DNA from: Actinomycetota bacterium
GTDB taxonomy: Bacteria; Actinomycetota; Thermoleophilia; Gaiellales; F1-60-MAGs149
Direction of reading: 5' to 3'
Length of the DNA: 64,000 bases
NCBI GenBank assembly: GCA_009885805.1
Contig: VFJZ01000006.1
Coordinates: 62,001 to 126,000 of the forward strand
How positions within the stretch are numbered: position 1 is the stretch's first letter; every line of letters starts with the position of its first letter. Below, in pieces: positions 1-64,000 of the stretch. A program made the position numbers and the translations under genes. The notes under the pieces are model-generated. The model was not told where the DNA came from, searched no databases, and saw only the letters and a program-made list of their open reading frames with translations.

Positions 1-208
1 GCATCGCGGCGAACGGCACGATGAGGATGCCGGTGACGAGCGCGAGGCCGCCGACCAGTTCCAGCACGCCGACGGCGTACGTCGTCAGATCCGGGAAGGG
101 CAGGCCGTAGCGGTCGAACGCGGCCGACTCGGCGTCGTGCCGGGTGAACTTCCCGACCGAGAAGGCGACGAACACGACACCGACGACGATGCGGATGAGG
201 CGCTCCAT
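1..208 (-). CDS. DoxX family membrane protein (3' end outside window)
   Basis: The reverse strand from an ATG at 208 reads MERLIRIVVGVVFVAFSVGK, then a hydrophilic stretch with FDRYGLPFPDL, then a second hydrophobic segment with VGVLELVGGLALVTG. The short first helix, the GLP-containing loop and a helix with a conserved ELxGG are typical of DoxX/DoxX-like membrane proteins, which have about four helices and 120 to 150 residues. Only the first 69 codons lie in the window. The gene is co-directional with the Rieske oxygenase ending at 238, 29 bp upstream, so the two may share a transcript. The exact role of DoxX proteins is poorly defined. The family call rests on the helix pattern. Confidence 0.75.
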   Translation of the reverse strand, partial: MERLIRIVVGVVFVAFSVGKFTRHDAESAAFDRYGLPFPDLTTYAVGVLELVGGLALVTGILIVPFAAM

Positions 209-237
209 GCCGATCAGTCGTCGGCCGGCGACGGACG

Positions 238-1233
238 TTACGTCGCGAACCCGCAGTCGCGCATCGCCCGGCGGTACGCGACCGCAACCGCGTCGAACCG
301 CAGGTGCATCTCGTCGGCGAGGTCGAACGGCACCATCTCCGGACGCTGCGACTCGACGATGCGCTGATCCTGGCCGAAGATCGTCTCCTCGAACCCGACG
401 AGGACGTCGTCTGGCTGGTCGAAGTTGTAGTTGCGGCTGACGATGAGGTAGCCGGCGGAGCGATCGGCCGAGACCGGCTGCGAGACGAAGAAGTAGACCA
501 TCCCCTCCGCGCCACCCCAGCCGAGGCGCAGGACGATCGTGTACGGCAGGTGCAGCTCGTAGCGGCTGCGGCGCTCGGGCACCGTCAGCGCCTCGTTCGC
601 GAACACCGGGAAGTCGTCGCTGTTCTCGGCCTCCGGTCGGACGACGTCGTAGTGCAGGACGCGGCCGACGGTTCGGACGGTGTGCTCGGGGACGATCGGG
701 CGGCTCGGATCGCCGAGCAGACCGGGATGCACCCAGGGGAAGTGTCCGAAGTCGGTGAAGTTCTCGACCTGCCGCGAGGCATCGCTCGCCCAGTGGTACG
801 GCCCGCACTCGACGGCCCGCCAGGACGGATCCGCGAGCTCCGGGATCTCCGGCAGCGGAACGTCGGGCGCCTCGAGCGCGACCCAGACGAGGCCGTACCG
901 CTCGCACGCCTGATACGGCGTGACGCGGGCCTTCGCCGGAATGCGCGTCGGGTCGGCGAGCTGCGGGATCCGCGTGCAGCGACCGTCGGTGCCGTACGTC
1001 CAGCCGTGGTACGGGCAGACGATCTGATCGCCGTCGACCCAGCCGAGCGACAACGCCGTGCCGCGGTGGATGCAGAGGTCGCGGAGGGCGTGGACGGCGC
1101 CGTCGGTGTCGCGCCAGACGACCACCGCCTCCCCGAGCAGCGTCGCGCCGTGCGGCCTGGTGCCGAGATCGCGCGACCATCCCACGGGGTGCCAGCAGGC
1201 GGCGAGGGACGGCATTCCGGTAGGATCGCGCAT
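238..1233 (-). CDS. Rieske non-heme iron oxygenase, alpha-subunit type
   Basis: A 331-residue oxygenase. The Rieske [2Fe-2S] motif is complete: C54-I-H56 and C73-P-Y-H76. The mononuclear iron site appears as N158-F-T-D161-F-G-H164-x4-H169, the Asp-bridged arrangement of this superfamily. Length and layout fit one-component alpha subunits that demethylate or hydroxylate aromatic or N-methyl substrates using an external reductase. No dedicated ferredoxin or reductase gene is beside it; the FMN reductase at 7580 is the nearest candidate donor. The frame stays open far upstream, so the start is a judgement: ATG 1233 was chosen, and ATG 1215 (MPSLAACWHPVG) is possible. Its 5' end nearly touches the divergent oxygenase at 1237. 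Substrate not assignable from sequence. Confidence 0.85.
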   Translation of the reverse strand: MRDPTGMPSLAACWHPVGWSRDLGTRPHGATLLGEAVVVWRDTDGAVHALRDLCIHRGTALSLGWVDGDQIVCPYHGWTYGTDGRCTRIPQLADPTRIPAKARVTPYQACERYGLVWVALEAPDVPLPEIPELADPSWRAVECGPYHWASDASRQVENFTDFGHFPWVHPGLLGDPSRPIVPEHTVRTVGRVLHYDVVRPEAENSDDFPVFANEALTVPERRSRYELHLPYTIVLRLGWGGAEGMVYFFVSQPVSADRSAGYLIVSRNYNFDQPDDVLVGFEETIFGQDQRIVESQRPEMVPFDLADEMHLRFDAVAVAYRRAMRDCGFAT

Positions 1234-1236
1234 CGT

Positions 1237-2355
1237 ATGCTCGACCGCGACGCTCTCGCCGCTGCCACGGCCCCCCTCAGCCGCGCCCGCTCGATGCCGG
1301 CCGGCTTCTACACCGACCCGGCCGTGTTCGCCGCCGAGCGCGAGCACATCCTCCTGAAGCAGTGGTTCTTCACCTGCCGGGAGGAGATGCTCCCGAACGC
1401 CGGTGACTACCGCGCCTTCGACACGCCCGGCGGCCCGATCCTGCTCCTGCGCGGCGCCGACGGGGTGCTGCGTGCCTTCGCCAACTTCTGTCGTCATCGC
1501 GGCTCGCTGCTGGTCGAGGGCGAGGGCTGTACGAAGCGGCTGATCTGTCCGTACCACGCCTGGAGCTACATGCTCGACGGCTCCCTATGGGGCTGTCCGG
1601 ACATGAAGGACGCCGAGGGCTTCGATCGGATCGAGAATGGTCTCGTGCCGGTGCGGATGGAGACGTGGAACGGCTTCGTCTTCTGCACCTTCGCGGACGA
1701 CTCGCCGCCGCTGATCGAGCATCTCGGCGACCTGCCGGAGCGGCTCGGCTCCCATCGCCTGGGCGAGATGCGCTGCACCTGGCGGATCACGCTGCAGCCG
1801 AACTGCAACTGGAAGCTGATCCTCGAGAACGCGATGGAGACGTACCACACCGGGATCGTCCACAAGGACACGGTCGGCAAGCAGTCGTCGCGGACGCTCG
1901 ACACGCGGGGCGAGTGGCTGTGCATCCAGGTCATCGCGGGCCGCTCGATCGCGACGCTGCCCGGCACCGCGCCGCCGTTCGCGCCGATCGACGGCCTCGA
2001 CGCCGACGCGCGGCAAGGCACCTACTTCACCGTCATCCACCCGACCTGCCAGTTCGCCGTCTCGCAGGACTGCATGTGGTGGCTGAACGTCACGCCCGTC
2101 GCCCACGACCGCTCGATTCTCGAGGTCGGCGGTTGCTTCCCGGAGTCGGTTCTCGCCGACCCGGAGTTCGAGGCGAAGGCCGCCGCTTACTACAAGCGCT
2201 GGGAGGACGTCGCGCTCGAGGACGTCGGGATCCTGGAGAAGCAGCAGGTCGCTCTCGGCTCGGTGCTGTACCGCCAGGGGCCGCTGTCGTGGCGCGATGA
2301 CGAGGTCCAGGCGATCGGTATCTGGGTTCTCGATCACCTGCCGTTGCGGGCCTGA
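1237..2355 (+). CDS. Rieske oxygenase, choline monooxygenase/CntA/GbcA-like alpha subunit
   Basis: A 372-residue protein starting at ATG 1237. Rieske ligands are C85-R-H87 and C104-P-Y-H107. The catalytic iron motif is NWK...E197-N-A-M-E201-T-Y-H204-x4-H209. Most aromatic dioxygenases have Asp at the bridging position equivalent to residue 201. Glu there is a feature I associate with the quaternary-amine group (carnitine oxygenase CntA, choline monooxygenase, GbcA), so a betaine-like N-methyl substrate is inferred. A TAGGAT box at 1221-1226 sits 10 nt before the ATG, consistent with a leaderless transcript. It is divergent from the Rieske gene at 1233. The trimethylamine-dehydrogenase-like flavoprotein at 5527 supports a methylated-amine pathway. 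Electron-transfer partner not identified. Confidence 0.88.
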   Translation: MLDRDALAAATAPLSRARSMPAGFYTDPAVFAAEREHILLKQWFFTCREEMLPNAGDYRAFDTPGGPILLLRGADGVLRAFANFCRHRGSLLVEGEGCTKRLICPYHAWSYMLDGSLWGCPDMKDAEGFDRIENGLVPVRMETWNGFVFCTFADDSPPLIEHLGDLPERLGSHRLGEMRCTWRITLQPNCNWKLILENAMETYHTGIVHKDTVGKQSSRTLDTRGEWLCIQVIAGRSIATLPGTAPPFAPIDGLDADARQGTYFTVIHPTCQFAVSQDCMWWLNVTPVAHDRSILEVGGCFPESVLADPEFEAKAAAYYKRWEDVALEDVGILEKQQVALGSVLYRQGPLSWRDDEVQAIGIWVLDHLPLRA

Positions 2356-2450
2356 CACGGCTCGCGCGTCCCGTGTGCGGATCCGACCCGGACCCGCGCG
2401 TCCGACCACGCCTACCGTCGTGACGACCCCGCGACGGAAGGAGGCGCAGG

Positions 2451-3302
2451 ATGGCGCCGCACCTGGAAACGATCGACCTGCCGGACGGCCTCGAGGACCA
2501 GGCCGAGGCCGCACTCGGTCAGCCGTTCCTGCTCGATGGGCTGGCCTGGGGGCTGCGGGAGATGGTCGATCTCCTCGCCGGCCACGAGCCGCCGCCGGGC
2601 GCGATCGATCTCGGCGTCCCGGCCCGGGCGTTGCGCGACCGCCTCTTCGACCTCGACGCCGCTGACTTCGAGACGCACCAGCGCGCGATCCGCCGGACTC
2701 CTCGCCACCTCGCGGCGCTGTCGCGGTTCGCCCGTCGTACGGTCGTCCCCGCCTACGCGACCATGGCCGACCTGCCGCCGATCGGGGGCGGCGGTGCCCT
2801 CGACGGGCTGCGCGCCGAGTTCGGAGCGGCGGTGGCGCCGATTGGCGGCACTCGCGGTGGCTTGCTGCCGACGTGCGAGGAGTTGCTCGCCGAGGCACCG
2901 CCGGACCACGCGAGCTGGGAGCGCCTTGCGATTGCGCTCGTCGCCGACAACGAGGCCGATCGCGTCCTTCGCCACAGCGGCCTGATCGTGCTGAGCGAGA
3001 TCGTCGACGATCTCCTCGACCACCTCCAGGACGGCGCCGAGCAGCCCGGCCAGCTGCTCGACTGGGTGGAGGGCGAGCGCGACGCGATCGCCGATGCGCA
3101 CGCGTTCGCCTGGCTCGCGGCGCACCGGGAGGCGTGGCGTCGCACGTCCTCGCAGATGGCGCGCAGTGGCCATCGCGCTCGTGACCTGACCGGTATCCGC
3201 AACCTCGTCGCGACGGGTCTGCACGAGGCGGCGATGCCGTGCTCACTCGACCTGCTCGGGCAGCTCGCGATGTTCGTCGACGATGCGCTCGCGGTCTCAT
3301 GA
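2451..3302 (+). CDS. hypothetical protein, all-helical, family not recognised
   Basis: A 283-residue protein preceded by a strong Shine-Dalgarno AAGGAGG at 2437-2443, 7 nt before ATG 2451, which fixes the start. The sequence is rich in Leu, Ala, Asp and Glu with long amphipathic helices (LAWGLREMVDLLAG, IVLSEIVDDLLDHLQDGAEQ) and has no signal peptide, membrane segment or metal motif that I can name. It follows the Rieske gene by 95 bp on the same strand and may be co-transcribed. Long open frames also run on the opposite strand, but their Arg-rich composition is what codon shadows give at this GC content, while this frame has natural residue use and a ribosome site. No function proposed. Confidence 0.7.
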   Translation: MAPHLETIDLPDGLEDQAEAALGQPFLLDGLAWGLREMVDLLAGHEPPPGAIDLGVPARALRDRLFDLDAADFETHQRAIRRTPRHLAALSRFARRTVVPAYATMADLPPIGGGGALDGLRAEFGAAVAPIGGTRGGLLPTCEELLAEAPPDHASWERLAIALVADNEADRVLRHSGLIVLSEIVDDLLDHLQDGAEQPGQLLDWVEGERDAIADAHAFAWLAAHREAWRRTSSQMARSGHRARDLTGIRNLVATGLHEAAMPCSLDLLGQLAMFVDDALAVS

Positions 3303-3425
3303 GCTACCCCTCGTGTGCATGAAGCGCATCGTCACGATCTCCCCAGCTCGCGAGATCGCGGTTCCGCGCGACGAGCTCGACGCGGAGCAGGCGTAGCGCC
3401 GCCGTTGCCGGCCGGCGAGCCGCCG

Positions 3426-5411
3426 CTATAGCGCGTCGACGCGGACGAGCGTGCCGTGGATCGCGGTCGAGTCGCCCATGTCCGAGCGCCGCGCCGTCGT
3501 CAGAACGTTGACGTTCCCGCCCCAGCGGCCCTTCGGCATCAGCGCCACGCCTTCCGGTACCTCGTCGCCGATCGCGACGACGACGTCGATCGCGCCCGCC
3601 TCGCTCGCGACGCGCACGCGCGCGCCGGCGGCGAGCCCGCGGCGACCGGCCTCGGTGGGATGCAGCGTGACGGTCGCCTCGCCGAGCCGCCCCTGCACCT
3701 TGCGGTCGTTGCCGAACGTCGCGTTCATCGTCCAGCTCGACGCGGGCGACAGCAGCCGCAGCCGACCGTCGGTCGGCGCGACGTCGGCGTTCGGCTGCGG
3801 CAGGCGGGGATGGCCATCTGCCGCGGCGGCGTCGCTCGCGATCTCGATGCGGCCGCTCGGCGTCCCGAACATCCCGTCCGCGAACTGCACGAGTGGCGTG
3901 CCACCGCGGTAGACGCTCCCGCGACGGCGGAGCTCGTCGAGGCCGCTGACGAGGTCCGACCCGGCGACGAGACGTTCCATGATCGAGCCGTCCTGCTCGT
4001 GCAGGGCCGGCTCGTCGAGGCCCATCGCGGTCGCCAGGCGCCGGAAGATCTCGCTGTTCGGCAGGGCCTCCCCCATCGGCTCGACCGCCTTCACCTGCGC
4101 CGCGAGGCCGAGGTCGAAGTAGGGGATCACGACGTCGTCGTGCTCGATGAACGTCGCCGCGGGGAGGACGATGTCGGCGTAGCGGACGGTGTCGGTCGGG
4201 AACGGCTCCAGCACCACGCTGAAGAGATCGTCGCGCGAGAGCGCCGCGAGCACGTCGCGCTGCCGGGGCGAGGACGCCGCGATGTTCATGTTCCAGCAGA
4301 CCATCGCCCGTGCCCGCGCCGGGTCGGCGAGGACGTCGGGCAAGTCCATGTGCGAGATCGGCGGCGCGGGCGACGCGAGGTCGTCCGGGACGAGGGCGTC
4401 GTAGTCGACGCCGACACGGCTGCCGTCGTTGAGGTACATCAGGCCCGCGCCCGGCTTGCCGAAGTTCCCGGTCACCGCTGGCAGCGCCGCGCAGGCGCGG
4501 AAGATGTTCCCGCCGTCGGGTTGGCGCTGCAGGCCCTGTCCGAGCCAGAGGAGCGACGGGCCCTCGCCGTAGAGGCGCGCGACGCGCTCGACGTCCGCCG
4601 CGGGCACACCGGTCGCCACCTCGGTGGCCGTTGGCGTCCACGCGGTCAACAGCGGCTCGAGGTCGTCGAAGCCGACGGTGTGCGCAGCGACGTACGCGCG
4701 GTCGACGAGTCCGTCCCGCGCGATCACGTGCAGCAGGCCGAAGGCGAGCGCCGCGTCGGTCCCGGGCCGTGGCTGCAGGTGGATCTGCGCCCGCGAAGCG
4801 GTCGGCGTACGGAGCGGGTCGACCACGACGACGGTGCTGGCGGCCTCGCCGAGCCAGTGCTCGTCCTGGTGCGGCCCGCAGGCGGACGGGTTCGCCCCCC
4901 AGACGAGGATGCAGCGGGCGTCGTCGCGGGTGCGCGGATCGAACCCGGTGTCGGAGGTGCCGAGCACGTAGCCGAGCGCGGCGTGGCCGGCGTTGTTGCA
5001 GATCGTGTCCGGCGTGACCTCGGTCGCGCCGAGCCGGCCGAGGAGCCTCTGGCCGAACGTGTACGAGACGAGCCCGAGGGTGCCGGTGTAGTGGACGTTC
5101 AGGATCGAGGCGCCGCCGTGGTCGCGGACGATCGCGCCGAGCCGCTCGGCGCACTCCGCGAGCGCCTCGTCCCAGCTGACGCGCTCGAACGTGCCGCTGC
5201 CCTTCGGCCCCGTGCGGCGCAGCGGGTGCGTGACGCGGGCGGCGGGGTCGAGCCAGGCGCCGTTGTAGCCGAGCGCGCACTTGCGGCAGAGCTTGCCGCG
5301 CGCGACCGGATGGTCGGGGTCGCCGCGGACGTGCCGGACGGAGCCGTCCGACCGCACCGCGACGAGCACCCCGCAGGCGTCGTAACAGTCGCGCGGGCAG
5401 GTGGTTTTCAC
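3426..5411 (-). CDS. molybdopterin-dependent oxidoreductase (DMSO reductase superfamily)
   Basis: A 661-residue single-subunit molybdo-bis-MGD enzyme with a GTG start at 5411. The N-terminus holds a [4Fe-4S] motif, C5-x3-C9-x3-C13 with a fourth Cys at 42 (LCRKC). Residues around C138 (DTICNNAGHAALG) occupy the place of the protein-derived Mo ligand. The order molybdopterin domain, then a C-terminal molydopterin-dinucleotide-binding domain (GRLRLLSPASSWTMN, near 550 to 660) is complete. No twin-arginine signal is present, so it is cytoplasmic. No partner ferredoxin or membrane-anchor subunit is adjacent. Length and motif spacing resemble the soluble YoaE-like or formate-dehydrogenase-like members; the substrate cannot be read from sequence. 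It is divergent from the flavoprotein at 5527. Confidence 0.88.
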   Translation of the reverse strand: MKTTCPRDCYDACGVLVAVRSDGSVRHVRGDPDHPVARGKLCRKCALGYNGAWLDPAARVTHPLRRTGPKGSGTFERVSWDEALAECAERLGAIVRDHGGASILNVHYTGTLGLVSYTFGQRLLGRLGATEVTPDTICNNAGHAALGYVLGTSDTGFDPRTRDDARCILVWGANPSACGPHQDEHWLGEAASTVVVVDPLRTPTASRAQIHLQPRPGTDAALAFGLLHVIARDGLVDRAYVAAHTVGFDDLEPLLTAWTPTATEVATGVPAADVERVARLYGEGPSLLWLGQGLQRQPDGGNIFRACAALPAVTGNFGKPGAGLMYLNDGSRVGVDYDALVPDDLASPAPPISHMDLPDVLADPARARAMVCWNMNIAASSPRQRDVLAALSRDDLFSVVLEPFPTDTVRYADIVLPAATFIEHDDVVIPYFDLGLAAQVKAVEPMGEALPNSEIFRRLATAMGLDEPALHEQDGSIMERLVAGSDLVSGLDELRRRGSVYRGGTPLVQFADGMFGTPSGRIEIASDAAAADGHPRLPQPNADVAPTDGRLRLLSPASSWTMNATFGNDRKVQGRLGEATVTLHPTEAGRRGLAAGARVRVASEAGAIDVVVAIGDEVPEGVALMPKGRWGGNVNVLTTARRSDMGDSTAIHGTLVRVDAL

Positions 5412-5513
5412 GACGCGATCGATGGGCGTATCGTTTCATAGAGTGGGCGGACCCGAGAACCCTGGTTGATCTTCGTCGCCGGTGGACGGCGTATCACTTC
5501 AAGCGGTCTGTTC

Positions 5514-5519
5514 TATCGT
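5514..5519 (+). promoter_or_regulatory. -10 box TATCGT for the 5527 flavoprotein
   Basis: TATCGT at 5514-5519 is followed by 7 nt and then ATG 5527. This spacing puts the likely transcription start at or next to the start codon, and there is no Shine-Dalgarno sequence between. I read this as a leaderless promoter, by analogy with the same arrangement at many other genes in the window. Confidence 0.5.
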
Positions 5520-5526
5520 CCCCCCA

Positions 5527-7587
5527 ATGGCGCGCGACCCCAGGCACGACGTCCTCTTCGAGCCGGTCGTCGTCGGGCCGCGCACGCTTCGCAACCGCTT
5601 CTACCAGACGCCGCACTCGACCGGGTTCGGGGAGCGTCCGCTCGCCCAGGCGGCGTTCCGCGCGACGAAGGCGGAGGGTGGCTGGGCCGGCGTCAACCTG
5701 GAGCTGACCTCGATCGATCCGGAGGCGGACCGCGAGCCGATGCCGACACCGGCGAAGCTCTGGGACGACACCGACGTCGAACGGGTCGCGATCCTCGCCG
5801 AGGCCGTGCACGCCCACGGCTCGATCGTCGGCGCGGAGTTGTGGCACGGCGGCTACAACATCGTCAACTCGCCGTCGCGGTTGGCGCCCGGCGGCCCGAG
5901 CGCGCTGCCGGCCGACCACTTCCCGCTCACCTACAGCTACGCGATGAGCGTCGCGCAGATCCGCCGCGTCCGCGACCTGTACGTCGCCGCCGCCCACCGC
6001 GCGGAGGCGGCCGGGCTCGACCTCGTCTACGCGTACGGCTCGCACAACTACCTGCCGACCCAGTTCCTGTCACCGTTCTCGAACCATCGCGACGACGAGT
6101 ACGGCGGCTCGCTGCGAAACCGCGCCCGCTTCTGGCTCGAGATCATCGAGGCGATCCGCGAGGCGGTCGGCGGGCGCCTCGTCGTCGCGGTGCGGATCGG
6201 GATCGACACGTCCGGGCACTTCGGCCCGACGCTCGACGACGTCCTCGGCTTCGTGCGGATGGCCGACGACATGGTCGACCTGTGGGACGTCAACACGGCG
6301 GTGATCGCCGACCACGCGATCGACATGCGCCCGTCGCGACTCGCCGCGCAGGGCTACCAGGTGGAGTGGTCGGGCCGCGTCCGCGAGGCGACGGCGAAGC
6401 CGATCGTCGGCGTCTCGCGCCTGACCGACCCGGACCGGATGGCGGAGATCATCCGCTCCGGCGCCTGGGATCTGATCGGTGGCGCGCGGCCGTCGATCGC
6501 CGACCCGTTTCTGCCGGCCAAGATCGAGGCCGGCCGCTACGACGAGATCCGCGAGTGCATCGGCTGCAACATCTGCCTGTCGCGCGTCATCACCGCCGAC
6601 CAGATCTCGTGCACGCAGAACCCGACGGCCGGCGAGGAGCATCGCCGCGGCTGGCACCCCGAGCGGATGCCGCGCACGTCGGCGCCGAAGCGCGACGTCC
6701 TCGTCGTCGGTGGCGGCGTCGCCGGGATGCAGTGCGCGCTGACGCTCGCCCGGCGCGGCCTGCGGCGCGTGCACCTCGTCGAGCGCTCGCCCGAGCTCGG
6801 CGGCTACGCGGCGCTCGCCGCCTCGCTGCCCGGTCTCGGCGAGTGGTCGCGCCTCGTCGACTGGCGCCGGACACAGCTCGCGAAGCTCCGCAACGTCGAG
6901 ATCGTCACCGGCACCGAGCTCGGCGCCGCCGACGTGCGCGACTACGGGGCGGACATCGTGGTGCTCGCGACCGGCGCCGAGTGGCGCACCGACGGGCTCG
7001 CGCCGCAGACGCACGCGCCACTCCCCGGCGCCGACGCCGGGCGGACGCTGACCCCGGAACAGATCCTCGCCGGCGCCGAACCGGGTGAGCGGGTCGTCGT
7101 CTACGACTGCGAGGGCTACTTCATGGGCGTCGGCATGGCGGAACTACTCGCCGCCCGTGGCCATGCCGTCACGCTGATCACGCCGCTCGGTGCCGTCGGG
7201 CCGATGCTCGACCTCACGTTCGAGGGAGACCACGCGCGGCGGCAGATCCTCGCCCACGGCGGGTCGTTCCGCACCGAGACGGAGATCCTCTCGATCGACG
7301 ACGGCGCGGTGCGCACACGGTGGCTCTACGGCGGCGAGTGGGAGCTCGCGGCCGACACCGTCGTGCTCGTCACCGCGCGACAGCCACGCACCGCGATGCG
7401 CGCGGAGCTGCCCGGCGCGTTCGCCGTCGGCGACTGCGTCGCGCCGCGGCTGCTCGCGGACTGCATCTTCGACGGCCACCGCCTCGCGATGGAGATCGAC
7501 GAGCCGGACCCGATGGTGCCGGTCCGGGTCCGGCGGGAGCCGCGACTCGTCGAGGCCGCGCCCGGTAGCCTTGCCGGTGATGACTGA
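5527..7587 (+). CDS. trimethylamine/dimethylamine dehydrogenase-like FMN/FAD iron-sulfur flavoprotein
   Basis: A 686-residue protein with the full trimethylamine dehydrogenase (TMADH) layout: N-terminal old-yellow-enzyme FMN barrel (1 to ~340), a [4Fe-4S] motif C344-x2-C347-x2-C350-x11-C362, then FAD and NAD(P) Rossmann-like domains (GGGVAGMQCAL near 402). It opens RDPRHDVLFEPVVVGPRTLR, close to TMADH as I remember it. Three TMADH residues differ: the Cys carrying covalent FMN is S31 (TPHSTG), substrate-bowl Tyr60 is L60, and Trp355 is V354. It therefore probably binds FMN non-covalently and uses another N-methylated substrate, for example a methylproline-type amine (inference). ATG 5527 gives the family N-terminus. 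It overlaps the next gene by 8 bp. Confidence 0.88.
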   Translation: MARDPRHDVLFEPVVVGPRTLRNRFYQTPHSTGFGERPLAQAAFRATKAEGGWAGVNLELTSIDPEADREPMPTPAKLWDDTDVERVAILAEAVHAHGSIVGAELWHGGYNIVNSPSRLAPGGPSALPADHFPLTYSYAMSVAQIRRVRDLYVAAAHRAEAAGLDLVYAYGSHNYLPTQFLSPFSNHRDDEYGGSLRNRARFWLEIIEAIREAVGGRLVVAVRIGIDTSGHFGPTLDDVLGFVRMADDMVDLWDVNTAVIADHAIDMRPSRLAAQGYQVEWSGRVREATAKPIVGVSRLTDPDRMAEIIRSGAWDLIGGARPSIADPFLPAKIEAGRYDEIRECIGCNICLSRVITADQISCTQNPTAGEEHRRGWHPERMPRTSAPKRDVLVVGGGVAGMQCALTLARRGLRRVHLVERSPELGGYAALAASLPGLGEWSRLVDWRRTQLAKLRNVEIVTGTELGAADVRDYGADIVVLATGAEWRTDGLAPQTHAPLPGADAGRTLTPEQILAGAEPGERVVVYDCEGYFMGVGMAELLAARGHAVTLITPLGAVGPMLDLTFEGDHARRQILAHGGSFRTETEILSIDDGAVRTRWLYGGEWELAADTVVLVTARQPRTAMRAELPGAFAVGDCVAPRLLADCIFDGHRLAMEIDEPDPMVPVRVRREPRLVEAAPGSLAGDD

Positions 7588-8269
7588 CCGGCGAATCGTG
7601 ATCCTCAGCGCCAGCCCGCGCCCCGACGGCAACTCGGTCGCGATGGCGAACGCCCTGCGCGAAGGCGCCGAGAGCGCCGGCTACCGCGCTGACCTGGTCG
7701 ACCTCAACGCCGTCGTCGCGGGGCAGCTCCGCGACTGCCGCGAGTGCCGGGGCGTCGACGGCAACTGCTCGATCCCCGACGACTTCGCCCGCCTGATGCA
7801 CGAGCGCGTAATCCCGGCCGAGGGTGTGGTCTACGCGACGCCGCTCTACTGGTACGGCATGGCCGCGTCGCTGAAGAACTACTTCGATCGGATGACCTGC
7901 TACATCTCGGCGAGCTATCCGCGCCGCGACGAGATCGCGGCCGGGATGCTCGACAAGCGAGTCGGACTGCTGATCGCCTCCGAGGAGCGTTACCCGACCG
8001 CCGGGCTCGGCGTCGTCTTCCAGGTCCAGGAGATCACGCGCTACATGCGCAGTCGCTTCGTCGGCGTCGTCAACGGCGTCGGCAACAAGCGCGGCGAGGT
8101 GCGGTTCGACCCGGCCGACCCGCTTGCCGCGGCCCGCCGGCTCGGTGCGGAGTTCTTCGACCTCCACCACAGCGACTACTGGCTCGAGGCCGAGCGCCCG
8201 AACGCCGTCTGGGGCCAGGCACGCGATGACGGCATCGACGCGGCCGTCGGCGTCTACGAAGACGCCTGA
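7580..8269 (+). CDS. NAD(P)H-dependent FMN reductase, flavodoxin-like fold
   Basis: A 229-residue protein beginning VILSASPRPDGNSVAMANAL, the phosphate-binding loop of NADPH-dependent FMN reductases and iron-sulfur flavoproteins. A CRECRG...C segment (residues 54 to 64) resembles the CxxC region of the latter, and YATPLYWYGMAASLKNYFDR is the conserved second flavin loop. ATG 7580 lies inside the end of the TMADH-like gene (ATGACTGA, 8-bp overlap), so translation is probably coupled. Role inferred: supply of reduced flavin or electrons to the flavoprotein or to the Rieske oxygenases nearby, none of which has an obvious reductase of its own. Confidence 0.82.
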   Translation: MTDRRIVILSASPRPDGNSVAMANALREGAESAGYRADLVDLNAVVAGQLRDCRECRGVDGNCSIPDDFARLMHERVIPAEGVVYATPLYWYGMAASLKNYFDRMTCYISASYPRRDEIAAGMLDKRVGLLIASEERYPTAGLGVVFQVQEITRYMRSRFVGVVNGVGNKRGEVRFDPADPLAAARRLGAEFFDLHHSDYWLEAERPNAVWGQARDDGIDAAVGVYEDA

Positions 8270-8285
8270 TCGACGGTTTGCCCCG

Positions 8286-8699
8286 TCAAGCCGCCACGAC
8301 GACGGCGACGCCGACACGCTCGTAGGTGTCCTTCGCGCGCGCGTCACGCGTTGCGAGGACGGCGTCGTGTTCGAGCGCGGCCAGGGCAACCAGCGCGTCG
8401 TACGCCGCACCACCCGCGATGTCGAGGCGGGCGAGCAGCGTCGGAAGATCGGCGGCCGTCTCCGGCCGCAGCGTGAGCCGACCGGGGAGTCTGACGTTCA
8501 GGAGGCGCGCCGCGTCGGCAGGCGTCAGACGCAGATCGCCGGGCAGCCGGGTCAGGACCGCGAATGACTCGGCGAGAGCGTGGCCCGCAACGAGCGCGGT
8601 GCGACCCGATAGCCATCGCTTGACCGGCTCGTGTGCGCTGTGGGTCTTGACGAGCAGCGGTACGACGACGCTCGTATCGAGCGCGAGAATCCCGCTCAT
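8286..8699 (-). CDS. vapC: PIN-domain ribonuclease toxin, VapC family
   Basis: A 137-residue PIN domain. The four acidic residues that bind metal are visible: D8 (LALDTSV), E44 (ALAESF), D101 (AAYDALV) and D119 (ATRDARA). Toxins of this family cut RNA, usually tRNA or rRNA, unless bound by their antitoxin. It starts at ATG 8699 and overlaps the upstream AbrB-like gene by 4 bp, giving the usual antitoxin-then-toxin order. It is convergent with the reductase ending at 8269. Confidence 0.9.
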
Positions 8700-8932
8700 C
8701 TCCGCCCGGCGTCGATGAGCCCGAAGACGTCGTCGTCATCGATCTGCGTCGTCCCGGTCGCGATCAACTCCCCGTCGACCTCGAGGAGCTGCGCCGTGCG
8801 TCCGACGGGCGTGATCTGCAGGCCGGCGCCGTAGCGGGAGACGTCGACGACGGACCCCGCGCGCAGCCCGAGCAGGTCGCGGAGCGGCTTCGGCACGACG
8901 AGCCGGCCAACAGCATCGATCGTTACCCTCAT
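8696..8932 (-). CDS. vapB: AbrB/SpoVT-type antitoxin, VapB-like
   Basis: A 78-residue protein with an N-terminal swapped-hairpin AbrB DNA-binding domain: [20 protein letters not shown] then [11 protein letters not shown]. This is the form that pairs with many VapC toxins, and the C-terminal 30 residues, acidic at IDDDDVF, probably wrap the toxin. It precedes vapC with an ATGA overlap. A TATTCT box 6 nt upstream suggests a leaderless transcript; autoregulation by the complex is usual for such pairs and is inferred here. Confidence 0.88.
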
Positions 8933-8938
8933 GGGAAG

Positions 8939-8944
8939 AGAATA
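8939..8944 (-). promoter_or_regulatory. -10 box TATTCT for vapB
   Basis: On the minus strand TATTCT (8944 to 8939) is followed by CTTCCC and ATG 8932. The 6-nt spacing places transcription start at the ATG, so the mRNA is probably leaderless. Confidence 0.5.
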
Positions 8945-8974
8945 CCAGCGCGTTCCCTTCGGTCGTATCCGACA

Positions 8975-9325
8975 ATGCGCGCAGTGCGAGTCCTGGCAGC
9001 GGTGTTCGTCGGTGGCGCGCTCGGGACGCTGCTGCGCGCGGGGCTCGCCGAGCTGTTTCCGGCGCCGCCCGGCTCGTGGCCGTGGGGGACGTTCGTCGCC
9101 AACCTCGCCGGCGCAGCGATCCTCGCCGTCCTCGTCGCCCGGAAGACGACCGCGCCACTCCTCGGCGCCGGCTTCTGCGGCGCGCTGACGACCTTCTCTG
9201 GCCTCGTCCTCGAACTCGAGCAGATGCTGGCCGACGGCGAGGTCGTGCTCGCCGTCGCCTACGCCGGCGTGAGCCTCGGTGCCGGTTTCGGACTCGTTAC
9301 CGCCGTGGTCCGGCCGCGCGCGTGA
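8975..9325 (+). CDS. crcB: CrcB/Fluc fluoride channel, first of a pair
   Basis: A 116-residue, four-helix membrane protein. GGALGTLLRAGLAELF, WPWGTFVANLAGA and GFCGALTTFSGLVLELEQ match the three conserved CrcB segments (GxxGxxxR, P/WGTxxxNxxG and GxxGxxTTFS). Fluc channels export fluoride as antiparallel dimers; when two genes are adjacent they usually form a heterodimer of opposite topology. ATG 8975 lacks a Shine-Dalgarno site. It overlaps the second crcB by 4 bp. Confidence 0.92.
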   Translation: MRAVRVLAAVFVGGALGTLLRAGLAELFPAPPGSWPWGTFVANLAGAAILAVLVARKTTAPLLGAGFCGALTTFSGLVLELEQMLADGEVVLAVAYAGVSLGAGFGLVTAVVRPRA

Positions 9326-9618
9326 CCTGGGCCGCGCTCACCCTCGCCGGCGGCCTCGGCGCCGTCTGTCGGTACCTCGCCGGCCCGACCTGGCGCGTCA
9401 ACCTCGCGGGCGCCCTCGCGCTCGGCATTCTCGCCGGCCTCGCGCCCGACCCCGACCTGGCAAGGATCGCGGCAGTCGGCTTCCTCGGCTCCTTCACCAC
9501 CTTCTCGACCTGGCTCGTCGAGGCGCACGCCGGCCAGCCCTGGCGGGTGCTCGGCCTCCAACTCGCCATCGGTCTCGTGCTGGTGGAGACCGGGATCAGG
9601 CTCGGCGGCGCGCTCTAA
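9322..9618 (+). CDS. crcB: CrcB/Fluc fluoride channel, second of a pair
   Basis: A 98-residue protein starting at GTG 9322 inside the GTGA overlap with the first crcB. It keeps GGLGAVCRYLAGPTWRVNLAG and GFLGSFTTFSTWLVEAH, the same three motifs in shortened form, with four predicted helices. It is near the lower length limit of the family. The upstream open frame is Arg-rich shadow sequence, so the short form is preferred. It is convergent with the methyltransferase, overlapping its 3' end by 23 bp. Confidence 0.9.
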   Translation: MTWAALTLAGGLGAVCRYLAGPTWRVNLAGALALGILAGLAPDPDLARIAAVGFLGSFTTFSTWLVEAHAGQPWRVLGLQLAIGLVLVETGIRLGGAL

Positions 9619-10159
9619 ACAACACGAACGCCGGCGAGGGCACTGGCAGCCGCTCCACGACGAGGCCGCGCGCCTCGATCATCGCCGCGAGGTCGCGTTC
9701 GGGGTACCAGGAGTTGAACGGTGACGCGACCGCCGTGACGAGCGCGCCGACGGCGCGCGGTCGCCAGTTCACCGTGCGCGCGTCGGCGACGGCGAGCACG
9801 CCCTCCGGCCGCAGCACGCGGAGGATCTCGTCGAGCGCCGGTGTGATCTGCGGGACGCAGCTCAGCCCGAACGACGACACGACGGCGTCGAACGTCGCGT
9901 CGGCGAACGGAAGCGTCTCGGCGAGATCGGCCTCGACCAGTTCGGTCTCGGGCGCCCGTCGTCGGGCGCGGGCCAGCATTGCCGAGGAGATGTCGGTGCC
10001 GACGACCCGCCCTCCCGGTCCGACGGCGTCGAGGAGCAACGGCAGATTCGTCCCGGGACCGCAGGCGACGTCGAGGACGTGCGCCCCCGTCTCGAGGGTG
10101 GCGGCCGCCACCAGCAAGCTGTGCAGACGTCGCCCCTCGCGTCCGAACGAGACCCGCAC
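9596..10159 (-). CDS. class I SAM-dependent methyltransferase
   Basis: Methyltransferase_11/UbiE-type domain: VLDVACGPGTNLPLLL (SAM glycine loop), GTDISSAMLARARR (acidic loop), ADLAETLPFADATFDAVVSSFGLSC (motif IV region), and ILRVLRPEGVLAVAD. GTG 10159 gives 187 residues, but the frame upstream still looks family-like (FDRVARSGLYAPLV) and runs into the end of the amine oxidase without an ATG, GTG or TTG nearby. The true N-terminus is therefore uncertain. It lies 61 bp downstream of the amine oxidase stop on the same strand. The methyl acceptor is unknown. Confidence 0.8.
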   Translation of the reverse strand: MRVSFGREGRRLHSLLVAAATLETGAHVLDVACGPGTNLPLLLDAVGPGGRVVGTDISSAMLARARRRAPETELVEADLAETLPFADATFDAVVSSFGLSCVPQITPALDEILRVLRPEGVLAVADARTVNWRPRAVGALVTAVASPFNSWYPERDLAAMIEARGLVVERLPVPSPAFVLFRARRRA

Positions 10160-10220
10160 GAGCGGCGCGTAGAGTCCGCTGCGGGCAACACGATCGAAGC
10201 GTCGGCGCGGTTCGATGCGG

Positions 10221-12107
10221 CTATTGCCCGTGGCAGTGCTCCGGTTGCGGGGGGACGTCGAGCGCTGGGTTGCGGTCGAAGAACCCGAACGGCTTCAGCC
10301 AGAACGACACGATGTCGGCCGGCATCACGGGCCAGTCCTCGGGTCGCGTGATGTGGTGGATACCGAACACGTACCACAGGACGATATCCGAGTTGACTAG
10401 ACATCGGTCGGCGCCGGTCCAGACCGGCAGCCCGGTGTCCGTTGCGCTCTGCGTCGGGAAGTCGCCGCACGGCCACCGCTCATCGTCGCGGTGCTGCGTC
10501 ACCCACAACGGGTGGCGGATCGCCTGCGCCCGCTGCAGCACGGGCGAAGCGTCGGGGAGGTAGTGCGGCACGCACCCGGTCGGCACGAGCTTGTAGGCCG
10601 GTGCGAGCCCGAGGCGGTTGCGGACGCCGTCGTTCGCGACCTTCCACGCGCGCTGCGAGGCCCAGTCGTAGTCACGCCGTCCCTCCGACTCGCGGGTGAG
10701 CGGCGTCGCGACCGAGCGGAGCGCGAGGCCGTGCGGGTTCGACCCGCCGAGCGGCAGCGCCTCGGTGTGGGTCTCATACACGGTGTTCGCGTCGCCGTCG
10801 ATGTCGAGATCGAGCCGCGCGACGATGAAGTGCTGGTGAAACGGCGCGTAGATGCCCTGGTCGACCGCCGATCCGTAGGGCGGCGGGCCGTCGTCGCCGA
10901 ACCCCGTCGTCACCATGATCCCGGTCGCCCGTACCTCGCACTCGATGTTGCCGTCCTGGTAGAAGCGCCAGTAGACGAGGTACTCGTAGTTCGCGACGGT
11001 GACGTGAAACGACACGACCATCCGGCGCATCCGGCGAACCTCCGCGCCGGCCGTGGCGTCGACGTGCTTCCAGAGGACGGCGTTGTCCTCCTCGTGCAGG
11101 CAGATCGCGTTCTTGATCGTGAATGGCTCGCCGTGCGAGTCGGGCAGGACGGCGTCGAGGTAGCGGATCTCGCCGAGGCAGTCGCAGCCGAGCGCGAGCG
11201 ACTGCGTCATCAGCCCGAGGCCCCACTCACCGATGTCGAACGCCGTGCGGCGCGCGTGATCCGGCGTCGGGTCGCGATACGGGACGACCATCTCGGCGAA
11301 CGAGAGGCGGTGCGCGATCGGCCGCAGGCGGTCGCCGTCCTCGTAGGCGACCTGGTGCAGGACGAGGCCCTCGCGGTAGTTGAAGCCGATCCGCAGGCGC
11401 CAGCGCTGCCAGCGCAACTCGTTGCCGTCGAGGGTGAAGGAGACTCCCTCGGGCTGCGTGATCTGGAGCGGGCGGAGGTCGTCACGCAGCCGCTGGCCCG
11501 GCACGAGCGCCGGCGCGTACTCGCCCATCGTCGGCGGTTGGTCGCGGGTGCCGTCGTCCTCGATCTCGAGAACGGTCATCGCGTTCACGTCGACGATGAC
11601 GTGGAGCCCCTTCAGGAAGTTGGCGTACGGGCTGGCGCCTGGCGCGTTGCGCAGCCAGACGTCGCACCAGCCGACGCGACGGTCCCGCCACTGCGGCGGA
11701 ACGAGCGCCTCGCCGTAGGCCCAGAGGTCGAACAGGACCAGCGAGGGATCGGTGACCCCGCGCTCGGCGAGCACTGCGAGGACCGCGGGGTGCCGACGGA
11801 GCACCTCGTCGCATTCGTGGTACTCGTCGGGCGTGAAGTTCGGCTGGACGCCGTGGCGTTCCTCGAAGCTGATGACCCGGTCGTGGTCGAGATCGACCAG
11901 CGCCTCGAACGTTCGGCCGTCGGCCCGGTTCCAGGTCACGATCCGGCCGACGCGCGACGTCGCCGAGCCTGCCAGCAGATCCCGCTTGGCCGGCTCCTCC
12001 AGCGTCACGGCCGCGAACCGGAACGTTTCGGACACGCCGCGGTCCCTGCGCACAACGGCCACGGCCCGGCGGATCTCGTCAGCCGTGAGCGGATCGAGCG
12101 GATGCAT
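10221..12107 (-). CDS. copper-containing amine oxidase (TPQ enzyme)
   Basis: A 628-residue protein of the usual length. The topaquinone precursor is Y374 in T-V-A-N-Y-E-Y; the catalytic base is D291 in AFDIGEWG; copper ligands H424 and H426 are in FHQHF, with the third His expected in GIHHITRPEDWPVMP near the C-terminus. It oxidises primary amines to aldehydes with release of ammonia and hydrogen peroxide. No signal peptide is visible, so it is cytoplasmic. It is divergent from the polar amino-acid ABC transporter starting 40 bp away, and a flavin amine oxidase lies further along that operon, suggesting an amine-scavenging locus. A TACGCT box 8 nt before ATG 12107 suggests a leaderless transcript. 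Confidence 0.95.
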   Translation of the reverse strand: MHPLDPLTADEIRRAVAVVRRDRGVSETFRFAAVTLEEPAKRDLLAGSATSRVGRIVTWNRADGRTFEALVDLDHDRVISFEERHGVQPNFTPDEYHECDEVLRRHPAVLAVLAERGVTDPSLVLFDLWAYGEALVPPQWRDRRVGWCDVWLRNAPGASPYANFLKGLHVIVDVNAMTVLEIEDDGTRDQPPTMGEYAPALVPGQRLRDDLRPLQITQPEGVSFTLDGNELRWQRWRLRIGFNYREGLVLHQVAYEDGDRLRPIAHRLSFAEMVVPYRDPTPDHARRTAFDIGEWGLGLMTQSLALGCDCLGEIRYLDAVLPDSHGEPFTIKNAICLHEEDNAVLWKHVDATAGAEVRRMRRMVVSFHVTVANYEYLVYWRFYQDGNIECEVRATGIMVTTGFGDDGPPPYGSAVDQGIYAPFHQHFIVARLDLDIDGDANTVYETHTEALPLGGSNPHGLALRSVATPLTRESEGRRDYDWASQRAWKVANDGVRNRLGLAPAYKLVPTGCVPHYLPDASPVLQRAQAIRHPLWVTQHRDDERWPCGDFPTQSATDTGLPVWTGADRCLVNSDIVLWYVFGIHHITRPEDWPVMPADIVSFWLKPFGFFDRNPALDVPPQPEHCHGQ

Positions 12108-12115
12108 CAGGCGCG

Positions 12116-12140
12116 AGCGTACCGCGAAGTCGGGTAGAAC
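12116..12140. promoter_or_regulatory. divergent promoters between amine oxidase and ABC transporter
   Basis: Minus strand: TACGCT (12121 to 12116), 8 nt, ATG 12107. Plus strand: TAGAAC (12135-12140), 6 nt, ATG 12147. Both spacings imply leaderless transcripts from back-to-back promoters in a 39-bp gap. Confidence 0.5.
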
Positions 12141-12146
12141 TCCGGC

Positions 12147-13076
12147 ATGAAGCGCACCGGATTCTTGCTCACCGTGCTTGTTGTGAGCGCCGTCCTCGCC
12201 GCGTGCGGCGGCGACGACGAGACCGTCGAACCGGCCGCCTCTACGGTGGTGCCGCCCGCGTCGACCGAGGTGCCGCCCGCAACGACCGAGGCCGTGCCGA
12301 CGACCGCCGCGAATGGGCTCTCGCCCGCGTGCGCGAAGGAGACGCTGGCCGTCAAGACCGCCGGCAAGCTGACGGCGGCGACCAGCGACCCGTCGTTCCC
12401 GCCCTATGTGATGGATAACGATCCCACGACCGGGCAGGGCTTCGAGTCGGCCGTCGCCTACGCCATGGCCGAGCAGTTCGGCTTCACGAAGGACGAGGTC
12501 GTGTGGGAGAAGGTCGCCTTCGAGGAGTCGTACGCGCCCGGCCCGAAGAAGTTCGACTTCGACATCAACCAGGTCTCGATCACGGAAGACCGCAAGCAGG
12601 CCGTGGCCTTCTCCGACCCGTACTACACCACGAGCCAGGCGATCCTCGTGATGGCCGAGTCGACGTTCGCTGGCGCTGCGAGCCTCGCCGAGCTGAAGGA
12701 CGCGAAGCTGGGATCGCAGATCGGCACGTCGAGCCTGGAAGCGGCCAAGGACGTGATTGCACCGTCCCAGGAGGTGCAGGTCTACAACGACACCTCGACG
12801 GCAACCGCCGCGCTCCGCAACGGCCAGATCGACGGCATCGTCGTCGACCTGCCGACGGCGCTCTTCATCAACGCCGTCGAGCTCGAGTTTGCCGGCAAGG
12901 TCGTCGGCCAGTTCAGCGCCCCGGGCGGTGACGACTGGGGGCTCCTGTCCGAGAAGGACTCGGCCCTGACGTCGTGCCTGAACGAGGCGCTCGCGGCGCT
13001 CAAGGCGTCCGGGAAGCTCGAGGCGCTGACCACCGAGTGGATGTCGACGTCAGCCGAAGCTCCGGTCCTGCAGTAG
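12147..13076 (+). CDS. polar amino-acid ABC transporter, substrate-binding lipoprotein
   Basis: A 309-residue protein with a lipoprotein signal (MKRTGFLLTVLVVSAVLAAC; lipobox LAAC, lipidated Cys at 20), a Thr/Pro/Val-rich linker to about residue 55, then a family-3 solute-binding domain: GKLTAATSDPSFPPYV, FDFDINQVSITEDRKQAVAF, AAKLGSQIGTSS-like hinge. It is anchored outside the membrane and delivers a polar amino acid or related amine to the permease that follows. ATG 12147 gives the intact signal peptide. It is first in a three-gene transport operon divergent from the copper amine oxidase. Confidence 0.92.
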   Translation: MKRTGFLLTVLVVSAVLAACGGDDETVEPAASTVVPPASTEVPPATTEAVPTTAANGLSPACAKETLAVKTAGKLTAATSDPSFPPYVMDNDPTTGQGFESAVAYAMAEQFGFTKDEVVWEKVAFEESYAPGPKKFDFDINQVSITEDRKQAVAFSDPYYTTSQAILVMAESTFAGAASLAELKDAKLGSQIGTSSLEAAKDVIAPSQEVQVYNDTSTATAALRNGQIDGIVVDLPTALFINAVELEFAGKVVGQFSAPGGDDWGLLSEKDSALTSCLNEALAALKASGKLEALTTEWMSTSAEAPVLQ

Positions 13077-13915
13077 GCGGCGCCTCCCGCCGGGAGGTCC
13101 GCGAGCAGGCCAGACGCGCACGGGCGCGCCGGGGACGACTGATCTCCGGCGCGTCGACCGTCGTCGTCATCGGCCTGGTGCTGCTCGCGATCGTCACCTC
13201 GCCAGGGTTCGAGGATGTCCAGCGGCTGTTCTTCAGCTGGGAGCACTTCTCCGAGGCGTTTCCCGACGTACTGCGCGGGTTCTGGCTCGATGTGAAGCTG
13301 TTCGTGGCGGTCGAGATCGTCGTGCTCGTGCTGGGGCTCGCCGTCGCCCTCGCCCGTCTCGCGCGCTCGCCGGCGCTCACGCCGCTCCGGCTCGGCGCCG
13401 CCGTCTACACCGACGTGTTCCGAGGTCTGCCGACGATCCTCGTCGTCTTCCTGATCGGGTTCGGGGTGCCGGCGCTCGGGTTCGGCTTCGTGCCCGACGA
13501 CGTTGTCGTGCTCGGCGCGATCGCGCTCGCTCTGTCGTACGGCGCCTACGTCGCGGAGGTGTACCGCGCCGGGATCGCGTCCGTCCACCCGTCGCAGCGA
13601 TCGGCCGCGCGCGCGCTCGGGCTGACGCAGCCGCAGGCGATGCGCTTCGTGATCCTGCCGCAGGCCGTCCGGCGGGTCGTGCCGCCGCTGCTGAACGACT
13701 TCATCTCGCTGCAGAAGGACGTCGCGCTCGTCTCGATCCTCGGCCCGCTCGAGGCGTTCCGCCAGGCGCAGGTCTACGCGTCGCTGAAGTTCAACTTCAC
13801 GCCGCTGCTCGCGGCGGCGCTCCTCTACCTGTGCGTAACGATTCCGCTGTCGCGGATCGTCGACCACCTGCAGGCCAAGTCCGAGCGCGAGCGCGCCGCC
13901 GGCGGTGCGGTGTGA
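13037..13915 (+). CDS. polar amino-acid ABC transporter permease
   Basis: An inner-membrane protein with at least five hydrophobic segments and the EAA loop (YVAEVYRAGIASVHPSQ, then RALGLTQPQAMRFVILPQA) typical of the HisM/GlnP group. GTG 13037 is the likely start, giving 292 residues and overlapping the binding-protein gene by 40 bp; the short basic N-terminus (REQARRARARRGR) is cytoplasmic. A single permease gene implies a homodimer. It overlaps the ATPase gene by 4 bp. Confidence 0.88.
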   Translation: MDVDVSRSSGPAVGGASRREVREQARRARARRGRLISGASTVVVIGLVLLAIVTSPGFEDVQRLFFSWEHFSEAFPDVLRGFWLDVKLFVAVEIVVLVLGLAVALARLARSPALTPLRLGAAVYTDVFRGLPTILVVFLIGFGVPALGFGFVPDDVVVLGAIALALSYGAYVAEVYRAGIASVHPSQRSAARALGLTQPQAMRFVILPQAVRRVVPPLLNDFISLQKDVALVSILGPLEAFRQAQVYASLKFNFTPLLAAALLYLCVTIPLSRIVDHLQAKSERERAAGGAV

Positions 13916-14646
13916 CGCCGGTCGTCGAGTTGCAGGGCGTGACGAAGGCGTTCGGCGAGCGGCCGGTGCTGCGAGGCATCGACCTCGCCGTGGACGAGCA
14001 TCGGGCCGTGGTCCTGATCGGCGCGTCGGGATCCGGGAAGTCGACGCTGCTGCGCTGCATCGACCTGCTCGACGAGATCGACGACGGCGACATCCTGCTC
14101 GACGGCGACGTCATCACCGACCTCGCCGTGAACGTCGACCGGGTGCGGGCGCGCATCGGCTTCGTCTTCCAGCAGTTCAACCTCTTCCCGCACCTCGACG
14201 TGCTCGCGAACGTCGTGCTCGCGCCCGTCCACGTCCATGGCGCCGGGCGCCGCGACGCCGAGGACCGTGCACGGGAACTGCTTGCGCGGTTCGGCCTCGA
14301 AGGGCGTGAGCGCGACTATCCGGACCGGCTGTCCGGCGGTCAGCAGCAACGCGTCGCGATCGTCCGCGCCCTCGCGACCTCGCCGCGCCTGATACTGCTC
14401 GACGAGGTGACCTCGGCGCTCGACCCGGAACTCGTCGGCGAGGTGCTCGAGGTGATCGCAGGGCTGAAGGAGGAGGGCATGACGATGGTGATCGCGACCC
14501 ACGAGATGGCGTTCGCGCGGGAGGTGGCGGACGAGGTCTGCTTCCTGCACGAGGGCGTGATCCTCGAGCGCGGCGCTCCGGCGACGCTGTTCGGGAGTCC
14601 GGCGCGGCCGGAGACGCGCCGCTTCCTCGAGCGCGTGCGCGCTTAG
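13912..14646 (+). CDS. polar amino-acid ABC transporter ATP-binding protein
   Basis: A 244-residue ATPase starting at GTG 13912 in a GTGA overlap. Walker A GASGSGKST, Q-loop FVFQQFNLFPHL, signature LSGGQQQR, Walker B LILLDEVTSALD and switch His in ATHEMAFA are all intact, in the GlnQ/HisP pattern. It powers import by the upstream permease and lipoprotein. The hydroxyacid dehydrogenase gene begins 14 bp later, so the operon may continue. Confidence 0.93.
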   Translation: MTPVVELQGVTKAFGERPVLRGIDLAVDEHRAVVLIGASGSGKSTLLRCIDLLDEIDDGDILLDGDVITDLAVNVDRVRARIGFVFQQFNLFPHLDVLANVVLAPVHVHGAGRRDAEDRARELLARFGLEGRERDYPDRLSGGQQQRVAIVRALATSPRLILLDEVTSALDPELVGEVLEVIAGLKEEGMTMVIATHEMAFAREVADEVCFLHEGVILERGAPATLFGSPARPETRRFLERVRA

Positions 14647-14660
14647 TAGGCGACGGCACC

Positions 14661-15620
14661 GTGAAGCTCCTCGTCGTCGCATCCGCGGGAACCGACTTCG
14701 CGCCGATCCTCGACGCCCTGCCGTCCGGCGTCACGGCGCGCGCCGGGACCGCCGCCGACCTCGTCCCGCACGCCGCCGACGCCGACGCGATCGTCAGCTT
14801 CTTCGCCGGCGCCGATCAGATCCGCCCCGTCTTTCTCGCCGCGCCGCGGCTGCGCTGGCTGCATGTGATGTCGGCCGGCGTCGAGTACGTGCTGTTCGAC
14901 GAGCTGGTACGCAGCGCCGTCGCGACGACGAACGCACGCGGCGCCTTCAGTCGTCCACTCGCCGAGTTCGCGATCGCCGGCGCGCTCCACTTCACGAAGC
15001 GCATCGACGACCTGCGCGGCCTGCAGGCGGCGCGTACCTGGGACACCGACTTCGTCGTCGGCGAGCTGCACGGCCAGACGATGGCGATCGCCGGCTACGG
15101 CGACATCGGCCGCGCCTGTGCGCGGCTCGCGCGTGCGCTCGGCATGCGGGTCGTCGCCCAGCGGCGCCGGCCCGAACTCTCCATCGGCGACGGCCTCGTC
15201 GACCGCACGCTCGGCCCGGACGGTCTCGTCGAGCTGGCGCAGGTCGCGGACGTCCTTGTGATCGCCGCGCCGCTGACGCCCGAGACGCGGGGGATGATCT
15301 CCGCCGACGTGATCGCCGCCCTGCGACCGCACACGATCGTCGTCAACGTCGGCCGCGGCGCCGTCGTCGACGAGGCTGCGCTCGCCGCGGCGCTCACCGC
15401 CGGCCGCATCCGCGGCGCCGCACTCGACGTCTTCGCGACCGAGCCGCTGCCGGCGTCGAGTCCGCTCTGGGCGCTCGACAACGTCGTGATCTCGCCCCAC
15501 GCGGCCGACCGGACCGCCGACATGTACGGCGACGCGATCCTTGGCCTGGTCGCAAACGTCGAGCGGTTCCTGCGCGGCGAGCCGCTCGACAACCGATTCG
15601 ATCCGTCGGTGGGGTACTGA
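14661..15620 (+). CDS. D-2-hydroxyacid dehydrogenase (NAD-dependent)
   Basis: A 319-residue protein starting at GTG 14661. The NAD loop is AIAGYGDIGRACARLA (about residues 136 to 151); the catalytic Arg lies in NVGRGAVVDEAAL, the Glu in DVFATEPLP and the His in ISPHAADRT. It interconverts 2-hydroxy and 2-keto acids; the exact substrate is unknown. Placed after an amino-acid importer and before an amine oxidase, it may reduce keto acids formed by deamination (inference). It ends with a 1-bp overlap to the next gene (TGATG). Confidence 0.88.
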   Translation: MKLLVVASAGTDFAPILDALPSGVTARAGTAADLVPHAADADAIVSFFAGADQIRPVFLAAPRLRWLHVMSAGVEYVLFDELVRSAVATTNARGAFSRPLAEFAIAGALHFTKRIDDLRGLQAARTWDTDFVVGELHGQTMAIAGYGDIGRACARLARALGMRVVAQRRRPELSIGDGLVDRTLGPDGLVELAQVADVLVIAAPLTPETRGMISADVIAALRPHTIVVNVGRGAVVDEAALAAALTAGRIRGAALDVFATEPLPASSPLWALDNVVISPHAADRTADMYGDAILGLVANVERFLRGEPLDNRFDPSVGY

Positions 15621-16861
15621 TGGGCGACCTTGACTGCATCGTGGTCGGCGGGGGCTTCGCAGGGCTGCGCGCCGCTCGTGACCTGCACGACGCGGGCCGC
15701 CGCGTCGCCCTGCTGGAGGCTCGCGACCGCCTCGGCGGGCGCACCTGGACGCGCCCGTTCGCAGGCACCGGGGCGAACGTGGAGATCGGCGGCGCCTGGT
15801 TCACCCCCGGGCAGGACGAGGTCGTCCGCGAGCTCGACCGGTACGGCGTCGGCACCCGGACGTACCCGGCCCCGAGCCGGGTTCGCTGGCATACGGACGG
15901 CGTCCTGCGCGACGGCCTGCCGGTGCCGTTCGATGAGATCGGCGCGCTCGAGCGAGCGCTCGTGACGATCGCCGGCGATGGCGCGCGGGCGCGCGTCGGG
16001 ACGCTCGGGCCGGTCGCCTCGCAGTCCTGCGCCGACTACATCGTGGCGCTCGACGTTCCGCGGGCGACGGCCGAGTTCCTCGCCGCCTGGTGGGTGATGA
16101 TCGGCGGCACCGACCCGGCGCGCGGCGCGATCATCGACGCACTGCAGGCGATCGCGAGCCACGGCGGCGTCACCGGCCTGATCACGGCGCTGCGCTACGC
16201 GCCGGCCGAAGGCTGGTCCGAGTTCGCGCGTCGCATGGGAGCCGATGTCGACGTTCGGCTAGGCGTTCCGGTCGCCCGTATCGTTGACGCCGGGGGGAGC
16301 GTCCGCGTCGAATGCGCGGGCGGCACGGTTCTGACGGCGGCTCGGGTTGTCGTCGCGCTGCCGGTCAACGTTCTGCCCCACGTCGCGTTCGAGCCGCCGC
16401 TGCCGACGGCGACGGCCGAGGCGGCGGGGACGAATGCGGGCCGCAGCGTCAAGCTCTGGTTCCACGCCCGTGGCATCCCGCCCGGCTCGCTCGCGGCCGG
16501 TCGCGGCGCCGGCGTGTCGTGGCTCTACGCCGACCGCCTACTCGCCGACGGCTCCGTGTTCGCGCTCGGCTTCGGCTGGGACGCGCCCGGCCTCGACCCG
16601 GCCGCCGCGCTGCACGCGTTCTGGCCCGAGGCAGAACTGCTGGCGAGCGACTGGCACGACTGGAACGGCGACCCGTTCTCGCTCGGGACGTGGGCGACGG
16701 CGACCGTCGGGAAGGCCGACCTCCTCGTCCACGATCGCTTCCCGCCGCACGGCCGCATCGCGTTCGCGGGCGCGGATATCGCGCCGCACGAAGCGGGCTG
16801 GATCGAGGGTGCGCTGCTGTCGGGCGCGGCGGCTGCGCGCTGGGCGCTCGCTGCAGGTTGA
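15620..16861 (+). CDS. FAD-dependent amine oxidase, monoamine-oxidase-like
   Basis: A 413-residue protein with the dinucleotide loop CIVVGGGFAGLRAARDLHDAG, the ARDRLGGRTWT flavin motif, a central substrate region and the C-terminal FAD-binding segment GRIAFAGADIAPHEAGWIEGA. This is the flavin monoamine oxidase family, which oxidises amines or amino acids to imines. It shares one base with the upstream dehydrogenase and ends the amine operon that begins at 12147; a strong stem-loop follows 8 bp after the stop. Confidence 0.9.
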   Translation: MGDLDCIVVGGGFAGLRAARDLHDAGRRVALLEARDRLGGRTWTRPFAGTGANVEIGGAWFTPGQDEVVRELDRYGVGTRTYPAPSRVRWHTDGVLRDGLPVPFDEIGALERALVTIAGDGARARVGTLGPVASQSCADYIVALDVPRATAEFLAAWWVMIGGTDPARGAIIDALQAIASHGGVTGLITALRYAPAEGWSEFARRMGADVDVRLGVPVARIVDAGGSVRVECAGGTVLTAARVVVALPVNVLPHVAFEPPLPTATAEAAGTNAGRSVKLWFHARGIPPGSLAAGRGAGVSWLYADRLLADGSVFALGFGWDAPGLDPAAALHAFWPEAELLASDWHDWNGDPFSLGTWATATVGKADLLVHDRFPPHGRIAFAGADIAPHEAGWIEGALLSGAAAARWALAAG

Positions 16862-16869
16862 ACCTGGAG

Positions 16870-16896
16870 GGGGCCCGGTCGGCCAGACCGGGCCCC
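16870..16896 (+). terminator. stem-loop after the amine oxidase operon
   Basis: Perfect 11-bp stem GGGGCCCGGTC / GACCGGGCCCC around the loop GGCCA, 8 bp after the stop at 16861. No U-tract follows, which is common for candidate terminators in high-GC actinomycetes. The 245-bp gap to 17107 holds this, a second inverted repeat and no gene. Confidence 0.65.
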
Positions 16897-17023
16897 ATCA
16901 GGAGGGTGGACGCCGCACCGGCGGGTGGGCCGAGTGGGATCCGGTTCGGCGGCGCCCACGGGCACCGTACTGCCGCCGCGACGGTCGGGTGGGGCGCGTC
17001 CGGGATCGATGTCGTCTCGAAGT

Positions 17024-17051
17024 GGTGAAGGAGTCACGCCACACCTTCACC
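17024..17051. repeat. inverted repeat upstream of mgsA
   Basis: GGTGAAGG (17024-17031) and CCTTCACC (17044-17051) flank a 12-nt spacer, 44 bp before the TAGCTT box of mgsA. It could be an operator or a second terminator for the upstream operon. The sequence alone does not decide. Confidence 0.4.
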
Positions 17052-17094
17052 GTTCCGGGTCCGCCTCGTGACCCGCCTGGCGGCGGCGTCGCCG

Positions 17095-17100
17095 TAGCTT
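17095..17100 (+). promoter_or_regulatory. -10 box TAGCTT for mgsA
   Basis: TAGCTT at 17095-17100, a 6-nt spacer, then GTG 17107. The spacing fits a leaderless transcript. Confidence 0.45.
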
Positions 17101-17106
17101 CCAGGC

Positions 17107-17523
17107 GTGACCCCACTCATCGCGCTGATCGCCCACGACGGCAAGAAGGACGAACTCGCGGAGGTCGTCCGCCGGCACCTCCCGCGCCTCGACGGGACGC
17201 CGCTCGTCGCGACCGAGACGACCGGGCACCTGCTCTCGGAGCGGTTCGGGCTCGACGTGCGCTGCATGCTCTCCGGCCCGTTCGGCGGCGACCTCCAGAT
17301 CGGAGCACTCGTTGCGGCCGGGCGGGTGGGGCTCGTCATCTTCCTCCGCGATCCGCTCACGGCCCACGCCCATGACCCGGACATCAACGCGCTGATGAAG
17401 GTCTGCGACGTGCACCGCGTGCCGCTTGCAACGAACGCCGGATCGGCCCACCTCTGTCTCGCCGCCTACCGCGCGACGCCGGTGCCCCTACCGGCCTGGC
17501 ACGAGCATGAGGAAGACGACTGA
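17107..17523 (+). CDS. mgsA: methylglyoxal synthase
   Basis: A 138-residue protein with the whole family signature: ALIAHDGKKDEL, TGTTG-region equivalent TETTGHLLSERFG, CMLSGPFGGDLQIGA (catalytic Asp), VIFLRDPLTAHAHDPDINAL, and VHRVPLATNAGSAHLCL. It converts dihydroxyacetone phosphate to methylglyoxal and phosphate, a bypass of lower glycolysis used when phosphate is short. GTG 17107 starts right at the conserved N-terminus. The CYTH-like gene begins 1 bp after the stop, suggesting an operon. Confidence 0.95.
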   Translation: MTPLIALIAHDGKKDELAEVVRRHLPRLDGTPLVATETTGHLLSERFGLDVRCMLSGPFGGDLQIGALVAAGRVGLVIFLRDPLTAHAHDPDINALMKVCDVHRVPLATNAGSAHLCLAAYRATPVPLPAWHEHEEDD

Positions 17524-17524
17524 C

Positions 17525-18097
17525 GTGACGCCGCTGACGTTCGAGGTCGAGGACGTCGACGGACTCGAACGGCTGCTCGGGCGGCATCCCCGGGTGCTGT
17601 TCCTGGGCGCGCGGTCCTACGCCGACACCTACCTCGACACCGGGGCGGGAGCGCTTCGCGATCGCGGCGCGATGCTCGCGATCCGCAGCGACGTCGACGG
17701 CGGCCGTGTGCTGCTCCGCACCGCCCGGGGGGAAGTCCTCTCCGAGCACCTCTGCGAGGGCGCGATCGCGGAGGGCGGGCTGATTGACGCCAGGGTCAGG
17801 AGCGTCGTCGGCGGGGAACGCGTCGGCCCCGTCTTCGTCGTCGAGACCGCGCGCCGGCGCTACGTCCTCCTCGACGGTCGCCGCTGGATGACGGACGTGG
17901 CCGTCGACGACGCCGCGCTGCGCTGCCGCGGGCGGCGGCCGCAGGTGCGACACCTGCTCGCCGTCGAGTCGCTTGCCGGTGCCCTCCACGACCGCGCCTT
18001 CCTTGACGACCTCACGACGGCCGGGCGTCTGCGCAGCCTCGGCCAGTCCCTGGTCGAGGACGGCTACGCCTCGGCCGGGTTCGCGGCGCTCGGCTGA
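17525..18097 (+). CDS. CYTH-like domain protein
   Basis: A 190-residue protein from GTG 17525; ATG 17507, overlapping mgsA, is an alternative. LTFEVEDVDGLERLL at the N-terminus recalls the ExExK strand of CYTH/triphosphate-tunnel enzymes but lacks the Lys. YADTYLDTGAGALRDRGAMLAIRSD matches the family's YxDTxxxxLxxxGxxLRxR block with some basic residues lost. A catalytic role in triphosphate or cyclic-nucleotide chemistry is therefore doubtful. It is probably co-transcribed with mgsA. Its 3' end is overlapped for 34 bp by a facing pseudogene. Confidence 0.6.
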   Translation: MTPLTFEVEDVDGLERLLGRHPRVLFLGARSYADTYLDTGAGALRDRGAMLAIRSDVDGGRVLLRTARGEVLSEHLCEGAIAEGGLIDARVRSVVGGERVGPVFVVETARRRYVLLDGRRWMTDVAVDDAALRCRGRRPQVRHLLAVESLAGALHDRAFLDDLTTAGRLRSLGQSLVEDGYASAGFAALG

Positions 18098-18297
18098 ACG
18101 ACCGCTCGCTCCCCGCGCGGCAGCGCGAGTGACAGCAGCGCAGCGCCGGCGACCAGCGCGGCGGACGTGGCCAGGCAGATCTCGAGCCCCTGGTACTGGT
18201 AGGTCGCACCGCTCAGGACGGTGCCGGTGAGGCACGCGCCCGCGTTCGCCATGTAGTAGAAGCCGTGCATCGCGACGAGGCCGATCCGAGCATGGTC
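18064..18297 (-). pseudogene. 3' remnant of an MFS transporter gene
   Basis: About 78 codons ending at 18064 read as the last two helices of a major-facilitator transporter: ARIGLVAMHGFYYMANAG, TGTVLSGATYQYQGLEICL, then TSAALVAGAALLSLALP and a short polar tail. A whole MFS gene has about 400 codons, so the first 80 percent is missing. Similarity stops near 18297, where the reverse frame becomes Arg-rich shadow of the facing fragment. An internal ATG at 18270 exists but would give only 68 residues. Confidence 0.7.
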
Positions 18298-18426
18298 ACG
18301 GCGGTCTTCGCGACGGACTCGCTCGACAGCGCTCGCGCGTTCCTCGCGCTCCCCGACCTCGAGGAGACGATGCGCGCAGCCGGTGTCGTCTCGGCGCCCG
18401 AGGTCTTCCTGACAAACGACGCCTGA
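18274..18426 (+). pseudogene. 3' remnant of a small ferredoxin-fold (cyclase/monooxygenase-like) protein gene
   Basis: The plus frame reads DEADPSMVTAVFATDSLD, ARAFLALPDLEETMRAAGV and SAPEVFLTNDA to a TGA at 18424. This resembles the second half of small (about 90-residue) dimeric alpha-beta-barrel proteins with a DDPNxVT...A(K/R)AF...L...M..AGV..PP pattern. The first half is absent. ATG 18292 could start a 44-residue peptide, but no ribosome site precedes it. It meets the MFS remnant head to head near 18270-18297. Confidence 0.55.
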
Positions 18427-18436
18427 GACGGACGCG

Positions 18437-19126
18437 CTACACGCCAGCGTCGTCGGCGAACGAGCGCATGTCCGGGAACGTCGCGTCCGGCACGGCGTCG
18501 GCGGGCGGTGTCGCCCCGCCGGCGCCGCCCGCCGCGGCGCGACGGTTGATCCAGACCGTCATCATGCCGAGCTGCTTCGCCGGGACGTGGTCGTGGTACA
18601 GGCTCTGAGCGACGTGGAGGATGCGCTCCTGCGGAACGCCGATCTTGGCGTGCGCGAAGTGGAAGTTCGCGAGGTCGGGCTTGTACGAGCCGACCTGCTG
18701 CGCCGTGATGACGTGGTCGAACCGCACGCCGAGTCGCTGCTCGCTCGCGGCGAACAGGTCGTCGTCGCAGTTCGTGATGACGGCGAGCTTGAACCGTGTC
18801 TGCAGCCGCCGCAGCGCGTCCGCGGAGTCGGGGAACGCGGGCCAGTCGGCGACCGATCCGCCGAACGTCGTCGCCTCGTCGTCCGTGACGGTGACGCCGA
18901 TGTCGGCCGCGACGGCGTCGAGCGTCAGTCCGAGCACCTCGCGGTAGCGCTTGTAGGGGTGCTCGAGACCGTGCTCGTGTCGGGCGAACAGGCCGAGGAG
19001 TTCGTCCCGGTCGCGTTCGCCGAGGGCTGCCCGAAGGGCGGTGTCGATGCCAGACTCCCAGTCGATCAGCGTGCCGTAGCAGTCGAACGTGAGCACCTCG
19101 AATGGCGCGTAGTCAATCGCTCCCAT
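18437..19126 (-). CDS. HAD-superfamily hydrolase, haloacid-dehalogenase type II-like
   Basis: A 229-residue protein from ATG 19126. Motif I is LTFDCYGTLIDWESG (nucleophile Asp), motif II AVITNCDDD, motif III Lys in VGSYKPDLANFHFA, and the late HVAQSLYHDHVPAKQLGM segment is typical of the type II dehalogenase/epoxide-like branch. The cap inserts after motif I, as in L-2-haloacid dehalogenases; true dehalogenase activity is not proven by sequence and a phosphatase is possible. It is divergent from the Ada-AlkA gene, 76 bp away. Confidence 0.85.
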   Translation of the reverse strand: MGAIDYAPFEVLTFDCYGTLIDWESGIDTALRAALGERDRDELLGLFARHEHGLEHPYKRYREVLGLTLDAVAADIGVTVTDDEATTFGGSVADWPAFPDSADALRRLQTRFKLAVITNCDDDLFAASEQRLGVRFDHVITAQQVGSYKPDLANFHFAHAKIGVPQERILHVAQSLYHDHVPAKQLGMMTVWINRRAAAGGAGGATPPADAVPDATFPDMRSFADDAGV

Positions 19127-19202
19127 CGAGGCATCGTGGCACGGATCCGCGTTGTCCGAAAACCGCTGGTGTCCTGCTCCGGAAGGTGCGATCCTCCGGG
19201 CG

Positions 19203-20615
19203 ATGGACGTCGACACCCTCCACCGCATCGCCGAGAGTCGCGACGCCCGCTTCGACGGACGCGTGTACCTCGCGATCACGTCGACCGGGATCTACTGCCG
19301 GCCGAGCTGCCCGGCGATGGCCGCAAAGCGTGAGCACGTCCGCTTCTACCGCACGGCCGCCGCAGCCCAGCGCGGCGGGTTCCGCGCCTGCAAGCGCTGC
19401 CGCCCGGATGCCTCGCCGGGTTCGCCGGAGTGGAACCTGCGCGCCGACGCCGTCGCGCGGGCGATGCGCCTGATCCAGGACGGCGTGCTCGACCGCGAGG
19501 GCGTCGGCGGGGTCGCGCAGCGCCTCGGCTACTCCGAGCGGCACCTGACGCGGATCGTGACGGACGAGCTCGGTGCGCCGCCGATCGCGATCGCCCGCGC
19601 CCAGCGCGCGCAGACCGCGCGCACGCTGATCGAGACGACGCGGATGCCGTTCACGGATGTTGCCTTCGCGGCCGGGTTCCAGAGCATCCGGCAGTTCAAC
19701 GACACGATCCGCCAGGTCTTCGCGCTGACGCCGACGGCGCTCCGCGGTCGCGTCGGTTCCGAGCCCGTTGCCGGCGGCGCGATCACGCTGCGCCTGCCCG
19801 CGCGCGCACCGATCGCCTGGCAGCCGCTCCTCGCGTTCCTCGCCGTCCGCGCCGTCGAGGGTGTCGAGGAGGTCGTCGGCGACCACTATCGCCGGGTGCT
19901 CGACCTCGCGAACGGTGCGGCGATCGCAGACGTCTCCCAGCGCGACGGCGCCATCACGTGCGCGCTGCGCCTGGACGACGTCCGCGACCTCGCGCAGGCG
20001 GTCGCGACGTTGCGCCGGCTGTTCGACCTGGACGCCGACCCGGTCGCCGTCGATGCCGACCTCGCCGCTGATGAGGCCCTCGCGCCGCTCGTCGCGGCCC
20101 GGCCGGGCCTGCGCGTCCCCGGCGCCGCCGCGCCGCACGAACTCGCCGCCCGCGCGGTGCTCGGCCAGCAGGTCTCCGTCGCCGGTGCGCGAACGCTCGC
20201 CGGTCGGCTCGTCGCGGTCTACGGGCGTCCGCTCGACGAGCCCGACGGCGCCCTGACGCATCGCTTCCCGACGGCCGACGCCCTCGCCGGCGCGGCCGAC
20301 GACGATCTCGCGATGCCGGTCCGGCGGCGCGAGACCGTGCGCACGCTGATGGCCCACCTTGCCGACGGTCGGATCGATCTCGGGCCCGGGGCCGATCGCA
20401 CCGCCGCCCGGGCGCAGCTCGTCGCGTTGCCCGGGATCGGCCCGTGGACGGCGGAGTACGTCGCGATGCGCGCGCTGAACGATCCGGATGCCTGGCCGGC
20501 TTCCGACCTCGGCGTGCGGCACGCCCTCGCCCGCCTCGGCCTCGAGCCGGCCGCCGCGGAGCGCTGGCGCCCGTGGCGGTCCTACGCAACCTTCCACCTC
20601 TGGAGCAGCCTGTGA
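19203..20615 (+). CDS. Ada-like zinc/AraC regulator fused to AlkA DNA-3-methyladenine glycosylase
   Basis: A 470-residue fusion starting at ATG 19203. Residues 1 to ~75 are the Ada metal-binding domain with four Cys (YCRPSCPAM and CKRCRPD), able to take a methyl group from DNA phosphotriesters. Residues ~85 to 175 form an AraC-type helix-turn-helix pair (VAQRLGYSERHLTRIV, AFAAGFQSIRQFNDTIRQVF). The rest is an AlkA-type glycosylase with the helix-hairpin-helix LVALPGIGPWTAEYVAMRAL and catalytic Asp in WPASDLGVRH. It both senses and repairs alkylation. It overlaps ogt by 4 bp, completing a small adaptive-response operon. Confidence 0.93.
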   Translation: MDVDTLHRIAESRDARFDGRVYLAITSTGIYCRPSCPAMAAKREHVRFYRTAAAAQRGGFRACKRCRPDASPGSPEWNLRADAVARAMRLIQDGVLDREGVGGVAQRLGYSERHLTRIVTDELGAPPIAIARAQRAQTARTLIETTRMPFTDVAFAAGFQSIRQFNDTIRQVFALTPTALRGRVGSEPVAGGAITLRLPARAPIAWQPLLAFLAVRAVEGVEEVVGDHYRRVLDLANGAAIADVSQRDGAITCALRLDDVRDLAQAVATLRRLFDLDADPVAVDADLAADEALAPLVAARPGLRVPGAAAPHELAARAVLGQQVSVAGARTLAGRLVAVYGRPLDEPDGALTHRFPTADALAGAADDDLAMPVRRRETVRTLMAHLADGRIDLGPGADRTAARAQLVALPGIGPWTAEYVAMRALNDPDAWPASDLGVRHALARLGLEPAAAERWRPWRSYATFHLWSSL

Positions 20616-21076
20616 CCACGTACGACACCATGGCGAGCCCGGTCGGCGAGATCCTCCTGACCGCGGACGACTCAGCGCTGACGGGCCTCTACCTCCCTGC
20701 CGAGCGGCGTGTGCCCGGCCCAGACTGGGAGCACGGCGGCGCGTTTCTCGCGGGCGTCCGCTCGCAACTGGAGGCCTACTTCGCGGGCACGTTACGGACG
20801 TTCCCGATCGCTGTCGCGCCCGCTGGAACCGCGTGGCAGCAGCGCGTCTGGCGCGAGCTACAGGAGATCGGCTTCGGCGAGTCGATCTCCTACGCCGAGC
20901 TCGCCCGTCGCGCGGGCAATCCCGCGGCCGTGCGCGCCGCCGGCGCCGCAAACGGCCGCAACCCCGTGTCGATCGTCATTCCCTGCCACCGCGTGATCGG
21001 CTCGGACGGCCGGCTCACCGGATACTCGGGCGGCCTCGACGCGAAGCGCTGGTTGCTCGACCACGAGCGCGCCTGA
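20612..21076 (+). CDS. ogt: methylated-DNA--protein-cysteine methyltransferase
   Basis: A 154-residue protein starting at GTG 20612 in a GTGA overlap. It has the acceptor motif IVIPCHRVIGSDG, the helix-turn-helix ISYAELARRAGNPAAVRAAGAANGRNP split around the Arg finger, and a short N-terminal domain. It removes O6-alkyl groups from guanine in a suicide reaction, and works with the Ada-AlkA fusion just upstream. Confidence 0.95.
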   Translation: MTTYDTMASPVGEILLTADDSALTGLYLPAERRVPGPDWEHGGAFLAGVRSQLEAYFAGTLRTFPIAVAPAGTAWQQRVWRELQEIGFGESISYAELARRAGNPAAVRAAGAANGRNPVSIVIPCHRVIGSDGRLTGYSGGLDAKRWLLDHERA

Positions 21077-21200
21077 TCCGCGCGCCGTTCCTGCGCGCGT
21101 CCGCGAGGCTCCGGTGTAGCGCGGGTGTCCAAACGTTCGCTTCGCGGCGCCGGCGCGTCGTCTGGTGCGCCCCGCGGCACTGGTTGCGCGCCCTCCATAA

Positions 21201-21244
21201 CGGGGCCTGTCCCCAGTTGGGCCGGGGTTCGGGGACAGGCCCCG
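21201..21244. repeat. GC-rich palindromic element, 14-bp arms
   Basis: CGGGGCCTGTCCCC (21201-21214) and GGGGACAGGCCCCG (21231-21244) are perfect inverted arms around a 16-nt loop. It lies in the 219-bp gap between ogt and the decarboxylase. It may terminate the alkylation operon, but the sharp isolated arms also look like a dispersed palindromic repeat; no second copy is in this window. Confidence 0.65.
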
Positions 21245-21280
21245 GTCTCCGCCGTCGGTCTGCGAGCCGGCACGTCGATC

Positions 21281-21286
21281 TACGAT
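21281..21286 (+). promoter_or_regulatory. -10 box TACGAT for the 21296 decarboxylase
   Basis: TACGAT, a 9-nt spacer, then ATG 21296; no ribosome site. A leaderless transcript is likely. Confidence 0.45.
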
Positions 21287-21295
21287 CCCTAGCCG

Positions 21296-22654
21296 ATGCG
21301 CAACGACCCCCTCGCCCGCGCCGCCGCGCACGCCGCCGCCTACCGCGCCTCCCTCGCGACGCGACACGTCGCCGCGACCGCTACGCCGGCGGAGCTTCGG
21401 GCCCGGCTCGGCCGCCCGCTCACGGACGACGGCGTCCCGGCCGACCGCGTGATCGACGAACTCGTCGGCGACGTCGAGGCCGGCCTGCTCGCGACGTCCG
21501 GGCCGCGGTTCTTCGGCTGGGTGATGGGCGGCACGCATGACGTCGCGCTCGCCGCGGACTGGCTCGTCTCCGCGTGGGATCAGAACCCCGCGATTGCGGC
21601 GTGCGCACCGGCCCAGGCGGCGATCGAGGAGATCGCCGGCGCCTGGCTGCTCGACCTGCTCGGCCTCCCCGCGTCGGCGTCGTTCGGCTTCGTGACCGGA
21701 AGCCAGGCGGCGCACGTCGTCGCGCTCGCCGCAGCGCGTCACCGGCTGCTCGCGGCTGCCGGTCACGACGTCCGCCGCGTCGGGTTGTACGGGGCGCCGC
21801 CGCTGCGGATCCTCGTCGGTCCGGAGCGGCACGCCACGATCGACCGGGCGGCGACCCTGCTCGGTCTCGGTCGCGACGCCGTCGAGACCGTCGGCGCCGA
21901 CCGTGAGGGGCGGATCGATCCGGCCGCGCTGCGCGCCGCGCTCGACGGTCGTGCCGCGATCGTCTGCCTCGCCGCCGGCGATCTCAATGCCGGCGCGTTC
22001 GACGACATCGGCGCGTGCGTCGAGGCCGCCCGTTCGGGCCCGGCGCCGACGTGGGTGCACGTCGACGGCGCCTTCGGCCTCTGGGCAGCGGCGAGTCCGC
22101 GTCTGCGGTCGCTCGTCGCCGGCCTCGCGGCTGCCGACTCGTGGGCGACGGACCTGCACAAGGTCCTGAACGTCCCGTTCGACGCCGGCTTCGTGGCGGT
22201 CGCCCATCCGGAGGATCACCGCGCGGCGCTGACGGCGGACGCCTCCTACATGGTCACCGCGGGCGATCTGCGGGACGCGCTGCCGTACAACCCGGAGTGG
22301 TCGCGCCGCTCGCGAGCCGTTCCGGCCTACGCGACGCTGCGGACGCTCGGCCGGTCGGGCGTTGCCGCGCTCGTCGAACGTCTCTGCGACCTCGCCGACC
22401 GACTCCTCGACGGCCTCGGTGCGCTCCCGACCGCGACGGTTCGCGCGCGCGGCTTCAATCAGGGCATCGTCCGCTTTGGCGACGACGCGGCGACGGAGCG
22501 CGTGATCGCGGCCGTCCAGGCGGACGGGACGGCCTGGTTCGGACCGGCGACGTGGCACGGTGATCGTGTCATGCGCGTCTCGGTGACGTCGCACGCGACG
22601 ACGCCGGCCGACATCGACGCGACGATCGTGGCCGTCGGACGCGCCCTGCGCTGA
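21296..22654 (+). CDS. group II PLP-dependent decarboxylase
   Basis: A 452-residue protein of the aromatic-amino-acid/glutamate decarboxylase fold. The PLP Lys is in SWATDLHKVLNVPFDAG; the Asp that contacts the ring nitrogen is in WVHVDGAFGLWAA; GFVTGSQAAHVVAL is the phosphate-binding region and PERHATIDRA the ring-stacking His. It releases CO2 from an amino acid to give an amine, or in some relatives cleaves aldehydes. Substrate unknown. It stands alone between the repair genes and the two-component operon. Confidence 0.87.
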   Translation: MRNDPLARAAAHAAAYRASLATRHVAATATPAELRARLGRPLTDDGVPADRVIDELVGDVEAGLLATSGPRFFGWVMGGTHDVALAADWLVSAWDQNPAIAACAPAQAAIEEIAGAWLLDLLGLPASASFGFVTGSQAAHVVALAAARHRLLAAAGHDVRRVGLYGAPPLRILVGPERHATIDRAATLLGLGRDAVETVGADREGRIDPAALRAALDGRAAIVCLAAGDLNAGAFDDIGACVEAARSGPAPTWVHVDGAFGLWAAASPRLRSLVAGLAAADSWATDLHKVLNVPFDAGFVAVAHPEDHRAALTADASYMVTAGDLRDALPYNPEWSRRSRAVPAYATLRTLGRSGVAALVERLCDLADRLLDGLGALPTATVRARGFNQGIVRFGDDAATERVIAAVQADGTAWFGPATWHGDRVMRVSVTSHATTPADIDATIVAVGRALR

Positions 22655-22726
22655 TCGCTCTGCGGGATGATACGGATCGCGCGTCCGGCCGATGGCGAGA
22701 GGCGCGACGCGCGCCAAGCTGACCCC

Positions 22727-23434
22727 ATGAACCACGACTCTCACCCGCGCAGCGCGCTCTGGCGCGTTCCCGGCCTCCTGGTGCTGGCGGCCGTCGCCGT
22801 CGGTGCGATCACGATCGCCGCCTCGGCGCGCGACGTACGCAACCTGGCCGAGACGCGGACGTTCCCGGCCAGCGATGCCGTGGTGGTCACGAACCACCTC
22901 GGCGACACCGTCGTCCGCGGTTCTGCCCGGGCGGACATCACGGTCGCCTCGGCCGTCAAGTACACGGGCGGCGACCCCCACCTCGTCGCCGAGTTCGCCC
23001 GCTCGCGTCTGCTCCTCACCGTCGAGTGCGGCGAGCACATCTTCGCGTGGGACCTGGGCGTTGACGACTTCGGGCTCGGCCGCCTCTGCACGGTGCGCCG
23101 CGAGATCGCCGTCCCGTCAGCCACGAACCTCACGCTGGAGACGGCGACGGGCGACGTCCTCATCGCCGGTTCGACGGCGCCCGCGATCAGCGTGCATTCG
23201 GGGACCGGCGACATCGAGGTGACGCTCCGCGATCTCCCGGATGACGTCGAGATCGGCACGGGCACCGGTGACATCACGCTCCGGCTCCCGCTCGGCGTCT
23301 ACGAGATCGACGCCGAGACCGCGACCGGCGACGTGCGCATCGCGGACGGGATCATCGACGCCGAGGTCAGCTCGGCCCGGATCAGCCTGGCGACCGGGAC
23401 CGGCGACATCCGTGTGGAGCGCTCCGATGTCTAG
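22727..23434 (+). CDS. DUF4097-type beta-strand repeat membrane protein
   Basis: A 235-residue protein from ATG 22727: one N-terminal membrane segment (LLVLAAVAVGAITIAAS) followed by an extracytoplasmic beta-helix with repeated T/S-G-T/D-G-D-I/V turns (ETATGDVLIAG, SGTGDIEVTL, GTGTGDITLRL, ETATGDVRIA, ATGTGDIRVE), the DUF4097 signature. It overlaps the histidine kinase gene by 8 bp, and such proteins often accompany envelope-stress kinases (LiaFSR-like). A sensory or accessory role at the cell surface is inferred. Confidence 0.82.
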   Translation: MNHDSHPRSALWRVPGLLVLAAVAVGAITIAASARDVRNLAETRTFPASDAVVVTNHLGDTVVRGSARADITVASAVKYTGGDPHLVAEFARSRLLLTVECGEHIFAWDLGVDDFGLGRLCTVRREIAVPSATNLTLETATGDVLIAGSTAPAISVHSGTGDIEVTLRDLPDDVEIGTGTGDITLRLPLGVYEIDAETATGDVRIADGIIDAEVSSARISLATGTGDIRVERSDV

Positions 23435-24668
23435 CGCGCGAGCCCTCGTCACGGCGCCCTTCGCACCACTCGTCAGCCTCCGCACCTGGGCCGGTGCGGC
23501 GTACCTGCTGCTCGGGTTCGTCATCGGTCTCGCCGAGTTCATCTTCCTCGTCACCGGCATCGCTGTCGGCGTCGGCCTCTCCGTCGTCATCGTCGGCCTC
23601 CCGCTCCTGCTGGCGGTCCTGATCGCTTCGCGCACACTGGCAGCGGTCGACCGGAGGCTCGCGAACGCGATGCTCGGAGCCGCGATCGAGGCGCCGCCGG
23701 CGCATCGCAAGGCGGAGGGGCCGCTGCTCGCGCGTCTGCGGGATCTCGTCGGCGCGTCGTCGACGTGGCGTGCAGTTGGCTGGCTGCTGCTGCGGCTCCC
23801 ACTCGCCATCGTCGGGTTCACGGTGACCGTGGCGTTCGCCTTCGCGGCGTTCCTGCTCGTCGCGGAGCCGTTCGCCGGCGGCCTCCAGGACGCAGCTGCG
23901 CTCCCGCGCGCGGCCAGCATCGTCGGTGGCATCGCCCTCGCCCTGATCGGCCTCAGTGTCATCGACGGGTTAGTCGCGGTGCACAGGCGGATCGCACGGT
24001 CGCTCCTCGGCCCGTCCGTCGGCGAGGAGCTCGCCCGGGCCCACGCCGAGACGGCGCGGCAGGAGTTACGTGCCAACCTCGCCCGTGACCTGCACGACTC
24101 GGTCGGGCACTCGGTCACGGCCATGGTCCTGCAGGCGAGCGCCGCGCGGCGCGTGCTCGACACCGACACGGCGTACGTCGCGGGCGCACTCGAGGCGATC
24201 GAGACGCAGGGTCGCGAGGTGATGGACGAGCTTGACCACGTCCTGGCAGTGCTCCGCGACGAGCCGACGGCGGCCAGGGCAGACGTCAGCCTGGACCTGC
24301 TCGACGAGCTCGTCGCCCGGACGCGGGCAGCCGGCCTGCCGGTCACGTTCGACCGGCGAGGTGACTTCGCCACCGTTCCTGCTCACGTCGCACGGGAGGC
24401 CTACCGCGTCGTCCAGGAGGCACTGACGAACGTGCTTCGCCATGCGAGTGGCGCCGCGACCCGGGTAACCGTTGTCGCCGACGGCGAGATGACGGTCGTG
24501 GTCGCAAATGACGGCGGCGGTTCTGCGGCCGCGCCGGGCCGTGTCGGCGGCGGCCGCGGACTCGTCGGCATCGGCGAGCGCGTCTCGTCGTTGGGCGGAT
24601 CGTTCGAGCACGGCCCGGCCGACGGCGGCTACCGTCTCCGTGCCGTGCTGCCGCTGGAGCGCCCGTGA
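23427..24668 (+). CDS. NarL-type sensor histidine kinase
   Basis: A 413-residue protein from ATG 23427, overlapping the DUF4097 gene. About four membrane segments lie in residues 20 to 190 (a putative-sensor domain), then the HisKA_3 phosphoacceptor [20 protein letters not shown], and a HATPase domain with [12 protein letters not shown] and [16 protein letters not shown]. It phosphorylates the response regulator encoded 4 bp into its end. The absence of a large extracytoplasmic domain suggests sensing within the membrane or through the DUF4097 partner. Confidence 0.9.
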
Positions 24669-25327
24669 TCCGCCTGCTCGTCGTCGATGACGACGCCCTC
24701 GTCCGCAGCGGCCTGCGCACGCTGCTGCAGGCGGAGCCGGACATCGACGTCGTCGGCGAGGCCGCCGACGGCATTGACGCGATCCGGCGCGCCGCGGAGC
24801 TCGACCCCGACGTCGTGCTGATGGACGTCCGCATGCCGCGGATGGACGGCATCGAGGCGACACGCGCGATCGTCGCCCGCTCCGCTGAGCGGCCGCGAGT
24901 GCTCGTCGTCACGACGTTCGAGCACGACGACTACGTGTACGACGCGCTCCGCGCGGGCGCGAGCGGCTTCGTCCTGAAACGCGTGCAGCCCGAAGAGCTC
25001 GCGCAGGCCGTACGCATCGTCGCCGACGGCGAGTCGCTCGTCTTCCCCCAGCTGCTACGGCGGCTCGTCGAGCGCCACACGGGCGTGATCGATCCTCGCG
25101 ACCGGCGAGCGCTGTTGCTCGCCGACCTGACCGACCGCGAGGCGGAGATCCTGCGGATGGTCGCGCGCGGTCAGTCGAACCAGGAGGTTGCGGACGAACT
25201 CGTCGTCGCCGTCCACACGGTCAAGACGCACGTCGCGCGCATCCTCGCGAAGCTCGAGGTGCGCGACCGCACGCAGGCGGTGATCTTCGCCTACGAGACC
25301 GGCTTCGTCCGGCCCGGCGACGGCTGA
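24665..25327 (+). CDS. NarL/LuxR-family response regulator
   Basis: A 220-residue protein starting at GTG 24665 in a GTGA overlap with the kinase. Receiver domain with acidic pocket VVDDD and phospho-Asp in [13 protein letters not shown], Lys in GFVLKR; then a LuxR helix-turn-helix [25 protein letters not shown]...[14 protein letters not shown]. It ends the three-gene operon and is convergent with the M20 peptidase, overlapping its 3' end by 37 bp. Confidence 0.95.
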
Positions 25328-26550
25328 AGGTAGCGCTTGGCAGCGAGCGCCACGATCTTCGCGCAGGCGATCAGGTCGGCGACCGCGATCGACTCGTCCG
25401 GCATCCCCTGACCGGCGATGCGCGGGCCGATCATCGCCGCCGGCCGCCCCAGCGCCCGCCACAGTCTCGTGTCCGAGGCGGTGATGCCGAGCTCCGGTCG
25501 CGGGCGGACGCCGAGGACGTCGCCGCCGGCGTCGAGCAGCGCCTGCACGAGCGGGTCGGACGGGTCGGTCAGGTTCGGCTCCATCCCCTGGATCTCGAGC
25601 GACGTCGCGCCGACGTGGCGGGCGATCACCTCCGCCACGAACGAGCGCGCGTCGTCGAGCGTCAAACCGGCCGGGATGCGCAGGTCGACCTCGGCGCGGC
25701 AGGTCTCGGCGACGAGGTTGATCTTGGTGCCGCCGCGGATCGTGCCGACGCTCACCGTGGGCAGGTGCAGGACGCGGTCGTCGGCGTAGGTGAGCGCCTC
25801 GTCGGGCAGGCCCGCGGTTCCACCGGCGGCGAGCGCCGCCGTGACTGTCGGTGGGATCGACACGTCTCGCTCGCGCCACGCGGCAAGGTCGGCAATGACG
25901 GCGCCCATCGTCTCGATCGCGTTCGTAAGGCCGGACGCGAACGCGCCGGCACCGGCATCGCCGAGCGTCGTGACCTCGATCCAGAGCATCCCCTTCTCGC
26001 CGATCAGGACGAAGTCCGGGCTCGTCGGCTCGGCGCCGATCGCCGCGTCGCCGACGAGGTCCGGCCGCCGGGTGAGGACGAGCGGCGCGCCGTGCGGGGA
26101 GAAGCTCATCTCGTCGGACACGGCGCAGAGCGAGAGGCGGCCGGCGAAGGAACGGTCGGCCGCGAGTGCGAGGAACGCGTAGAGGAGCGTGGTCAGCCCG
26201 CTCTTCATGTCGCCGGCGCCGCGGCCGTGCAGGCGCCCGCCCTCGATCGCGCCGGAGCGTGGCGGCCGCGACCAGGCGGCCTCGGCGCCGTCCGGGTAGA
26301 CGTCCATGTGGCCGTTCAGGACGAGGTGCGGCCCCGGCTCGCGCCCCTCGATCGACGCGACGAGGTTCGGCATCGACTCCTGATCAGCGATCGTCTCGAC
26401 CGGGATCCCGTGCCGTTCGAGGAGGCCGCCGACGGCCGCCGCGACCGCCCTCGTATCGCCCGGCGGGTTCGGGCTCGCCTGCTGCACGAGGTGCGCGCAG
26501 AACGCGACGAGTTCGTCTGCGTGCTCGTCGATGAACGCTGCCGTGGGCAC
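25291..26550 (-). CDS. M20-family metallopeptidase/deacylase (ArgE/DapE/ACY1 type)
   Basis: A 419-residue protein from GTG 26550. Metal and catalytic residues include H81 and D83 in NGHMDV, D114 in GRGAGDMKSG, and E147 in VSDEM. The canonical pair here is Glu-Glu; the second is M148, a likely metal ligand lost. The dimerisation domain between about 180 and 300 is present. It hydrolyses an N-acyl amino acid or peptide bond if active; substrate unknown. It is divergent from ectoine synthase with a shared promoter, which raises the possibility of a link to N-acetyl-diaminobutyrate metabolism (speculative). Confidence 0.82.
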   Translation of the reverse strand: MPTAAFIDEHADELVAFCAHLVQQASPNPPGDTRAVAAAVGGLLERHGIPVETIADQESMPNLVASIEGREPGPHLVLNGHMDVYPDGAEAAWSRPPRSGAIEGGRLHGRGAGDMKSGLTTLLYAFLALAADRSFAGRLSLCAVSDEMSFSPHGAPLVLTRRPDLVGDAAIGAEPTSPDFVLIGEKGMLWIEVTTLGDAGAGAFASGLTNAIETMGAVIADLAAWRERDVSIPPTVTAALAAGGTAGLPDEALTYADDRVLHLPTVSVGTIRGGTKINLVAETCRAEVDLRIPAGLTLDDARSFVAEVIARHVGATSLEIQGMEPNLTDPSDPLVQALLDAGGDVLGVRPRPELGITASDTRLWRALGRPAAMIGPRIAGQGMPDESIAVADLIACAKIVALAAKRYLQPSPGRTKPVS

Positions 26551-26556
26551 GCTGCA

Positions 26557-26566
26557 AGCGTATGCT
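26557..26566. promoter_or_regulatory. symmetric bidirectional -10 element AGCGTATGCT
   Basis: Plus strand TATGCT (26561-26566), 7 nt, ATG 26574. Minus strand TACGCT (26562-26557), 6 nt, GTG 26550. The two hexamers share the central TA. Both genes would be leaderless. The gap between start codons is only 23 bp. Confidence 0.6.
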
Positions 26567-26573
26567 GTCCAGC

Positions 26574-26957
26574 ATGATCGTGCGCACCATCGACGAGATC
26601 GCAGGAACCGACCGCGACGTCTCGGGCACCGGCTGGCGGAGCCGCCGGATCGTCCGTCGCGACGACGGCATGGAGCACTCCGTTCACTACACCGAGGTTC
26701 TCGCCGGCAGCGAGCAGACGCTCTGGTACAAGCATCACTACGAGACGAATCTCTGCATCGCCGGGGAGGGCGAGGTCGTCGATCTCGCGACCGGGACGAC
26801 GTACGCGATCCGCCCCGGTACCATGTATGCGCTCGACCAGCACGACCGGCACGTCCTGCGTGCCCACACCGACGTCACGCTCGTTTGCACGTTCTGGCCC
26901 GCGCTGGCCGGGACGGAGACGCACGATGCCGACGGATCCTATCTTCCGGCAGGTTAG
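26574..26957 (+). CDS. ectC: L-ectoine synthase, orphan
   Basis: A 127-residue cupin with the EctC pattern: MIVRTIDEIAGTDRDVSG, WRSRRIVRRDDGM, WYKHHYETNLCIAGEGEV, IRPGTMYALDQHDRHVLRA and HDADGSYLPAG. The family cyclises N-acetyl-diaminobutyrate to ectoine. Neither ectA nor ectB is near, so it is one of the solitary ectC genes; the substrate may be imported or made elsewhere, or the enzyme may do another cyclisation. ATG 26574 gives the exact family start and is preceded by TATGCT without a ribosome site. Confidence 0.88.
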   Translation: MIVRTIDEIAGTDRDVSGTGWRSRRIVRRDDGMEHSVHYTEVLAGSEQTLWYKHHYETNLCIAGEGEVVDLATGTTYAIRPGTMYALDQHDRHVLRAHTDVTLVCTFWPALAGTETHDADGSYLPAG

Positions 26958-27038
26958 GTGAGATTCGTTAGGAGCGTTTCCGTGAAGTAGGATTTCCGGA
27001 GTCGTCACGCGTCTGCGTGGCGGTCGGAAGGAGATGCG

Positions 27039-28754
27039 ATGAGAGGGAGATCAGTCTGTACGGCCGCGGCGGCCGTCGCCGTCCTCGGCCTGCTCGCGCC
27101 GGTGGCGGGGGCCCATCGGTCAGACGGTTACGGGTCGAAGAAGGGCCAACTGACGGCGCAGGCGTCGTTCCTGACGCAGGTCGATCGTGCCGACGTCACG
27201 TTCCAGCCGATCATCACCGTCGGCGAGACGCTGAAGAGCGGGTTCCGCTTCGAGGCCGTTCCCGACGGCATCGCGATGCGCAAGGACAAGAAGGGGCGCG
27301 TCACGGTCTGGGTCAACCACGAGACGTCGATCGGGCCGTTCCCGTACGTCCCCGCCGCACCGACGGCCGCGAACGGCGAGAACGACTTCGACAGCTCCCA
27401 GGTGTCGGAGCTGACGCTGAACAGGAAGACCGGCGGCGTCATCGCCGGCCGCTTCGCGATCACCAGCGCCGAGGGCTTCCAGCGCTTCTGCTCGAACTTC
27501 CTCGCGACCCGCAAGGAGGGCTTCGACCGCGACATCCTCTTCACGAACGAGGAGTCGCCGGAGTGGATCGCCAGGGTCGCGCCCGACTTCACCGCGGCGA
27601 TCGGAAACCCGGCCAACCGGCAGTCCGGCGTCACCGTCGCCTATGACGTGAAGAGGAAGAAGACCCACGTCATCTGGGGCATGGGTCGCTTCAACCACGA
27701 GAACACGGTCGCGATCCCCGGCTTCCGGAAGAAGGTCGTCACGCTCTCCGGCGACGATACGTTCCTCTCCAACCCGGCCCAGTCGCAGGTCTACTCGTAC
27801 ATCGCACGGAGCGCGAAGAAGCTCCTGCAGGACAAGGGCGATCTGTGGGCGTTCGTCGGCGATGACCCGGCGATCAACGACTACTACGACTTCCTGCCCG
27901 GCTCGACGCAGTCCGTCAGTGGGCACTTCATCAAGGTGCCGAAGGACGTCGCGACGGGCCGCAAGGCCGACGGCTCCGATGTCGTCGCCGCCGACTTCGG
28001 CTATCCGGCGCCGACCGCCGCGGAGTTCGCCACCGACGCGCTCGGCAACCCCGCCGACGGGCCGCAGTGGGTGCTCGAGCACTGGGGCGACCTCAACAAC
28101 GTCTTCCAGTTCGTGCGGATCGAGGACATCGCGTACGACAAGCGGCACGGCATGTCGAACGTCGTCTACCTCGTCGACTCCGGTCGTGGCCGTGCGGGTG
28201 CCGCGCCCGCAGCCGGCCTCTCCACGAACGGACGGATCTGGAAGATGGTCCTCGACAAGGATGACCCGACGATCGTCACGAGCCTCTCCATCTTCCACGA
28301 GGGCGACGACAACCCGGTCAAGACGCCGGGCGAGATCCATCAGCCCGACAACATCGAGACGACGAAGAACTCGCTCCTGATTACGGAGGATCCGGGCTCG
28401 GCCCAGCAGTTCCCGGCCGGCTCGACACTTCCGAACGCGACGAGCGCACGGGTCTGGCGCATCCCGCTCGACGGCTCGCCGGCCGAGGTCGTCGCCAAGG
28501 TCGACCACTACGCCGACGGCGGCCCGACCGACGTCGACGGCCGCGCTCCCGGCAACTGGGGTGCGTGGGAGGCGAGCGGCATCGTCGACGCCTCGAAGGC
28601 GTTCGGCCCCGGTGCGTTCCTGATCGACGTCCAGGCGCACACGCTCTGGGTCGAGAAGGGGCCCGGTGCTGATCGCAACGGCGACGGCCAGCCTGACTAC
28701 ACGAACAAGCGCGAGGGCGGTCAGCTGATCCTGATGCGGATCCCCGGCGCCTAG
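27039..28754 (+). CDS. secreted DUF839/PhoX-like phosphatase-family protein
   Basis: A 571-residue protein with a Sec-type signal (AAAAVAVLGLLAPVAGAH, cleavage probably after GAH) and Shine-Dalgarno AAGGAG at 27028-27033. The PhoX/DUF839 motifs are present: TVWVNHETS, ILFTNEESPEW, GRFNHENTVAIPG, EDIAYD, QPDNIETTKNSLLITEDPG. PhoX enzymes are calcium-iron phosphomonoesterases; the conserved Glu and His residues in NHE and HE contexts suggest metal binding here. No Tat motif is visible, unlike typical PhoX. A TAGGAT box at 26988-26993 may be the promoter. It is convergent with the amidotransferase, overlapping by 4 bp. Confidence 0.82.
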   Translation: MRGRSVCTAAAAVAVLGLLAPVAGAHRSDGYGSKKGQLTAQASFLTQVDRADVTFQPIITVGETLKSGFRFEAVPDGIAMRKDKKGRVTVWVNHETSIGPFPYVPAAPTAANGENDFDSSQVSELTLNRKTGGVIAGRFAITSAEGFQRFCSNFLATRKEGFDRDILFTNEESPEWIARVAPDFTAAIGNPANRQSGVTVAYDVKRKKTHVIWGMGRFNHENTVAIPGFRKKVVTLSGDDTFLSNPAQSQVYSYIARSAKKLLQDKGDLWAFVGDDPAINDYYDFLPGSTQSVSGHFIKVPKDVATGRKADGSDVVAADFGYPAPTAAEFATDALGNPADGPQWVLEHWGDLNNVFQFVRIEDIAYDKRHGMSNVVYLVDSGRGRAGAAPAAGLSTNGRIWKMVLDKDDPTIVTSLSIFHEGDDNPVKTPGEIHQPDNIETTKNSLLITEDPGSAQQFPAGSTLPNATSARVWRIPLDGSPAEVVAKVDHYADGGPTDVDGRAPGNWGAWEASGIVDASKAFGPGAFLIDVQAHTLWVEKGPGADRNGDGQPDYTNKREGGQLILMRIPGA

Positions 28755-29452
28755 ACCGGTGCCACGGCGATCGCGGCGAACCGTGCCGCGATCGCCGTGG
28801 CGTGCGGCTGCCAGGCGGCGACTGCCCCGTCGAGCTCGGCCGTGATCGCCTCGACGTCGGCGCCGCGCTCGCGCAGGCTCTCGCCGCCGTTCTCGAACCA
28901 GCGCGTGACGTGACCGGCGAGTTCGGCGTGGAACTGGACGCCCCACGCCCGTTGGGCGAACCGGATCACCTGTGGCGTGCCGTCGGCAGCGGCGAGAACG
29001 GTGGCCTCCGGCGGCGGCTCGACGGCGTACTCGTGCCAGGACAGCGGGCGGATCGTGGCGGGAAGGTCGCCGAACAGCGGGTCGTCCTCCGCGTGCACCT
29101 CGACCGGGAGGAACCCGACGCGCAGGCGTCCGATCGGCCCCGCACCGCCGCCGAGTGCCTGCGCCATCAACTGCGCGCCGAGGCAGACCCCGAGCACCGG
29201 GATGCCCCTCGTGATGGCCTGGCGGTACAGGGCGCGCGCCTCGGCGAGCCAGGGATGGGCGATGTCCTCGTCCGGGTGCATCGTGCCGCCGAGTCCGATC
29301 AACGCGTCGATCTGCCCCGCGTGCCGCGGCGGCGACGGCTCGGCGAACGTCCGCCACGTCTCGAGTTCGAGGCCGGCTGCTCGCAATGGCGCTTCGAGCG
29401 CGCCGAGCAGGCCGCCGGCGGAGTGCTGGAGGATCAGGACCGTGCCGGGCAT
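28751..29452 (-). CDS. class I glutamine amidotransferase-like protein
   Basis: A 233-residue protein with the nucleophile elbow VLGVCLGAQLMAQALGG and the catalytic His-Glu pair in GVQFHAEL, the triad of class I GATases (GuaA-like). No synthetase domain is attached, so it may be a stand-alone glutaminase subunit or a gamma-glutamyl hydrolase-like enzyme. ATG 29452 follows TAGTCT with 9-nt spacing. Its last 17 codons contain a perfect 17-bp hairpin that probably terminates the convergent gene. Confidence 0.85.
   Translation of the reverse strand: MPGTVLILQHSAGGLLGALEAPLRAAGLELETWRTFAEPSPPRHAGQIDALIGLGGTMHPDEDIAHPWLAEARALYRQAITRGIPVLGVCLGAQLMAQALGGGAGPIGRLRVGFLPVEVHAEDDPLFGDLPATIRPLSWHEYAVEPPPEATVLAAADGTPQVIRFAQRAWGVQFHAELAGHVTRWFENGGESLRERGADVEAITAELDGAVAAWQPHATAIAARFAAIAVAPV
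28761..28801. terminator. 17-bp perfect hairpin between convergent genes
   Basis: GCCACGGCGATCGCGGC (28761-28777) and its exact complement (28785-28801) flank the loop GAACCGT. It starts 7 bp after the stop of the PhoX-like gene and is coding in the amidotransferase C-terminus. No U-tract on either strand. A bidirectional terminator or mRNA end-protector is likely. Confidence 0.65.
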
Positions 29453-29461
29453 GCGGCAGTC

Positions 29462-29467
29462 AGACTA
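29462..29467 (-). promoter_or_regulatory. -10 box TAGTCT for the amidotransferase
   Basis: Minus-strand TAGTCT (29467 to 29462) followed by 9 nt and ATG 29452, consistent with a leaderless or near-leaderless transcript. Confidence 0.45.
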
Positions 29468-29506
29468 CCGGCCCAGGTCGACTGATCGGCTCGAATGGAG
29501 GGGTGG

Positions 29507-31015
29507 ATGGGGACGTCGGAGGCAGCGGCGCTCGCCGAGGCCGCGTACGCGGCGGGCACGCGGGTCGCGTTCGGCCTGCCCGGCGGCGGCGCGAACCTCG
29601 ATCTGATTGCAGCCTGCTCGGACGTCGGCATCGAGTTTGTCCTGATGCGGTCGGAGTCGGCAGCGGTCTTCGCCGCCGCTGCCTACGCCGACGTCCGCTC
29701 CGCGCCCGGGCTCGCCATCTGCACCCGCGGCCCCGGCATCGTGGCCGCGGCGCTCGGCACCGCGTCGGCGCTGCTCGACCGGCAGCCCGTGATCGTCGCG
29801 ACCGACGGCGCCGGTGCCGAGCATCCCCACCAACGCGTCAGCCATGCAGCGCTCGGCGCTGTCGTCGCCAAGGCCGTCACCGCGGACGGGGCAGCGGCAG
29901 TCCGGATCGCCATGACGGCGCCGCACGGGCCGGTTGTCTTCGACTTCGGCGGCAGCGAGTCGCCGCCCGAAGCGTCGTCTCCCGCACCGCCCGCGACCGC
30001 GGGCAGCGCGATCCGTGTGTCGGGTTCACGTCCGGCGATCGTCGTCGGCGGCGGCGCGCGCGCGAACGCCGGTGCGCTCCGCCGGTTGGTCGAGGGACGG
30101 CGGATCCCGGTCCTCGCCACCTACCGGGCAAAGGGGGCGATCCCCGACACCTGGCCGAACGCGGCTGGTCTGTTCACCGGCTTCCCTCGCGAGGGACTCC
30201 CGCTTGCACACGCCGACGCGATCATCACCGTCGGCCTCGACCCGGTCGAACTCCTACCGGCCCCGTGGGGCTGGCCTACCCCGGCGCTCGCGCTGGTCGA
30301 GGCCGAGCCACACGACCTCGCCCAGATCCCGGCCGGACGCACCGTGGTCGGCCCGCTCGATCGGACTCTCGGCCGCCTCGAACTCGATGACAGCGGCTGG
30401 TCAGCCGACGGTCGTAGCTTCCAGCGGGCGGCGCTCGACGCGATCGACGTGCCCGTCGCCGGGCTCGCGCCGCAAGACGTCGTGCGGGCGACGCGCGCGG
30501 CGCTGCCGTCGGGCAGCATCGCGACCGTCGACGCCGGCGCGCACATGCTGGTCGCGATGGGGTTCTGGAGTGTCAACGACCCGAGCGAGTGCCTGATCTC
30601 GAGCGGCCTCGCGACGATGGGCTTCGCCCTACCCGCTGCGATCGGGGCGAGCTTCGCGCGCGACGTGCCCGTCGTCTGCTTCGTCGGGGACGGCGGGCTC
30701 GGCATGGTCCTCGCCGACCTCGAGACACTCGCCCGGACCGGTCGTGACGTCCGCGTCGTCGTGTTCAACGACGCGAGCCTGTCGCTGATCCGCATCAAGC
30801 AGACCGGCCATCGGACCGATGCGGTCGCGGTGACGCATGCGCCGGTCGACTTCGCCGCCGCCGCCCGCGCGCTCGGCATCGCTGCCGGCACGGTGACGAC
30901 AGCAGCGGAACTGTCGCTGGCCCTCGAGCCGGCCGGGCCGTACCTGATCGATGCGCGCATCGACGCGTCCGGCTACCGGGCGATCCTCGCTGCCGTTCGT
31001 GGGCCGATCGGGTGA
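29507..31015 (+). CDS. thiamine diphosphate-dependent enzyme, acetolactate-synthase-like
   Basis: A 502-residue protein with the three ThDP domains: N-terminal PYR domain with the activating Glu in LMRSESAAVFAAAAYA, a central domain (GSRPAIVVGGGARANAGAL), and a C-terminal PP domain with the metal motif CFVGDGGLGMVLADLETL...VVVFNDASL. The family makes or cleaves C-C bonds of 2-keto acids (acetolactate synthase, benzoylformate or oxalyl-CoA decarboxylases). FAD-site residues of true acetolactate synthase are not clear. ATG 29507 lies 5 nt after GGAGG (29497-29501), favouring it over ATG 29495. Substrate unassigned. Confidence 0.83.
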   Translation: MGTSEAAALAEAAYAAGTRVAFGLPGGGANLDLIAACSDVGIEFVLMRSESAAVFAAAAYADVRSAPGLAICTRGPGIVAAALGTASALLDRQPVIVATDGAGAEHPHQRVSHAALGAVVAKAVTADGAAAVRIAMTAPHGPVVFDFGGSESPPEASSPAPPATAGSAIRVSGSRPAIVVGGGARANAGALRRLVEGRRIPVLATYRAKGAIPDTWPNAAGLFTGFPREGLPLAHADAIITVGLDPVELLPAPWGWPTPALALVEAEPHDLAQIPAGRTVVGPLDRTLGRLELDDSGWSADGRSFQRAALDAIDVPVAGLAPQDVVRATRAALPSGSIATVDAGAHMLVAMGFWSVNDPSECLISSGLATMGFALPAAIGASFARDVPVVCFVGDGGLGMVLADLETLARTGRDVRVVVFNDASLSLIRIKQTGHRTDAVAVTHAPVDFAAAARALGIAAGTVTTAAELSLALEPAGPYLIDARIDASGYRAILAAVRGPIG

Positions 31016-31043
31016 GCATGGCGCTCGTCCGCCGAATCTGGGG

Positions 31044-31049
31044 TACGGT
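31044..31049 (+). promoter_or_regulatory. -10 box TACGGT for the DUF349 gene
   Basis: TACGGT (31044-31049), 9 nt, ATG 31059; no ribosome site. Confidence 0.45.
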
Positions 31050-31058
31050 GATAGCGGA

Positions 31059-32627
31059 ATGTCGGCGGACGAGTCGCATACCGACGGGGAGCAGCTACCC
31101 GCGGAGGATCTCGTCGCGGAAGCGGCGGTCATGGAGACGGCGGCCGAGTTCGCCGTGGTCGCTGTGCCCGAGCCCGAGGTCGCCGAGGTCGCCGAGCCGG
31201 CGGGTGAGGCGGCTGTCGCCGAGATGTCCGCGCCGCTCGAAACCGTGTCCGACGAGCAGGCTGCCGTTGCTGTCGACACCCTGATCGTCGAGGCAGCCGA
31301 GCGTCCCGACAGCGACACCGACGCTGTGTCGTCGCCGCCAGAGACGGCTGCGGCAGAGGTTCCCGCGGCGGTGGCAGCCATTTCGGACGAGCAGGCCGCC
31401 GCTGTCGCCGTCGACGCCTCGCTCGTCGACGAGGCCGAGCATCTCGTTGGTGCCGTCGAGGTCGCCGAGCCGCCGGCCGAGAGCGAGACCCCGCGGTCGT
31501 CGCCGGAGCCGGCTCCTGCCGAGATCACGGCGTCGATCGAGGCCGTATCCGGCGAACAGGCCGCGGTCGCCGTCCGCACCGCGATCGTCGAGGAGGCTGA
31601 ACGTCTCTCTGGCTCGGAGGAGTGGTCGAAGGCATCCAACGGCTTCCGTGAACTGCTCGAGCGCTGGCGTGCTGTCGGCTCCGCCGGCCGCGCGATCGAC
31701 GATGTCCTCTGGGCACGGTTCGAGACCGCGCGTGACGCGTTCTTTCAGCGGCGCAACGCGCACCACGCGGAGCGGTCGCGGCTCCTGTCAGCGGCCGCCG
31801 ATCGCAAGCGCGAGCTGATCGCGGAGTGCGAACGGTTGCTCGAGCTCGGCGATCCGCGCAAGATCGGCGAGGGTCTCGATCGTCTGATGGGCGAATGGAA
31901 GGCCGCCGGGCGGGCCGGTAACGAGGATCAGGCGCTATGGCACCAGTTCCGGGGCGCGCGCGAGCGCGTGTTCGCGCTCCGTCGCGAGGCGGCGGCTGCC
32001 CGGCAGCGTCGGCGTGAGGAGATCAAGGCCGGCAAGGAGGCCCTGATCGAGGAGGCGAAGGCGCTCGCGACGCTTGCGACGGAGGGACTCCAGGAGGCGC
32101 TCGACCGGTCGATGACCGCCTGGAAGCAGGCTGGCTCGGCGGGCAAGGACGCCGACGATGAGCTGTGGGGCCGCTTCCGGGAGGCGCGCGGCGCCGCGTT
32201 CGGGCGTCTGCGTCAGCTGGCCGTCCGCGCCGAGCGCGAGGCCGCGCGCGCAGCGCAGAGCGCCGAGCGGGCCGTCTTCGCTGCGCAGCGCGCGGCCTTC
32301 TCCGGTGGCGCCGTCTCCGAGACCGAGGTGGAGAAGCTAAAGCAGACGTTCGCGCGCGCCGCCGACACGGTCGGCGAGGAGGTTCGGGAACAGTTCCAGG
32401 AGGCGGTCGGTCGTCTCAGCGATCGCGCGAAGGAGTCCGCGAGCGCGATTCCGGGTACGAATCCGCTTGGGATGGCGCGGGTGAAGCTGGAGATCACGAT
32501 CCGCGAGCTCGAGGAGCGCGTGGAGCAGTTCCGTGCTGCCGGCTCCCGCGAGCTCGCTCGCGCCGAGAAGCGGCTGGCCGAGGAGCGGCAGAAGCTCGAG
32601 CGCATGCTCGCCCTGATCGGCCGCTGA
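31059..32627 (+). CDS. DUF349 repeat protein with repetitive acidic N-terminus
   Basis: A 522-residue protein. From about residue 175 it has three DUF349 helical repeats of the form W+xAGxAGRxxDxxLWxRFxxARxxFF (LERWRAVGSAGRAIDDVLW, EWKAAGRAGNEDQALWHQF, AWKQAGSAGKDADDELWGRF), then a coiled coil to the C-terminus (RELARAEKRLAEERQKLERM). Residues 1 to ~170 are Ala/Glu/Val-rich and contain three copies of a unit around S-x-E-Q-A-A-x-A-V...V-x-E-A-E. DUF349 proteins bind ribosomal or nucleic-acid machinery in some bacteria, but no role is firmly established. Cytoplasmic; no signal. Confidence 0.85.
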   Translation: MSADESHTDGEQLPAEDLVAEAAVMETAAEFAVVAVPEPEVAEVAEPAGEAAVAEMSAPLETVSDEQAAVAVDTLIVEAAERPDSDTDAVSSPPETAAAEVPAAVAAISDEQAAAVAVDASLVDEAEHLVGAVEVAEPPAESETPRSSPEPAPAEITASIEAVSGEQAAVAVRTAIVEEAERLSGSEEWSKASNGFRELLERWRAVGSAGRAIDDVLWARFETARDAFFQRRNAHHAERSRLLSAAADRKRELIAECERLLELGDPRKIGEGLDRLMGEWKAAGRAGNEDQALWHQFRGARERVFALRREAAAARQRRREEIKAGKEALIEEAKALATLATEGLQEALDRSMTAWKQAGSAGKDADDELWGRFREARGAAFGRLRQLAVRAEREAARAAQSAERAVFAAQRAAFSGGAVSETEVEKLKQTFARAADTVGEEVREQFQEAVGRLSDRAKESASAIPGTNPLGMARVKLEITIRELEERVEQFRAAGSRELARAEKRLAEERQKLERMLALIGR

Positions 32628-32630
32628 CGC

Positions 32631-34181
32631 TCAGAGTGAGCCGGCGGCGACCTCGCCGCCGATCACGGTCGCCTCGACCGGCATCGAGGGCACCTCGTCC
32701 AGCAGCACCGTCGCCGGGTCCGTGCCGAGCACGACGAGGTCGGCGAGATACCCCGGGGCGAGCCGCCCACGATCGTCGAGGTGGCAGGCGTGCGCCGCGT
32801 CGCGGGTCATCACGCGTAACGCCTCCTCCATGCCGATCGCCTCCTCCGGACAGATCGGCGTGCCGCTTCGCGAGACGTGCGCCAGTGCGCACCAGATCGA
32901 GTGCCAGGGATCGATCGCCTCCGGCTGCGTGCCGGTCGCGTCCGAGTTCCCGGGCGGGCGCAGGCCCATCGAGTGCAGCGTCCGCAGCGGCGTCGCCGCC
33001 TCGTCCGGCGCGAGGTCGCCGTACGAGTACGTGAACTGCGGCGTCGTGACGGGGATGATCCCGGCAGCCCCGATCCGTCGGAGCAGATCGGGATCCGGCC
33101 GCATGTCGCCGATGTGCTCGATCCGGTGCCGGTGATCGTCCCACGGTGCCGCCGCCTGGGCACGCTGCACGGCCAGCAGCGCCATCTCCGCGGCCTCGAC
33201 CGTGGGCGCGACGTGCATCCAGAGTTGCAGGCCGGCCCGATGCGCCTCCAACGCCATCGCGTCGAGTTCCTCCTGATCCCACTTCAGATCGGCCTCCGGC
33301 GTGCCGTCGATACGGCAGCCGATGCCGTCCACGAACAGCTTGATGCCGCCGAGCGATAACCACTCGTCGCCGAAGCCGGTCTCGAGACCCATAGCGGTCA
33401 GCTCGCGGACCGAGCCGAGCCGCGGCACGTGCAGCCAGAGCGCGAGACGCACCGGCAGCTCGCGGCGGCGCCGCAGCAGCTGGAACGCCCGAATGCCCTC
33501 GCGCGTGAACGGCAACTCCGCCACGGTGGTGACACCTCGTGACGTCCAGCGGGCGCGGCCCTCGTCGCGAACGGCCGTGGCGATCGCCTCGCGCTCGTAG
33601 GTCGGGAGCGGAAGCCAGTCCCACAGCTCCTTCGCGCGGCCCGTCTCGATCTCGACCGCCGAGCCGCGGGGGAGCGTCGCGGAGCCGTCGAGGATGCCGG
33701 TCGCCTCCAGCGCGGCCGTGTTGAGCGTGCAGATGTGCAGGCCCGAGAAGACGACCACCGGATGGTCGGTGGTGGCGGCATCGAGATCCGCCCGCGTCAG
33801 CGGCCGCCGTTCGGTGACGAGCAGGTGCAGCGCGAAGTCCGCCCGGCCGACGATCCACTCGCCCGGCGGCGTGCGCTCCGCGGTGCGGTCGACCGCGGCG
33901 ACGATGCCGGCGAGCGAGCCGTGGTCAGCGGCGAAGCAGTGGAGGGCGTACGCCAGGTGCGTGGCGCTCAGCTCGAGGTGGCAGTGGCCGTCGACGAAGC
34001 CGGGGATGACGTGCCGCCCGCGCAGATCGACCACCTCGGTTCCCGGCGGCGCGGCGGCGCGGATCGCCGCTGTCGGCCCGACGCGGACGATGCGACCGTC
34101 ACGCACGAGCAGCGCCTCCGCGTGCGGCGCGTGGTCATCCATCGTGCGGATCGATCCGTCGACGAAGGCGATGTCGCGCAC
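32631..34181 (-). CDS. amidohydrolase family 3 (YtcJ-like) metal-dependent hydrolase
   Basis: A 516-residue protein from GTG 34181. Metal-binding motif DGHCHLELS (HxH), carboxylated-Lys candidate in LGGIKLFVDG, His in LWMHVAPT, HRIEHIGDM, and the final Asp in GNSDATGT. The layout (about 500 residues with the small beta domain at both ends, VVDLRGRHVIPGFVDGH and GYLADLVVLGTDP) is that of N-substituted formamide deformylase and YtcJ proteins. Substrate unknown. Divergent from the acyl-CoA dehydrogenase with 25 bp between starts. Confidence 0.87.
   Translation of the reverse strand: MRDIAFVDGSIRTMDDHAPHAEALLVRDGRIVRVGPTAAIRAAAPPGTEVVDLRGRHVIPGFVDGHCHLELSATHLAYALHCFAADHGSLAGIVAAVDRTAERTPPGEWIVGRADFALHLLVTERRPLTRADLDAATTDHPVVVFSGLHICTLNTAALEATGILDGSATLPRGSAVEIETGRAKELWDWLPLPTYEREAIATAVRDEGRARWTSRGVTTVAELPFTREGIRAFQLLRRRRELPVRLALWLHVPRLGSVRELTAMGLETGFGDEWLSLGGIKLFVDGIGCRIDGTPEADLKWDQEELDAMALEAHRAGLQLWMHVAPTVEAAEMALLAVQRAQAAAPWDDHRHRIEHIGDMRPDPDLLRRIGAAGIIPVTTPQFTYSYGDLAPDEAATPLRTLHSMGLRPPGNSDATGTQPEAIDPWHSIWCALAHVSRSGTPICPEEAIGMEEALRVMTRDAAHACHLDDRGRLAPGYLADLVVLGTDPATVLLDEVPSMPVEATVIGGEVAAGSL
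32642..32661. terminator. short GC hairpin after the DUF349 gene
   Basis: CGGCGGCG / CGCCGCCG with loop ACCT, 14 bp past the stop at 32627, and coding in the C-terminus of the convergent amidohydrolase. No U-tract. Confidence 0.45.
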
Positions 34182-34188
34182 GCTCGTG

Positions 34189-34198
34189 AGCGTACACT
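34189..34198. promoter_or_regulatory. symmetric bidirectional -10 element AGCGTACACT
   Basis: Plus TACACT (34193-34198), 8 nt, ATG 34207. Minus TACGCT (34194-34189), 7 nt, GTG 34181. The hexamers share the central TA, exactly as at 26557-26566. Confidence 0.6.
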
Positions 34199-34206
34199 CC
34201 GGCGCG

Positions 34207-35397
34207 ATGACACCGGAACTGGACGAGCTGCGCGGCCGCTACCGGGCCTTCATGGAGGCGCATATCTACCCGGTCGAGGCGACGCTGAACGCTGACGGTC
34301 CCGGGTCGGACGAGATCCTGGCGTCGCTGCGCGATCGGGCGCGCGCCGAGGGTCTGTGGGCGCCCCACATCGGGCCGGAGGCCGGCGGGACGGGCCGCGG
34401 CTTCCTCGCCTACGCCTACCTGAACGAGGAGATCGGCCGCTGTTACTGGGCGCAGTACATCTTTGGCTGTCAGGCGCCCGACGCGGGCAACTCCGAGATC
34501 CTGGAGATGTTCGGCACGGCGGCGCAGAAGGAGACCTACCTGCTGCCGCTCGTGCGTGGCGACACGCGCTCCTACTTCGCGATGACCGAGCGCGAGGTCT
34601 CCGGTTCCGACCCGACCGGTCTCCGCACGACGGCGGTGCTGGACGGTGACGAATGGGTCATCGACGGCGACAAGTGGTTCCAGACCGGCGCCGACGGTGC
34701 CGGCTTCGGCATCGTGATGGTCGTCACCGACCCCGGCGGCGCGCCGCACCGGCACATCTCGCAGATCATCGTGCCGGCCTCCACGCCCGGCGTCGACGTG
34801 CTGCGCCCGATTCCGGTCCTCGGCCACGTTGGCCGTGGCTGGAACACGCACTGCGAGGTGCGCTACCGCGGCGCCCGCGTCCCCGTGACGAACATCCTCG
34901 GTGAGCGCGGCGACGGCTTCCGGATCGCGCAGAAGCGCCTCGGTCCGGGCCGTATCCACCACGTCATGCGCTGGCTCGGCCAGATGCAGCGCGCCTTCGA
35001 CCTGATGTGCACGTATTCCCTCGAACGCGAGGCGTTCGGCTCGCGCCTCGCCGACAAGGGCACCGTGCAGGATTGGATCGCCGACTCCGCGGCCGAGATC
35101 CAGGCCTGCCGGCTGATGACGTTCCACGCCGCCGGGCTGATCGACGCCGGCAGCGAGGCTCGCGTGGAAATCTCGGCGCTCAAGTTCTATGCGGCGCGGA
35201 TCCTGCACGACGTGATCGACCGCGCCGTCCAGGTGCACGGGTCGCTCGGCGTCTCGGGTGACTCGCCACTGTCCGCGATGTACCTCGGTGCCCGGTTCGC
35301 CCGCATCTACGACGGCCCGGACGAGGTGCACCGGATGGTCGTCGCCCGTCGCATCCTGCGCGCCTACGAGAAGGGCGATGGCTGGAGCTTCGCCTGA
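34207..35397 (+). CDS. acyl-CoA dehydrogenase, ACAD10/11-like
   Basis: A 396-residue flavoprotein. FAD-contact segment YFAMTEREVSGSDPTGLRT, WVIDGDKWFQTGAD, and the C-terminal VQVHGSLGVSGDSPLSAMY. Where most acyl-CoA dehydrogenases have the catalytic YEGT(S/A), this has IYDGPDEVHRMVVAR, which matches the ADGPDEVH block I associate with ACAD10/ACAD11. The next gene encodes the matching kinase-fold protein, which in those human proteins is fused upstream. Likely function: acting on a phosphorylated hydroxyacyl-CoA, eliminating phosphate (inference). ATG 34207 is leaderless after TACACT. Confidence 0.87.
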   Translation: MTPELDELRGRYRAFMEAHIYPVEATLNADGPGSDEILASLRDRARAEGLWAPHIGPEAGGTGRGFLAYAYLNEEIGRCYWAQYIFGCQAPDAGNSEILEMFGTAAQKETYLLPLVRGDTRSYFAMTEREVSGSDPTGLRTTAVLDGDEWVIDGDKWFQTGADGAGFGIVMVVTDPGGAPHRHISQIIVPASTPGVDVLRPIPVLGHVGRGWNTHCEVRYRGARVPVTNILGERGDGFRIAQKRLGPGRIHHVMRWLGQMQRAFDLMCTYSLEREAFGSRLADKGTVQDWIADSAAEIQACRLMTFHAAGLIDAGSEARVEISALKFYAARILHDVIDRAVQVHGSLGVSGDSPLSAMYLGARFARIYDGPDEVHRMVVARRILRAYEKGDGWSFA

Positions 35398-36406
35398 CGG
35401 CGACGGACTGTTCGACCCGGTCGCGGTCGCTCGCTTCCTCGACGCCTACGGCATCGGCTCGGGGCCGATCCGCCATGCGCCGCTCGGCGACGGCCACTCG
35501 AACCTGACCTACCTGGTCGAGCGCGGGGACGTCCGCGTCGTGCTGCGCCGCCCGCCCCGTCCGCCGCTGCCACCCTCGGCGCACGACATGCTGCGCGAGT
35601 CGGCGATCCTGACGCGCCTCCACGCCGCCGGTGCGCGTGTTCCGCGTGTCTTCGCCGTCTGCGACGACGTGACGCTTCTCGGCGTGCCCTTCTACGTGAT
35701 GGAACTCGCCGCCGGCGTCGCGTGCGACCAGGCGCTGCCCACGGCGATCGACCAACCGTCGGAACGGGCCGCGCTCGGCGCGGAGGTGCTCGACGTGCTC
35801 GCCGAGATCCACGCAATCGATCCGGCCGCGAGCGGGCTCGCGACGTTCGGGCGCCCCGACGGCTACCTCGCGCGCCAGGTCCGGCGATTCCTCGAGATCT
35901 GGCCGCACAACCGCACCCGCGACCTCGACGGCGGGGTGGAGCGCGTTGCCGCCTGGCTGCTCGCGAACCTTCCTGCATCGGGCCCGCCGACCGTCGTCCA
36001 CGGCGACTTCCGGATCGGCAACCTGCTCGCGGCACCGGACGCGCCGGCGAGGATCACGGCGGTCCTCGACTGGGAGCTCTGCACGATCGGTGACCCGCTC
36101 GCCGACGTCGGCTACCTGGTGTCCACCTACGACGACCCCGACCTGTCACCGGTCACCGCCCTGACCGGATTTCCGTCCGCGGCCGACCTCGGCGCGCGTT
36201 ACGCCGCCCTCACGGGCCGCGACGTCTCGCACCTCGCCTGGTACGAGTGCCTCGCGCACTGGAAGGCGGTCGTCTTCCTCGAGAACATGTGGAAGCGGTA
36301 CCTCGCCGGCGATCGGGACGACGCGTTCGCGGCGCGGCTCGGCGAGCGGGTGCCGGCCCGGCTCCGCGCCGCCGACGAGGCCGCTGCCCGTTACGAGGCC
36401 GGGTGA
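35378..36406 (+). CDS. aminoglycoside-phosphotransferase-fold kinase, ACAD10/11 kinase-like
   Basis: A 342-residue protein from ATG 35378, overlapping the dehydrogenase by 20 bp. Kinase motifs: LGDGHSNLTYLVERG (P-loop equivalent), VVLRRPP (Lys region), catalytic loop TVVHGDFRIGNLLA, and metal motif AVLDWELCTIGDPLADVGYL. The subfamily is that of ACAD10/11 N-terminal kinases and LvaA-like proteins, which phosphorylate a hydroxyl on an acyl-CoA. The tight overlap suggests a complex or sequential action with the dehydrogenase. Drug resistance is unlikely. Confidence 0.87.
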   Translation: MAGASPDGDGLFDPVAVARFLDAYGIGSGPIRHAPLGDGHSNLTYLVERGDVRVVLRRPPRPPLPPSAHDMLRESAILTRLHAAGARVPRVFAVCDDVTLLGVPFYVMELAAGVACDQALPTAIDQPSERAALGAEVLDVLAEIHAIDPAASGLATFGRPDGYLARQVRRFLEIWPHNRTRDLDGGVERVAAWLLANLPASGPPTVVHGDFRIGNLLAAPDAPARITAVLDWELCTIGDPLADVGYLVSTYDDPDLSPVTALTGFPSAADLGARYAALTGRDVSHLAWYECLAHWKAVVFLENMWKRYLAGDRDDAFAARLGERVPARLRAADEAAARYEAG

Positions 36407-37137
36407 CGGTCGGCGGCCTCCTCGTCGTCGGCGCGCTCGGGTTCGTCGGCGCCCTCACGCAGGGCGTGACCGGCCTCGGCTACGGGCTCGTCGTGGCGCC
36501 GGCGCTGTTCGCCGCGCTCGAACCGCGGCAGGCACTGTTCGCAGGGCTCTCGTCCGCGATCGTCGTCAATGTCCTGATGCTCGGCGGCCGCCGACCCGTC
36601 GTCCACGCTCGTCCCGCCGCGCTGGTGCTCGCCGCCGCCTTCCCTGGCCTGGCGGCGGGCGCGGCCGTCGTCGGACTCGTCGCCAAGCACGACCTGCAGG
36701 TCGCCGTCGGCGTTGCCGTCCTGGCCGCCGTTCTCGCCCGGCTGTGGCACCCCGGCGTACTGATCGGCAGCGCCCGCGCCGTCGCTCGCCTCGGCGCCGG
36801 CGCCGTCGCCGGGTTCCTGACCACGACCGTCTCAACCAATGGTCCGCCGCTGGCGCTGTGGCTCGACGCCGAGCGGGTCGAACCGCGTGTTGCACGCGAC
36901 ACGCTACAGGTGCTGTTCGGGGCGCTCAACCTGACGGGGATCTGCCTCCTCCTCGTCCACGAGCGCCCGCAGGGCGAGGCCATCGCTGTCGCGGTGGCGC
37001 TCGTGCCGCTGCTCGCGATCGGCGTCCGCGCCGGCCGTCGGCTCGCGACACGTCTGGACGAGACCGGAGCGCGCCGCGCCGCGCTGGCGATCATCGCGGC
37101 GACGGGCCTTCTCAGCGTGATCGTCGGGCTATGGTGA
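36403..37137 (+). CDS. TauE/SafE (TSUP) family membrane transporter
   Basis: A 244-residue protein starting at GTG 36403 in a GTGA overlap with the kinase. About eight hydrophobic segments; GFVGALTQGVTGLGYGLVVAPAL and GAVAGFLTTTVSTNGPPLALWL are the two pseudo-symmetric family motifs. TSUP proteins export sulfite, sulfonates or small organic anions. It may remove a product of the ACAD/kinase pathway (inference). Confidence 0.88.
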   Translation: MTVGGLLVVGALGFVGALTQGVTGLGYGLVVAPALFAALEPRQALFAGLSSAIVVNVLMLGGRRPVVHARPAALVLAAAFPGLAAGAAVVGLVAKHDLQVAVGVAVLAAVLARLWHPGVLIGSARAVARLGAGAVAGFLTTTVSTNGPPLALWLDAERVEPRVARDTLQVLFGALNLTGICLLLVHERPQGEAIAVAVALVPLLAIGVRAGRRLATRLDETGARRAALAIIAATGLLSVIVGLW

Positions 37138-37141
37138 GCCG

Positions 37142-37741
37142 GTGAGACGTCTGCTGATCGCCCTCCTCTGCATGCTGCCGGTTGCGTGTGGCGGCGGTGG
37201 CCCCGGGAGCGTGTCGGAGCGAACGGTCACCGTGACGCAAACCGTGTTCACGACACCCGGCGACACGATCGCGGTGCCGAGCGAAGGCCCGCTGACGCGC
37301 GACGGATTCCGCGACCTCGTGGCCGGGCTGCGCAAGATCGTCGGTCGCGACCCACTCGTCTTCGAGGTCTACCTCTACGAGACGCACGCCAGCTTCGAGG
37401 TCTATGACCGGACGACCGGGTTCACCGACGACTACGACTGGTCGCAGGGCGCCTTCGAGCCGCCCGAGCCGGTCAAGCGCGTGCGTCAGGACGTCAACCG
37501 GGAACTGTTCGCGCTGGAGGAGGTCGCCATCGACGGCCCGTTCCGCTTCATCTCCGGCGTGGCGGAGGTGCGTCTCGAGGGCGTCGAGTCGAGTTCACGG
37601 GCGATCCGGATCGCCCGTGACTCCGTCAGCGGCGACGCGCCGGGGCCGATCCAGATGTCGACGTCGCTGTCGGGGACGCGTCAGGACGCCTACATCGCCG
37701 GCGACAGCCGAGGGCGGATCACGGCGACGGAGATCCGCTGA
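37142..37741 (+). CDS. hypothetical lipoprotein
   Basis: A 199-residue protein from GTG 37142, 4 bp after the transporter. Signal peptide RRLLIALLCMLPVAC with lipobox PVAC (Cys at 16) followed by GGGG. The mature part is about 180 residues of mixed strands with no recognisable domain. It is probably anchored outside the cytoplasmic membrane. Its 3' end overlaps the convergent PLP lyase by 23 bp. Confidence 0.78.
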   Translation: MRRLLIALLCMLPVACGGGGPGSVSERTVTVTQTVFTTPGDTIAVPSEGPLTRDGFRDLVAGLRKIVGRDPLVFEVYLYETHASFEVYDRTTGFTDDYDWSQGAFEPPEPVKRVRQDVNRELFALEEVAIDGPFRFISGVAEVRLEGVESSSRAIRIARDSVSGDAPGPIQMSTSLSGTRQDAYIAGDSRGRITATEIR

Positions 37742-38807
37742 GCACGACGTCGCGGTAACGCTCAGGGTCGGTCGCGCCCTCCGTGTTGACGACGAGCACC
37801 GAGCGGATGCCCGCGAAGCCGATCCGGTCACGGAGGTCGGCGCAGGCCGGTGACGTGGCGAGCGCGAGCAGCCCCGCTGTCGACGCGGCGCCCGACTCCC
37901 CGGCTTCCACGCCGAGTGCGGCGAGCTTCCGCGCCGCCTCGTCGGAGGCCGGATCGTCGAGGATCACGATGCCAGCGAGCCCGGCGGCGAGCGTCGGCCA
38001 GGCGGCCACGCTCGGCGTTCCCGCGTCGAGGCAGGCCATGGTCGTGTGCGTGCCCGTGATCGTCACCGGCCGCCCGGCCTCGAGTGATGCCGCGACGCAG
38101 GCCGCACCGGCGGGCTCGGCGCCGACGGCGGCGACGCCGTGGCGCATCGCCCAGCGCACGCCGCTCGCGGCGAAGGAGCCGACGCCGAGCTGCAGGACGA
38201 CGAGGTCGACGCCCGCACCCTGCTCCGCGAGCTGGGCCCAGGCTTCGGCGAACAGCGTGCCGTAGCCGTCGATCACCCACTCGCCGACCGCCGAGCCGCC
38301 GGTGAGGTCGGCGTCGTTCACGGCGCGCGCCGCGGGGTCGGCCGCAGCATCGTCGAGCGAGGCGGTCACGGCGGCGTCGTACGCGTCGTCGACGACGACG
38401 ACGGCCGCGCCCTCGTCGCGGATCGCCTGGCGCCGCGGCTCGGCGCAGAACGACGGCACGTAGATCGTCGCGTCGAGGCCGAGCAGTCGCGCCATGTGTG
38501 CGACGGCGCGGCCGTGGTTGCCGTCCGTCGCCGTTGTCAGGCGGCGGATGCCGGCCGCCTCGGCGGCGGCGCGCAGCTCGCCGAGGTCGCTCGACCCGCC
38601 GAGGAGGCGCGCGATCGCCCAGCTCGCGCCGAGGAACTTGAAGGCGGGGAGGCCGAAACGGCTCGACTCGTCCTTGATCCAGACGTCCTGCAGGCCCGCC
38701 TCCGTCGCGAGCGAGGGCGCATGGACGAGCCGCGTCGCCGCATATCCGGGCAGCGCGCGATGGAAGTCGAGCGTCGAGACGCCCACGTTGCAGATGGCAC
38801 GTGTCAT
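37719..38807 (-). CDS. PLP-dependent lyase, diaminopropionate ammonia-lyase-like
   Basis: A 362-residue fold-type II PLP enzyme. PLP Lys K57 in FGLPAFKFLGASW, preceded by VWIKDESSR; the phosphate loop is LGVGSFAASGVRWAM; TTATDGNHGRAVAHMARLLG contacts the cofactor. The KDES(S/T)RFGLPAFK pattern is that of diaminopropionate ammonia-lyase and related threonine dehydratases. It overlaps the ketopantoate-reductase-like gene by 4 bp and is last in a four-gene minus-strand operon. Confidence 0.85.
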   Translation of the reverse strand: MTRAICNVGVSTLDFHRALPGYAATRLVHAPSLATEAGLQDVWIKDESSRFGLPAFKFLGASWAIARLLGGSSDLGELRAAAEAAGIRRLTTATDGNHGRAVAHMARLLGLDATIYVPSFCAEPRRQAIRDEGAAVVVVDDAYDAAVTASLDDAAADPAARAVNDADLTGGSAVGEWVIDGYGTLFAEAWAQLAEQGAGVDLVVLQLGVGSFAASGVRWAMRHGVAAVGAEPAGAACVAASLEAGRPVTITGTHTTMACLDAGTPSVAAWPTLAAGLAGIVILDDPASDEAARKLAALGVEAGESGAASTAGLLALATSPACADLRDRIGFAGIRSVLVVNTEGATDPERYRDVVLSGSPSP

Positions 38808-39787
38808 CGCGGCTCCTTCAGCCCGAGGGTTTGCGCGAGGAGCCCCGTTGCGGCGGCAACCGTGCGCAGGTGCGGGATCGGCGTCCCGGTCAGGTCGGCG
38901 AGCTCGACGACGGCGTCGACGATCGCGCCGAGCTCGAGCGCCTTGCCCGCTTCGAGGTCCATCAGCGTCGAGGTCTTGTGCTCGCCGACTTGTTCGGCGC
39001 CGTCGAGGCGTCGCTCGATCTCCACGCGCGGTTCGCAGCCGACGGCGCGCGCGACGGCGATCGTCTCCGCCATGATCGCGACCACGACCGCCCGCAGCGG
39101 CGGGTCGGTCGCGATCCGCACCATCGTCGCGCGGGTCAGGGCCGAGATCGGGTTGAACGCGACGTTCCCCATCAGCTTGACCCAGATGTCGTTCCGCACG
39201 TCGGCCTCGACGGGGCACTTGAGGCCGCCCGCGACCATCGCCGCCGCGAACTGCTCGCACCGCGCGGAGATCGTCCGGTCGGGCTCGCCGATCGAGAACC
39301 GGGTGCCCTCGACGTGGCGGATGACGCCCGGTGCCTCGATCTCCGTCGCGCAGTACACCACGCAACCGATTGCCCGCTCGGGCGCGATGACGGCGGTCGT
39401 CGCGCCACCCGGGTCGACCGCCTCGATACGGCGGCCGTCGAACGCGCCGCCGTGCTCGTGGAAGTACCACCAGGGCAGGCCGTTCTGGGCCGCGACGACG
39501 GCGGTGGTGTCGTGGAGGAGGGGTGCGAGGAGGGGGCCGCAGGTCGCGTACTGGTACGCCTTCAGCCCGAGGAAGACGACGTCGACGGGGCCGATCACGG
39601 CCGGGTCGTCCGTCGCCGGGACGCGGCTCGTGAAGTCGCCGCGGTCGGAGTGGACGCGGACGCCGTGTTCCTGCATCGCGGCCAGGTGCGCGCCGCGCGC
39701 GACGAGGTGGACGTCCGCGCCGCCGCGATGCAGCGCCGCGCCGACGTAGGCGCCGATCGCGCCGGCGCCGAGGACGGCGATCCTCAC
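38804..39787 (-). CDS. panE: ketopantoate reductase-like (ApbA/PanE) NADPH oxidoreductase
   Basis: A 327-residue protein from GTG 39787. N-terminal NADPH loop RIAVLGAGAIGAYVG; the catalytic Lys region is NDIWVKLMGNVAFNPISALT; a C-terminal helical domain carries GEHKTSTLMDLEAGKALELG, the family's substrate-binding H(K/R)(P/T)S(M/T)xxD block. It would reduce 2-dehydropantoate in CoA synthesis, but paralogs in catabolic operons are common and the neighbours (CoA ligase, PLP lyase) make a different 2-keto substrate possible. Overlaps of 4 bp on both sides. Confidence 0.82.
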   Translation of the reverse strand: MRIAVLGAGAIGAYVGAALHRGGADVHLVARGAHLAAMQEHGVRVHSDRGDFTSRVPATDDPAVIGPVDVVFLGLKAYQYATCGPLLAPLLHDTTAVVAAQNGLPWWYFHEHGGAFDGRRIEAVDPGGATTAVIAPERAIGCVVYCATEIEAPGVIRHVEGTRFSIGEPDRTISARCEQFAAAMVAGGLKCPVEADVRNDIWVKLMGNVAFNPISALTRATMVRIATDPPLRAVVVAIMAETIAVARAVGCEPRVEIERRLDGAEQVGEHKTSTLMDLEAGKALELGAIVDAVVELADLTGTPIPHLRTVAAATGLLAQTLGLKEPR

Positions 39788-41220
39788 TCGGCTCCGATCA
39801 GCTTCGCCATCGTGCGCCGCTGGATCTTGCCGGTCGCGCCCTTCGGGATCGCATCGACGACGACGATCCGGTCCGGCACCTTGAACGCCGCAAGCGAGGC
39901 GGAGCAGTGCGCCCGGAGCGTCGCCTCGTCGGCCTTGGCGCGTAGAACGACGACCGCGCCGACCGCCTCGCCGTACTTCGCGTCCGGCAGGGAGAAGGCG
40001 ACCGCCTCCGCCACGGCGGCGTGCCGCAGCAGTGCGTCCTCGACCTCGTGCGGCGAGATCTTCTCGCCGCCGCGGTTGATCAGCTCCTTGATGCGACCGG
40101 CCAGGTGCACGTAGCCGGCGGCGTCGAGTGAGCCGGAGTCGCCGGTGCGGAACCAGCCGTCGCGGAAGGAGGCCGCGTTCGCCTCCGGATTCGATCGGTA
40201 GCCGTCGACGACGCCAGGACCGCGGACGGAGACCTCGCCGACGATGCCGGTCGGTTGGGGCCGCCAGTCGCCGTCGAGGACGGCGACCTCGGTACCGGTC
40301 GGGAGGCCGACGCTGCCTGGGATCCGTTCGGCCGGCGGCAGCGGGTTCGAGGCCATCTGGTGCGCGGCCTCGGTCATACCGTACGCCTCGACGAGCGGGA
40401 TCGCGAAGCGCTCCTCGAAGCTCGCGAGCAGGGTCGGCGCGAGTGCGGACGAGCACGACCGGGCGAACCGCAGCGCATGCGGCGGCCGGGTCGCGCCCTC
40501 CGCTTCGCGCGTCGCGAGGATGTGGTGAATGGTCGGCACGGCGCTGAACCAGGTGGCGCCGTGGGCGGCGCCGTCCGCCCAGAAGGCGCTCCCGGAGAAG
40601 CGGCGCGGGCAGATCACGGTGCCCCCGGAGACGAGCGTCGCGAGCGTCGAGGCGACGAGCCCGTGGACGTGGAAGAGCGGCATCACGCAGTGCGAGACGT
40701 CGTCAGCAGTCAGGCCGTAGGTTGCCGCGACGGTTCGCGCGGAGGCCATCAGGTTCCGCTGTCGGATCGGCACCTGCTTCGGCCGGGCCGTCGTTCCGCT
40801 CGTGTGGAGCAGGAGCGCCGTCGCGTCAGCGTCGGGCGCGGGCAGGTCGGAGGCCGCCGGGGTGAGCGCCGAGAGGTCGATGGCGTCGGGCAGAGTGGGC
40901 GCGTCGCCGGCGCGGCCGATCACGAGGCGCGGCTGCAGGTCGTCGAGGTAGAACGCGAACTCGTCCGCCCGGTACGCCGGGTTCAGGGGAGCGGCGGCGG
41001 CGCCGGCGGCGACCACTGCCAGGAACGTCGTGATGATCTCGGGGCCGTTCACCATCGAGAAGGCGACGACGTCGCCCGGCTCGACGCCACGAGTGACGAG
41101 GCTGCGGGCGAGGGTGTCGACGTCCGCGCGCAGTTCGCCGTACGTGACGCGCCGGCCAGACGCCGGCTCGATCAGGGCGGTGGCGGTGTCCGCGCCGCCG
41201 AGGGTGAGCGGCTCGCTCAT
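39784..41220 (-). CDS. acyl-CoA synthetase, oxalyl-CoA-synthetase (AAE3)-like
   Basis: A 478-residue AMP-forming ligase. P-loop LLLHTSGTTARPKQVP, LFHVHGLVASTLATLVSGG, VEAYGMTEAAHQMASNPLP, FRTGDSGSLDAAGYVHLAGRIKELINRGGEKISP and the A10 Lys in PKGATGKIQRR. The HVHGL motif, TEA(T/A)HxM(S/A)SNPLP and short N-terminus strongly recall plant AAE3 and yeast Pcs60 oxalate-CoA ligases. No oxalyl-CoA decarboxylase is adjacent; the ThDP enzyme at 29507 is a distant possibility. Overlaps neighbours by 4 bp on each side. Confidence 0.86.
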   Translation of the reverse strand: MSEPLTLGGADTATALIEPASGRRVTYGELRADVDTLARSLVTRGVEPGDVVAFSMVNGPEIITTFLAVVAAGAAAAPLNPAYRADEFAFYLDDLQPRLVIGRAGDAPTLPDAIDLSALTPAASDLPAPDADATALLLHTSGTTARPKQVPIRQRNLMASARTVAATYGLTADDVSHCVMPLFHVHGLVASTLATLVSGGTVICPRRFSGSAFWADGAAHGATWFSAVPTIHHILATREAEGATRPPHALRFARSCSSALAPTLLASFEERFAIPLVEAYGMTEAAHQMASNPLPPAERIPGSVGLPTGTEVAVLDGDWRPQPTGIVGEVSVRGPGVVDGYRSNPEANAASFRDGWFRTGDSGSLDAAGYVHLAGRIKELINRGGEKISPHEVEDALLRHAAVAEAVAFSLPDAKYGEAVGAVVVLRAKADEATLRAHCSASLAAFKVPDRIVVVDAIPKGATGKIQRRTMAKLIGAE

Positions 41221-41660
41221 CGGAGCGTCAGCTCCATCGCCGTCGCCGAAGCGGGGCAGGCGCTCGTGAACTCGACCGTTGCGCGCACCGGTTCCGGTAC
41301 CTGGTCGCGGTCGACCGCGTGGAACCCGAAGCGCGGGAAGAACGTGTCCGCCGTCTCCGTGAGCAGGTAGAGCGCGGCGACGCGTCGCTCGCGGGCGAGC
41401 CCGAGCGCGGCCTCGGTCAGCGCAGTGCCGAGGCCCTCGCCACGGGAGGGTGCGGCGACGGCGAGGGAGCGCAGCAGCGCGTAGTCACCGACCGGCTCGA
41501 GTGCCACGACGCCGTGAAAGAAAGGGATCAGATCCCTTTCTTTCACGGCGACGAGCGTCGTGGCGACGAGGTCATCGAAGCCCGCCGTCGGCAGGCCGCT
41601 CGCCGCGAGGAGCGCGCTGGCGGCCAACATGTCGGTCGGCCTGGCGGGATCGATCTGCAT
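41217..41660 (-). CDS. GNAT N-acetyltransferase, ArsN2-like, with embedded palindromic repeat
   Basis: A 147-residue protein from ATG 41660. It has the acetyl-CoA loop APSRGEGLGTALTEAALGLA and the late YLLTETADTFFPRFGFHAVDRDQVP typical of ArsN2-like acetyltransferases. Between strands, where relatives have a short acidic turn, it reads VKERDLIPFFHG; this stretch is encoded by a 39-bp perfect palindrome (41511-41549) that recurs at 49931. The repeat appears to have inserted in frame. First gene of a four-gene operon, ending in an ATGA overlap with the CoA ligase. Divergent from osmC. Confidence 0.83.
   Translation of the reverse strand: MQIDPARPTDMLAASALLAASGLPTAGFDDLVATTLVAVKERDLIPFFHGVVALEPVGDYALLRSLAVAAPSRGEGLGTALTEAALGLARERRVAALYLLTETADTFFPRFGFHAVDRDQVPEPVRATVEFTSACPASATAMELTLR
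41511..41549. repeat. 39-bp perfect palindrome, copy 1 (inside GNAT gene)
   Basis: Arms of 19 bp, GCCGTGAAAGAAAGGGATC and its exact complement, around a central A at 41530. The core GTGAAAGAAAGGGATC is shared with the copy at 49931-49963. It is much more A-rich than the surroundings and is translated as part of the acetyltransferase. No transposase is in the window, so it would be a non-autonomous, REP- or MITE-like element. Confidence 0.85.
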
Positions 41661-41668
41661 CGCTGCCG

Positions 41669-41675
41669 AATAATG
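41669..41675. promoter_or_regulatory. overlapping divergent -10 boxes of GNAT and osmC
   Basis: Plus AATAAT (41669-41674), 6 nt, ATG 41681. Minus CATTAT (41675-41670), 9 nt, ATG 41660. Both leaderless; start codons are 20 bp apart. Confidence 0.55.
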
Positions 41676-41680
41676 CCGCC

Positions 41681-42079
41681 ATGCCTGACGTGACGGTGCG
41701 GACAGTGGGTGGTACGGCCGTGCGGATCGAAGCCGGCGCACACGAGTTGGTCGCCGACGAGCCGGTTCCCGTCGGCGCCGATCGCGGTCCCGATCCCTAC
41801 GCGCTGCTCCTGGGAGCGCTCGGCGCGTGTACCGCCATCACCGTGACGCTCTACGCGAAGCGCAAGGGCTGGCCGCTCGAGGGAGTCGAGGTGCGCCTGC
41901 GGCACGAGCGCGAGCACACGGACGACTGCGCCGCCGGCGGCGCCTGCGATCGCGCAGAGGTTCGCGTTGAGCTTCAGGGACCGCTCGACGACGCCCAGCG
42001 GACCCGGCTCGCGGAGATCGTGACACGCTGCCCGGTCGCGCGGACGCTCTCCCGTGGCGTCAGCGTGGTGCACGGCTGA
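41681..42079 (+). CDS. OsmC/OhrA family peroxiredoxin-like protein
   Basis: A 132-residue protein from ATG 41681 with the two family cysteines, C50 in LLGALGACTAITVTLYAKRKGWP and a second in EIVTRCPVARTLSRGV. OsmC proteins reduce organic hydroperoxides with dihydrolipoyl donors. An extra pair of Cys in the middle (DDCAAGGACDRAEV) is typical of the YhfA-like branch. It is convergent with the metallo-beta-lactamase gene, overlapping by 20 bp. Confidence 0.9.
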   Translation: MPDVTVRTVGGTAVRIEAGAHELVADEPVPVGADRGPDPYALLLGALGACTAITVTLYAKRKGWPLEGVEVRLRHEREHTDDCAAGGACDRAEVRVELQGPLDDAQRTRLAEIVTRCPVARTLSRGVSVVHG

Positions 42080-42082
42080 CGC
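42057..42082. terminator. hairpin at the osmC/MBL convergent junction
   Basis: GCGTCAG / CTGACGC arms with inner CGTG / CACG pairing and one bulge. It spans the final codons of both genes, so it could end transcripts from both sides. Confidence 0.5.
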
Positions 42083-42869
42083 GCGCCGCCGCCGTCGCCT
42101 CGGCGTGGAACTCCCGATACATCTCGTGGACCGCGCCGCGGCCGTCGCCGAACCGCGCGACCGCCTCGTCGTACGGCAGCTCCGGATCAGCCTCGATCGC
42201 GTCCAGCCACGCGAGGTTGCGGGCGAGCAGGCCGGGGTCGGTCGTGCCGCCGTGGCAGGGCAGGACGACGAGTGGATCGAGCGCGGCGAGGCGCTCCAGC
42301 GAGCGGCGCATCGCGACGAACCCCTCGGGGGTCTCGACGTGCGGGAACGGCACCTCGGCCGCGTCGGCCGCGAGCAGGAGCCTGAGTTCCGGCACCCACA
42401 GCGAGACGTGGTCGTCGCTGTGCCCGGGCGTGTGGAGCAGTTCGATCCTCAGGTCGCCGCCGTCCAGCAGCAAGCCCTCGTCGCCGAACAGGACCGTTGG
42501 CGGCGTCGCCACCACCTCGTCGAAACGGCCCGGCATCCGCTCGCGCCACCGCGCCAGGTCGGCCTCCGCCTCGGCCCCGGTGAGGCGCTCACCGCAGCGG
42601 CGGTGGCCGATGATCGGTGCCTCGCCGGCGAAGACCTGGTTGCCCCAGGCGTGGTCGTAGTCGGCGTGGCTGTCGACGACGACCAGCAGCCGGCCGGCGC
42701 GGTCGTCCGCGATCGCGTCTCGCAGTCGGCGGGCGTCGGCCGGCGTCGACATCGTGTCGACGACGACGAGCAGGCGCCTTGTCCGGACGACGAACGTGTC
42801 GACCTCGTCGCCGAGCCGGAAGCGGCGGATCCGACCGTCGACCCCGGGTGGTTCCTCCGAGAAACGCAC
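42060..42869 (-). CDS. metallo-beta-lactamase-fold hydrolase
   Basis: A 269-residue protein from GTG 42869, 2 bp after the stop of the nitrile hydratase accessory gene. Metal motif VVVDSHADYDHAWGN (H-x-D-x-D-H variant), second-site motif ELLHTPGHSDDHVSLW, Asp in LAADAAEV, and final His in VVLPCHGG. Its position as last gene of the nitrile hydratase operon suggests a linked role, perhaps hydrolysis of a pathway intermediate, or metal handling. That is inference; the family is broad. Confidence 0.85.
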   Translation of the reverse strand: MRFSEEPPGVDGRIRRFRLGDEVDTFVVRTRRLLVVVDTMSTPADARRLRDAIADDRAGRLLVVVDSHADYDHAWGNQVFAGEAPIIGHRRCGERLTGAEAEADLARWRERMPGRFDEVVATPPTVLFGDEGLLLDGGDLRIELLHTPGHSDDHVSLWVPELRLLLAADAAEVPFPHVETPEGFVAMRRSLERLAALDPLVVLPCHGGTTDPGLLARNLAWLDAIEADPELPYDEAVARFGDGRGAVHEMYREFHAEATAAARVSRAPR

Positions 42870-42871
42870 CG

Positions 42872-43138
42872 CTACGGGGCGGCGCCGTGCGTCGCGACGA
42901 GCCGGTCGAGGGCGTCGATCCAGGCCGTGTAGTACGCCGCGGCCGGGTCCTCGTCGGGATCGTGGCCATGCCGCTCGATCGCGGCGGCGAGGGCGTCGCG
43001 CCACTCGACCGCGCCGATGCCGAGCGAGCGCATCGCGACGACGCCGAGGCCGAGCGCGCGGGCCTGCCACGGCTCCTCGAAGACGAGCTCGCCGTTCGCG
43101 CGCGGGAGGTCGAGCGTTGTCAGCAGCGGATCGGTCAT
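42872..43138 (-). CDS. nitrile hydratase accessory (activator) protein
   Basis: An 88-residue protein with [33 protein letters not shown] and [19 protein letters not shown], the small P14K/P15K-like accessory family that resembles the beta-subunit N-terminal half and helps insert cobalt into the alpha subunit. It overlaps the alpha gene by 4 bp. Its presence directly downstream of alpha supports the cobalt assignment. Confidence 0.88.
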
Positions 43139-43770
43139 ACCGCTGCCGGTGCGCGTGGCACGCCCGTGCCGATCATGGAGTCGCGCGTGACGAGCGCCGC
43201 CAACTCGTCCTCACTCAGATCGTCGCTGCCAGCCGGGCGCTGTGGCAGCACCAGGTAGCGCACCTCGGCGGTCGAGTCCCAGACCCGGATCTCGGTCGCC
43301 GCGGGGAGTTCGAGGTCGAACTCGCGCAGCACGCTGCGGGGCTCGGCGACGACGCGGGCGCGATACGGCGGGCTCTTGTACCACGTCGGCGGCAGACCGA
43401 GCACCGGCCACGGATAGCAGGAGCAGAGCGTGCAGACGATGACGTTGTGCGTGTCGGGCGTGTTCTCGACGACGACCATCGTCTGGCCCTCCTCACCGCC
43501 GTAGCCGAGCTCGGCGATCGCCGCCGTGCCGTCGGCGAGCAGCCGCTCGCGGTAGGCCGGATCGCTCCAGGCACGCGCGACGACGCGCGCCCCGTTCTGC
43601 GGCCCGACGTCGTTGACGTAGTGGTCGATGACGGCGTCGATCGCGTCGCTCGCCACGATCCCCTTCTCGACCAGGAGCGCTTCGAGTGCGCGCGTGCGCA
43701 ACTCGGCCTCGCTCGCCGATCGCGGGTGGTGGTGGCCGTGCTCGTCGTGGTCGTGCTCGTGCTCGTGCAT
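43135..43770 (-). CDS. nthA: nitrile hydratase alpha subunit, cobalt type, with His-rich tail
   Basis: A 211-residue subunit. The metal-binding motif is V-C113-T-L-C116-S-C118; Thr after the first Cys marks the cobalt type (iron enzymes have Ser). [17 protein letters not shown] and [11 protein letters not shown] are conserved. The first 15 residues carry eight His (2, 4, 6, 8, 11, 13, 14, 15), an unusual tail that could bind or store cobalt. ATG 43770 overlaps the stop of the beta-1 gene by one base. The enzyme hydrates nitriles to amides; the natural substrate is unknown. Confidence 0.93.
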
Positions 43771-44411
43771 CAGACCGGCTCCAGGTAGCGTTGCCAGAGA
43801 TCGGCGTGGACGAGATGATCGCCGACATCGGCGCCCCACAGGTCGCGGGCGGCGAAGCGGACGGCGTAGACGGTCTCGGTGACGGCGTTGTCGACGTCGG
43901 GGACACCGTCGTCGCCGTGGACGATCGCGATCACCCCGGCGGCGCCGCGCAGGTAGCGCGGGCAGCGCGTGTGCCAGAACGGCCGCATGCGGCGGACGCG
44001 GACGCTGTCGCCGACGGCGAAGCGTGGCGCGACCGGGGGCCGTAGCGGCCGCCGCCGCTGCAACGCCCGCACCAGTTTGGCTGCCGCCACCGGGTCGTCG
44101 GTCCGCTGCGGCGTCTCCCCGGCCGCGAGCCGCGCCGCCATCGCGTCAACCTCGGCGTGCGTGATCGCGCCGGTCTCGACCAGCGCCAGTTCAGCCTCGA
44201 ACAGCCACTTGCCGTAGTAGGACTCCTCGAGGTAGCGCGCCGGCCCGATCCGCTCGATCGTGTGACGGAAGCCGTGCGCCGAGTAGGGGCCGGTCGCGAG
44301 CGCGAGCACGAACGCCCGCCGCTCCCAGTCGGCATGGGTCGGCTCCTCGGCGCCGGGCCAGGTAGCCGGACCGAAGCCCTGCATGCCGCCGAGATCGTGG
44401 ACGCCGTCCAT
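43770..44411 (-). CDS. nthB: nitrile hydratase beta subunit, copy 1
   Basis: A 213-residue beta subunit starting with the canonical [14 protein letters not shown]. It has the N-terminal helical half ([32 protein letters not shown]) and the C-terminal beta-barrel half ([37 protein letters not shown]), so it is not a split beta. Start and stop overlap both neighbours by a single base (TGATG). It is paralogous to the gene just upstream. Confidence 0.92.
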
Positions 44412-45073
44412 CAGGCCGCCTCGAGGTACGACTCGAACAGGTCGGCGAGGATCGTGCACCGCTCGCCGTCGTCGCCGAACACGTCGCAGCTCGCGAAGCG
44501 GACGAGGTAGACGGCCTCGATGTCGCCACCGGGCACGCGGTCGCCCGGGTGGATCCGCTCGACCCGGCCGCGACAGCCGCGCAGGTAACGGGGGAGCCGG
44601 TTGTGGCCGACGGGCCGCGCGCGGCGAACGCGGACGGCGGCGCCCGGCCCGAAGCGCGGTGCGACAGCGGCCGCGAGCGGCCTGGCGCGACGAAGTTCCG
44701 CGAGGAGGTGCGCGGCCTGCGCCGGGTCGCTGGTCGGCGTCGGTGCGTGGCCACCCGCGACGCGGTCCGCCATCGCCTTGATCTCGGCCGGGGTGACGAC
44801 GCCGTTGGCCACCACGCCGCGCTCCGTCGAGTAGACCCAGCGCTCGAAGTAGCCGACGCGCAGGTACTCCGCCGGCGCCATCTCCTCACGGTCGGCCCGG
44901 CTGGAGTTCCTGCGAAGGCGCTCCACGCCGGTGATCAGCGCGAGCGCGAACGCCCTGATCTCCCAGTCTTCGTGCCACGGCTCCTCCGCGCCCGGCCAGG
45001 TGGCGGCGCCGAAGCCCTGCATCCCACCCATGTCGTGGACGCCGTCGATGGCGGCAACGATACTCCACCGCAT
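44411..45073 (-). CDS. nthB: nitrile hydratase beta subunit, copy 2
   Basis: A second full-length beta-like subunit (220 residues from ATG 45073). From residue 9 it reads IDGVHDMGGMQGFG, then EDWEIRAFALALITG, YFERWVYSTERGVVANG, and a barrel half with RFGPGAAVRVRRARPVGHNRLPRYLRG. The family normally starts M(D/N)GVHDMGG, so the expected ATG is ATC at 45049; a TATCGT box sits exactly 7 nt before that ATC. Either an ATC start is used or the start moved upstream to 45073. First gene of the five-gene operon. Confidence 0.87.
   Translation of the reverse strand: MRWSIVAAIDGVHDMGGMQGFGAATWPGAEEPWHEDWEIRAFALALITGVERLRRNSSRADREEMAPAEYLRVGYFERWVYSTERGVVANGVVTPAEIKAMADRVAGGHAPTPTSDPAQAAHLLAELRRARPLAAAVAPRFGPGAAVRVRRARPVGHNRLPRYLRGCRGRVERIHPGDRVPGGDIEAVYLVRFASCDVFGDDGERCTILADLFESYLEAA
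45057..45064. promoter_or_regulatory. overlapping divergent promoters at the nitrile hydratase/esterase junction
   Basis: Minus TATCGT (45062-45057), 7 nt, ATC 45049. Plus GATACT (45059-45064), 7 nt, ATG 45072. The two boxes overlap. The only ATG for beta-2 (45073) shares the CATG tetranucleotide 45071-45074 with the esterase start. Confidence 0.55.
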
Positions 45074-46049
45074 GCCGCACTTCGACCTCCCGCTCGCCGA
45101 GCTTCGCACACATCGCTGCGCCGCACCCGCGCCCGACGACCTCGACGGGTACTGGGCGCGCGCGCTCGCCGAGACCCGCACGCTGGCATCCGATCCGGTG
45201 TTCGAGCCGTACGAGTCGAGTGTCTACGGCGAGCTCGCCGTGGACGACGTCACCTTCTCCGGCGGCGGCGGACACCCGATCAAGGCCTGGTTCCTGCGGC
45301 CGCGGCGCCCCACGTCCGACCGCCTCGCCTGCCGCGTCGTGTTCATCGGCTACGGCGGCGGTCGCGGGCTACCGGTGGCACACGCGCTCTACGCGGCCGC
45401 GGGCCACGCCACGCTCGTGATGGATACTCGCTCGCAGGGCGGCGAGTGGATGGTCGGTCACACGCCTGATCCCGCTCTCGGCTCGACCGGCCCGGAGCAT
45501 CCGGGCGTGATGACCCGTGGCGTGCTCGATCCGGAGACCTACTACTACCGGCGCCTCTACTGCGATGCTGTGCGGGCCGTCGAGACAGCCGCTGCGCACC
45601 CGCAGGTCGATCCGGCGCGGATTGCCGTCTCCGGCTTCTCGCAGGGCGGCGGCCTCGCGCTCGCCGCGGCCGCGCTGGCGCCCGAGCACGTGCGGCTCTG
45701 TTTCGCCGGCATGCCCTTCCTGTGCGACATCGAGCGGGCCATCACCGTCGCCGCCGAGCCGCCATACACCGAGCTGGTCCGCTACCTCGCGCTGCACGTC
45801 GATCTGGAGGAGGCCGTCCGCCGGACGCTCCGCTACATCGACGTCGCCCTGCTCGCCCCGCGCATTCGCTGTCCAACGCTCGTCTCGGTGGGGTTGATGG
45901 ACCCGATCTGCCCACCATCCTCCGTCTTCGCGGCGTACAACGCGATCGAGGGCGCGAAGGACATCGCCGTCCACGCCTTCATGGGCCACGAGGTGCCGGT
46001 GCAGCACGAGGAGCGCGAGCTCACGGAGTTCACGCTCGCCTTCTCGTAG
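45072..46049 (+). CDS. acetylxylan esterase/cephalosporin-C deacetylase (CE7) family
   Basis: A 325-residue alpha/beta hydrolase. Nucleophile elbow AVSGFSQGGGLALAAA, oxyanion-loop FIGYGGGRGLPV, Asp in VSVGLMDPICPPS and His in FMGHEVP. DTRSQGGEWMVGHTPDP is the CE7 signature (RGQ-type). It removes acetyl groups from short oligosaccharides or antibiotics; no signal peptide, so cytoplasmic as usual. ATG 45072. It is divergent from the nitrile hydratase operon. Confidence 0.9.
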   Translation: MPHFDLPLAELRTHRCAAPAPDDLDGYWARALAETRTLASDPVFEPYESSVYGELAVDDVTFSGGGGHPIKAWFLRPRRPTSDRLACRVVFIGYGGGRGLPVAHALYAAAGHATLVMDTRSQGGEWMVGHTPDPALGSTGPEHPGVMTRGVLDPETYYYRRLYCDAVRAVETAAAHPQVDPARIAVSGFSQGGGLALAAAALAPEHVRLCFAGMPFLCDIERAITVAAEPPYTELVRYLALHVDLEEAVRRTLRYIDVALLAPRIRCPTLVSVGLMDPICPPSSVFAAYNAIEGAKDIAVHAFMGHEVPVQHEERELTEFTLAFS

Positions 46050-46059
46050 AGTGAGCGAC

Positions 46060-49000
46060 ATGGCCGTTCCCTCGCGCGTCCTGCGCGTCTTCATCTCGTC
46101 CACGTTCCGGGACATGCAGGGCGAGCGCGAGGAACTCGTCAAGCGCGTCTTCCCCGGCATCCGCCGCCGCTGCGAGGAGCGCGGCGTCGTCTGGGGCGAG
46201 GTCGATCTGCGCTGGGGTGTGACCGACGAGCAGAAGGCAGAGGATGCCGTGCTGCCGATCTGCCTCGCGGAGATCGAGCGGACGCGGCCGTACTTCATCG
46301 GCATGCTCGGCGAGCGTTACGGCTGGGTGCCCGACGAGATTCCGTCCGACCTCGCCGACCGCGAGGCCTGGCTGCGCGACGACGCCGGACGCTCGGTGAC
46401 GGAGATGGAGATCCTCCACGGCGTCCTGAACGCGCCCGAGATGGCTGACCACGCCTTCTTCTACCTGCGCGCCCCGGAGTGGGTGGCGACCGTGCCCGAG
46501 GCCGAGCGCGGCACCTACGTCGAGGACACCGATGAGGGCCGTCGCCGACTGGTCGAGCTGAAGGCTCGCGTCCGCAGCTCCGCCTTCCCCGTGCGCGACT
46601 ACGCCGACCCACGCGCGATCGGCGAGCAGGTGCGCGCTGATCTCGAGGCGCTGATCGACCGGCTGTTTCCGGCCGACGCCGCGCCTGGACACCACGAGCG
46701 CGTACGGCTCGACCAGGAGACCCATGCGGCCCGCCTCGCCGGCGGCACGATCGAGCGGAGGGCCGATCTCGTCGCCGTCGACGTCGCCGCCGACGCCGAC
46801 GGCCCCGGCGTGGTCGTCTCCGGCGCGCCAGGCTGCGGCGTCTCGACACTGCTCGCCGCCTGGGCCGCGCGACGCGCTGCCGCCCGGCCGAACACCCTCG
46901 TCGTGACGCACTTTGTCGAGGCCCAGCGCGGCGAGGCATCCGAGGCGGCGATGCTCGCTGACCTCTGCCACGCCCTTGGCGATCCGGAGCCGTCCGGAGA
47001 CCTGAGGATGCGGTTCGCCCAGGTCCTCCGTGACGCCACGGCCGAGCGCCCCGTCACGCTCGTCGTCGACGGCCTGCATCTGATCGAGGCCGCGGGCGGC
47101 GGGCTCGCCTGGCTCGCCGGCGAGCAGCCGGCCACCCTCCGCGTCGTCGCCGGGACCCGCCCCGGCGCGACGCTCGCGTGGCTCGTCCAGCGCGGTCATG
47201 GGCGCGTCGACCTGCAGCTCTTCGACGCCGCCCAGCGGACGGCCGCGACCGTGGCCTTCCTCGCCGCGTACGCGAAGGCCCTCGACCGGCCGTTACTCGA
47301 CCGCATCGCAGGCGCCGAGGGGCTCGCGAGCCCGCGCCACCTGCGGACGGTCCTCGACGAGCTGCGCCAGCACGGCGACCACTTCACGCTCTCGCCGCTG
47401 CTCGACTCCCTGCTCGCGCCCGACGAGCTCGAAGGGCTCGTCGAGGTCGTGCTCGCACGCTACGAGCGCGACTACGAGCTCGACCGACCCGGCCTCGTCC
47501 GCGACGTCCTCGGCCCCGTCGCCGCGTCGCGGGCCGGGCTGACCGAGGCGGAGCTCGTCGACCTGCTCGGCGACGGCACGCGGCGAGCACTTTCCCAGCT
47601 GCAGATCGCCGCAGGTTCGCTGCTCCCGGACGTCGGCGGGCGGATCCGGCTCGGCTTCGACGAGGTTCGGGCCGTCGTCGGCCGGCGCTACCTTGCCGAC
47701 CCGAGCGCGACCCATCGGCGTGTCGCTTCGCTCTTCGCGGCGACGCCGACGAGTGCCCGTGCCCTCGAGGAGCTCCCGTGGCAGCTGCTCGCGGCCGGGG
47801 ATGCCGACGGGCTCGAGGCGCTCCTCGTCGACCCCTCGTTCATCGTCGCCGCCCACGACTTCGACGCAAGCCTGCTGCCGCGGCTGTGGGCGCGCGCCGA
47901 GGAGCGCTCGGGCCTTCGCGCCGCGACCCTCTACGCGCCGTTCGCGGCCGATCCGGTCTCGCGCGCGACGTCGATCGTCACTCCGATCGTGCAGTCGCTC
48001 GGCGGCGCAGGTGTGGCGCTCGCACTCTGGAGCGCCACCGTCGAAACGCTGCGGCAGGACGACCCGAAGGCGCAGCTCCCGGGCGCGCTCGCGAGCCTCG
48101 GCGGCGCGCAGGCGCAGGCCGGTGACCTCGCGGCGGCGGCGGCGACCCTCGACGAGCTCGAACGGCGGCTTCCGCCGGACGCGCCGCAGCTCGCCATCGC
48201 GCTGCACCAGAACCGCGGCATCGTCCGCCGCCATCTCGGTCAGCGTGACGAGGCGCTCGTCGACCTTGCGCGTGCCGAGGAGATCGCCCGAACCACCGGA
48301 GCGTTCGGCGACCTCCAGGCCGCCGCCGGCGAGCGGGCCGGCGTGCTCGTGGAGCTCGGTCGCCTGCAGGACGCGCTCGCCGCCAGCGAGATCCAGGTCG
48401 AAGCGGCGAACCGCAGCGGCAACCCGGGCGCCCGCATGCGCGCCCTCGTCACGCGCGCCACGCTGCTTCACCAGAGCGGCGACATCGCCGGCGCCGCCCG
48501 CGCGACGGGTGAGGGCGAGCACCTCGCCCGTGACCTCGGCGACCTCGAGTGGCTGGCGACGGCGCTCACCGTCCACGTCCAACTGCGTCAGTGGGAGAAC
48601 CGGCTCGACCTCGCGCGCGAGCAGATCACCGAGCTCGCGGACGTCCGCGATCGCCTCGGCCAGGCGGACGTCGCGGCGCAGGTGCGGGCGATGCTGCAGG
48701 CCGTGCCGGCGGGGCGCGGCGATGAGGACCTCGCCCGGCTGCGCGACCTGGAGCAGCGGTCGCTGCAGCAGCAGGGCCGCGGCGACTACCAGGCCTGCAT
48801 CGAGACCTGCCAGGAGATGGCGCAGATCGCGCGCAGGAGCGGCAACGACCGCGGGCTCGCGAGCGCGCTCGGGAACGAGGCGGTGGCCCTGCACTACCTC
48901 GGGCGAATGGACGACGCGCTGCCGCTGTTTCAGGAGCAGATCGGACTGCAACGGAAGATCGGCGACCCGGTCGCGCTGGCGACGGCGCTGGCGAACACCG

Positions 49001-49140
49001 GGGAGTTGCTCGGCCGTCTCGGACGCAGCGACGAGGCGCTGGCGATGATCGGCGAGGCCGAGACGCTGGCGCGTGGCGCCGGTCAGGCGGAGTTCGCGGG
49101 CCAGATCGCGCAACTGGCCGAGCAGATCCGGCGCCGGTAG
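46060..49140 (+). CDS. DUF4062-STAND NTPase-TPR protein with degenerate P-loop
   Basis: A 1,026-residue protein (ATG 46060; GTG 46051 would add three residues). Residues ~5 to 95 are a DUF4062 domain: LRVFISSTFRDMQGEREEL, WGEVDLRWGVTDEQ, RPYFIGMLGERYGWVP. A STAND/NACHT-like module follows: the P-loop reads GAPGCGVST near residue 261, with Val where the Walker A Lys should be; Walker B is VTLVVDGLHLI. Residues ~680 to 1,020 form TPR-like helical repeats (QRDEALVDLARAEEIA, GRMDDALPLFQEQIGLQ, GRSDEALAMIGEAETLA). The N-DUF4062, NTPase, TPR order is that of NPHP3-like and anti-phage STAND sensors. It starts 10 bp after the esterase. Confidence 0.88.
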   Translation: MAVPSRVLRVFISSTFRDMQGEREELVKRVFPGIRRRCEERGVVWGEVDLRWGVTDEQKAEDAVLPICLAEIERTRPYFIGMLGERYGWVPDEIPSDLADREAWLRDDAGRSVTEMEILHGVLNAPEMADHAFFYLRAPEWVATVPEAERGTYVEDTDEGRRRLVELKARVRSSAFPVRDYADPRAIGEQVRADLEALIDRLFPADAAPGHHERVRLDQETHAARLAGGTIERRADLVAVDVAADADGPGVVVSGAPGCGVSTLLAAWAARRAAARPNTLVVTHFVEAQRGEASEAAMLADLCHALGDPEPSGDLRMRFAQVLRDATAERPVTLVVDGLHLIEAAGGGLAWLAGEQPATLRVVAGTRPGATLAWLVQRGHGRVDLQLFDAAQRTAATVAFLAAYAKALDRPLLDRIAGAEGLASPRHLRTVLDELRQHGDHFTLSPLLDSLLAPDELEGLVEVVLARYERDYELDRPGLVRDVLGPVAASRAGLTEAELVDLLGDGTRRALSQLQIAAGSLLPDVGGRIRLGFDEVRAVVGRRYLADPSATHRRVASLFAATPTSARALEELPWQLLAAGDADGLEALLVDPSFIVAAHDFDASLLPRLWARAEERSGLRAATLYAPFAADPVSRATSIVTPIVQSLGGAGVALALWSATVETLRQDDPKAQLPGALASLGGAQAQAGDLAAAAATLDELERRLPPDAPQLAIALHQNRGIVRRHLGQRDEALVDLARAEEIARTTGAFGDLQAAAGERAGVLVELGRLQDALAASEIQVEAANRSGNPGARMRALVTRATLLHQSGDIAGAARATGEGEHLARDLGDLEWLATALTVHVQLRQWENRLDLAREQITELADVRDRLGQADVAAQVRAMLQAVPAGRGDEDLARLRDLEQRSLQQQGRGDYQACIETCQEMAQIARRSGNDRGLASALGNEAVALHYLGRMDDALPLFQEQIGLQRKIGDPVALATALANTGELLGRLGRSDEALAMIGEAETLARGAGQAEFAGQIAQLAEQIRRR

Positions 49141-49169
49141 ATTCGGAACATCCGACCGCGGAGGCAGCA

Positions 49170-49934
49170 ATGGCCGAGCGATCGACCGGGACCCCGTGCT
49201 GGGTCGACATCGCGACGAGTGACATCCCCGGAGCGATCGCCTTCTACGGCGGCCTGTTCGGCTGGGACTGCCAGCAGGGGCCGCCCGAGGTCGGTGGCTA
49301 CACGATGTGCCTCGTGGACGGCAAGCCGGCCGCTGCTATCTCACCGGTCATGGGTGACGCGCCGGCAACGGCGCCGTACTGGACGACGTACCTCGCGTCG
49401 GACGACGCCGACGCGACGGTGGCCGCCGCCAGGGCGAACGGGGCGACGGTGACGGTGGAGCCGTTCGATGTGATGTCGTTCGGGCGGATGGCGATGATCT
49501 CCGATCCCGCCGGCGTGACGACCGGTATCTGGGAGAAGCGCGACCACCGCGGGTTCCTGACGGACTTCACCGCCGGCGCCGTCTGCTGGCACGAGCACAT
49601 CTCCCGCGACGACGCCGCGGGCGCCGCCTTCCTCGGTGCCGTCTTCGGCCTGGAGGGCGAGGCGTGGGCCGGGATGCCCGGCTACCGGGTGATGAAAAAG
49701 GATGGCGTCCCCGCCTGCGGCCTGATGCAGATGCGCGGGGGCTTTCCGGAGGACATGGGCCCGCAGTGGATGGCCTACGTCCAGGTCGATGACGTGGACG
49801 CCGCCTGCGAGAAGGTCGTCGCCCTGGGCGGGTCGGTCCCGCACGAGGCCTTCGACGTCGGGGGCGTCGGCCGGATCGCGATGATCACCGACACGCAGGG
49901 CGGACACGTCGGGATCGTCCAGCCGGTCCGGTGA
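49170..49934 (+). CDS. VOC (glyoxalase/bleomycin resistance) double-domain protein
   Basis: A 254-residue protein with Shine-Dalgarno GGAGG at 49160-49164. Two vicinal-oxygen-chelate domains: PCWVDIATSDIPGAIAFYGGLFGWD...DPAGVTTGIWE and VCWHEHISRDDAAGAAFLGAVFGLE...DTQGGHVGIVQ. Members bind metals and small ligands; function unassigned. Its TGA stop (49932-49934) lies inside a palindromic repeat. It sits between the STAND gene and the RyR operon but its family is too general to tie it to them. Confidence 0.87.
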   Translation: MAERSTGTPCWVDIATSDIPGAIAFYGGLFGWDCQQGPPEVGGYTMCLVDGKPAAAISPVMGDAPATAPYWTTYLASDDADATVAAARANGATVTVEPFDVMSFGRMAMISDPAGVTTGIWEKRDHRGFLTDFTAGAVCWHEHISRDDAAGAAFLGAVFGLEGEAWAGMPGYRVMKKDGVPACGLMQMRGGFPEDMGPQWMAYVQVDDVDAACEKVVALGGSVPHEAFDVGGVGRIAMITDTQGGHVGIVQPVR

Positions 49935-49963
49935 AAGAAAGGGATCAGATCCCGATCTTTCAC
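49931..49963. repeat. palindrome copy 2, supplying stop codons of two convergent genes
   Basis: GTGAAAGAAAGGGATC (49931-49946), central A, then GATCCCGATCTTTCAC (49948-49963); two mismatches from perfect symmetry. The left half is identical to the copy at 41514-41529. TGA at 49932-49934 ends the VOC gene and the mirror TGA at 49962-49960 ends the RyR gene. Confidence 0.85.
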
Positions 49964-51615
49964 AGGCGTAGCACCTCGAGACCGGCCCGCGCGAGCACCG
50001 TCGGGATGCGGCGCGCCGCCTCGCGGCCGTCGGCCTTCGCTTCATCCGGCAGGGCGGTCCACTCGACCAGCACCGGGTTGATCTTCCGGTCGGCGTCGCG
50101 AGCCTGGCCGTGGCGCCAGCCGGCCGCCGTGCGTTCGGCGCGCCAACGCTCATGCTCGCCGGAGGCGAGCGTCTCGACCTCGCCCGCCGTCAGCGTGACG
50201 TGCGGCGCGCCCCAGCCGCCGAGCGGTACGAGGTCGCAGCCGATCGCGGTCAGCCCCTCCGCGAGCGCGTCGGCCTGGTGCCGGTTCGACTCCTGCACCT
50301 CGGCCGGCAGCTCGTCCCAGGGAATGTCGTACGGCGTGTCGACGGCGCGATCCGTGTAGTCGGCGTGGATCGCCCGCGCCACCTGCTCGTGCGCGCCGCC
50401 CTCGACGATCTCCACCGTGCAGGCGCGCTGCAGAAGCGGGAACGGGATGACGCCCGCTGCGCTCGCGCCCTCGCCGAGCAGGAGTGCGAGCCCACCGACG
50501 CCGACGGTGCGCGCGATTACCGCGGCCGTCTGGTTCGGCAGTAGTCGCCGGATGAGCAGGGCCGTCGTGACGGCGCGGGCGTCGTCGTCGAAGCAGACGA
50601 CGACCGCCGTGACGGCGCTCTCCAGGGCGCCCCGCAGGCGTTCGGCCTCATCGCGGCCGGGCCGTTCGAGGTCGATGTCGACGGCGTCGAGTTTCGCGCG
50701 CTCCGCGAGGGCCGGCTGGGCGAGGAGCAGCGCGTTCAGCCGGGCAGTGGCGTCGCGGTCGATCACCGTGATGCGCGCGTTGGGGTCGCTCGACTCCCGC
50801 GCCGCCGCCTCGAGCAGGCACCGTCCCAGTTGGCCGAGGCCGACGATCACGAGATGCGGGCCGGGCGGGTGGCGTTCGAGGAGGAGCCGGGCGCCGGCCG
50901 AGTAGACGTCGAAGAAGTCGAAGCGGACGCCTGCGCCCGCAGTCCGTAGCGACTGGTGCCGCATCAGGGCGCACAGCCCGGCGTCACTCAGGTGGACCGA
51001 CGCGCGCAACGGCCCGGCGCCGGGTGCGCGCGGGAGGGCGCCGATCGCCGCGACGACCTCCGCGTTCGTCGCATCGGTGCCGCAGACGACCACGACCTGC
51101 GCCGCCGCGCCGAGACCCGCGCGCTCGAGCGTGCGCGCCTCGCGGGCGTCACCCTCGATCACCGCCGACTCGCCGCGGCGCAGCGTGCGTACGCCCGGCG
51201 TGGCTGCTTCGTGCTCGACGCCCACCACCGTGCGCCCGGCGTCGCGGAGTGCGTCCGCGATGCGGGTGCCGCGATCGCCGAGACCGAGGACGACGACGTG
51301 CCCGCGCCGTCGTCGCGCCCGGAACGCGTCGGTGCGTCGCCGGGAGACGGCCGCGATACCTTCGAGCAGCGACGCGGCCGCGATCACCGGCCCCAGCCAG
51401 CGCGCGACCTGCAGCTGCCAGTTCGCGTTGGCGAGCTCGAGATCGAAGCCGAGGCCGAACAGGTCGGAGAGCTGGTAGACGTCGTCGACGAAGGTCCTCC
51501 CTTCCGGGGCCAGCCGCATCCCCCACAGCCCGAGCGCGGCCGTCGCGATCCAGCCGAGGAGGAGCACCTTCCAGCGACCCTTGCCCTTCGTCAGCGCGAT
51601 GAACAGCGAGATCAC
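49960..51615 (-). CDS. two-TM protein with two TrkA-N (RCK) domains and a C-terminal RyR domain
   Basis: A 551-residue protein from GTG 51615. Two N-terminal membrane helices (VLLLGWIATAALGLWGM and VARWLGPVIAAASLLEGIAAV) flank a loop without any TxGYG selectivity filter, so it is channel-like in layout but probably not a K+ channel. Two Rossmann TrkA-N domains follow (HVVVLGLGDRGTRIADAL; HLVIVGLGQLGRCLLEAA). The last ~90 residues (IHADYTDRAVDTPYDIPWDEL, ALAEGLTAIGCDLVPLGGW, RRIPTVLARAGLEVL) match RyR repeats. It overlaps the SLOG-like gene by 4 bp. TrkA-RyR plus SLOG is a combination reported in nucleotide-sensing conflict systems. Confidence 0.82.
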   Translation of the reverse strand: MISLFIALTKGKGRWKVLLLGWIATAALGLWGMRLAPEGRTFVDDVYQLSDLFGLGFDLELANANWQLQVARWLGPVIAAASLLEGIAAVSRRRTDAFRARRRRGHVVVLGLGDRGTRIADALRDAGRTVVGVEHEAATPGVRTLRRGESAVIEGDAREARTLERAGLGAAAQVVVVCGTDATNAEVVAAIGALPRAPGAGPLRASVHLSDAGLCALMRHQSLRTAGAGVRFDFFDVYSAGARLLLERHPPGPHLVIVGLGQLGRCLLEAAARESSDPNARITVIDRDATARLNALLLAQPALAERAKLDAVDIDLERPGRDEAERLRGALESAVTAVVVCFDDDARAVTTALLIRRLLPNQTAAVIARTVGVGGLALLLGEGASAAGVIPFPLLQRACTVEIVEGGAHEQVARAIHADYTDRAVDTPYDIPWDELPAEVQESNRHQADALAEGLTAIGCDLVPLGGWGAPHVTLTAGEVETLASGEHERWRAERTAAGWRHGQARDADRKINPVLVEWTALPDEAKADGREAARRIPTVLARAGLEVLRL

Positions 51616-52097
51616 GCGACGTCCCGACGATCTGCCGCCGCGATGTGGACGACCTCGACGGTGGCCGCTCGCGCGGCCGCGACGACCTCGGCGGTGCCAC
51701 CCGGGCCGCGCGCCGGCTCTCCGTTCCACAGTGCAATCAGGACGTCGCAGGTAGCGACCAGCGCGAGGCCCTGGGCCCGGTAGCAGTCGGGCCGCGGCCG
51801 CGGCGGGTCGATCGACCGGACCCGCGCCGCGCGCGCCAGCAGTCGCTCGCAGTCGTCCGGCCGTTCGAGGTCGTCGCGGAAGTCGGATAGCGGCAGCGGC
51901 AGCAAGGCCTCCAGTTCCCAGCCACGCACGAGGGCGACGTGCGCGACGAACTCGTCCGCACCCTCGGCCATGCCGGAGACGAGGACGTACGGAGCGGCGT
52001 GGTGGGTCTCGATGCCGACGAGGGCGGCGGCGACCGTCGCCTCCAGACCGGCCTGCGCCGCGAGTAGCCGGTGACCCGTGACGCCGATCCTCGTCAT
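51612..52097 (-). CDS. SLOG-like (LOG/DprA-type Rossmann) nucleotide-sensor protein
   Basis: A 161-residue protein from ATG 52097. TRIGVTGHRLL at the N-terminus, VLVSGMAEGADEFVAHVAL, then LALVATCDVLIALWNGEPA and the phosphate-binding GPGGTAEVVAAAR correspond to the SLOG superfamily fold (GGxGT-type loop). DFRDDLERPDDCERLLARA is a conserved insert I have seen in proteins of this type. SLOG domains bind or process nucleotides and ligand-like messengers. It is first in an operon with the TrkA-RyR protein, and a TAGGGT box 8 nt upstream suggests a leaderless transcript. Confidence 0.78.
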   Translation of the reverse strand: MTRIGVTGHRLLAAQAGLEATVAAALVGIETHHAAPYVLVSGMAEGADEFVAHVALVRGWELEALLPLPLSDFRDDLERPDDCERLLARAARVRSIDPPRPRPDCYRAQGLALVATCDVLIALWNGEPARGPGGTAEVVAAARAATVEVVHIAAADRRDVA

Positions 52098-52105
52098 CTC
52101 GCCGA

Positions 52106-52122
52106 ACCCTAGGCTATACGCT
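52106..52122. promoter_or_regulatory. back-to-back leaderless promoters, SLOG and CoA-binding genes
   Basis: Minus TAGGGT (52111-52106), 8 nt, ATG 52097. Plus TACGCT (52117-52122), 7 nt, GTG 52130. Confidence 0.55.
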
Positions 52123-52129
52123 GCCCGCC

Positions 52130-52633
52130 GTGACACGACTTGCCGGCGCCGAGTCAGGGACGCTCTCGCTCCTCGCGCGTGACCTGCTCCTCCGCCATCG
52201 CCGTATCTCCACGGTCGGCCTGTCCGCGAACCCTTCGCGGCCGAGCTACCGCGTCGCCGTCCACCTGGTTGCCTACGGCTATGACGTCGTCCCGGTGAAC
52301 CCGATGGTGGACGAGGTGCTGGGGCGCGCCGCAGTGCCGTCGCTCGCCGACGTCGACGGGCCGCTCGGGATCGTCGACGTGTTCCGCAAGCCGGCGGACA
52401 TCCCGCCCGTTGTCGCGGAGGCGCTCGCGATCGGCTGCGATGCGGTCTGGCTGCAGCTGGGGCTCGTCTCGGACGAGGCGGAGGCGATGTGCCGCGAGGC
52501 CGGCGTGCCGTTCGTGCAGGATCGCTGTATCAAGATGGAGCACTGCCGCTGGTTCGGCGGGCTGAACTGGTTCGGCCTCTCGACGGGGGTCGTCTCGTCG
52601 CGGCGGGAGGAGACCGCCCGTGCCGGCCGATAG
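52130..52633 (+). CDS. CoA-binding domain protein
   Basis: A 167-residue protein from GTG 52130. A Rossmann CoA-binding domain: RRISTVGLSANPSRPSYRVA, YGYDVVPVNPMVDEVLGR, IVDVFRKPADIPPVVAEAL, DAVWLQLGLVSDEAEAMCREAG, FVQDRCIKMEHCRW. This YccU-like family is common and uncharacterised. It overlaps metY by 14 bp; the pairing of the two is frequent, which suggests a link to sulfur amino-acid metabolism. Confidence 0.88.
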   Translation: MTRLAGAESGTLSLLARDLLLRHRRISTVGLSANPSRPSYRVAVHLVAYGYDVVPVNPMVDEVLGRAAVPSLADVDGPLGIVDVFRKPADIPPVVAEALAIGCDAVWLQLGLVSDEAEAMCREAGVPFVQDRCIKMEHCRWFGGLNWFGLSTGVVSSRREETARAGR

Positions 52634-53906
52634 GGCGTTCGGCTTCGACACGCGGCAGGTGCACGCCGGGCAGCGGGTCGATGCGACGACGGGCGCCCGC
52701 GCGGTGCCGATCTTCCAGACGACCTCGTACGTGTTCGAGGACACCCAGCACGCCGCCGACCTGTTCGACCTGAACCGCTTCGGCAACACCTACACGCGGA
52801 TCGTCAACCCGACGACGGCGGTGTTCGAGGAACGCGTCGCCTCGCTCGAGGGCGGTGTCGGCGCGCTGGCGACGGCCTCCGGGCTCTGGGCGTCGGCGAT
52901 AGCGATCCTCACCCTCGCGGAGTCCGGCGACGAGATCGTGTCGAGCGCGAACCTCTACGGCGGTACGCACAACCAGCTTGCGATCCAGTTCCCGCGGTTC
53001 GGGATCACGACGCGCTTCGTCGACCCGCACGACCTCGACGCCGTCCGCGCGGCCGTCACCCCGGCGACGAAGCTGCTGTACGCGGAGACGATCGGCAACC
53101 CGCGCATCGACGTGCTCGACATCGCCGGCTGGGCGGCGATCGCCGACGCGGCCGGCATCCCGCTCGTGATCGACAACACGTTCGCCACGCCCTACCTCTG
53201 TCGGCCCTTCGAGCACGGCGCCCACATCGTCGTGCACTCGGCGACGAAGTTCATCGGCGGCCACGGCACCTCGATCGGCGGCGTCATCGTCGACTCCGGT
53301 GCCTATGACTGGAGCGCCGGCCGTTTCCCCGGCGTCACCGAGCCGTCGGCCGGCTACCGCGGGATGCGGTTCTTCGAGACGTTCGGGAACTTCGCCTTCA
53401 TCATGAAAGCGCGCGTCGAGACGATGCGCGACCTCGGGCCGGTGCTGTCCCCGTTCAACGCGTTCATGTTTCTGCAGGGCCTCGAGACGTTGTCGCTACG
53501 GATGGATCGGCACTGCGCGAACGCCCGCGCGATCGCCGCCCACCTGCGCGCCCATGCCCGTGTGCGCGGCGTCTCGTATCCGGACGAGGCGGCCTCGCCG
53601 TACGCCGCGAGCGTGGCCCGCTACCTGCCGCGTGGACAGGGCGCGATCCTCGCCTTCCAGATCGAGGGCGGGCGCGAGGCCGGGCAGCGGTTCATCGAGG
53701 CCTGCGAGCTGCTGTCGCACCTCGCCAACGTCGGTGACGCGAAGACGCTCGTCATCCACCCGGCCTCGACCACGCACCGCCGCCTCGACGACGAGGCCCT
53801 TGCCGCGAGCGGCGTCACCGAGGACATGATCCGCCTATCGGTTGGGCTCGAGGACGTCGCCGACCTGCTCTGGGACATCGACCAGGCGTTGGACCGCTCG
53901 CAGTGA
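52620..53906 (+). CDS. metY: O-acetylhomoserine sulfhydrylase (aminocarboxypropyltransferase)
   Basis: A 428-residue Cys/Met-metabolism PLP enzyme from GTG 52620. [75 protein letters not shown] (PLP Lys) and [15 protein letters not shown] are diagnostic for MetY, as is the ~430-residue length. It makes homocysteine from O-acetylhomoserine and sulfide. A remnant of another PLP-type gene begins 4 bp before its stop. Confidence 0.94.
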
Positions 53907-54496
53907 AGGGCCTGCCGCTGGACCGGCCCGGCCTGCCGATCGAGGAGATCGGACACCAGGGCTGGAACGCCCTGCGCGGCGTGGTGCCGCGAGCGCGGCC
54001 TCGAGCTCGCGCCCCACGGCAAGACGACGATGGCGCCGGAGCTGTTCCGCCGTCAGCTCGCCGCCGGCGCCTGGGCGATCACCTGTGCGACGCCGACCCA
54101 CCTGCGCGTCTACCGCGATGCCGGCGTCAGCCGGGTCCTCGACGCGAACGAGATCGTCGAGCCGCACGTGCTGCGCTACATCGCGGCCGAGCTCGCGCGC
54201 GACCCGGCGTTCGAGCTGTACTGCCTGGTCGACTCCACGGACGGCGTCGAGTTGATGGAGTCAGCACTCGCCGCCGCGCCGCGCCGCGAGCCGTGCACGT
54301 GCTCGTCGAGGTCGGCCAGGACGGCGGCCGGGCCGGGTGCCGGACCGTGGACGAGGCCTTTGCGGTCGCCGAGGCGATCGCCGGCGTCGACGCCTTCCTC
54401 GCGCGCGTGGTCGAGGTGTTCGAGCGCATCGGCGACCTGTTGCCGGAGCGGCCGCTGCTGACGGCCGGTGGCAGCGCCTTCTTCGACCGTGTCGCA
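53903..54496 (+). pseudogene. decayed D-serine dehydratase/D-threonine aldolase-like gene
   Basis: It opens [21 protein letters not shown] in one frame, jumps near 53987 (one extra C after GTGGTG) to a second frame reading ERGLELAPHGKTTMAPELFRRQ (PLP Lys in HGKT), IVEPHVLRYIAAELA and CLVDSTDGVELMESAL, then returns near 54293 (one base lost in CCG-TGCAC) to VHVLVEVGQDGGRAGCRT. A segment normally joining GHQGWN and the PLP strand is also missing. Similarity ends at LTAGGSAFFDRVA near 54496, about half of a normal 400-codon gene. Two frameshifts, an internal deletion and a lost 3' end make this a clear pseudogene. Co-directional with metY. Confidence 0.8.
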
Positions 54497-54499
54497 GGT

Positions 54500-55094
54500 G
54501 GACCGGAAAGGGGACGTCCCAGCCGAGGCTGGCCAGGGCGTGCGGCGACGACGCCGGCCCGTAGACGATCGCGGCGTCGTAGCGATCCTCGATCTCGCTG
54601 CGCAGGCCGGCCCAGGCCCGTTCCACTCGGGCCGGTGCGTCCTCGATGTCGCGAAGGCCGAGGACCAGCCGAGCACCGATGGCGCGGAGGCGGTCGAGCG
54701 CCGGGATCAGCTCGCCTCCCAACCCGAGTGGCGTCTTGTCGACGACGGCGACATCGGGCGCGAAGGAGTCGGCGGCGGCCAGGGCGATGGCGCTGCGCAT
54801 GTCCTGCGCCAGATCGAAGGGAATCGCGAGCCGCCGGGGTCAGTGGTTCCCCTCGACGTCCCGGCTGAGGGCCGGCAGCGTGACCACGTCGAGGCGGTCG
54901 AAGAGGTTGTAGTCCGACGCCATCGGCGAGCCCGTCACGATCAGGGCCGAAGCCGACCGATCGGCGTCCGTCGCAGCACGCGCGAGCGACAGCGCACGAC
55001 GCAGATGCCCGAGCCCGACGCACTCGTTGGCGAAGAAGAGGTATCGGTTGCGGTCCACGTGGGAAGCGTCGTCGTCCCGCCGTAGCGTCGGCAA
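54500..55094 (-). pseudogene. truncated glycosyltransferase-like gene with in-frame stop
   Basis: From TTG 55094 (or GTG 55058) the minus frame reads NRYLFFANECVGLGHLRRAL, SLARAATDADRSASALIVTG and VVTLPALSRDVEGNH, then a TGA at 54842-54840, then continues in the same frame with PRRLAIPFDLAQDM, PDVAVVDKTPLGLGGELIPA and DAAIVYGPASSPHALASLGW. GLGHLRRAL and VDKTPLGLGGEL are typical of MurG-like/GT28-type transferases acting on cell-surface glycans. It stops matching near 54505 (VPFPV), where it abuts the end of the facing pseudogene. A nonsense mutation (for example CGA to TGA) plus loss of the C-terminal half. Confidence 0.75.
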
Positions 55095-55209
55095 CTAGAC
55101 CTTCGTCCTACTACGTGGTCGCGAAGTCTCGTGAAACCGCCGTTCGCGGCCGTGAGAATCGCCGCAGGTGGTACGACCCGAGTAGCCGCATCGGTCATCA
55201 CCATCTGGA

Positions 55210-55215
55210 TACAAT
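55210..55215 (+). promoter_or_regulatory. -10 box TACAAT for the GntR gene
   Basis: TACAAT (55210-55215), 7 nt, ATG 55223; one of the closest matches to consensus in the window. Leaderless. Confidence 0.6.
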
Positions 55216-55222
55216 CGACGGA

Positions 55223-55870
55223 ATGCAGGACGGGCGGATCGAGGTCGTCAGCATCGTCGACCGCGTCTACGACGCGCTCCGCGCACGGATCCTCGACGGC
55301 AGCGTCGCGCCCGGAGCGCGCCTCAGGCAGGAAGCGCTGGCCGACGAGCTCGGCGTCTCGCGCACGCCGCTGCGCGAGGCGTTGCGCCGGCTCGCGAGCG
55401 AGGGGCTGGTCGAACTGGAGGCGAACCGCGGCGCGCGCGTTCCGGCGCTGACCCGCGCCGACCTGATGGCGGCCTACGACGCCCGGCTGGCGATCGAGCC
55501 GGGAGCCGCCCGACTGGCGGCCGTCGTGCGCGATGAGGCTGCCCTGCGGCGTATGGACGGCGCGATCGCCGCCCACCGCCGCGCTAGCGGCAGCGCGGCG
55601 TTGTTCGAGGCGAACCGCGCCTTCCACCTGGCGCTCGTCGCCGCCGCCGCCAACGAGCACCTGTCTCGTCTCGCCGAGTTCCTCTGGGCGGCGCGAATCG
55701 GCGCGCTGATCTACGGCCGCCAGGACGAGACCGCTGCCGAGGTCGCCGCCGACGCGGACGAGCACGCGGCGATTGCGGCTGCGGTCGCCGCTGCCGACGC
55801 CGACGAGGCGGAGCGTCTCGTCCGCGAACACGTCGCGCGCGCCCGCGGGCTGTTCGCGGTGCGCGGGTGA
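55223..55870 (+). CDS. GntR-family regulator, FadR/FCD type
   Basis: A 215-residue protein from ATG 55223. Winged helix-turn-helix VYDALRARILDGSVAPGARLRQEALADELGVSRTPLREALRRLASEGLVEL, then an all-helical FCD ligand domain (AYDARLAIEPGAARLAA, ANRAFHLALVAAAANEHL, EHAAIAAAVAAADADEAERLVREHV) with metal-binding His residues. Ligands are usually carboxylic or amino acids. It overlaps capA-like by 4 bp. Its original target may have been the decayed genes upstream. Confidence 0.9.
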   Translation: MQDGRIEVVSIVDRVYDALRARILDGSVAPGARLRQEALADELGVSRTPLREALRRLASEGLVELEANRGARVPALTRADLMAAYDARLAIEPGAARLAAVVRDEAALRRMDGAIAAHRRASGSAALFEANRAFHLALVAAAANEHLSRLAEFLWAARIGALIYGRQDETAAEVAADADEHAAIAAAVAAADADEAERLVREHVARARGLFAVRG

Positions 55871-57009
55871 TCCGGCGCGGCCTGATCGCGGTTGCGCTCC
55901 TCGCCGTGGGCGCCCTCGCGGCCGGCTGCGGAGACGAGGGCGCAGCGGCGCCGCCTCCGGTGACGCCGACGGGTCTGACGGCGGCGGCGACCGTCACGGC
56001 CCCGACCCAGCCGGAGGCGCCGCCCGCGAACACCGCGTCTGCTCCGGCGGAGGACGTCGTGATCGGCTGGGCCGGCGACATGGTGCCGGCGTCGTCCGAC
56101 ATCGCGCTTCCCGACGATCCGGACTCGCTGCTCGCCGGGGTGCGGCCCCTGCTCACCTCTCCGGACCTGATGATCGTGAACCTCGAGGGCACCCTCACGG
56201 ACGGCGGTTCCTCGAAGTGCGGCGCGTCGTCAACCGACTGCTTCGCGTTCCGCTCGCCGCCCTCCTACGCGCGGGCGTTCCGCCGCGCGGGGATCGATCT
56301 GCTGAACCTGGCGAACAACCACGCCTACGACTTCGGCGCCGCCGGCTACGCGGACACGCGCCGCGCGCTGCGCCGTGCGGGACTGGGTGTGACGGGCGGG
56401 CCCGACGACATCACGGTCGTGGAACGTGACGGTGTCCGGATCGCCGTCGTCGGGTTCGCGCCCTACGCGTGGGCGGCGCCGCTCACCGACCTCGACGCGG
56501 TCGCTCGGCTCGTCCGTAGCGCCGCCGACCGCGCCGACATCGTCGTGGTCGCGTTCCACGGCGGTGCGGAGGGCACGGCGGCGGCGCACGTTCCCGCGGG
56601 CGCCGAGACGTACCTGGGCGAGCAGCGGGGCGACCTGCGCGCATTCGGCCGGGCCGCCATCCGGGCGGGCGCGGATCTCGTGGTCGGCTCCGGCCCGCAC
56701 GTCGTCCGCGGCGTCGAGTTCTACCGCGGCCGCCTGATCGCCTACTCGGCCGGCAACTTCGTCGGCTACGGCGGCGTCTTCGGCCTCGCCGGCGACACTG
56801 CCATCTCCTACGTCCTCCACGTCCGCCTCCGAGCCGACGGCGCATTCGTCTCGGCCCGCATCCACCCGACGCTCCTGACCGGTTCCGGCATCGCCGAGCG
56901 TGACCCCGCGAGGCGCGCGATCGGCCTCGTCCGCAGCCTGACACGAGCGGATTTCTTCGAAACGGGTGCTCGAATCGCAGGAAACGGTGCTATCGGCCGC
57001 AGAACGTAG
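55867..57009 (+). CDS. CapA-family metallophosphatase-fold lipoprotein
   Basis: A 380-residue protein starting at GTG 55867 in a GTGA overlap. Lipoprotein signal [15 protein letters not shown] (lipobox AAGC), then a Pro/Thr/Ala linker, then the CapA domain: [74 protein letters not shown]. CapA/PgsA-like proteins work in capsule or poly-gamma-glutamate export. It sits outside the membrane. The only linked gene is the regulator upstream. Confidence 0.9.
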
Positions 57010-57104
57010 TACGCTGCGTGCGAGCGGTCGACCTGACCGCCCTAAAGGAACGTTCGTGTGGTACGCGGGTACGTGCACCTCCAGCGTTCGTGATCGGGAG
57101 GTGC
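57010..57104 (+). promoter_or_regulatory. cspA promoter and structured 5' leader
   Basis: TACGCT at 57010-57015 is a candidate -10, giving a leader of about 88 nt before ATG 57110. GCACCTCC (57075-57082) pairs perfectly with GGAGGTGC (57097-57104) around a 14-nt loop; the second arm contains the Shine-Dalgarno GGAGG (57097-57101), 8 nt before the ATG. The hairpin would hide the ribosome site. A second in-frame start, GTG 57056 after AAAGGA, would add 18 residues and bypass it. Confidence 0.6.
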
Positions 57105-57109
57105 CTCGT

Positions 57110-57313
57110 ATGGCTACCGGAACTGTCAAGTGGTTCAACGACGCGAAGGGCTTCGGCTTCATCGAGCCCGACGAGGGGGGCAAGGACCTCTTCGTCCACT
57201 TCTCCAACATCGCGGCTGCGGGCTTTCGCTCGCTGCCCGAGGGAGCTCGTGTGGAGTACGAAGCGCGCCAGGGGACCAAGGGCCCCGAGGCGATCAACGT
57301 TCTCGTCGTCTGA
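57110..57313 (+). CDS. cspA: cold-shock domain protein
   Basis: A 67-residue OB-fold protein: [21 protein letters not shown] (RNP1) and DLFVHFSNI (RNP2), ending EGPEA-like [11 protein letters not shown]. It binds single-stranded RNA and melts secondary structure in the cold. ATG 57110 gives the family N-terminus. The long leader with a sequestered ribosome site fits post-transcriptional control. Confidence 0.95.
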
Positions 57314-57322
57314 CCCACGCCA

Positions 57323-58270
57323 CTAGTAGATCGGAGCGGCGTTGCCAGCCGGCAGCGCCACCTGATGCATGACGACGCCGGCGAGCGCAAGCTCGCCGGC
57401 GTCGACGTCTAGCGGCGTCCCCGGCGCGCTCAGTGCGCGGTCGACCGTCGCGAGGGCGATCGGTCTGCCGGCGCGCCGGACACTGGCTGCGCCGACGCGA
57501 AGTTCGCCGACGTCCGCGCCCTCGCACAGGAGTCGCCCGCGCTCGAGGGCGCGTACTCCCTCGTGCTCGATCGCGACCAGGACGCGGCGATCGTCGCCGC
57601 CCGCGAACGCGCCGAAGCCGGCGGCAGCCGCCGGCTGCGGCGCGATGAAGTCCCGTTCGAGGCAGGGCTCGGCGTCTTCGATGCGGACCGTCTCGAGGGC
57701 GTCGCTGCCGACCGGGACTGCGCCGGCCGCAACGAGGTGATCCCATGTCGCCCGAGCCCCCGCCCGGTCGCAGTAGAGGGCGACGTGGTCGCGCCCCGTG
57801 CCGCAGAGGATGATCGGCGTGCCGGCGACGACGTGGTCCTCGACCAGGTCGCCAGCCGCTGGTGGCTGCAGCGCGAGCACCCTCGCCAGGTCCGGTCCCC
57901 GGAGCCGCATCCGGACGACCTCGTCGCCGTGCGGCTCGGTCGCAACCCCTGCCGCGGTCAGGGCGGCCCCGCCCGTCGGGTTGGAGATGTCGAGCATCAG
58001 CGCTCCGTCGTGTCGCGTGACGATCGTCACGGCTGCTGTCACGAGGCCGTCGGCGTTCAGCAGGATCGCAGCGCGCACCGCGCCCGACCCGGGCTCGAAC
58101 GGACGTCGCCGCAGCCGCGCGAGAGCCGCCGCGGCGTCCGTCACGGGCACCGCGACGAGCAGGCGAGGCGCGATCCGGTCGATCGCGCAGCCGCTCCGGA
58201 TCGCGTCGTACTCGGCGCGCGGCTGTCCGTAGCAGGCCGGGATCGAGCGGATCGCGGGGGGTGCCGGCAC
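57323..58270 (-). CDS. GcvT/YgfZ-like folate-binding aminomethyltransferase-family protein
   Basis: A 315-residue protein from GTG 58270. AEYDAIRSGCAIDRIAPR at the N-terminus, LMLDISNPTGGAALTAAG, VRMRLRGPDLARVLAL, EDAEPCLERDFIAPQ, and the C-terminal barrel ERGRLLCEGADVGELRVGAAS follow the GcvT domain order, with weak conservation of the folate pocket. GcvT proteins move one-carbon units from amines to tetrahydrofolate; relatives serve in sarcosine and dimethylglycine demethylation, which would fit the methylated-amine genes at 1-8 kb. Direct evidence is lacking. TAGCAT 6 nt upstream suggests a leaderless transcript. Confidence 0.72.
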   Translation of the reverse strand: MPAPPAIRSIPACYGQPRAEYDAIRSGCAIDRIAPRLLVAVPVTDAAAALARLRRRPFEPGSGAVRAAILLNADGLVTAAVTIVTRHDGALMLDISNPTGGAALTAAGVATEPHGDEVVRMRLRGPDLARVLALQPPAAGDLVEDHVVAGTPIILCGTGRDHVALYCDRAGARATWDHLVAAGAVPVGSDALETVRIEDAEPCLERDFIAPQPAAAAGFGAFAGGDDRRVLVAIEHEGVRALERGRLLCEGADVGELRVGAASVRRAGRPIALATVDRALSAPGTPLDVDAGELALAGVVMHQVALPAGNAAPIY

Positions 58271-58276
58271 GCCGTG

Positions 58277-58286
58277 ATGCTACAAC
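58277..58286. promoter_or_regulatory. shared divergent -10 element ATGCTACAAC
   Basis: Minus TAGCAT (58282-58277), 6 nt, GTG 58270. Plus TACAAC (58281-58286) is upstream of the M32 gene, which has a leader with a ribosome site. The boxes share TA. Confidence 0.45.
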
Positions 58287-58316
58287 TGTCGCCGTTCGGC
58301 GAGCGAAGGAGGGCCA

Positions 58317-59813
58317 TTGTCCGCAGGAGCCTGGGCGGTGTTCGAGCACCGCATGAGCGAGATCGATGACCTTCAGGCGGCACTCGCGCTGCTGGCGTGG
58401 GACGAGCAGACGATGTGTCCACCCCGCGGCCGCGAGCTGCGGGCGTATCACTCGGCGACGCTCGCGACGACCGTGCACGAGCGGATCATCGACGAGGGCT
58501 ACGGTGAGGCGATCGCCGAGCTGTCGGCCAACGGCGCCGGTCTCGACGACGCGAAACGGGCCATGGTGCGTCTCGTCAAGCACGACCGCGACCGCATGGT
58601 GCGGCTCCCGGCCGAGCTCGTCCGGGAGATCCGCCGGCAGGCCTCTCGAACGAACGAGTCCTGGGAGCGCGCCCGGGCCGCGAACGACTTCGCGATCTAC
58701 CGTCCCGAGCTCGAGCGGATGGTCGAGCTCAAGATCACCGAGGCCGAGGCGCTCGCGGACGGCGGCGACCTCTACGACGCGCTGCTCGACGCGTACGAGC
58801 CCGGCATGACGGTGGCGGAGCTCGACCCGCTGCTCGCCGGGCTGAAGGCCGAACTCGTACCGTTCGTCGACGACATCCTCGGCCGGCCCAGGCCTGACAC
58901 CTCGTTCCTCGCCGGTCCCTACGACCGTGCCCGCCAGGAGCACCTCACGCTGAAGGTGCTCGCCGACTTCGGCTTCGACTTCACCGCCGGCCGCCAGGAT
59001 GTCTCGACGCACCCGTTCTGCGGCGGCCCTGCGATCAGTGACGTGCGGATGACGACGCGCTACTACGACTCGCTCGAGCCGGGCGCGCTGCTGTCGTCGA
59101 TGCACGAGTGTGGGCACGGGCTGTACCAGCAGGGCCTGCCGGCGGCGTACGTGCGGACGGCGGTCGCGCACGCGCCGTCGCTCGGCCTGCACGAGTCGCA
59201 GTCCCGCTTCTGGGAGAACGTGATCGGCCGTTCGCGACCGTTCTGGTCGCACTACCTGCCGTACGCCGCCGACCTGTTTCCCGAGCATCTGGCCGGCGTC
59301 GCACTCGACGACTTCCTGCGCGGCGTCAACGCCGTCGAGGCCGGGGCGATCCGGGTCGACGCGGACGAGGTCACGTACAACCTGCACATCCTCGTCCGCT
59401 ACGAACTCGAGCGTGACATCCTCGCCCGCCGCGTCGCCGTCGCCGACCTGCCGGAGGCGTGGAACGCGCGCTACGAGGCGTACCTCGGTTACACCCCGCG
59501 GGACGACCGCGAGGGCGTGATGCAGGACATCCACTGGTCGTGGGGCGAGATCGGCTACTTCGCGACCTACACGCTCGGCAACCTCTACGCGGCCGCGATC
59601 GCCGAGCGGATGCGCGCCGACGTCGACATCGACGCCTGCTGCGCCGCCGGCGAGTTCGGGCCGGTGCTCGACTGGCTCCGCGAGCGCGTGCACTCGGCCG
59701 GCAACCTCCTGCCCGGTGACGAGTTGATGCGACGGGTGACCGGCACGGAGCTCGGCCACGAGCCGCTGATGCGCTACCTGCGGGGGAAGTACAACGACCT
59801 GTACGAGGTGTAG
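58317..59813 (+). CDS. carboxypeptidase Taq (M32) metalloprotease
   Basis: A 498-residue, mostly helical metallocarboxypeptidase with the zinc motif HECGH in SSMHECGHGLYQQGLP, a downstream Glu in LHESQSRFWENVIGRS, and DVRMTTRYY, DEVTYNLHILVRYELE of family M32. TTG 58317 is chosen because GGAGG lies at 58308-58312; GTG 58338 or ATG 58353 are less likely. Cytoplasmic; removes C-terminal residues from peptides. Confidence 0.92.
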   Translation: MSAGAWAVFEHRMSEIDDLQAALALLAWDEQTMCPPRGRELRAYHSATLATTVHERIIDEGYGEAIAELSANGAGLDDAKRAMVRLVKHDRDRMVRLPAELVREIRRQASRTNESWERARAANDFAIYRPELERMVELKITEAEALADGGDLYDALLDAYEPGMTVAELDPLLAGLKAELVPFVDDILGRPRPDTSFLAGPYDRARQEHLTLKVLADFGFDFTAGRQDVSTHPFCGGPAISDVRMTTRYYDSLEPGALLSSMHECGHGLYQQGLPAAYVRTAVAHAPSLGLHESQSRFWENVIGRSRPFWSHYLPYAADLFPEHLAGVALDDFLRGVNAVEAGAIRVDADEVTYNLHILVRYELERDILARRVAVADLPEAWNARYEAYLGYTPRDDREGVMQDIHWSWGEIGYFATYTLGNLYAAAIAERMRADVDIDACCAAGEFGPVLDWLRERVHSAGNLLPGDELMRRVTGTELGHEPLMRYLRGKYNDLYEV

Positions 59814-59817
59814 GAGA

Positions 59818-59850
59818 TTGCAAAGAACGCTATAGAATAAGAAACTTGCA
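59818..59850. promoter_or_regulatory. AT-rich cheW upstream region with two TTGCAA sites
   Basis: The 46-bp gap before cheW is strikingly AT-rich. TTGCAA, itself a palindrome, occurs at 59818-59823 and 59845-59850. Between them TATAGA/TAGAAT (59831-59838) is a good -10. The pair could be operator half-sites; no repressor is obvious nearby. Confidence 0.4.
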
Positions 59851-59859
59851 ACCGATACA

Positions 59860-60327
59860 ATGAAGATGACCCCCTCCAAGAGCGAAGGACGTCAGGTCGT
59901 CGTGTTCGATCTGAACGCCGAGACGTACGGCATCGACATCCAGCGGGTGCACGAGATCATCCGCTACAGCCAGCCGCGCACCGTCGCCGGTGCCGACCCG
60001 TCGATTCGAGGTGTCATCAACCTCCGCGGCCGCATCGTGCCGATCTGCGACCTCAAGCAGCGCCTTACCCTCGCCCCCTCGCTAGACGTCGATGAGGCCA
60101 AGATCGTGGTGATCGAGATGGCCGCCGGCATCGCGGGCGTGATCGTCGACGCCGTCGCCGAGGTGCTCACCGTCGACCCGGACGCGGTCGCGCCCGTGCC
60201 GACCTTCACGCAGCACGCCGCCTACGTCGATGGCGTCGCGAAGGTCGCCGACCGCCTGGTCCTGCTGCTCGACGCCGACGCCCTGTTCGACATCGACGTC
60301 GCCGCCGCGTTCGCCGAAGCCGCGTAG
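59860..60327 (+). CDS. cheW: CheW chemotaxis coupling protein
   Basis: A 155-residue CheW domain: QVVVFDLNAETYGIDIQRVHEIIR, VINLRGRIVPICDLKQRL, IVVIEMAAGIAGVIVDAVAEVLTV and VADRLVLLLDADALF. It bridges receptors and CheA. No cheA, receptor or flagellar gene is in the window, so it is an orphan here or serves a non-flagellar array. ATG 59860 gives the usual start. It ends 3 bp before the facing thyX stop. Confidence 0.93.
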   Translation: MKMTPSKSEGRQVVVFDLNAETYGIDIQRVHEIIRYSQPRTVAGADPSIRGVINLRGRIVPICDLKQRLTLAPSLDVDEAKIVVIEMAAGIAGVIVDAVAEVLTVDPDAVAPVPTFTQHAAYVDGVAKVADRLVLLLDADALFDIDVAAAFAEAA

Positions 60328-60330
60328 GCG

Positions 60331-61011
60331 CTACGGCGCGGTGCGCGCGTTCGCCACGAACGCGTCGCGGGTGACCGGCATCCGCTCGCCCCACAGCGTC
60401 TCGACCGCCACGGCGTAGCGCCGGATCTCGAGCTGCGCCGCCTCGTGGTTGCGGAGCGAGAGGAAGTTCATCACCGACCGGGCGTTCACCGTCCAGTAGA
60501 ACTCCGTGAAGATCCCGACCGGCAGGACGGTGCGCGCGACCTCCTTCGCGACGCCGTCGTCGAGCAGGGCGCGGTAGGTCGCGAAGGCGGCGGCGTACGA
60601 CGCTGCGATCGCGTCGCGGGTCCGCTCGGCGTGCTCCGCCTCGACGGGCTCGAACACGTACGCGCCGGGCTTTCCGACCTGGGTGCGGACGTCGGCGGCG
60701 GCGGGGACGTAGAAGTCGGCCTTCATCTCCGCGTAGCGCGCGGAGAGCTCGTTGAACGACCCGATCCGGTGGCGCATCCACTCGCGGACCACGAAGATCG
60801 GGCAGCGGATGTGGAAGCGAAAGGCGTTGTGCTCGAACGGCGTGCCGTGCCGGTCGCGCATCAGGAAACGGACGAGACCCGCGTTGCGCTCGTCCATCGC
60901 GTCGCTGCGCGCGCCGAACGAGACGCGCGCCGCATTGACCACCGACAGGTCGTCACCCATGTGCGCATCGAGGCGGACGAAGCCGCCGCCCTCCACGTCG
61001 ATCCGCTCCAC
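60331..61011 (-). CDS. thyX: flavin-dependent thymidylate synthase
   Basis: A 226-residue protein from GTG 61011 with the ThyX signature R80-H-R-x2-S-F-N-E-x-S-x-R-Y93, FEHNAFRFHIRCPIFVVREW and SVMNFLSLRNHEAAQLEIRRYA. It makes dTMP from dUMP with methylene-folate and reduced flavin. A TAGACT box 6 nt upstream lies inside the 3' end of the anti-sigma gene, so thyX probably has its own leaderless transcript. Confidence 0.96.
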   Translation of the reverse strand: MERIDVEGGGFVRLDAHMGDDLSVVNAARVSFGARSDAMDERNAGLVRFLMRDRHGTPFEHNAFRFHIRCPIFVVREWMRHRIGSFNELSARYAEMKADFYVPAAADVRTQVGKPGAYVFEPVEAEHAERTRDAIAASYAAAFATYRALLDDGVAKEVARTVLPVGIFTEFYWTVNARSVMNFLSLRNHEAAQLEIRRYAVAVETLWGERMPVTRDAFVANARTAP

Positions 61012-61017
61012 GGGTGG

Positions 61018-61023
61018 AGTCTA
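61018..61023 (-). promoter_or_regulatory. -10 box TAGACT for thyX
   Basis: Minus TAGACT (61023 to 61018), 6 nt, GTG 61011. It overlaps the stop of the anti-sigma gene. Confidence 0.5.
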
Positions 61024-61713
61024 CGCGGTGCTGCGCACGATCCAGTCGCGCGTCCAGGCGGGGTCGCCGTCGTCCGGTTCGTTCGTCACCCACAACCCGG
61101 GAAAGCCGACGGCGCCGGTCGGCAGGGGCAGCACGGCCTCGGCGTGGCCGGCGCTGTCCGGCTCGATCATGCCGAGTGCGATCCGCGCCTCCCGCGTACC
61201 GACCCAGACCTGGTACGTCGCGCCGGTTGCCGGGCCGGGAACGCCCTGCAGTTCGATCCGGATCGCGGGCGAGCCGCGGAGCGTGCCGACGGCGAGCGTG
61301 CCAGTGGCGCCGCGCCAGTCGGGCGAACCGGCCAGGGCCTTGCTGGTGTCTGGCCGGAAGCCGCCGCCGGACCCGTCCATCAGCGCCGCGACGCCGGCCG
61401 TGGCGGCCAGCGTCAGCGCGCCCGCGGCGGCGACCCGCAGTGCCGTCAGATTCGACCAGAGCCGTGTCGGTGCCGGGCGCCGCGCGGCTGCGATGACGGC
61501 GTCGAGCACGCGCGCCTCGAGGTCGGCGGACGGCTCGGGGATCGGGCCCGCCTCGCGCATGATCTCGTCGATCCGCTGCAGTTCGCCGACGTCCTGGCGG
61601 CAGGAGCCGCACACCGCGACGTGTGCGCGCAGCGCCGCGCCGCGCCCGGGGTCGGACAGTCCGGGCACGATCAGGTCGGCGAGCAGGAGCCGTGCTTCGT
61701 CGTGCTCGATCAT
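61021..61713 (-). CDS. RskA-type anti-sigma factor
   Basis: A 230-residue membrane protein. The N-terminal zinc-binding anti-sigma domain has HVAVCGSCRQDV (HxxxCxxC); one membrane helix follows (VAAAGALTLAATAGVAAL); the C-terminal RskA domain is outside the cell (ATYQVWVGTREARIALG, GLWVTNEPDDG). It holds the partner sigma factor inactive until regulated proteolysis. It overlaps the sigma gene by 4 bp. Confidence 0.92.
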   Translation of the reverse strand: MIEHDEARLLLADLIVPGLSDPGRGAALRAHVAVCGSCRQDVGELQRIDEIMREAGPIPEPSADLEARVLDAVIAAARRPAPTRLWSNLTALRVAAAGALTLAATAGVAALMDGSGGGFRPDTSKALAGSPDWRGATGTLAVGTLRGSPAIRIELQGVPGPATGATYQVWVGTREARIALGMIEPDSAGHAEAVLPLPTGAVGFPGLWVTNEPDDGDPAWTRDWIVRSTA

Positions 61714-62258
61714 CGCACCTCCACCCGGTCGAGCGAACGGGCGAGCAGGGCGAGCGCGTTACGCGTTCGCGTCTTGACGGTGCCCAGCGGGACGTCGATC
61801 CGCGCGGCGATCTCGACCTGCGTGAGGCCGCCGTAGTAGGCCAACTCGATCACCTCGCGGGCTCGCGGCGCGAGGCTCGCGACGGCAGCGTGGACGTGGA
61901 ACCGCTCCGACTCGATCGCGACGATCTCGGACGGCCCGTCTGCGTCGTCCGCGAGTTCCGGCGGCTCGCCGACCACCGTCAGCCGACGGCGACGCGCCGT
62001 GTCCCGCGCGGCATTGCGCGCGATCGTGAACACCCAGGCGAGCGGCGCGCCGCGCTCGGGGTCGAACGTCGCCGCGGCCCGCCAGATCGTGGCGAAGGTG
62101 TCCTGGGCGACGTCCTCGGCCGCCGCGTCGTCGCCGAGCATGCGCCGGCCGAGCGCCAGCACCGGACCCGAGAGACGCCGCCAGAGCAGCGTGAAGGCCT
62201 CCTCGTCGCCTCGGCCGATCCGGGCGAGCAGTTCGCCGTCGGTCGTGTCGGCGCTCAC
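61710..62258 (-). CDS. ECF sigma factor, SigK-like
   Basis: A 182-residue sigma factor from GTG 62258. Region 2: FTLLWRRLSGPVLALGRRML, AEDVAQDTFATIWRAA, LAWVFTIARNAARD; region 4: LAPRAREVIELAYYGGLTQVEIAARIDVPLGTVKTRTRNAL. The pairing with an RskA-type anti-sigma supports the SigK group. Its regulon cannot be read here. Confidence 0.93.
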   Translation of the reverse strand: MSADTTDGELLARIGRGDEEAFTLLWRRLSGPVLALGRRMLGDDAAAEDVAQDTFATIWRAAATFDPERGAPLAWVFTIARNAARDTARRRRLTVVGEPPELADDADGPSEIVAIESERFHVHAAVASLAPRAREVIELAYYGGLTQVEIAARIDVPLGTVKTRTRNALALLARSLDRVEVR

Positions 62259-62264
62259 CTGTTC

Positions 62265-62270
62265 AGTATG
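62265..62270 (-). promoter_or_regulatory. -10 box CATACT for the sigma factor gene
   Basis: Minus CATACT (62270 to 62265), 6 nt, GTG 62258. Confidence 0.4.
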
Positions 62271-62286
62271 GACCGCCAGCGGGTGG

Positions 62287-62985
62287 TCAGTCCACCAACC
62301 GGCCGCCGTCGACGACCAGGGCCGCGCCCGTGACGTAGGGCGCCGTCAGCAGGTAGCGGACGGCCCCGGCGATGTCGTCTGGCGTCCCCGCCCGCCCGAG
62401 CGGGATCCGCTCGACCGGCACGGGCGCTCCGGCGCCCTCGGGCTCGAGGACGACGCCCGGGTGCACGATCGACACGCGGATGCGCGGGGCGAGGTCGCGC
62501 GCGAGGCCGCGAACCAGCGTGCCCAGTCCGCCCTTGGCGGCGGAGTGAGGCAGGTACGACGGCCAGCCGGCGACACCGGCGACGTCGCCGATGAACACCA
62601 GCGCGCCGCCGTCGGTGAGGAGCCGCGACGCTGCCTGCGCAACGAACAACCCACCCCGTAGCGTCGCCCCGATCGCTTCCTCGAACAACTCCGGCGTCAG
62701 CAGGTCGAGGGCGACCGGCCGGAAGCCACCGGACGCCGCGTGGACGACGCCGTCCAGCCCGCCCAGGACGTCGGCTGCCCGCTCGACGGCGCCGACCGCC
62801 TCGGACGGCACGGCGAGGTCGGCGGCGATCGCGGTGATGCCGGCGGCAGCGAGTCGGACGTCCGGCGTCCGGCGATGGCGGGTGACGCAGACCGCAGCGC
62901 CGGCGCGCGCCAGGTCCAGCGCCAGTTCTGCACCGAGACGGTGCGCGCCACCGGTGACGAGGATGCGGGCTCCAGGTAAGTCCAC
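62287..62985 (-). CDS. short-chain dehydrogenase/reductase, pteridine-reductase-like, catalytic Tyr replaced by His
   Basis: A 232-residue SDR from GTG 62985. Cofactor loop ILVTGGAHRLGAELA, VHAASGG (NAG-like position), and the C-terminal VTGAALVVDGGRLVD are typical. At the active site it reads P-H147-S-A-A-K151 where the family has YxxxK, so the general-acid Tyr is His; the nearby Y144 might substitute. The start TGGAHR(L)G resembles pteridine reductases of the FolM/PTR1 type. Activity is uncertain. It is divergent from pgsA, 19 bp between starts. Confidence 0.83.
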   Translation of the reverse strand: MDLPGARILVTGGAHRLGAELALDLARAGAAVCVTRHRRTPDVRLAAAGITAIAADLAVPSEAVGAVERAADVLGGLDGVVHAASGGFRPVALDLLTPELFEEAIGATLRGGLFVAQAASRLLTDGGALVFIGDVAGVAGWPSYLPHSAAKGGLGTLVRGLARDLAPRIRVSIVHPGVVLEPEGAGAPVPVERIPLGRAGTPDDIAGAVRYLLTAPYVTGAALVVDGGRLVD

Positions 62986-62992
62986 GGTGCCG

Positions 62993-62999
62993 TACGCTA
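62993..62999. promoter_or_regulatory. overlapping divergent -10 boxes of SDR and pgsA
   Basis: Plus TACGCT (62993-62998), 6 nt, GTG 63005. Minus TAGCGT (62999-62994), 8 nt, GTG 62985. The hexamers overlap by 5 bp, and both genes would be leaderless. Confidence 0.55.
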
Positions 63000-63004
63000 G
63001 CGCC

Positions 63005-63538
63005 GTGACCGCGCCGAACTGGATCTCCGTGGCGCGTATCCTGCTCGTGCCCGTCTGCGTCGTGCTGCTACTGGCCGGCGGCGAGGATGCCGTGCGGCTC
63101 GCGGCCGCCGTCTTCGCGGTCGCCGCGCTGAGCGACTTCCTCGACGGCTACCTGGCCCGCTCGCGCGGTTCGACGACGACGTTCGGCGCCTTCGTCGACC
63201 CGCTCGCCGACAAGCTCCTCGTCACGTGCGTACTGATCGCCCTTGTCGAGATGGGGCGGCTGGCGGCGTGGGTGGCGATGGTGATCGTCGCTCGCGAGTT
63301 CGCCGTCTCCGGTCTGCGCATGATCGCCGCGTCGAGCGAGGTGATCTCGTCCGCTCGCCTCGGCAAGTGGAAGACCTTCGTCCAGATGGTTGCGATCCTG
63401 GCGCTGATGCTGAACACCTCCAACCACACCGTCAACGACGTGCTGGTCTATGCGGCCGTCGCCCTGACGGTGGTCAGCGCCGTGCAGTACTTCTGGGCGG
63501 CGCGCGGTCATCTGCGCGGAGCCAGGGGGTCGGCGTGA
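63005..63538 (+). CDS. pgsA: CDP-diacylglycerol--glycerol-3-phosphate 3-phosphatidyltransferase
   Basis: A 177-residue membrane protein from GTG 63005. The CDP-alcohol phosphotransferase motif is complete: SDFLDGYLARS then GAFVDPLADKLL (D-x2-D-G-x2-A-R-x8-G-x3-D-x3-D). It begins PNWISVARILLVPV, the classical PgsA N-terminus. It makes phosphatidylglycerol phosphate. plsY follows 82 bp later, so phospholipid genes are grouped. Confidence 0.95.
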   Translation: MTAPNWISVARILLVPVCVVLLLAGGEDAVRLAAAVFAVAALSDFLDGYLARSRGSTTTFGAFVDPLADKLLVTCVLIALVEMGRLAAWVAMVIVAREFAVSGLRMIAASSEVISSARLGKWKTFVQMVAILALMLNTSNHTVNDVLVYAAVALTVVSAVQYFWAARGHLRGARGSA

Positions 63539-63577
63539 GCACGCAACGGCCGGAGCGCAGCGGAGGCCCTTGCGTGC
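63539..63577 (+). repeat. stem-loop between pgsA and plsY
   Basis: GCACGCAA (63539-63546) pairs with TTGCGTGC (63570-63577), with an inner GGCC/GGCC pair. It begins right after the pgsA stop; a terminator or attenuator that sets the pgsA/plsY ratio is possible. Confidence 0.5.
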
Positions 63578-63620
63578 GGTGGCGAATGCCGTGTGATGAT
63601 GCGTCGAAGGAGCGCACGGC

Positions 63621-64000
63621 ATGAGCGCCGCGGCCGCGATCCTGGTCGTCGCCGCCTACGTCGGCGGGTCGCTCCCGCTCGGCTACTGGGCGGGGCGGCT
63701 GCGCGGCATCGATATCCGCGAGCACGGCTCCGGGAACACCGGCGCGACGAATGTCTGGCGCGTCCTCGGCCGCCGCGTCGGCGTGCCCGTGCTGGTCGGC
63801 GACCTGCTGAAGGGTCTCGTGCCGACGCTCGTCGGCCTCGACATCGCCGGGCCCGGCGTCGCGGTCGTGGCCGGTGCGGCGGCCGTCGCCGGTCACACGT
63901 TCCCCGTCCTGCTGCGGTTCGGTGGCGGCAAAGGCGTTGCGACCAGCGCCGGTGTCGTCCTCGCCCTGACGCCGCTGCACGCGGTCGGGCTCGCGCTGCT
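63621..64000 (+). CDS. plsY: glycerol-3-phosphate acyltransferase PlsY (3' end outside window)
   Basis: ATG 63621 follows Shine-Dalgarno AAGGAG (63607-63612) by 8 nt. The 126 visible codons include motif 1 GGSLPLGYWAGRL, motif 2 IREHGSGNTGATNVWRVLGR and motif 3 LRFGGGKGVATSAGV of PlsY, which acylates glycerol 3-phosphate with acyl-phosphate in the membrane. The C-terminal part lies beyond the window. Confidence 0.95.
   Translation, partial: MSAAAAILVVAAYVGGSLPLGYWAGRLRGIDIREHGSGNTGATNVWRVLGRRVGVPVLVGDLLKGLVPTLVGLDIAGPGVAVVAGAAAVAGHTFPVLLRFGGGKGVATSAGVVLALTPLHAVGLAL

What the first reader, a model, noticed from the sequence alone, without database searches (positions are those of the whole stretch)
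46060..52097. Candidate nucleotide-sensing conflict/immunity locus: DUF4062-STAND-TPR beside SLOG plus TrkA-N/RyR
Seen: a 1,026-residue DUF4062-NTPase-TPR protein, and on the opposite strand an overlapping two-gene operon of a SLOG-like protein and a two-TM double TrkA-N protein ending in a RyR domain. Known: DUF4062-STAND-TPR proteins resemble NPHP3-like and anti-phage STAND sensors; SLOG, TrkA-N and RyR domains co-occur in nucleotide-centred conflict systems described by comparative genomics. Inference: SLOG makes or senses a nucleotide signal, the TrkA-N/RyR membrane protein responds, and the STAND protein is a sensor or scaffold. The exact combination with a non-canonical P-loop is one I do not recognise as described. 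The VOC gene between them may be a bystander.
Basis: partly seen in the sequence, partly recalled or inferred. Interest (0 to 1): 0.85.

Follow-up and report, generated by a model that had tools for sequence, protein, structure and literature searches.

The report
TIR-like NADase with RyR-gated channel
This stretch carries a bacterial set of genes that looks like an anti-virus alarm: an enzyme related to one in the animal vault particle (TEP1) probably cuts NAD+ into a small signal, and a membrane channel carrying the ligand-binding domain of animal ryanodine receptors, with a helper protein, probably reads it; the same set recurs as neighbouring genes in other bacteria.

Summary
The STAND protein (46060-49140, +) is DUF4062-NTPase-TPR. 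The opposite-strand pair is a SLOG protein (51615-52097) and a 2-TM, double-TrkA_N/RCK, tandem-RyR protein (49960-51615) overlapping at GTGA. DUF4062-NACHT + TrkA-RyR + SLOG lie together on one strand in eight Micromonospora loci and in another genome of the same class (G520). The STAND protein's closest relative found lies two genes upstream of a TrkA-RyR gene. Canonical TIR genes take the DUF4062 place in other bacteria and in archaea. Control loci: 0 of 20.

Two 2026 preprints make the logic readable: DUF4062 is a TIR-like NADase (KpSwz, human TEP1), and RyR domains bind cADPR isomers. Here DUF4062 keeps the TEP1 catalytic Glu (E117) and two active-site Arg. Best explanation: a Thoeris-like system in which a phage-triggered DUF4062-NACHT NADase makes an ADP-ribose-type signal, read by the RyR domain of a GsuK-like membrane effector, with SLOG as second nucleotide binder. 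Catalysis, messenger, channel activity and defence are inferred. The window copy lacks the P-loop Lys (GAPGCGVST) and is split over two strands around a VOC gene. New variant of a known kind.

The parts
46060..49140 (+). DUF4062 (residues 9-118)-STAND/NACHT-type NTPase (about 240-500)-TPR (about 700-1020) protein, 1,026 aa; DUF4062 E117, R17, R86 = TEP1 E1008, R908, R976; P-loop GAPGCGVST at 255 (no Lys); Walker B Asp D337
49960..51615 (-). 2-TM / pore-like helix / two TrkA_N (RCK) domains / tandem RyR (Repeat12-like) membrane protein, 551 aa from GTG 51615; likely effector and signal receptor; RyR H488 and W491 kept, N513 and G530 substituted
51612..52097 (-). SLOG-fold protein, 161 codons before the stop (51615-52097), stop overlaps the start of the TrkA/RyR gene; likely second nucleotide binder or accessory
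49943..49957 (-). terminator-like hairpin with T-rich tail just after the TrkA/RyR stop codon, end of the SLOG-TrkA/RyR operon
   Evidence: 2 overlapping sites found, 0.6 expected in shuffles
49170..49934 (+). two-domain VOC/glyoxalase-family gene between the two halves; probable bystander
   Evidence: not seen in the partner loci examined

Best explanation
A Thoeris-like immune module. (1) The DUF4062-NACHT-TPR protein senses an infection cue, probably through its TPR repeats, and oligomerises. (2) Oligomerisation activates its TIR-like DUF4062 domain, which cleaves NAD+ into ADP-ribose or a cyclic/modified ADP-ribose. (3) That product binds the tandem RyR domain of the 2-TM/double-RCK membrane protein (and possibly SLOG, which may sharpen or buffer the response). 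(4) The membrane protein opens or oligomerises, disrupts the membrane or ion balance, and stops the infected cell. Shown here: domains, folds, conserved catalytic and ligand residues, and conserved gene linkage. Inferred: steps 1-4 as activities.
For: DUF4062: phmmer to the human TEP1 TIR crystal structure 11gz, E=1.1e-30, with the catalytic Glu (TEP1 E1008 = E117) and R908, R976 kept; DUF4062 proteins hydrolyse NAD+ in KpSwz and TEP1 (PMC13174449). RyR: model matches the human RyR3 Repeat12 domain bound to ADP/AMP-PCP; PF02026 domains of phage proteins bind 2'/3'cADPR (PMC13232231). Effector: the best Foldseek matches are GsuK, a 2-TM double-RCK channel with NAD- and ADP-bound structures, and the TrkA gating ring. 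SLOG: matches BcThsA SLOG with 3'cADPR, YpsA, TRPM5. Linkage: DUF4062-NACHT/TrkA-RyR/SLOG contiguous on one strand in 8 Micromonospora loci (L149, L151, L161, L162, L166-L169); DUF4062-NACHT, SLOG, TrkA-RyR on one strand in G520, same class (L239); closest P0001 relative found (37% over about 630 aa) two genes upstream of TrkA-RyR in L158; DUF4062-NACHT-WD40 directly upstream of another RyR protein in L111, L114, L115; canonical TIR beside TrkA-RyR in L106, L118, L122, L128, L137, L138 (archaea), L140-L142, with a NUDIX gene in L128. P0003-type SLOG is fused behind RyR in L003-L005. Linked within about 10 kb in the class sample, own genome left out: 3 observed, 0.011 expected; 0 of 20 control TrkA loci have TIR, DUF4062 or SLOG. 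Presence is patchy: a same-family genome with matching flanks lacks the block.
Against: No activity is tested. In the window the STAND gene lies on the other strand, 10 bp behind an acetyl-xylan-esterase-like gene, with VOC between, so it is not one operon. Its P-loop lacks the Lys, so ATP handling may be impaired. Two RyR ligand positions (inferred by spacing to RyDEP H100, D117) are N513 and G530. DUF4062 of TEP1 gave only linear ADPR, which in known systems is a depletion product, not a known signal. The pore region lacks a K+ filter signature. No known defence genes were identified beside the locus.
Confidence: 0.6

Rival explanations
1. NAD+ depletion without a messenger: the DUF4062-NACHT protein kills by NAD+ hydrolysis as in Swarozyc, and TrkA-RyR/SLOG reads NAD+, ADPR or nucleotide imbalance only as a second, parallel or amplifying effector.
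For: KpSwz and TEP1 DUF4062 make ADPR and nicotinamide and no other ADPR derivative was found for TEP1; RCK domains of GsuK bind NAD/ADP; TrkA-RyR/SLOG loci exist without a detected DUF4062 or TIR neighbour.
Against: Pure depletion needs no dedicated receptor, yet RyR proteins of different make-up (TrkA, a second N-terminal type, AAA) repeatedly sit beside TIR or DUF4062 genes, as expected for signal and receptor.
Confidence: 0.17
2. RyR/SLOG as off-switch: the RyR (and SLOG) proteins degrade or sequester leaked ADPR-type signal and so guard the cell against accidental activation, as phage RyDEP does.
For: Phage RyR proteins hydrolyse or sequester cADPR; a NUDIX gene accompanies the locus in L128.
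Against: In P0002 the inferred catalytic Asp column is Gly (G530; 21 of 45 relatives have Asn); the RyR domain is built onto a 2-TM gating-ring protein, which suggests output rather than clearance.
Confidence: 0.08
3. Coincidence in the window: the SLOG-TrkA/RyR pair is a real module, but the nearby STAND gene works alone and is a neighbour by chance or a decaying remnant.
For: Opposite strands, VOC in between, P-loop Lys lost; in some genomes the two families occur apart.
Against: Genome-wide linkage far above chance with the own genome left out; the same combination as one-strand runs in other lineages; intact frame and codon bias.
Confidence: 0.12
4. Housekeeping: the TrkA/RyR protein is an ordinary K+ transport regulator and the STAND protein a regulator of metabolism.
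For: TrkA_N domains and neighbours of plain metabolism (nitrile hydratase, CoA-binding, MetY-like).
Against: Sparse distribution (RyR in 14 of 299 genomes of the class), absence from the same-family genome with matching flanks, association with TIR/DUF4062 genes not shared by ordinary TrkA loci.
Confidence: 0.03

Closest known systems
Thoeris (TIR enzyme plus signal-gated effector; types I, II and IV as summarised in PMC12847820)
   Same: TIR-type NADase and nucleotide-binding effector encoded together; SLOG domain; membrane effector as in type II; canonical TIR replaces DUF4062 in several TrkA-RyR loci
   Different: Enzyme is DUF4062 on a NACHT-TPR protein; receptor is RyR (not SIR2-SLOG, macro or caspase); effector is a 2-TM double-RCK protein; SLOG is a separate protein
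Swarozyc / DUF4062 NADases (KpSwz; human TEP1), PMC13174449
   Same: DUF4062 fold with conserved catalytic Glu; TEP1-like DUF4062-NACHT arrangement
   Different: KpSwz is a single protein with a portal-binding domain and no NACHT; here there are NACHT, TPR and partner genes for TrkA-RyR and SLOG, which that paper's main text does not mention
RyDEP, phage RyR-domain anti-Thoeris proteins, PMC13232231
   Same: PF02026 domain with the His-x-x-Trp ligand residues
   Different: Host-encoded, fused to a gating-ring membrane protein; inferred catalytic Asp absent
GsuK (2-TM, double-RCK K+ channel; structures with NAD and ADP)
   Same: Same order of TM helices and two RCK/TrkA_N domains (Foldseek E=6.6e-10)
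   Different: C-terminal tandem RyR domain; no recognisable K+ selectivity filter
SLOG/TrkA/RyR conflict systems predicted by comparative genomics (Burroughs et al. 2015, NAR gkv1267; recalled, not held here)
   Same: Domain vocabulary
   Different: Could not be checked whether this exact combination with DUF4062-STAND is described

Membership tests
DUF4062 / TIR-like NADase | Pfam DUF4062 above cut-off | tested here: met
   49.1 bits against cut-off 24.7
DUF4062 / TIR-like NADase | Catalytic Glu and active-site Arg residues | tested here: met
   E117, R17, R86 align with TEP1 E1008, R908, R976; BB-loop R954 is not kept
DUF4062 / TIR-like NADase | NAD+ hydrolysis | not testable with these tools
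   needs purified protein
STAND NTPase | P-loop with Lys and Walker B Asp | tested here: not met
   GAPGCGVST lacks Lys, D337 present; aligned relatives have GxxGxGK[ST]. The architecture is STAND-like, but canonical ATP binding is doubtful in this copy
RyR (PF02026) ligand-binding domain | Domain match and ligand residues | tested here: inconclusive
   44.7 bits against 27.4; H488 and W491 kept; N513 and G530 differ (positions inferred by spacing to RyDEP)
SLOG superfamily | SLOG Rossmann-like fold | tested here: met
   model pLDDT 90, Foldseek YpsA 1.2e-8, DprA, BcThsA SLOG; sequence match alone below cut-off
Thoeris | TIR enzyme with a signal-gated effector encoded together | tested here: inconclusive
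   works like it; DUF4062 instead of TIR in the window, effector new; no PADLOC Thoeris hit for the window proteins
Thoeris | Anti-phage activity through an ADPR-type signal | not testable with these tools
   no experiment
2-TM RCK channel | TM1-pore helix-TM2 followed by RCK domains | tested here: met
   model H14-34, H42-53, H66-102, then Rossmann domains; GsuK best match
2-TM RCK channel | K+ selectivity filter signature | tested here: not met
   no TVGYGD-like motif between the TM helices in the aligned members printed

The most novel reading that the evidence does not exclude
A bacterial immune pathway that links a TEP1/NPHP3-type DUF4062-NACHT enzyme, through an ADP-ribose-derived messenger, to an ion channel gated by a ryanodine-receptor Repeat12 domain. 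It would be a prokaryotic counterpart, possibly the root, of both vault TEP1 and animal cADPR-to-RyR signalling.
Probability: 0.3. Interest if true: 0.93.

Novelty: new variant of a known kind. Interest (0 to 1): 0.78.

Why it matters
If true, it pairs two domain families whose functions were reported only in May 2026 (DUF4062 as NADase, RyR as cADPR binder) in one host system, and gives each a natural partner. It would make a long-standing question testable in bacteria: whether RyR Repeat12 domains are receptors for cADPR-type signals. It would also suggest what TEP1-like NACHT proteins do with their product, and add an ion-channel-type effector to TIR signalling.

Tried and rejected
Chance neighbourhood: rejected for the module as a whole by linkage statistics and controls, kept as a rival for the window copy. 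Housekeeping K+ regulator: disfavoured by patchy distribution. Known defence libraries: PADLOC and NCBIfam have no model covering TrkA-RyR or this SLOG. Whole TrkA-RyR set as scan query: no conserved stretch, solved with a closer subset. Plasmid search: only two distant DUF4062 hits, no TrkA-RyR. P0001 against the order: only TPR matches, no orthologue. Phage search: 162 records with RyR-like proteins, none examined further. Literature for the exact combination: nothing in the held library; [quoted passage not shown]
Full report
What is there. Pfam confirms DUF4062, AAA_22, TPR, TrkA_N and RyR; the SLOG gene is only hinted at by sequence but its predicted structure (pLDDT 90) is a SLOG fold, closest to YpsA, DprA, ShosA and the 3'cADPR-bound SLOG domain of BcThsA. 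Codon-position GC shows all four are real genes. A terminator-like hairpin closes the SLOG-TrkA/RyR pair.

The enzyme. The DUF4062 region matches the solved human TEP1 TIR domain (11gz) at E=1.1e-30. Numbering the chain by the three Arg residues named in PMC13174449 puts TEP1 E1008 at P0001 E117 and R908, R976 at R17, R86; R954 is not kept. That paper shows DUF4062 of KpSwz and TEP1 to be NADases, and KpSwz to defend against phage by abortive infection.

The effector. The AlphaFold model of the TrkA/RyR protein (pLDDT 90.6, pTM 0.86; 45 sequences) has TM helices 14-34 and 66-102 around a short helix 42-53, two Rossmann (RCK) domains and a C-terminal helical unit. Foldseek's best matches are GsuK, a 2-TM double-RCK channel with NAD- and ADP-bound structures, and the TrkA gating ring; the C-terminal unit matches human RyR3 Repeat12 with bound ADP or AMP-PCP. 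The unit is a tandem: a degenerate first RyR repeat (H417, Y420, W433, N444, R445 conserved) and the Pfam-recognised second one. PMC13232231 shows that phage proteins of this Pfam family bind or cut 2'/3'cADPR using H75, W78, H100 and D117. By spacing (an inference; the RyDEP sequence was not aligned) these are H488, W491, N513 and G530 here; the first two are nearly invariant in 45 members, the third is mostly His, the fourth Asp or Asn. This favours a binding, not hydrolytic, role. No K+ filter signature is seen, so ion selectivity is open.

Are the genes linked? Yes. A scan of GTDB genomes with a TrkA-RyR profile gave 60 loci. In eight Micromonospora loci the order is DUF4062-NACHT-HEAT, TrkA-RyR, SLOG on one strand, with gaps of at most about 150 bp or overlaps; 26 Micromonospora loci have TrkA-RyR-SLOG. 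In L158, a protein of the same make-up as P0001 (DUF4062-NACHT-TPR; 37% identity over about 630 residues, the closest relative found) is followed by a short DnaJ gene with a hydrophobic end and then TrkA-RyR. In G520, a genome of the same class, a WD40 gene, DUF4062-NACHT, SLOG (39% to P0003) and TrkA-RyR (35% to P0002 over 544 residues) follow each other on one strand. In three related low-GC genomes DUF4062-NACHT-WD40, with Pfam TEP1-propeller hits, lies about 100 bp upstream of a RyR gene with a different N-terminus. A P0003-type SLOG is fused behind RyR in L003-L005. Elsewhere a canonical TIR gene (Pfam TIR_2) is the neighbour: Bacteroidales, Methanomicrobiales, Mycolicibacter, Nocardia and others, with a NUDIX gene in Bacteroidales L128.

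Numbers and controls. In 299 genomes of the class, RyR occurs in 14, DUF4062 in 28, both in 6 (1.3 expected). With the own genome left out, three cases lie within about 10 kb against 0.011 expected. In 397 genomes of the phylum the figures are 22, 40 and 7; three of the linked cases there are close relatives and should count as one event. Among about 27 non-Micromonospora TrkA-RyR loci roughly half have TIR or DUF4062 nearby; of 20 ordinary TrkA/RCK loci none has TIR, DUF4062 or SLOG. Many TrkA-RyR loci lie on short contigs, so absences are weak evidence.

The window copy. The nearest usable relative, G015 of the same family, has the nitrile hydratase, CoA-binding, MetY-like and GntR genes in matching order but not the esterase-STAND-VOC-TrkA/RyR-SLOG block. 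Such patchy presence fits a defence module; no known defence gene was identified beside it (one search shows metabolic neighbours). The split over two strands, the VOC gene and the P-loop change suggest a rearranged, possibly drifting copy.

Conclusion. Best reading: a Thoeris-like module with a DUF4062-NACHT NADase, a RyR-gated membrane effector and SLOG. Domain content, folds, key residues and gene linkage are shown; NADase activity, messenger, channel opening and phage defence are inferred. The DUF4062 preprint does not mention RyR, and the RyR preprint does not mention TrkA or DUF4062. Burroughs et al. 2015 and Yirmiya 2025 could not be read, so TIR-RyR pairs may already be described; the DUF4062-NACHT pairing was not found in the held literature.

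Noticed in passing
L244:2358-5366 (G033): One protein combines DUF4062, a guanylate cyclase domain, NB-ARC and TPR repeats: a TIR-like NADase and a nucleotide cyclase on one STAND protein.
   Followed up: partly
L148:12360-14963 (Micromonospora phaseoli): A single frame with a caspase (Peptidase_C14) domain and an alpha-amylase domain lies next to a TrkA-RyR/SLOG pair.
   Followed up: partly
L128:747-7376 (Bacteroidales): Run of four genes on one strand: RelA/SpoT-TPR-RyR, NUDIX, TrkA-RyR, TIR; suggests an alarmone or ADPR-type signal network.
   Followed up: partly
L121:8403-10919 (G422): RelA/SpoT, TPR, TRPM-type SLOG (LSDAT_prok) and RyR in one protein, divergent from a TrkA-RyR gene.
   Followed up: partly
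L110, L112, L113: Protein-kinase-like domain fused to RyR; L110 and L112 have TIR genes nearby.
   Followed up: partly
phage collection: 162 phage records, many of Salmonella, Pseudomonas and Arthrobacter, encode RyR-like proteins, mostly annotated hypothetical; candidates for signal sponges.
   Followed up: no
window 43770-45181 (-): Two tandem nitrile hydratase beta-like genes, the first overlapping the alpha-chain gene.
   Followed up: no
L158:4726-5235: Small DnaJ-domain protein with a hydrophobic C-terminal segment between DUF4062-NACHT-TPR and TrkA-RyR.
   Followed up: partly
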